DNA of 22,111 bases from a virus. The stretch is taken from positions 1 to 22,111 of the IMG/VR virus record IMGVR_UViG_3300040944_000007; one strand, 5' to 3'. This document shows, piece by piece, positions 1 to 22,111 of this stretch (positions within the stretch are counted from its first letter, which is position 1; each line of letters begins with the position of its first letter). Below the pieces are notes generated by a model, which saw nothing but the letters and a program-made list of their open reading frames with translations, was not told where the DNA came from and did no database searches. The position numbers were made by a program, and so were the translations under genes.

Positions 1-196
1 CGGCGAGCCCGGCAGTCAGGGCGCCAGCAGCCCAGACGCTCACGCACCACTCGCACGAGAGCAGCTCGCCGAGAGGGCGAGGGGAGCGAACCACGAGCCA
101 CGAGCGCGGCCTGGCGGTGATCGAGTCGGCGACAACGAGGCGGGCGATCCGAAAGGCAGCGAGGGAAGCTGCCAGCAGGGCCAGCCACGGCGTCAT
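1..196 (-). CDS. DUF1360-like membrane protein (3' end beyond window)
   Basis: The gene starts at ATG 196, which overlaps the TGA of the previous gene (ATGA), and runs open to the window edge, so about 65 residues are visible and the C-terminus is missing. The start is hydrophobic (MTPWLALLAASLAAFRIARL), followed by VVADSIT, a basic proline-arginine stretch, and LLSCEWCVSVWAAG. The order 'FRIARL-VxAD-RPR-LLxCxWCxSxW' matches the DUF1360 family of small integral membrane proteins often found near phage structural genes; their function is unknown. Two membrane segments are likely, one at residues 3-20 and one beginning at the CxWC motif. The family call is from memory of the motif. Confidence 0.75.
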   Translation of the reverse strand, partial: MTPWLALLAASLAAFRIARLVVADSITARPRSWLVVRSPRPLGELLSCEWCVSVWAAGALTAGLA

Positions 197-399
197 CCCT
201 GGACGACGACGCCACGAGCGCGGGCTCGGGTCTTGCGAGCCGGGTTGCCCATCGACGTCGCAGCCCCGACGTTCTTCGTGCTGCCCCCAGGGGATGCCCT
301 GACCGCCCGGGCGGCTCTGGCGTGCATGTGCTTCGGCTTGTGGGTCTTCGTCGGCTTCGGCAGCTTCGGGACGCCGGGGAGACCGCTCTTGGTGGCCAC
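193..399 (-). CDS. small basic protein of unknown function
   Basis: A 68-residue product from GTG 399, rich in Lys, Arg, Pro, Ala and Gly (VATKSGLPGVPKLPKPTKTH followed by KPKHMHARAARAVRA), with no predicted domain that I recognise. It lies 38 bases after the large terminase gene and overlaps the DUF1360 gene by ATGA, so it fits the collinear packaging operon. The ribosome-binding site is weak (GAGG about 12 bases before the GTG). The frame is open further upstream, but that part overlaps the terminase C-terminus. A basic, disordered composition suggests nucleic-acid contact, but this is only inference. Confidence 0.5.
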   Translation of the reverse strand: MATKSGLPGVPKLPKPTKTHKPKHMHARAARAVRASPGGSTKNVGAATSMGNPARKTRARARGVVVQG

Positions 400-437
400 G
401 CTGGGAGCGTACCTCGCGGCGCGGGCAGATGGAGTGA

Positions 438-1937
438 CTAGCTCGTCATCTGCGGGATCTGCGTCGTCGCCGAGCTGGCGCTCGTGCGAGCGTGCCGTCC
501 GGGGCGGTTGCGGACGAGCAGGTGGGTGAGCCCCCAGACCATCGCGTCGAGGCGGTTCGGCGACCACTTCGAGGCGTCCGGCTGGCCGGGGGGTATCCAC
601 GTGCATAGCTGCGACTCCAGGTCACCGAGCGAGCCGCAGATGGAGCACTTGTGTTGCTCCCAGAGGGTGACGACCGGGCCAGCTCTGGCAGCTTTGCCCT
701 CGCGGGCGTTGACGGGGATGATGCGGACGCTCGCGCCGCCTGGGTTCTCCTCGCTGGCCGGGACCGAGCGGATGATGTCGATGGTCTCCTGGATCGGCGG
801 GAGGTTGCGCTCGGCGATGACGGCGAAGGCGTGCTCGGCCCAGTAGGCGTCGACGACGATCTTGGCCCACTCGGAGCGCCTCGACTTCTTCGACAGGTCG
901 TCGATGACGTAGCCCCGGCCGTCCCGACCGACGCCGCAGACGACGATCCCGGCCTCGCCGCCCATCGAGGGGTCCAGGGCGATGACCTTGCGGAGCATCG
1001 GAGGGAGCTTGAGCCGCTGGTGGAAGACACCGGGCTCGTCCTCGTCCTCCACCATCTCCGTCTCTGTGACTCGGCGGTCCTCGCACATCGCCAGCGTCCA
1101 AAGGGCGCCCTCGATCTGCTGGACGATCTCGGCGTGTAGCTCCTGGCGCCCGAGCGTCGTGCCCTCGTACATCGAGAGGATCTCGTCTCGGAAGGTCGGC
1201 GCGAGGTTGCCGAGGTTCCGGTAGGTGGAGAAGCGCACCCAGGTGACGCGGGGGTTGTCGAGCAGGTAGGTGATGAGGGCGACCGGCTTCGGCGTCCCCG
1301 TCACGATGCACTGGGGGTGCTGGCCGATGCGGAGCGAGAGCATCAGGTTCGACCAGGTCGTGTCCTTCGTCGGCGTCAGGAAGGCGTCCTTGAACTCGGC
1401 GGGCTCGTCGACCCAGGCGTAGGAGTGGTTCGGCCCTCGGATCGAGCCGGGCTTCTCGCTGGAGAAGCCGGAGAACATCGCCCCGTTCGAGAAGTTGAAC
1501 TCCATCTGGGAGCGGTTCCAGGCCGTCGAGACGCTGCCGCCTCGGAGCGCCGAGGGCGGGAGGATCGAGAGGAGCCCCGACTGGCCTTCGACCATGATGT
1601 CCCGGAAGTCGGCGATGACCGGGGCAACTCCGGCGATGCGCGCGCTCGGCGTCGTCCGGGCCCACTCGCTCACCTGCTCGGCGCCGGGTCGGGTCTTGCC
1701 AGCGCCTCGTCCACCGAGGAGGAACAGGACCGTCCACAGGAAGCTGGGCGGGAGCTGCTCGCGCCGAGGGACGTGCCTGCCGTCGTCGCTGATGCCACCG
1801 AGCGTCTGAGCGAGCCAGCGAGCCCGGTGCGCCTCCCACTCGTCGCGCGCCTGGGCGAGCGCGTCACGGGCGAGCTGGCTGTACGCCTCCAGCTCGACTT
1901 TCGAGTAGCCGTCGAGCTTTGGTTGCCACTCGGGCAC
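438..1937 (-). CDS. terL: terminase large subunit (ATPase and nuclease)
   Basis: This 499-residue protein is the motor that cuts and pumps phage DNA into the prohead. The Walker A motif GGRGAGKT is at residues 75-82. The Walker B/catalytic segment is SYAWVDEP with D177 and E178. A C-terminal RNase H-like nuclease half follows, with acidic residues at D322 (VIALDPSMGG), around D346-D347 (YVIDDL), and D464 (NRLDAMVWGL). Length and domain order are normal for TerL. Translation begins at GTG 1937, directly after the TGA of the ribbon-helix-helix gene, so the two are probably coupled. It follows the small terminase gene, which is the usual phage order. Confidence 0.95.
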   Translation of the reverse strand: MPEWQPKLDGYSKVELEAYSQLARDALAQARDEWEAHRARWLAQTLGGISDDGRHVPRREQLPPSFLWTVLFLLGGRGAGKTRPGAEQVSEWARTTPSARIAGVAPVIADFRDIMVEGQSGLLSILPPSALRGGSVSTAWNRSQMEFNFSNGAMFSGFSSEKPGSIRGPNHSYAWVDEPAEFKDAFLTPTKDTTWSNLMLSLRIGQHPQCIVTGTPKPVALITYLLDNPRVTWVRFSTYRNLGNLAPTFRDEILSMYEGTTLGRQELHAEIVQQIEGALWTLAMCEDRRVTETEMVEDEDEPGVFHQRLKLPPMLRKVIALDPSMGGEAGIVVCGVGRDGRGYVIDDLSKKSRRSEWAKIVVDAYWAEHAFAVIAERNLPPIQETIDIIRSVPASEENPGGASVRIIPVNAREGKAARAGPVVTLWEQHKCSICGSLGDLESQLCTWIPPGQPDASKWSPNRLDAMVWGLTHLLVRNRPGRHARTSASSATTQIPQMTS

Positions 1938-2162
1938 TCATCGGCCCTTGAAGCGTGTGGTGACCTCGTGGCGCACGCCGAGCGGCGCTCTCGCCGAGGG
2001 CGACTCGTAGGCGGCGAGCACTCGCTGGACCATGCGCCGGAGCATCTCGGCCCTCGTGCATTGCCTCGATGTCGCGATGGCGTCGACGAGCTGGATCTCG
2101 TGGTCGGTCAGCCGGAGCCCGACGTTGCGGAGCGGGGCACCTTCTACGGCATGACGGGGCAT
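1938..2162 (-). CDS. ribbon-helix-helix DNA-binding protein
   Basis: This 74-residue protein has the core NVGLRLTDHEIQLVDAIATS followed by RAEMLRRMVQRVLAAYES, which has the strand-helix-helix layout of Arc/CopG proteins, with the strand at about residues 13-17 and helices at 19-29 and 36-50. Such proteins are dimeric operator binders and are often autoregulatory. It sits between the TerS and TerL genes. The ATG at 2162 lies six bases after an extended -10 sequence, so it may also be made from a leaderless transcript. It could instead be a packaging accessory protein. Confidence 0.6.
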   Translation of the reverse strand: MPRHAVEGAPLRNVGLRLTDHEIQLVDAIATSRQCTRAEMLRRMVQRVLAAYESPSARAPLGVRHEVTTRFKGR

Positions 2163-2187
2163 GGCGTTACGTTAACACTTGCTAACC
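2163..2187 (-). promoter_or_regulatory. candidate leaderless extended -10 promoter and inverted repeat before the RHH gene
   Basis: On the minus strand TGTTAACGT (2177-2169) fits the extended -10 form TGnTAnnnT and is followed by six bases and then the ATG, which would place transcription initiation at the start codon. The site overlaps an imperfect inverted repeat, CGGTTAGCA and TGTTAACG separated by AG, right after the TerS stop codon. The repeat is a plausible autoregulatory operator for the ribbon-helix-helix protein. No good -35 hexamer is visible. Confidence 0.4.
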
Positions 2188-2691
2188 GTTCGGGTGGTCT
2201 CCGTTGCTTCGGGCGCCTTCGAGTATCGCCCGCGCCTCGGCCTCGACGGCTCCAGCGTCGGCAGCGTCCAGCCGGGCCAGGTGCTCTCGTACCTCTCGGT
2301 CGAAGTCCTCCCGGCTCTGCATCCGGTCGTCCCGCACATCGAGACGTAGCGGCGCATAGAGCCCGACCAGCTTCGAGACCTGGTCGGTGATCTTGAGCGC
2401 CATCGCTACAGCTCGGATGCGCTGCTCGAAGGTGATCGTCGTCGAGAGGGCGTCCTTCCAGACCGCCTCGTGCAGCTTGTCCAGCCTGACTAGGACTTCG
2501 GCCGAGAGGCGCTCGAAGGCGCCGAGCCGCTCTCGCTTCCAGTCGTCGCGGACCACCTTCATGTCGGCGAGAACCGTCGTGCGGTTGACGTGGAGCACCT
2601 CGGCCATCTGGTTCACCGTCGCCCCGGCGATCATCGCGTGGGCGACCTTCCGGCGCCGCTCGTCTCGCTCTGCTGGCTTGGTCGGGTTCAT
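2182..2691 (-). CDS. terS: small terminase subunit-like HTH protein
   Basis: A 169-residue protein with an N-terminal helix-turn-helix at about residues 12-45 (KVAHAMIAGATVNQMAEVLH, then VNRTTVLADMKVVRDDW), followed by a long mainly helical region and an acidic C-terminal part. TerS proteins recognise the packaging site and regulate TerL. The call rests on the HTH, the size, and the position two genes before TerL. The alternative is another HTH regulator. The start is ATG 2691; the sequence before it has only a weak GGGA, and a candidate promoter lies 31-59 bases upstream. Confidence 0.65.
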   Translation of the reverse strand: MNPTKPAERDERRRKVAHAMIAGATVNQMAEVLHVNRTTVLADMKVVRDDWKRERLGAFERLSAEVLVRLDKLHEAVWKDALSTTITFEQRIRAVAMALKITDQVSKLVGLYAPLRLDVRDDRMQSREDFDREVREHLARLDAADAGAVEAEARAILEGARSNGDHPNG

Positions 2692-2721
2692 CTAGTCGGG
2701 TCCCAAGAGCGCATCGCTGCC

Positions 2722-2750
2722 ACCATAGTCCTCGGCGCAGCGCGCGTCAG
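2722..2750 (-). promoter_or_regulatory. candidate sigma-70-type promoter for the packaging genes
   Basis: In the 68-base gap before the TerS gene the minus strand reads CTGACG (2750-2745), a 17-base spacer, and TATGGT (2727-2722). This matches the -35/-10 arrangement of vegetative promoters at optimal spacing. It is the first real gap after a dozen overlapping small genes, so it could launch the TerS-RHH-TerL operon separately. No experimental support is visible in the sequence. Confidence 0.4.
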
Positions 2751-2759
2751 GGACGCAGC

Positions 2760-2903
2760 TCAGAGCGCCAGCAGCGCCCAGAGCACGGCAGCGAAGACGA
2801 TCCAGCCGATCACGAGGATGAGGATGGCTGCCAGCAGCCCGGCCATGATGCGTCGGCGTCGGAGACTCCGGGCGATGCAGAGCTTGGAGCGGACGGCTGT
2901 CAC
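2760..2903 (-). CDS. single-pass membrane microprotein (47 aa)
   Basis: GTG 2903 is preceded by a strong ribosome-binding site (GGGAGGAGG, four bases before the GTG) and opens a 47-codon frame ending TGA at 2760. The product has a positively charged N-terminal part (RSLRRRR, residues 13-18) and then an almost continuous hydrophobic segment to the C-terminus (residues 20-47, MAGLLAAILILVIGWIVFAA and on). The charge pattern predicts an N-terminus in the cytoplasm. It starts 16 bases after the previous stop. Function is unknown; small phage proteins of this kind can be holin-like or envelope-directed, but nothing here decides that. Confidence 0.6.
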   Translation of the reverse strand: MTAVRSKLCIARSLRRRRIMAGLLAAILILVIGWIVFAAVLWALLAL

Positions 2904-2919
2904 GAGCCCTCCTCCCAGC

Positions 2920-3111
2920 TCACGGCGTAGCCGGGGATGCCGAGACCGAAGTCGGGGTCGCCGGAGGCTGGCCGGCGGCGTATTCCCTCTCCAACTGGAC
3001 GCGCGGCGGGTCGGGCATGAGCTGGGCGAGGACGTCGATGAGGTCGGCCTTGTGGGCAGCCATCTCGTCGGGGAGGATCAGGATGCCCGGTGAGGGCGCT
3101 GTGTCGGTCAT
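2920..3111 (-). CDS. small protein of unknown function
   Basis: A 63-residue product from ATG 3111, which overlaps the TGA of the gene before it (ATGA). The sequence begins MTDTAPSPGILILPDEMAAH and continues with a helical, acidic-leucine region (KADLIDVLAQLMPDPPRVQL) and a proline-threonine-serine tail that looks disordered. The only support is the coupling, the matching codon bias and the absence of a competing frame. I do not recognise a family. Confidence 0.6.
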   Translation of the reverse strand: MTDTAPSPGILILPDEMAAHKADLIDVLAQLMPDPPRVQLEREYAAGQPPATPTSVSASPATP

Positions 3112-3488
3112 CTCGGCGTCCTCCGTTCGAGCTGGCGGCCGACCTCGACGAGCCCGGCGACCAGCGAGTCGTTGAGCATGAGCCAGGCGAGGTCGTCGCT
3201 GTCGGTCGCCAGCGCTCGCTCGATGCGCCTCACTCGGGTCTCTGGCTGCTCCAGCTCCTTGACGCGCTCCTCGGCCGCCTCGGCTCGCCGAAGCATCCGA
3301 CGCGCCAAAGCGAGCCGGTTGGGGGCGACGGTGTTCTCCCAGTAGTCCAGCCGCTCCAGCAGCTCGTCGAACCACTTCTGGAGCTGCGGGGCGTCCTTCG
3401 AGAGGTCGCAGGGGAGGCCGGGGCATTGGTAGCGAAGCATCCGGCGCCCCTGCTCCTTGATCGTGGAGATGGGGGTGGGCGCCCTCAT
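3108..3488 (-). CDS. coiled-coil protein of unknown function
   Basis: A 126-residue product. The ATG at 3488 (MRAPTPISTIKEQGRRMLRY) is chosen because it overlaps the upstream TGA by ATGA; a GTG at 3500 would extend it by four residues but lies inside the previous gene. A CPGLPC pair occurs near residues 23-28. From about residue 40 to 90 there are heptad-rich charged helices (LLERLDYWENT; RRMLRRAEAAEERVKELEQP), suggesting a coiled coil. It may be a structural or scaffolding-like accessory, but no family is recognised. Confidence 0.6.
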   Translation of the reverse strand: MRAPTPISTIKEQGRRMLRYQCPGLPCDLSKDAPQLQKWFDELLERLDYWENTVAPNRLALARRMLRRAEAAEERVKELEQPETRVRRIERALATDSDDLAWLMLNDSLVAGLVEVGRQLERRTPR

Positions 3489-3715
3489 CGGAACTCCCAC
3501 CAGCGCCGGAGCGCCCAGCGCAAGCGCGCTAGGCGTGGCTTCGGGTAGTCGAAGACGACCCAGGGCGGGACGTCGTAGCCTCGACAGATCTGGAGCTGGG
3601 CGTCTCGGCGCTCGCGCTCGTCCTCGATGACGTAGGCCGTCGCCCGGCAGAGGTCGCCGGCCGTCGCCCGGCAGAGGTCGCCGGTCGTGGCTCGGAGGCG
3701 CTCGTCGTCATCCAT
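3485..3715 (-). CDS. small protein with internal tandem octapeptide repeat
   Basis: A 76-residue product from ATG 3715, with a ribosome-binding site (GGAAGCGAGGGAGAG just before it). Near the N-terminus the octapeptide GDLCRATA occurs twice in tandem (residues 12-27), encoded by a perfect 24-bp DNA duplication. The rest is charged and helical, then YDVPPWVVFDYPKPRLARLR and a tryptophan-arginine tail. It overlaps the preceding RHH-like gene by 8 bases and the next gene by ATGA. No function is recognised. Confidence 0.6.
   Translation of the reverse strand: MDDDERLRATTGDLCRATAGDLCRATAYVIEDERERRDAQLQICRGYDVPPWVVFDYPKPRLARLRWALRRWWEFR
3637..3684. repeat. 24-bp perfect tandem duplication inside a gene
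   Basis: Two identical adjacent 24-bp units, at 3637-3660 and 3661-3684, lie in frame inside the 76-residue gene and encode GDLCRATA twice. The exact identity at DNA level points to recent slippage duplication. Confidence 0.95.
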
Positions 3716-3968
3716 CTCTCTCCCTCGCTTCCAGTAGGAGGCGGCGGCGCTCAGCAGCCGCCTCGGGGGTCTGTCTGTTCACGCTCTCGTAGTAGGCCCG
3801 TCGAACCGCCTCGTCTCGGGCGTAGCCATCCAGCTCGTCCAGCGCCTCGCGCACGGCGAAGCCGATGAACTCCTCAAGCGTGCAGCCGAGAACCTGGCAC
3901 GCCAGGCCGAGCCGCCGACGGGTCTCGACGTCGAGGAGGATCTGCCGATCGGGCTTCGCTCGCGCCAT
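3708..3968 (-). CDS. putative RHH/CopG-like small protein
   Basis: An 86-residue product starting at ATG 3968 in a TGATG overlap with the microprotein before it. The region MARAKPDRQILLDVETRRRL followed by GLACQVLGCTLEEFIGFAVREALDEL resembles an Arc/CopG fold: a short strand (RQILLDV), a first helix (ETRRRLGLACQVLG) and a second helix (LEEFIGFAVREALDEL). The C-terminal half is highly charged and helical. A role as DNA-binding repressor or antitoxin-like protein is plausible, but no toxin partner is evident next to it. Confidence 0.55.
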   Translation of the reverse strand: MARAKPDRQILLDVETRRRLGLACQVLGCTLEEFIGFAVREALDELDGYARDEAVRRAYYESVNRQTPEAAAERRRLLLEARERDG

Positions 3969-4057
3969 CAGAAGTAGGGCGAGCGCGCCCACGCCCGGAT
4001 CGCGACCCAGGCGCCGATGAAGGCGACGACGAGCCCGGCCAGCTCCAGCCACTTCAT
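3968..4057 (-). CDS. MKWL membrane microprotein B (29 aa)
   Basis: A 29-codon frame from ATG 4057, overlapping the previous TGA by ATGA and its own TGA overlapping the next ATG (TGATG). The product starts MKWLELAGLVVAFIGAWVAI and ends RAWARSPYF, so one membrane helix covers most of it. It shares the MKWL start and overall plan with the gene immediately before it. Coupling on both sides supports translation. Function is unknown. Confidence 0.55.
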   Translation of the reverse strand: MKWLELAGLVVAFIGAWVAIRAWARSPYF

Positions 4058-4131
4058 GACCGGCCTCGCCAAGCCACGACCGACGTCGAGACGGCGATCC
4101 AGACCAACAGGGCGATCGTGAGCCACTTCAT
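4054..4131 (-). CDS. MKWL membrane microprotein A (25 aa)
   Basis: A 25-codon frame from ATG 4131, overlapping the upstream TGA (ATGA), ending in ATGA overlap with microprotein B. The product starts MKWLTIALLVWIAVSTSVVA and ends WRGRS, a single hydrophobic helix with a basic tail. The first 11 bases are identical to the start of microprotein B, so the pair may come from a duplication or have converged on the same start. Function is unknown. Confidence 0.5.
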   Translation of the reverse strand: MKWLTIALLVWIAVSTSVVAWRGRS

Positions 4132-4382
4132 GCCGCACCGAGCTTCCGGCCGTGGATCTCGCAGAACTGCGAGTCCGAGTAGCCCGAGACGTACCGGATC
4201 GTCCGCTCCCAGACGGCTCGCTCGGGGCAGCGGCGCTCGGAGCCGACGACGCGGTAGCAGCAGCGGGCCGGGTGGCCGTTGAAGTGGACCCCCGTCTCGT
4301 AGCGCCTCCAGGTCGTCGACAGGACGCGGGGACCCTCGCGAGTGCCTCTGCCCAGGGGGAGGGGGCGATTCCTGTGCGTCAT
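4128..4382 (-). CDS. small cysteine/histidine protein, possibly zinc-binding
   Basis: An 84-residue product from ATG 4382 (ATGA overlap with the previous gene). After a basic N-terminus it has HFNGHPARCCYRVVGSERRC, then a tryptophan/tyrosine stretch, then SQFCEIHGRKLG. The arrangement Cys-Cys...Cys...Cys-x-x-His is compatible with one treble-clef or ribbon-like zinc site. No specific family is recognised; several genes in this string have the same kind of C/H spacing. Confidence 0.6.
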   Translation of the reverse strand: MTHRNRPLPLGRGTREGPRVLSTTWRRYETGVHFNGHPARCCYRVVGSERRCPERAVWERTIRYVSGYSDSQFCEIHGRKLGAA

Positions 4383-4777
4383 GATAATGCCTCGGTGTGC
4401 TCAGCGACCGCCCCCGTCTCGCAGTCGGCCTCATGCTCCCCAACCAGCCCGCACTCGTCGCAGGACGTCGTATCCCGGATGAACGGACGCACGTAGGGCG
4501 CCAGAAGCTCCCGCGCCCAGTCCGGCAGACTATCTCGACGCTGGGCGAGAACCCCGACCAGATCCCGGGCCCCGTCCGTTGTTCGGACCCACCCAGCCTG
4601 GAGCATCTCCCTTTCGTCGAACGTCTCGACGGTGACTCCATCTGGAGCGTCGATCACGAGGACATTGAACGTCTCGGCGATCCCCTGGAGAGCCTCGGAC
4701 GGCCAAGTCCCGGCTCCGAGGCCTCGGAGCACGAGGACAGAGCGCAGCGGCGTGATCCGCCCGTCTTCGATCTTCAT
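4379..4777 (-). CDS. protein of unknown function with C-terminal Cys motif
   Basis: A 132-residue product from ATG 4777, coupled to both neighbours by ATGA. The N-terminal 60 residues look like an alternating strand/helix fold (PLRSVLVLRGLGAGTWPSEA; AETFNVLVIDAPDGVTVETF). The C-terminus has CDECGLVGEHEADC, a Cx2C...C pattern that may bind zinc. I do not recognise the family. Confidence 0.6.
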   Translation of the reverse strand: MKIEDGRITPLRSVLVLRGLGAGTWPSEALQGIAETFNVLVIDAPDGVTVETFDEREMLQAGWVRTTDGARDLVGVLAQRRDSLPDWARELLAPYVRPFIRDTTSCDECGLVGEHEADCETGAVAEHTEALS

Positions 4778-4953
4778 GGCGTCGCCTCCAGGTGGGTGAG
4801 GCAGACGTGCATCCCGTCCTTCATGCCGACGACGGGCTCGTTGCAGCGCGTCCAGCAGCCCAGCCCGCCGAAGTGATCGCCGGGGCGAGGGATGGACGCC
4901 TCGCAGTAAGAGTTCGGCTCCGGCACCGGGAGCTCTGGCAGCTCCCCGGTCAT
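4774..4953 (-). CDS. small Cys/His protein of unknown function
   Basis: A 59-residue product starting at ATG 4953 (ATGA overlap). It begins MTGELPELPVPEPNSYCEAS, then has GLGCWTRC and a C-terminal MHVCLTHLEATP. Four cysteines and one histidine with C-x3-C and C-x2-H spacing resemble the other small zinc-like proteins nearby. The start is fixed by the overlap with the upstream stop; the frame is open further upstream but would cover the preceding gene. Confidence 0.6.
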   Translation of the reverse strand: MTGELPELPVPEPNSYCEASIPRPGDHFGGLGCWTRCNEPVVGMKDGMHVCLTHLEATP

Positions 4954-5270
4954 GAGTGCATCGCCTCCAGGTCGATCTCCGGGAGCTGCGCCTGCTCCCG
5001 TGACTCGTGGCGAAGGGCAGCCGCCAGCTTCTCTCCGACGCCCGGCTCCTCCTCGATCTCGCGCGGCTCCTCGTCGAGCGAGACGACCCGACTCGACATC
5101 ACCGTGAGGGTCCGTATTGGCTTGTCGCCGCGCGTGACCTCGGTGACGACGGTCTTTCGGGGCCCGACATCGACCGTGACCTTCCGGCCAGCCTTCCGGG
5201 CTTCCACGATCGTCTCTCTCGTGAGCCCACCGCCGACGTCGACGATGACTGTGACCTTGTCTCCCAGCAT
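4950..5270 (-). CDS. protein of unknown function (106 aa)
   Basis: The start is placed at ATG 5270 (MLGDKVTVIVDVGGGLTRET) because a strong GGAAGGAG ends six bases before it; the ATG at 5276 directly abuts that GGAAGGAG and is too close. The N-terminal 65 residues are rich in beta strand (VTVIVDV, KVTVDVG, KTVVTEV, IRTLTVMSS), with a charged, probably disordered acidic middle and a helical C-terminus. It follows a 42-base gap and leads the string of overlapping small genes. Confidence 0.6.
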   Translation of the reverse strand: MLGDKVTVIVDVGGGLTRETIVEARKAGRKVTVDVGPRKTVVTEVTRGDKPIRTLTVMSSRVVSLDEEPREIEEEPGVGEKLAAALRHESREQAQLPEIDLEAMHS

Positions 5271-5312
5271 TCGCATCTCCTTCCGTAGCTGCGTTGACGC
5301 TCGGGTACGGCT

Positions 5313-5396
5313 CTAGGCGCCGCCCCCGCTGCTGCTCATCTCGCAACACCCTTCGACTCGACAGGCGCAGCTACGAGCGGCGCACGATCGAGTCAC
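5313..5396 (-). CDS. cysteine-rich microprotein (27 aa)
   Basis: GTG 5396 overlaps the stop of the MerR-like gene (GTGA), the same coupling used throughout the window. The 27-residue product begins MTRSCAARSCACRVEGCCEM and ends in Ser/Gly/Ala; five cysteines (C-x4-C-x-C-x4-CC) fall in 18 residues. The coupling supports translation, but no ribosome-binding site or homologue is known, so this is only a candidate. Confidence 0.35.
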   Translation of the reverse strand: MTRSCAARSCACRVEGCCEMSSSGGGA

Positions 5397-5782
5397 GACG
5401 AGACCCTCCGAAGGTCGATCAGCCAGCCGTCCTCCTGGCGCTTGAGCGCCTGGAAGACTTCGAGCACGTTCCCGCGTCGGTCGACCAGGATGGTCCGGTC
5501 CCACTCCGAGCGCGGCCAGCTCTCGACGACCTTCGCGACGTTCGCCACAACAGGGGCCTTCGCCCCGAAGTCGTAGAGCCGAGCGACCAGCCAGGCGGCG
5601 CGCGCCTGCGCTGGCGTCCAGCGCCGGACCGAGCCGGAGCCGGTGGCGGCGACCTTCGGCTGGACAACGCCGCAGCGGTCCCAGTAGTCGAGCTGTCGGA
5701 ACGAGACTCCCGCTCGGATGACAACGTCGTCCGTCGAGAGGGTCGGCTCGTGGTCTTCGTCGACTTCGGCGATCTCTTCCAC
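5393..5782 (-). CDS. MerR-like winged-helix regulator
   Basis: A product of about 129 residues. The N-terminal half contains LSTDDVVIRAGVSFRQLDYW and then VRRWTPAQARAAWLVARLYD, the helix-turn-helix plus wing pattern of MerR-type DNA-binding domains, in which 'RQLDYWDR' is the recognition segment. The C-terminal part (VDRRGNVLEVFQALKRQEDG) has no effector-binding cysteines. GTG 5782 is preferred to the in-frame GTG at 5791, because the latter lies within the extended -10 box. A palindrome upstream of the -10 box suggests autoregulation. Confidence 0.7.
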   Translation of the reverse strand: MEEIAEVDEDHEPTLSTDDVVIRAGVSFRQLDYWDRCGVVQPKVAATGSGSVRRWTPAQARAAWLVARLYDFGAKAPVVANVAKVVESWPRSEWDRTILVDRRGNVLEVFQALKRQEDGWLIDLRRVSS

Positions 5783-5789
5783 GCCAGCC

Positions 5790-5814
5790 ACGTTAGCAGC
5801 TAGCGCGCTAGGTG
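5790..5814 (-). promoter_or_regulatory. MerR-type promoter with palindromic operator
   Basis: The minus strand has TGCTAACGT at 5798-5790 (extended -10), seven bases before GTG 5782, so a leaderless transcript is expected. Immediately upstream is the perfect 12-bp palindrome CTAGCGCGCTAG (5800-5811), extendable to 18 bp with one mismatched pair (5797-5814). Operators of MerR-family proteins lie in the spacer just upstream of the -10 box, as here. The regulator encoded directly downstream is the obvious candidate ligand. Confidence 0.6.
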
Positions 5815-5833
5815 GCGAGGATCTCTAGACGCG

Positions 5834-5875
5834 GCGACGCCCCGGTGACCCGAGGAGGTCGAGCCGGGGCGCCGC
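5834..5875 (-). terminator. GC-rich hairpin terminator after the DUF932 operon
   Basis: Arms 5834-5845 and 5864-5875 form a 12-bp stem with one mismatch, and a nested GACC/GGTC stem closes the inside. It lies 25 bases after the stop of the preceding gene and before the MerR-like promoter. No U-tract follows, which is common for terminators in high-GC hosts. In the minus-strand transcript it would separate the DUF932 operon from the regulator gene. Confidence 0.6.
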
Positions 5876-5899
5876 TGTCAGGGCTTCTCCGAGGGCAGT

Positions 5900-6196
5900 C
5901 TACCCGAGCATCAACTCCTGACAGGTGTAGAGCCCCGAGAGCAGCCGAGGGATGACGTAGTCGCCCAGAGTCCAGCCAGCAGCGTCCCGGCCGGAGATGA
6001 CGACGAGGCCAGCTTGGTCGACTCCGATCACGGAGTAGTTGCCGGGCAGGTAGGCCGCCACCTTCTCGACGCTCACGTCGTGCGCCGGGCCGACGACAGC
6101 TCGGCGAACGAGCCGGTCGCAGGAGGGGCAGCGGTTGTGGGAGATGACGTCATCGTGGATGCCACAGTGGACCTCCAGGGCGAGAGCGGAGGTCAC
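5900..6196 (-). CDS. small protein with N-terminal Cys/His motif
   Basis: GTG 6196 overlaps the TGA of the DUF932 gene (GTGA). The 98-residue product has HCGIHDDVISHNRCPSCDRL near residues 10-29, a likely zinc ribbon or knuckle, followed by an alpha/beta region with VEKVAAYLPGNYSVIGVDQA and ISGRDAAGWTLGDYVIPRL. The frame extends upstream without a stop, but that portion overlaps the DUF932 gene and has no ribosome-binding site. No family is recognised. Confidence 0.65.
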   Translation of the reverse strand: MTSALALEVHCGIHDDVISHNRCPSCDRLVRRAVVGPAHDVSVEKVAAYLPGNYSVIGVDQAGLVVISGRDAAGWTLGDYVIPRLLSGLYTCQELMLG

Positions 6197-7440
6197 GCCG
6201 CCACCGCGATGTCCAGGGCCTTCATGGCTGCCAGTTCGAGGTCGTAGGCGACGTCCGGGTTGCTCACCGTCTGGGCAAAGCTCGTGACGGCCTGCATGAC
6301 GCCACCGGCCGTGACCTGCCCTCCGGCGATGAAGTGAGCCAGCACGCCCTCGCGCTGCTCGTCGGTGAAGCTGAGCTGCTTCGAGACGATCTCGATGACC
6401 TGGGCCGGGTTCTCGATCCGCTTCGATGCCTTCGCCTCGATCTTCGAGAGCGCCTTCTCGACGTACTCGGGGTCCAGGAACGCCTTGACGGCATCGCGCG
6501 CCTGGGCGGTGACGAGAGCGAGCGCCTTCTGTTGCGTGTCGGTGCTCCAGTCGACGATCCCGTGCTCCAGCTTGCCCGCAAGGTGGATGCGCTCGAAGGC
6601 GTCGGCCTCGATCATCACTCCGTTCGCGCAAGCCAGGAGCAGGAAGCGCGGGCCGAGCGAGAACGCCGAGCCGCCCGTCTCTCCGTTGGTGAGGACGAGG
6701 CCAGCGCAGACGCCGTTCGAGTCGACGCCGTAGCGGTCCTGGAGCGCCTGCGGGAGCTGGCCGGGTGCGTAGAAGCCGGAGCTGTTGCCCTCGTGGTGGT
6801 AGACCCCCTCGCCTCCGAAGGGCGAGCGATAGTTGGCGAGGAGCTGCGGCGAGTTGCGGAAGATCTCCGGGGCGGCGAGGTTCACCCGCATGCGCGTCTC
6901 GGTGAGGTCGCAGCCGAGGACTTCGACCTGGGTGCCGGTCTCGTAGATGCCAGCGAGCGCGGCCGTGAGCACGTCGAAGTTCTCGATGATCATGTACCGG
7001 TCCGAGAGCACCGCTCGGAGGACGCCGCGCTCTCCAGGGTCACCCTGGAAGCAGCGAGCCATGACGGTGCGCTTGTCGGGCTCAGCGAAGTAGGTCGGGG
7101 CGATGCTCCCGTCCTCCTGCTCTGCCGCTCCCGAGACTAGGCCGTGTATCCAGCCGTTGACGTTCTCGTCGTAGAGGTCGGGGCGCTCTGCTCGCATCCG
7201 GCGCAGATACTTGACGGGGATACCGAGCTTGTCTGCCAGGTGGCCGTCGGCGATCGCCGTCGGGGTGAACTCAGCTCCGGCGTCGTCGAAGACCGACGTC
7301 CCGGCGACGGAGAACGTGCCCCCGCGCGACCGGAGACCGGTGATCGGTCCGACGATGTCGAGCTTCGCCGCCTGCTGCTCCTTGAGGATGCGAGCGAGGC
7401 CGGCCATGTTCGTGTTGCGTGCTTCGAGTTGGACTGTCAT
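6193..7440 (-). CDS. DUF932 (phage/plasmid-type) protein
   Basis: A 415-residue protein starting at ATG 7440, with GGAAGGAG five bases before it. Its sequence matches the DUF932 family, common on phages and plasmids and of unknown biochemical function: an N-terminal region with LGIPVKYLRRMRAERPDLYD, a middle with VLRAVLSDRYMIIENFDVLT, LGCDLTETRMRVNLAAPEIF and FSLGPRFLLLACANGVMIEA, and a helical C-terminal part. The length is typical. The gene follows a 79-base leader with stable hairpins and is followed by a GTGA-coupled small gene and a terminator, so it forms its own regulated unit. Confidence 0.8.
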   Translation of the reverse strand: MTVQLEARNTNMAGLARILKEQQAAKLDIVGPITGLRSRGGTFSVAGTSVFDDAGAEFTPTAIADGHLADKLGIPVKYLRRMRAERPDLYDENVNGWIHGLVSGAAEQEDGSIAPTYFAEPDKRTVMARCFQGDPGERGVLRAVLSDRYMIIENFDVLTAALAGIYETGTQVEVLGCDLTETRMRVNLAAPEIFRNSPQLLANYRSPFGGEGVYHHEGNSSGFYAPGQLPQALQDRYGVDSNGVCAGLVLTNGETGGSAFSLGPRFLLLACANGVMIEADAFERIHLAGKLEHGIVDWSTDTQQKALALVTAQARDAVKAFLDPEYVEKALSKIEAKASKRIENPAQVIEIVSKQLSFTDEQREGVLAHFIAGGQVTAGGVMQAVTSFAQTVSNPDVAYDLELAAMKALDIAVAA

Positions 7441-7457
7441 TGCCTCTCCTTCCAAGC

Positions 7458-7515
7458 GTCGGCGGGAGTGCCGACACGGATCGAGACGAACCGAAGCTCG
7501 TCTCTCACCGTGTCG
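7458..7515 (-). promoter_or_regulatory. structured leader: two mutually exclusive hairpins before the DUF932 gene
   Basis: On the minus-strand RNA a long hairpin forms between 7515 and 7472: an 8-bp lower stem (7508-7515 with 7472-7479), a 3x3 internal loop, then a 9-pair upper stem including one G-U pair (7496-7504 with 7483-7491), closed by a C(UUCG)G tetraloop. A second hairpin, stem GUCGGC/GCCGAC (7475-7470 with 7463-7458), uses four bases of the first hairpin's lower stem and ends next to the ribosome-binding site. The two cannot form fully together. This suggests attenuation or control of translation, though no ligand is known. Confidence 0.5.
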
Positions 7516-7519
7516 AAGC

Positions 7520-7981
7520 TCACGACTTCCTGGCTTCGGCTTCTTGCGCGTGGATGCAGGTCGACGTGCAGCGCTCCGAGGGCTGGTGATAGATCGCTTC
7601 GAGTTCGGCGTGGATCTCTCGACGTCGATCGACGACGCCCGAGACTCGACGGTCGGAGCGCTCGCCTCGCATCGGGTCAGCGAACGGGCCGTGGCGGTGC
7701 CACCACAGGCCTTCTCGGACTCGACGGTCGCCCTTGCGACGAGCGCGCGCCCAGGGGCGACGACGCTCGCGCCTCTGCGGATCGGCGTCCGGCCAGACGA
7801 TCCACTGCTCGCCCGTGACGGTGTTCGTGATCATCGAGGGCAGGCGGCCTTCCCCAGCGTAGAGAAGCGCTCGCTCTCGCGCCTCCTCGAAGGTCTCGAC
7901 GAGCGTCTGGCGGAAGCACGAGTAGCTCGTGACCTTGAAGGGGTGAGTGGAGTCGGGGTTCGCCGAGTCGAGCACCCTCAC
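7520..7981 (-). CDS. charged protein of unknown function
   Basis: A 153-residue product from GTG 7981 (GTGA overlap). The N-terminal half has a compact alpha/beta region (FKVTSYSCFRQTLVETFEEA; LPSMITNTVTGEQWIVWPDA), then a very basic stretch (RERRRPWARARRKGDRRVRE) and a C-terminal CTSTCIHAQEAEA segment. The basic block could contact nucleic acid. No family is recognised. The gene ends four bases before the hairpin leader of the DUF932 gene. Confidence 0.6.
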   Translation of the reverse strand: MRVLDSANPDSTHPFKVTSYSCFRQTLVETFEEARERALLYAGEGRLPSMITNTVTGEQWIVWPDADPQRRERRRPWARARRKGDRRVREGLWWHRHGPFADPMRGERSDRRVSGVVDRRREIHAELEAIYHQPSERCTSTCIHAQEAEARKS

Positions 7982-8271
7982 GACTTCGCCCAAGCCTTGC
8001 GGACGTTCTTGAACTGGTGGACGAGCACCCAGACGATGAGGGCCAGAGCGGCGATGATGCCGACCGGCCCGTAGGGCGACACGGCGGCTGCTACGCCCGT
8101 GACGACGAGGACGATAGAGATGGCTCGAATGGTCGCCGCCACGGCGCCAGGCGCTCGTGTGGGCGGCTGTGGAGCAGCCGTAGGGCGAACGCCCTGGGCT
8201 GCGAGCAGTTCGTGCCCTCGGGCGACGAGCTGGGCTCTCCGCTGAGCAGAGGCTGGGTCGATGGCGGTCAT
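7978..8271 (-). CDS. two-helix membrane protein
   Basis: A 97-residue product from ATG 8271 (ATGA overlap with the previous gene). After a soluble N-terminus (MTAIDPASAQRRAQLVARGH) with a proline-rich linker come two hydrophobic segments, at about residues 49-68 (IRAISIVLVVTGVAAAVSPY) and 71-89 (VGIIAALALIVWVLVHQFK), and a basic tail. Such small membrane proteins are common in phage early regions; function is unknown. Confidence 0.65.
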   Translation of the reverse strand: MTAIDPASAQRRAQLVARGHELLAAQGVRPTAAPQPPTRAPGAVAATIRAISIVLVVTGVAAAVSPYGPVGIIAALALIVWVLVHQFKNVRKAWAKS

Positions 8272-8627
8272 GACTGGACCTTGCAGTCTCCCGGGTGCCA
8301 CGCCTGCAAGCAGAAGAGGCACGGAGCCGGTTGGGGGTCGATGTAGCCTCGCTCGATCGGCGGGGTCTCGTAGACGGTGAGCCCGTTGACCTTCTTGCCC
8401 TTCGAGTTGATGACCGAGACGACCTCGAAGCGGCGCTGGATGCCGTCGCGCTCGCGGTCGACGATGCGCCGAGCGATCGTCCAGCCCTGCTTGAGGGGCA
8501 GGTAGGGGATGAACGCCGTCGTGGCTGCATCGAGCGAAGGGAACAGCTTGTGCTCGATGTTGACCGGCGTGTGGATCGTGTAGCACCGGAGCCGCTGGCT
8601 CTCGGTGAGGGTGGCGGTTGGTTCCAT
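8268..8627 (-). CDS. protein of unknown function (119 aa)
   Basis: The start is ATG 8627, preceded by the strong, recurrent site CTTGGAAGGAG. The product has a basic beta-rich middle (ARRIVDRERDGIQRRFEVVS, then VINSKGKKVNGLTVYETPP) and a C-terminal CLFCLQAWHPGDC, a C-x2-C...C pattern. It follows the helicase gene and a conserved intergenic motif. No family is recognised. Confidence 0.65.
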   Translation of the reverse strand: MEPTATLTESQRLRCYTIHTPVNIEHKLFPSLDAATTAFIPYLPLKQGWTIARRIVDRERDGIQRRFEVVSVINSKGKKVNGLTVYETPPIERGYIDPQPAPCLFCLQAWHPGDCKVQS

Positions 8628-8641
8628 GTCTCTCCTTCCAA

Positions 8642-8662
8642 GTGGGTGCTAGTGGACTTTAG
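8642..8662 (-). promoter_or_regulatory. conserved start-associated motif, copy 1
   Basis: The minus strand reads CTAAAGTCCACTAGC directly after the helicase stop codon, then nine bases later GGAAGGAG. The same core AAAGTCCMCTAGC occurs near 16325 and 20278, each time just upstream of a ribosome-binding site. It could be a promoter -10 region (TAAAGT) or a protein-binding site; no -35 is convincing. Confidence 0.45.
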
Positions 8663-8664
8663 CT

Positions 8665-11142
8665 CTACGATGCGCGGGCGCCGCAGATCGGGCACTCCTC
8701 GCCGGGCTGGCTCTCGCGAGCCAGCGGGGCCTTGCAGGTCTGGCAGATCGGGTCGGAGTCGGTGACTCGCTCAGGGGCCAGCGTCTCGAACTCGGCTTCG
8801 ATCTCGACGTCGTCCTCCGGCGCCGGAGCTGCGTCGCCGAGCACGAAGGCCAGAGCGCCGCAGATCGAGTCGTCCAGGTGGCGGCGCGCTCTCGTGGCCG
8901 CGACGTAGAGGAGCCGAAGCTCGCTCGGCGAGGGCTCCCCGCCATCCTTCGGCGTCGAGAAGTCGCTGCCGAGCCGAACGACGTCCCACTCCCGGCCCTT
9001 GGCCTTGTGGGCGGTCGATACAACGATGTCGGCGTCCTCCTCCTTGGCGGTGGAGTTGACCAGGTCGATGATCGTCTGCGCCCCGTACTCGTCGATGATC
9101 TTGACCATCAGCCGCAGCTCGTCGCCGTTCGGATCGAGGTCGGCGTAGTCGCGAACCTCGGTCCAGGTGGCGAAGCACGCCAGCTCCGGGTGCTCCGTGC
9201 GCCTCGGTGGCGTCGCCTGGAGATCGAGAGCAGCTCGGCAGAAGGAGGCGATGTCGCTCCCGCCGCCCATCAGGTGCACTCGGCGGCCTCGGCCGACCTC
9301 TCGGAGAGCGAAGTCGATGGCTCCGGCGTTCGTGCGGCTGAGGTACGCCTTCGGGTCGTCGTGCGGTCCGACGGCGCTCTCGTAGGGGGCTCTGCCGGTG
9401 AGCCGAAGCTCAGCTCCGGGGATGCGGGCCAGGATGACGTTCGCCACGTCGGCGATCGGCTGGCCGAAGCGGAAGCTGTTGGTCAGGAAGGTGCGGTTCC
9501 CGTCGACGCTGGCGAGGGCGTTGACTGCGCCGCGCCAGTCGTAGATCTGCTGGCAGTTGTGCGTCACGATCCCGTCGGCGACATAGGTGTGGTCATCCTC
9601 AACCCTCATGGAGTAGACGGTGCCAGCAAAGAACGGGGAACGGTAGCTCCCGGCGTTCTCGATACGGCTCCAATGGCGCTCGCCTTCGCCGCCCCTCTTC
9701 GCTGCTTCATCCGGAGTTAGAACGCTCATGCCGTCCATGATGTTGCAGGCTCGGGTCACGAGCGCGCGCCGCAACATCAGGTTCCCGTTCGAAGGGTCCC
9801 ACAGTGGGAACCTGATGTCCCTGCCATCCTCCGCCAGCGCCTTAGCGGCCCGGTTGCTGTTGTCGCCTACCATCTCCCAGAACGTCCGCACGTCCACGAG
9901 ATGCGTGAGCGTCGGCTCGAATGTCCAGGTCGGGATCCCGAACTCGTGTGCTGTAAAGGCTTCCGCGAGTGCAGCCCCATCAGCTGAACTCCACATCGAC
10001 AGAATCCACAGGGCGTCCGCCCCTTCTGCCTGCGCTCGAAGGACAGGACCGAATCCTCGGCCGTAGTGCGCCTGGCAGCGTCCGATGCGGTACTGACTGC
10101 CACGGCGCATCATGTAGACAAGGTGTTGATTATCGAATGCGCCACGCAGGCGCACGATGACTCGATGATCGGGCGTATACCGAGTCACGCGACCAGCCGC
10201 CTTCACGACAACCAGGTCACCCCTGTACGGACGCTCGGAGACGCCTAGAACCTTCTTGCCTCGCAGATGCAGGTAAGAACGGGCTACGTCATATGCGACC
10301 ACTACGTCACCAGCCTGAATCTGTTCGATGGGTCGCTCCTCAATCACCGTGGCCTGTTGGCCCGATCCGGCGGTAATCACTACCTGTACCATCGTCCCGG
10401 CAGGTTGGCAGCTGTCGCCGACGAAGACGACTTGGCACTGCTGCTGGGAGACGATCGAGAGCATCACCGGGTCGGCGTCCTGGGCCTCGTCGAAGAGGAT
10501 GAAGTCGACCGGGATGACCGGGTGGTTCAGCTCCCAGAGCTTGAGGTAGCAGTCGTGCGTGAACGGCAGCGAGCCGTGAGGGTTCGCGAGGTCGTCCCAT
10601 GCTGCGACCAGAGCTGGAGCGAGCGCTCGACGAACCTCTCGGTTGTTCGACCAGCCCCGGCGACCTTCGAGCGGGGCGTCGATGCCGTCGATGTAGGGCA
10701 CGTGGTCGATCGAGATGACCCGGTCGGCCGAGTGCGAGAAGTTGCGGGTCGCCTTGATGACGAGCCCGGCGAGGTAGCCCGGCGAGAGCCGCCGAGCCGC
10801 CCCGTCGACCTGGATCGTGAGCGGGTCGATGCGGAGGCGCCGAGCGATCTCGTCGCCCCGCATGCGGACGGTCGGGAGGCGGTGCTTGTAGCGCACGCCG
10901 GTCGACCGGAAGGCCAGCGAGTGAGCCGTCGAGGCGTTCACGTTCGCTGGCATCTTGGCTTTGGCGTCCTCGACGATCGACTTGTTGAAAGCGACGTACT
11001 GGCCGCGCTTCGAGGTCGACTCGGCGATGGCGATGAGCGTCGAGGTCTTGCCGGTCCCGGCTCCGGCCTCGATCGCGAGAGAGGCGCCGGTCGCGAACAG
11101 GCGAACGGCGTCCCTCTGCTCTGCGGTGAGTTCGTGGCTCAC
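8665..11142 (-). CDS. UvrD/Rep-family superfamily 1 helicase interrupted by an intein
   Basis: An 825-codon gene whose mature helicase is 540 residues. It translocates on and unwinds DNA, presumably in phage replication or recombination. Walker A is AGAGTGKTS (26-34), motif II FDEAQD (217-222), motif III GDS|CQQIYDWRGA (split by the intein after residue 244), motif V VSTAHKAKGREWD (708-720), motif VI LLYVAATRARRHL (744-756). A C-terminal zinc ribbon has C800, C803, C817, C820. GTG 11142 overlaps the stop of the 47-residue gene. The intein spans residues 245-529. Confidence 0.9.
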   Translation of the reverse strand: MSHELTAEQRDAVRLFATGASLAIEAGAGTGKTSTLIAIAESTSKRGQYVAFNKSIVEDAKAKMPANVNASTAHSLAFRSTGVRYKHRLPTVRMRGDEIARRLRIDPLTIQVDGAARRLSPGYLAGLVIKATRNFSHSADRVISIDHVPYIDGIDAPLEGRRGWSNNREVRRALAPALVAAWDDLANPHGSLPFTHDCYLKLWELNHPVIPVDFILFDEAQDADPVMLSIVSQQQCQVVFVGDSCQPAGTMVQVVITAGSGQQATVIEERPIEQIQAGDVVVAYDVARSYLHLRGKKVLGVSERPYRGDLVVVKAAGRVTRYTPDHRVIVRLRGAFDNQHLVYMMRRGSQYRIGRCQAHYGRGFGPVLRAQAEGADALWILSMWSSADGAALAEAFTAHEFGIPTWTFEPTLTHLVDVRTFWEMVGDNSNRAAKALAEDGRDIRFPLWDPSNGNLMLRRALVTRACNIMDGMSVLTPDEAAKRGGEGERHWSRIENAGSYRSPFFAGTVYSMRVEDDHTYVADGIVTHNCQQIYDWRGAVNALASVDGNRTFLTNSFRFGQPIADVANVILARIPGAELRLTGRAPYESAVGPHDDPKAYLSRTNAGAIDFALREVGRGRRVHLMGGGSDIASFCRAALDLQATPPRRTEHPELACFATWTEVRDYADLDPNGDELRLMVKIIDEYGAQTIIDLVNSTAKEEDADIVVSTAHKAKGREWDVVRLGSDFSTPKDGGEPSPSELRLLYVAATRARRHLDDSICGALAFVLGDAAPAPEDDVEIEAEFETLAPERVTDSDPICQTCKAPLARESQPGEECPICGARAS
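9556..10410 (-). other. intein (285 residues) in helicase motif III
   Basis: The insert begins with Cys245 (CQPAGTMVQV, block A) and ends with VADGIVTHN (block G) followed by Cys+1 (CQQIYDWRG). Block B is RYTPDHRV with T323 and H326; block F is YSMRVEDDHTYVA. Removing it restores an uninterrupted GDSCQQIYDWRGA motif. All the expected splicing residues are present, so it is probably active. The middle (LVYMMRRGSQYRIG, a downstream Arg and E394) has an order of residues loosely like GIY-YIG nucleases; no LAGLIDADG motif is visible. The codon use in this part looks less GC-biased than the flanking helicase, consistent with later acquisition. Confidence 0.92.
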
Positions 11143-11282
11143 GAGTGGGCCTCGATCTCGTCGTACTCAGCGTCGGCCTCAGCGACCTGGAGCGCCAGCT
11201 CGTACTCGCCACGGAGGACGAGGAGCTGGACGGCGTTCGGTCGCCGGAGGATCGAGCTGAGTTCCTTCGCTGCGATGGCCAT
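11139..11282 (-). CDS. small acidic protein before the helicase (47 aa)
   Basis: ATG 11282 has a strong ribosome-binding site (CTTGGAAGGAG, seven bases upstream). The 47-residue product begins MAIAAKELSSILRRPNAVQL and continues with an acidic helix (EADAEYDEIEA). The TGA overlaps the helicase GTG (GTGA), so ribosomes finishing it would reinitiate on the helicase message. It may therefore act both as a product and as the translation-coupling leader for the helicase. No family is recognised. Confidence 0.65.
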   Translation of the reverse strand: MAIAAKELSSILRRPNAVQLLVLRGEYELALQVAEADAEYDEIEAHS

Positions 11283-11308
11283 GTGGCTTCTCCTTCCAAG
11301 AGTTGATG

Positions 11309-11351
11309 CGCCAAGGTTAGCAGATGCCGTCGAGAAAGTCTAGACGGCGGG
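11309..11351 (-). repeat. 43-bp direct repeat, copy 1 (hairpin plus extended -10 promoter)
   Basis: Identical over 43 bp to 13646-13688. Read on the minus strand it starts in the last codons of the HTH gene (giving PAV and a TAG stop), forms a hairpin of two 9-base arms with one mismatch and a 3-base loop (11350-11330), and ends with TGCTAACCT (11322-11314), an extended -10 box. TAGACT lies 17 bases before TAACCT and could serve as -35. The predicted transcript has a leader of about 20-25 bases with a strong ribosome-binding site before the 47-residue gene. Confidence 0.8.
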
Positions 11352-11588
11352 GTCCTCCGAGCTGGCCGGAGCTGGCAGCCGCCCCGTCTCTCGCGCCCAG
11401 GTCTCGATGTCGCTCCAGTCCCACGCCGGGCGACCTCCAACGGTCCAGCGCTGCTTCGGGAACGTCGTCCCGATGTAGCGCCACTGGTCGGCGGTCTGAC
11501 GCTTGACGCCCAGGCGCTCGGCGATCTCGACGAGACCGACCGGCTCGGCGTGGTTGAGGCAGCAGCGGCCTTCGAAGCAGCGGGTCAT
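11340..11588 (-). CDS. AlpA/MerR-type helix-turn-helix protein
   Basis: An 82-residue protein from ATG 11588 (ATGA overlap). The segment VGLVEIAERLGVKRQTADQW, then RWTVGGRPAWDWSDIETWAR is the pattern of small excisionase/AlpA-like DNA-binding domains (HTH plus 'W.. I..W'). Such proteins act as recombination directionality factors or transcription regulators. With no integrase in the window a regulatory role is more likely. Two cysteine pairs near the N-terminus (CFEGRCC) are unusual. Its last codons lie in the 43-bp repeat. Confidence 0.75.
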   Translation of the reverse strand: MTRCFEGRCCLNHAEPVGLVEIAERLGVKRQTADQWRYIGTTFPKQRWTVGGRPAWDWSDIETWARETGRLPAPASSEDPAV

Positions 11589-12643
11589 GACTGGTCCTCC
11601 TCAGGGTCGTCCAGGTGCATCAGGAACGAGGCGACGTCGTCCCAGCGGCGGGAAGCCTCGACGAGAACCTCTCGGTCGGACGCCTCGATGCTCACGGCCT
11701 CCTCCCAGAGGTCGGCGTCCCGGCACTCCTCGATCTCGTCGCGGATGAGGTCGACCATCGTCGCCGGTTCGAGGGCGTCCAGCTCCCAGCACTCCTCGCC
11801 GTACTCGGCGAGGTAGCCAGCGGAGCGGCTGTCGGTGAGCTTCGTCGGGTTGGGCGGCGGGTTGTACTCGTCGACCTGGTCCATGTTGAGGGCGATCCGC
11901 TTGATCTGGAGCGCCGGTCGGCCGTCGCAGTCGGCGTCCATCGACTCCCACAGCTCGCGGCGAGAGACCACGAACTCGCCCTCGTCGTTCTCGTGGCCGA
12001 GCCCTCTCGCCTCCATGTTCTCGCTGCGGGCGTTGAAGTAGTCCCGCTCGATGAACAGCTCCAGGCGGTCCCGGATGTCGCGAGTCATGTCGATGCCGCT
12101 CGGATCGTGGTCGCCCAGGTGGAGGATCACGACAGACTGCCCTCCGGCGATGTAGCTGCCGAGCCGCTGAGCAGCTCCCCAGACCTCCGACTGGCTCGTG
12201 TAGCCACGGCAGGAGAAGTAGGGGACGTCCTCAGCGGGGCAGATGGCTTCGAGGACGCCGATCAGGGCGTCCTTCTCGATCCAGACTTCGACTCGGTTGG
12301 GTTGGCTGGCCCACTTGTCGGTACGGAACGAGCGCGCGGCCGAGGCCACCCGAGCACTCAGGTCGTCCCAGTGCTGGAGGTCTCGCAGCTCGCGAGTGCG
12401 GTCGACGATGAAGTCCCAGTCGAGAGCCCCGGCCAGCCGAGCATCGTTGATGATCGAGCCGAGCCGGGAGTACTCGCTTTGGCGGTTCGGGATGAACCCC
12501 CGCGAGACGAACTGGTAGTAGAGCTGGCGAAGCGTCAGATCGAGCCCTTGCGCCTGGTAGGCGCGGCAGATCCGGTTCGCCTGCGTGATGACGTCGAGGG
12601 TCGCTGGAGAGAACTTCTTGGGGGTGTAGCAGATGCGCGTCAC
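11585..12643 (-). CDS. TOPRIM protein resembling Spo11/topoisomerase VI subunit A (Mini-A-like)
   Basis: A 352-residue protein from GTG 12643 (GTGA overlap). Residues 36-50, LTLRQLYYQFVSRGF (Y42, Y43), resemble the winged-helix active site of Spo11/TopoVI-A, where a tyrosine in T-x-R-x-x-Y-Y attacks DNA. A TOPRIM domain follows: E123 in EVWIEKDAL and the D-x-D pair D178/D180 in HLGDHDPSGIDM, which bind metal. WELDALEP (286-293) is a further conserved block. Phage and plasmid 'Mini-A' proteins are stand-alone relatives of TopoVI-A. Their role is unknown; making or processing DNA breaks in recombination or replication is plausible. No B-subunit ATPase is seen in the window. Confidence 0.7.
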   Translation of the reverse strand: MTRICYTPKKFSPATLDVITQANRICRAYQAQGLDLTLRQLYYQFVSRGFIPNRQSEYSRLGSIINDARLAGALDWDFIVDRTRELRDLQHWDDLSARVASAARSFRTDKWASQPNRVEVWIEKDALIGVLEAICPAEDVPYFSCRGYTSQSEVWGAAQRLGSYIAGGQSVVILHLGDHDPSGIDMTRDIRDRLELFIERDYFNARSENMEARGLGHENDEGEFVVSRRELWESMDADCDGRPALQIKRIALNMDQVDEYNPPPNPTKLTDSRSAGYLAEYGEECWELDALEPATMVDLIRDEIEECRDADLWEEAVSIEASDREVLVEASRRWDDVASFLMHLDDPEEDQS

Positions 12644-12897
12644 CGGCCTCCCTCCTTGATCCAGGTGTCAACGACGAAGCCGCCGCACTTCCGCGCTGCG
12701 GCCTCGGCGCTGGCGAGGTTGTCGCTCCGGCGCTCGACCCAGCCGCCCGAGCGGCTCACCGCGAGGTAGCGGCGCATGGAGGTCGTCCGGAGGATGCGGG
12801 CCGGGTCAAGCAGCCCGCCCGGGTAGTTGGGCAGCCGGAAGGTCACGACTCGCGTCGTCACCGTCCGGCGCACTTCGAGGGCTTGGATCGTGGTCAC
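12640..12897 (-). CDS. small protein of unknown function (85 aa)
   Basis: GTG 12897 overlaps the stop of the winged-helix gene (GTGA) and its own stop overlaps the start of the Spo11-like gene, so the three are translated in series. The product is basic with a beta-rich N-terminus (RRTVTTRVVTFRLPNYPGGL) and a helix followed by strands (NLASAEAAARKCGGFVVDTW). No family is recognised. The position makes a partner role for the Spo11-like protein possible, but this is inference. Confidence 0.6.
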   Translation of the reverse strand: MTTIQALEVRRTVTTRVVTFRLPNYPGGLLDPARILRTTSMRRYLAVSRSGGWVERRSDNLASAEAAARKCGGFVVDTWIKEGGR

Positions 12898-13121
12898 TGG
12901 ACGGCCCTCGCTCCCTCAGCCGTGAGGCGGTAGTAGACGCCCTGGCCGGTGCTGTAGCCGTTGCCGTAGACCCGTCGGACCAGGCCGAGCCGGACGAGCG
13001 CCCCCGCCGTCCGGGTGACTCCGTTGACCGGAGCGCCCAGCTCCCGAGCCAGGTGCTTCGGAGAGACCAGCCCTTTCGCCTCAGCGATGACGGCGAGGGC
13101 CCTCTTCATCTGGGCGGTCAT
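12894..13121 (-). CDS. winged-helix (MarR-like) DNA-binding protein
   Basis: A 75-residue product starting at ATG 13121 (TGATG overlap with the upstream stop); GTG codons at 13124 and 13130 are alternative starts. The sequence MTAQMKRALAVIAEAKGLVS, then PKHLARELGAPVNGVTRTAGALVRLGLVRR and YRLTAEGARAVQ has three helices and a wing, as in small MarR/HTH-type transcription regulators. It is coupled to the 85-residue and Spo11-like genes and may regulate this operon. Confidence 0.65.
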   Translation of the reverse strand: MTAQMKRALAVIAEAKGLVSPKHLARELGAPVNGVTRTAGALVRLGLVRRVYGNGYSTGQGVYYRLTAEGARAVQ

Positions 13122-19819: not shown

Positions 19820-20079
19820 GGACGCCGCCGGCCGCCGATCCGGGCCACGTTGATCCTCGCTCCGACCTCGTGCTCCAGCTCTCGGTCGTAGCGACTGCGC
19901 TTCCACCCTCGGTAGAGCAGCCGGGTGCACTCGGCGGCGCCGAGCATGGCCAGGCAGGCGACCGCCCAGACGAAGCCGAACGAGCCCGGCCCGTGGGCAT
20001 GTCGGCCGATCTCGTAGCCCCCGCAGATGGCGACCGCCCAGATGAGCCCGGTCCCGATGACGAGCTTGGTTCGCTTCAT
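19816..20079 (-). CDS. two-helix membrane protein
   Basis: An 87-residue product from ATG 20079 (ATGA overlap). Hydrophobic segments are at about residues 6-22 (LVIGTGLIWAVAICGGY) and 33-50 (SFGFVWAVACLAMLGAAE), followed by a basic cytoplasmic-type tail (LLYRGWKRSRYDRELEHEVG). Function is unknown. Confidence 0.65.
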   Translation of the reverse strand: MKRTKLVIGTGLIWAVAICGGYEIGRHAHGPGSFGFVWAVACLAMLGAAECTRLLYRGWKRSRYDRELEHEVGARINVARIGGRRRP

Positions 20080-20261
20080 GGCTTCTCCTCTCGAATGATG
20101 AGCCTGGTCAGCTCGCGGCCAGGCAGCAGCAGGGACTCGTCGATCGTGAAGGGTGGGGGCGGGACACGCCGGAGCTGCTCGACTTCGAGCTGCTCGACGA
20201 GCGGGTAGCGCTCGCTCTCCAGCCGGGCGAGAAGCACCGCTCTTTCCTCATCGGGGCTCAT
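20076..20261 (-). CDS. small protein of unknown function (61 aa)
   Basis: ATG 20261 is preceded by TGGAAGGAGG, one of the strongest ribosome-binding sites in the window, which lies inside the end of the HNH gene. The product starts MSPDEERAVLLARLESERYP and then has a proline-rich turn and FTIDESLLLPGRELTRLIIR. It is charged and probably helical. No family is recognised. Overlap with the next gene is ATGA. Confidence 0.6.
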   Translation of the reverse strand: MSPDEERAVLLARLESERYPLVEQLEVEQLRRVPPPPFTIDESLLLPGRELTRLIIREEKP

Positions 20262-20679
20262 CGCCCTCCTTCCAGGTGCTAGGGGACTTTAGCATCCAAC
20301 TCTGGACAGGCACGGCTTCTGGGTCTTGCCAGCTCGACAGGATGACGCCGAGCTTCTTGGCGTCGGCGACGTTCGCGTGCGCCCAGCCGTGGCAGTTGCA
20401 CTCCGACCAGGCGTTGCCGAGCAGGAGCAGGTTGCTCAAGTCATTCGAATGCGGGTCGTGGGGGTCTCGGCGCTTGCGATGGTGCCGCTCCCAGGTCTTC
20501 GGGTGGAGCCGCCCGCCACAGAGTTCACAGCAACCACCCGAGCGCCGGACCAGCTCCGGCGTGATGAGGTCCAGCTCCCGCTCGAAGTCTCGATGACGCT
20601 GGCTCTCCTTGAAGGCCCTCTGCTGCCTCGCGAACCCCCGGCGCCTGAGCGGCGAGCGCCGGAGCGGCGAGCCCTTCAT
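20248..20679 (-). CDS. HNH endonuclease
   Basis: A 143-residue protein from ATG 20679 (ATGA overlap). A basic N-terminus (KGSPLRRSPLRRRGFARQQR) precedes a zinc-bound HNH domain: CCELCGGRLH (C51, C54), WERHHRKRRDP (H66, H67), NDLSNLLLLG (N83) and CNCHGWAHAN (C94, C96, H97). In phages such nucleases either assist packaging or are free-standing homing enzymes; the replication setting and distance from the terminase favour an early DNA-processing or homing role. The last codons contain the conserved start-associated motif and extend 13 bases into the next gene. Confidence 0.85.
   Translation of the reverse strand: MKGSPLRRSPLRRRGFARQQRAFKESQRHRDFERELDLITPELVRRSGGCCELCGGRLHPKTWERHHRKRRDPHDPHSNDLSNLLLLGNAWSECNCHGWAHANVADAKKLGVILSSWQDPEAVPVQSWMLKSPSTWKEGDEPR
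20266..20293 (-). promoter_or_regulatory. conserved start-associated motif, copy 3, with ribosome-binding site
   Basis: GCTAAAGTCCCCTAGC (20293-20278) followed two bases later by TGGAAGGAGG. It differs from copies 1 and 2 by one base in the core and here lies within the last codons of the HNH gene rather than after its stop, so the sequence is kept although it is translated. Confidence 0.45.
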
Positions 20680-20900
20680 GTCGCGTGCGCCTCGTCATAG
20701 GGGCAGCCGCAGAAGCGGCGCGGGTTGGCCTTCTTGAAGGCGGCCTGCTCCCCGATGTAGTCGATGACATCTCCGTGGGGGTCCTGGTGCCCAGGGCCCG
20801 GCTTGCCCTGACGGGTCTCTCTGATGAGCTGCTGCCCTCGCTCGGCTCTCCAGATCCAGATGTCTTCGATCTCGACTTCGACGGGCTTCGTCTCGGTCAT
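20676..20900 (-). CDS. small protein of unknown function (74 aa)
   Basis: ATG 20900 overlaps the initiator stop (ATGA). The product starts MTETKPVEVEIEDIWIWRAE, then RGQQLIRETRQGKPG and HGDVIDYIGEQAAFKKANPR, ending FCGCPYDEAHAT. The final C-x-C is too small for a zinc site alone. It is coupled to the initiator-like gene and the HNH gene. No family is recognised. Confidence 0.6.
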   Translation of the reverse strand: MTETKPVEVEIEDIWIWRAERGQQLIRETRQGKPGPGHQDPHGDVIDYIGEQAAFKKANPRRFCGCPYDEAHAT

Positions 20901-21697
20901 CCTGTCTCCTCTCGTCTCGGGATCAACGCCCGCAGCTCGGCGGGCATCGGAGCCGCTGGCTCGTCGCTCGGCGGCTCGATCGGTCGGTCATAGGGGCGTC
21001 GCTCTCGCTGTGTCTGCATGGCGGTCGCCACCGGGGCGATCACCTGTCGGTTCTTCACGAGCGACTGGGGGGTGACGCTGAGCCCGGGCCAGGTTCGGCG
21101 ATGAGCGTCGCCGAGCGCGCGCACCGCCTCCGGTGTGAGCCCGATGTCATTGAACTCCTTCATGGCTGCGGCGATGCGCCCGGCCTCCGAGCGAGCGAAG
21201 GGTTCGACCATCCCACAGGCGGCTGCGATGGCGTCGAACATGGCATTCCGGGGGCGCCCTGTCTTCGGCGGCTCTGCCGACGGGGAGTTCTCTCTACGTT
21301 CACTAGTGTTGGTTAATACGAGAGAACCGGTCGTTGCGACCTCAGGCTCCGGCTCGTTGCGACCTCTGAGGTCGCAAGGTGCTACCTCTGGCTCCGGCTC
21401 GTTGCGACCTCTGAGGTCGCAAGGTGCTACCTCTGGCATCAGGAACCGGTAGCGCGCCGCCTGCCGCTTCGTGGCCTCGGCGATCAGCTCCAGATACCCG
21501 TCGTCGAGCATCCGACGAACGGCTCGCCGAACGGAGTCCTCGCTCGATCGGCACTTGGCGGCGAGGCGACTCTGCGTCATCCAGAACTCGTAGCCGTGCA
21601 TGTCGTCAACCGAGTCGGCGATCGCCAGATGGACAGCGAACGTGCGGTCGGTGTAGGGCGAGTGATCGAACACCCAGCCGGTCGTCTTGCCACTCAT
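20897..21697 (-). CDS. helix-turn-helix replication initiator-like protein
   Basis: A 266-residue protein from ATG 21697, coupled to a 14-codon leader (ATGA). The N-terminal 75 residues (HLAIADSVDDMHGYEFWMTQ, then SRLAAKCRSSEDSVRRAVRR and MLDDGYLELI) form a winged helix, like phage and plasmid initiators of the lambda O/DnaD kind. Residues 89-118 are a perfect 15-residue tandem repeat starting EVAPCDLRGRN, a probable linker. A helical region at about 150-225 resembles a helicase-loader tail; the end is disordered. It lies directly after SSB. Alternatives are a transcription regulator of similar plan. Confidence 0.65.
   Translation of the reverse strand: MSGKTTGWVFDHSPYTDRTFAVHLAIADSVDDMHGYEFWMTQSRLAAKCRSSEDSVRRAVRRMLDDGYLELIAEATKRQAARYRFLMPEVAPCDLRGRNEPEPEVAPCDLRGRNEPEPEVATTGSLVLTNTSERRENSPSAEPPKTGRPRNAMFDAIAAACGMVEPFARSEAGRIAAAMKEFNDIGLTPEAVRALGDAHRRTWPGLSVTPQSLVKNRQVIAPVATAMQTQRERRPYDRPIEPPSDEPAAPMPAELRALIPRREETG
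21287..21437. other. candidate replication origin: palindromic repeats and AT-richer stretch inside the initiator gene
   Basis: Two perfect 21-bp palindromes (arms TTGCGACCTC and GAGGTCGCAA around a single T) occur at 21357-21377 and 21402-21422, 45 bp apart within a 48-bp near-perfect direct repeat, and a third half-site is at 21334-21343. Beside them is a lower-GC stretch (21295-21319) flanked by an 8-bp inverted repeat, GTTCTCTC (21287-21294) and GAGAGAAC (21320-21327). Repeats plus an easily melted segment inside an initiator gene is the arrangement of lambdoid origins. No origin activity can be shown from sequence. Confidence 0.55.
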
Positions 21698-21738
21698 GAC
21701 GGACGACTCTCCGGCCGGGCTAGTCTGGCGACTGCCAT
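21694..21738 (-). CDS. 14-residue leader ORF
   Basis: ATG 21738 follows GAAGGAGG at ideal spacing, the strongest ribosome-binding site in the window. The frame encodes MAVARLARPESRPS and ends with TGA overlapping the ATG of the initiator-like gene. The main gene has no comparable site of its own, so coupling through this short frame is likely. Confidence 0.5.
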   Translation of the reverse strand: MAVARLARPESRPS

Positions 21739-21763
21739 GCGACCTCCTTCACAGGTCGATGAG

Positions 21764-21795
21764 CGGCCCTGGAGCCCCCCACAACTCCAGGGCCG
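21764..21795 (-). terminator. 11-bp perfect hairpin after SSB
   Basis: CGGCCCTGGAG (21764-21774) and its exact complement (21785-21795) flank a 10-base loop. The minus-strand RNA would form a very stable stem 38 bases after the SSB stop codon, in a 94-base gap before the next leader ORF. There is no following U-tract. It is either a terminator or an mRNA-processing or stabilising hairpin. Confidence 0.55.
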
Positions 21796-21832
21796 TCTCG
21801 CGTCTCAGGGGTGTGACGCTAGCGCGCCTCGC

Positions 21833-22111
21833 CTAGAAGGGCTCTTCGTCGTCGTAGCCGTGAGGGGCCTCGCGGGGTGGCGGGCCGCCTGAGCGCTGGA
21901 TCTTCGTCACGACGGCGGTCGCCCAGCGAAGATCCGGCCCGACCGAGTCGGCGACGACCTCGATCTTCGAGCGCTTGTCGCCGCCGGCCGTCTCCCAGGA
22001 GCGCTGCTCCAGGCGACCGACGACGATCACCCGAGCGCCTCGCGAGAGCGACTCGCAGACGTTCTCACCCAGCTCTCGCCAGCAGACGACATCGAGGAAC
22101 GAGGTCTCCTC
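21833..22111 (-). CDS. ssb: single-stranded DNA-binding protein (5' end beyond window)
   Basis: The visible 92 residues start inside the gene and read FLDVVCWRELGENVCESLSR, then GARVIVVGRLEQRSWETAGG, KRSKIEVVADSVGPDLRWAT and the end GYDDEEPF. This is the C-terminal half of the OB fold of bacterial-type SSB plus a very short tail with the acidic tip (DDEEPF) that recruits partner proteins. In other SSBs the tail is much longer; here it is only about 25 residues. It coats single-stranded DNA during phage replication. Confidence 0.93.
   Translation of the reverse strand, partial: EETSFLDVVCWRELGENVCESLSRGARVIVVGRLEQRSWETAGGDKRSKIEVVADSVGPDLRWATAVVTKIQRSGGPPPREAPHGYDDEEPF

Follow-up and report, generated by a model that had tools for sequence, protein, structure and literature searches.

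What does a phage do with a gene that places a Spo11/TopoVI-A-like tyrosine motif and a TOPRIM domain within one protein, and is this arrangement new? The question is raised by a gene in the window, i.e., the whole 22,111-nucleotide stretch of viral DNA analyzed here, which a sequence-only reading had described as "combining" the two elements and had placed in a phage double-strand-break or recombination module.

The gene and its surroundings

Bases 27272 to 49382 of a 54,638-base viral contig (the sister contig) match the window at 99.99% identity, and the gene, which we assign below to the Mini-A family, sits on a viral contig with a terminase. The features around it are the following.

8665 to 11142, minus strand: UvrD/phrog_1967-type helicase, split by a probable intein
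11309 to 11351, minus strand: 43-bp repeat, copy 2, containing the stop codon of the HTH gene and the promoter-like sequence identical to that of copy 1; heads the helicase unit
11340 to 11588, minus strand: excisionase/HTH-like DNA-binding protein, 82 aa, overlapping the Mini-A stop by 4 bases (ATGA)
11585 to 12643, minus strand: Mini-A gene, 352 aa, wHTH plus TOPRIM plus C-terminal helices
12640 to 12897, minus strand: 85-aa protein of unknown function, overlapping the Mini-A start by 4 bases (GTGA)
12894 to 13130, minus strand: MarR-like winged-helix protein, 78 aa (PF12802, E = 1.3e-6), in the Mini-A operon
13121 to 13423, minus strand: acidic protein of unknown function, 100 aa, in the Mini-A operon
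13488 to 13643, minus strand: 51-aa open reading frame, the first gene past the 43-bp repeat
13646 to 13688, minus strand: 43-bp repeat, copy 1, containing the speD stop codon and the promoter-like TAGACT-N17-TAACCT; heads the Mini-A unit

The open reading frame at 11585 to 12643 is real and is encoded on the minus strand, not the plus strand, a detail absent from the sequence-only reading. It starts with GTG, preceded by the ribosome site AAGGAGGGAGG, and shows a strong third-position GC bias (0.66/0.43/0.89). The winged helix-turn-helix (wHTH) domain spans approximately residues 1 to 110 (with R39 and Y43) and the TOPRIM domain approximately residues 116 to 290 (with E123, D178, and D180), the latter containing an insert of about 40 residues (approximately 199 to 243) which is missing from compact homologues. 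The motifs are TLRQLYYQF (Y42/Y43), VEVWIEKD (E123), GDHDPSG (D178-H179-D180), and WELDALEP (286 to 293); the residue numbers given earlier for Y42/Y43, E123, and D178-H179-D180 proved exact when checked on the translation.

The gene order also agrees with the earlier description, with the 85-aa gene, the winged-helix gene, and the HTH gene accompanying Mini-A and the repeat following ahead of the UvrD-like helicase, which lies just downstream. The 43-bp repeat is perfect, occurs twice and no more in the 54.6-kb sister contig, and would act as a promoter, although no sigma-70 consensus was found at its promoter-like sequence. Since the 51-aa open reading frame, the 100-aa gene, the MarR-like wHTH gene, the 85-aa gene, Mini-A, and the HTH gene all lie between the two copies, they apparently form one transcription unit.

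Some further features of this DNA may be recorded. A probable intein, about 285 aa long (9556 to 10410), interrupts the UvrD-like helicase at GDS^CQQIYDWRGA. A speD gene (S-adenosylmethionine decarboxylase, PF02675, E = 8e-27) occupies 13677 to 14024, near DNA methyltransferase and ParB-like genes. At 21335 to 21437, within an O-like replication initiator gene (20897 to 21697), there is a 45-bp tandem repeat with the palindromic units TGCGACCTC/GAGGTCGCA, possibly iterons marking a phage origin. The sister contig (L183) encodes a Mu Gam-like DNA-end-protection protein at 11035 to 11655 and, close to it, an SSB, both located upstream of the replication region of the window and of Mini-A, at approximately 9 to 13 kb from the latter.

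Family membership, fold, and catalytic residues

The Mini-A family goes back to Takahashi et al. in 2020 (NAR Genom Bioinform lqz021), as related in PMC7614492, PMC8185306, and PMC11302465, the first two of which describe Mini-A as a short stand-alone Top6A homologue on mobile elements. According to our analysis, the window protein matches PHROG 6247 ("DNA topoisomerase") with an E value of 1.1e-105 and shares 129 of 306 residues (42% identity, E = 2e-80) with the protein of Pseudomonas phage NP1 which is drawn as a Mini-A example in Fig. 4 of PMC7614492. It is also 24% identical to the product of a gene annotated Topo Mini-A in the archaeal plasmids LC711082 and LC711084. It is thus by direct sequence comparison that the protein is assigned to Mini-A, an assignment strengthened by the tyrosine and TOPRIM motifs and by the lack of a B subunit. 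Matches were found in 76 cultured-phage records, all below 60% identity, and in 40 plasmid records; single scans located relatives in 107 viral and 183 genome stretches.

Domain models leave this family largely uncaptured. The window protein had no match among the Pfam, NCBIfam, and PADLOC models, searches of the window record and the sister record with PF21180 and PF04406 gave nothing above threshold, PF21180 was not detected in 201 genomes of one bacterial phylum, and a sequence search of the PDB with the protein or its profile returned nothing relevant. Among the relatives, the best matches to the Pfam families TP6A_N and TOP6A-Spo11_Toprim (0.014 and 0.092) stay under the cut-off; TP6A_N is the most frequent weak Pfam match of Mini-A homologues, and a weak DUF2399 match occurs in 1 of 72. 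On sequence comparison, the window protein is thus a further member of a known and named family which Pfam and NCBIfam do not capture. The word "combining" had implied a novel pairing; instead, the layout is the standard one of Top6A and Spo11, in a family already named.

A Mini-A 52% identical to that of the window was found at 8001 to 8858 of L095, a contig binned as Nanoarchaeota. The genome concerned has no TP6A_N match, whereas 59 of the 60 searched genomes of its phylum have one, so the bin or the genome may be odd or incomplete.

The AlphaFold2 model of the window protein, built from 72 sequences, has a pLDDT of 90.6 and a pTM of 0.82. When it was compared with the PDB by Foldseek, it gave a weak TOPRIM match (2i5r, probability 0.96, E = 0.14), Top6A not being among the matches listed, and against a viral library it gave one significant match, to an unnamed 152-aa protein. 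We also modeled L028, a compact homologue lacking the insert (AlphaFold2, pLDDT 91.3), for which the four best matches among 350,542 PDB chains were all Top6A; the match to 1d3y extends over 325 columns (E = 5.7e-4, probability 1.00). Superposition of these two yielded a TM score of 0.37 and an rmsd of 16.7 A, meaning that the domains are held unlike those of the crystal and that their orientation is not reproduced; the winged helix of Top6A is known to pivot (PMC13040014). The fold expected from the sequence-only reading was therefore recovered, as a full-length Top6A match, for the compact homologue, while for the model of the window protein itself the matches listed include the TOPRIM domain but no Top6A.

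To compare the residues, Mini-A was aligned profile to profile with 21 Top6A sequences; the alignment is collinear across both domains and pairs LTLRQLYY with the Top6A tyrosine motif, DHDPSG with DGDPYG, and PPPNPTKLTD with LPTHPLKEQD. Although hhalign assigns this alignment a low probability (30%), its score of 35.3 is above that of every one of the 350 shuffled controls, which reach at most 30.1 for the 200 column shuffles and 28.9 for the 150 block shuffles. In Methanosarcina mazei Top6A (PDB-alignment numbering), R102-E-L-Y-Y106, E202, and D254-G-D256 comprise the catalytic and clasp residues (PMC13040014), and their equivalents in Mini-A are R39 (R102), Y43 (Y106), E123 (E202), D178 (D254), and D180 (D256). 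A pairing of WELDAL with the Top6A clasp residue E342 is tentative at best, because hhalign does not resolve the C terminus; the position that is always acidic is D/E289, not E287. Together with the fold of the compact homologue, PHROG 6247, and the NP1 match, this alignment bears out the earlier proposal of a Spo11/TopoVI-A-like wHTH tyrosine and a TOPRIM domain within one protein.

In the 72 viral homologues, T37, R39, Y43, E123, D178, H179, D180, N265, D271, R273, E287, and D289 are invariant, while position 42 has Y in 65 of them and F in the remaining 7. When 27 sequences from genome assemblies of bacteria and archaea, as well as 7 from cultured phages, are added, Y43, E123, D178, and D180 are present in 106 of 106 homologues and Y42 in 99 (F in the other 7); the genome assemblies were searched with the patterns EVWIEKD and GDHDPSG, which favors the genome-set counts for E123, D178, and D180, whereas the tyrosine is in neither pattern and the tblastn matches to phages and plasmids are pattern free. 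In 21 more distant plasmid relatives, most of which tblastn aligned to the window protein at 22 to 28% identity, R39, Y43, E123, D178, D180, and D271 are retained in all 21, whereas position 42 varies (Y, M, F, W, or H) and position 289 keeps an acidic residue, D or E. Y43 rather than Y42 is deemed the likely nucleophile from these alignments, the substitutions at Y42 among relatives ruling out the latter; the tyrosine which the sequence-only reading singled out, without choosing between the two, is conserved in homologues at Y43. The E value for PHROG 6247, the 76 phage records, and the invariance in 106 homologues of every named catalytic position save Y42 place the observation beyond chance.

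Gene context and competing explanations

No HATPase_c domain or Top6B transducer was detected in the window, in the sister contig, or in seven complete Mini-A phages, and of 49 viral records with Mini-A only one, a 243-kb contig, was found to carry HATPase_c (GHKL). ATP-driven strand passage encoded by the phage is therefore unlikely.

The immediate neighbors are not shared either. Homologues of the 85-aa, wHTH, HTH, and 100-aa proteins were not found beside other Mini-A genes, the 85-aa protein is confined to near-identical copies of the window phage, and the most frequent Pfam family among 133 immediate Mini-A neighbors occurs three times; individual annotated phage genes, used as seeds, were not strong enough for such a survey. 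The functional tie of Mini-A to the 85-aa and winged-helix proteins suggested earlier is rejected, since these are neighbors only in copies of the same phage and no neighbor family recurs. As to the wider context, NP1 has a ligase, Mini-A, Sak4, a Cas4 exonuclease, and a helicase; Fizzles has SSB, RuvC, a recombinase, Cas4, and Mini-A; and RcSimone-Hastad has Cas4, HIRAN, Mini-A, endonuclease V, and a polymerase. Mini-A thus lies within recombination or replication clusters in three of seven annotated cultured phages, the only three with Cas4-type genes annotated nearby, and in the others its neighbors are hypothetical or nucleotide-metabolism genes; these counts cover Mini-A-carrying phages. 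Two candidate general partners were discarded: a Sak4-type recombinase, since AAA_24 exceeds the cut-off in just 6 of the 50 viral records searched, and Mu Gam, which turned up in only 2 of the 49 records with Mini-A and also had a weak match in L197, a terminase relative. The gene context in some phages makes the proposed double-strand-break or recombination module plausible, and the scarcity of AAA_24 speaks against it.

With a probability of roughly 60%, we regard the window protein as a stand-alone type IIB topoisomerase A-subunit-like enzyme which breaks DNA in a controlled way for phage recombination or replication. The Top6A tyrosine acts in trans across the dimer. By analogy, the window protein would form a homodimer in which Y43, on the winged helix of one subunit, would attack DNA beside the partner's Mg-binding E123/D178/D180 site, and the product would be a double-strand break, made with Mg and without ATP, with each 5' end covalently attached to a tyrosine. 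The phage would most likely feed this controlled breakage into recombination or replication. Against this explanation count the weak TOPRIM match of the window model, with no Top6A among its listed matches, the domain orientation not reproduced in the 1d3y superposition, and the fact that recombination genes are not constant companions. Our literature search found no measured activity or biochemical data for any phage Mini-A.

A different use of the enzyme may be hinted at by the divergent plasmid relatives. Of the 40 plasmid records found by tblastn, 30 are from Streptomyces, and only the archaeal ones are named topoisomerase. Examples (from L200 to L221) are as follows.

NZ_CP029542, 531 to 1394: plasmid relative of Mini-A
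NZ_CP109398, 4456 to 5316: plasmid relative of Mini-A
NZ_CP109378, 116044 to 116901: plasmid relative of Mini-A

Among 21 Streptomyces/Kitasatospora plasmid records, 14 are linear and 7 circular. The relative lies in the outer 20% of all 14 linear plasmids, 0.5 to 25.5 kb from an end (Kolmogorov-Smirnov test versus uniform, P = 2e-5; 5e-5 without one duplicate), and at no preferred position on the circular ones; in two plasmids, a "Helicase associated domain" gene sits at the terminus and the relative follows one to three genes further in. The 13 distinct linear plasmids carry, over the cut-off, full-length Tap in 5 and Tpg in 6, and the main Tap/Tpg copy is always at the end opposite the Mini-A relative. 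A general replacement of Tpg by the relatives is discounted by those six plasmids, and, with about half of the linear plasmids carrying Tpg, Mini-A cannot be the sole end protein. Since the plasmids are mutually related and such regions favor accessory genes, the end bias is a lead rather than proof. We found no description of subtelomeric Mini-A relatives on linear Streptomyces plasmids in the literature searched.

Other explanations compete with controlled breakage. An ATP-independent topoisomerase would nick or cut and then reseal, relaxing or decatenating phage DNA with no lasting break, a reading that we consider unlikely but which stands because resealing needs the same residues and because M. 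marina topoisomerase VIII relaxes DNA without ATP (PMC7614492). All the Top6A catalytic residues are retained, including R39, whose M. mazei equivalent R102 is part of the clasp that restrains cleavage (PMC13040014), and both PHROG and GenBank give the name topoisomerase; however, that name is based on homology, and there is no ATPase or transducer partner for strand passage. There is only a slim chance that the protein is instead a hydrolytic TOPRIM nuclease like JetD/MksG, in which the wHTH just binds DNA and the tyrosine is not a nucleophile. The distant relative MksG does cut despite having no wHTH tyrosine (PMC10123090), and one of the 72 members has the weak DUF2399 match; Y43, unlike the situation in MksG, is invariant down to 22 to 28% identity while Y42 drifts, and it is TP6A_N that dominates the weak Pfam matches.

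An anti-host or counter-defense protein breaking the DNA of the host or of a competitor is similarly improbable. A free-standing cutter among small, nonconserved operon genes is typical of host-interaction regions, but the PADLOC search without a match, which also disposes of a defense-system reading, and the replication and recombination surroundings in NP1, Fizzles, and RcSimone-Hastad argue the other way. The plasmid relatives, lying within the outermost fifth of every one of the 14 linear plasmids and opposite the Tpg end in 6 of 6, would suit an enzyme that cuts, joins, or holds genome ends via 5'-tyrosyl links rather than acting at internal sites; for the window protein this is exceedingly improbable, given seven relatives on circular plasmids, the tendency of subtelomeric regions to collect accessory genes, and nothing comparable known for the phage clade. 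A broader version, very doubtful as well, would make the whole Mini-A superfamily one of DNA-end enzymes, with an unnamed clade subtelomeric on linear Streptomyces plasmids opposite tap-tpg and a phage clade that likewise makes or handles tyrosine-linked ends during replication.

Comparison with known systems

To our knowledge, Spo11-type cutters outside eukaryotes and archaeal topoisomerase VI have hardly been tested. The Mini-A family is common and invisible to Pfam and NCBIfam, and since its members are small and purifiable without a partner, they could reveal what a lone Spo11-like A subunit does. Should Mini-A prove to make breaks, phages would be employing programmed, Spo11-like breakage in recombination; the question could also be put to the subtelomeric plasmid clade, a second setting and one open to genetics.

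The closest known counterparts are the Mini-A proteins of NP1 and its kin, which are alike in motifs, lack a B subunit, and, for NP1, show the 42% identity given above; compared with other Mini-A proteins, that of the window has about 40 additional residues inserted between elements of its TOPRIM domain, and its phage is high in GC with neighboring genes of its own. Top6A (1d3y, 2q2e, and 2zbk) has in common with it the wHTH R-x-x-Y-Y followed by the TOPRIM E and DxD in a collinear profile and is the best fold match of the compact homologue, whereas the window protein falls under all Pfam cut-offs, is without the Top6A N-terminal region, and has no Top6B encoded with it. Topoisomerase VI is an A2B2 enzyme, whose Top6B partner is absent from the seven complete Mini-A phages. 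Spo11 has the same design of wHTH tyrosine and TOPRIM and likewise no ATPase of its own, but it is eukaryotic and needs a B-like subunit and meiotic cofactors, whereas the window protein is from a phage; no direct sequence match of Spo11 to the window protein was obtained, nor a Pfam TOP6A-Spo11 match. Topoisomerase VIII is, like Mini-A, type IIB and found on mobile elements, but it is usually a fused A and B protein with an ATPase domain, which is absent from Mini-A. The Wadjet nuclease JetD/MksG also joins a wHTH-like domain to a TOPRIM nuclease, without the wHTH tyrosine (PMC10123090) that is invariant in Mini-A. Set against these systems, the window protein is real and looks catalytically intact, and it is a new member of Mini-A rather than a new combination.
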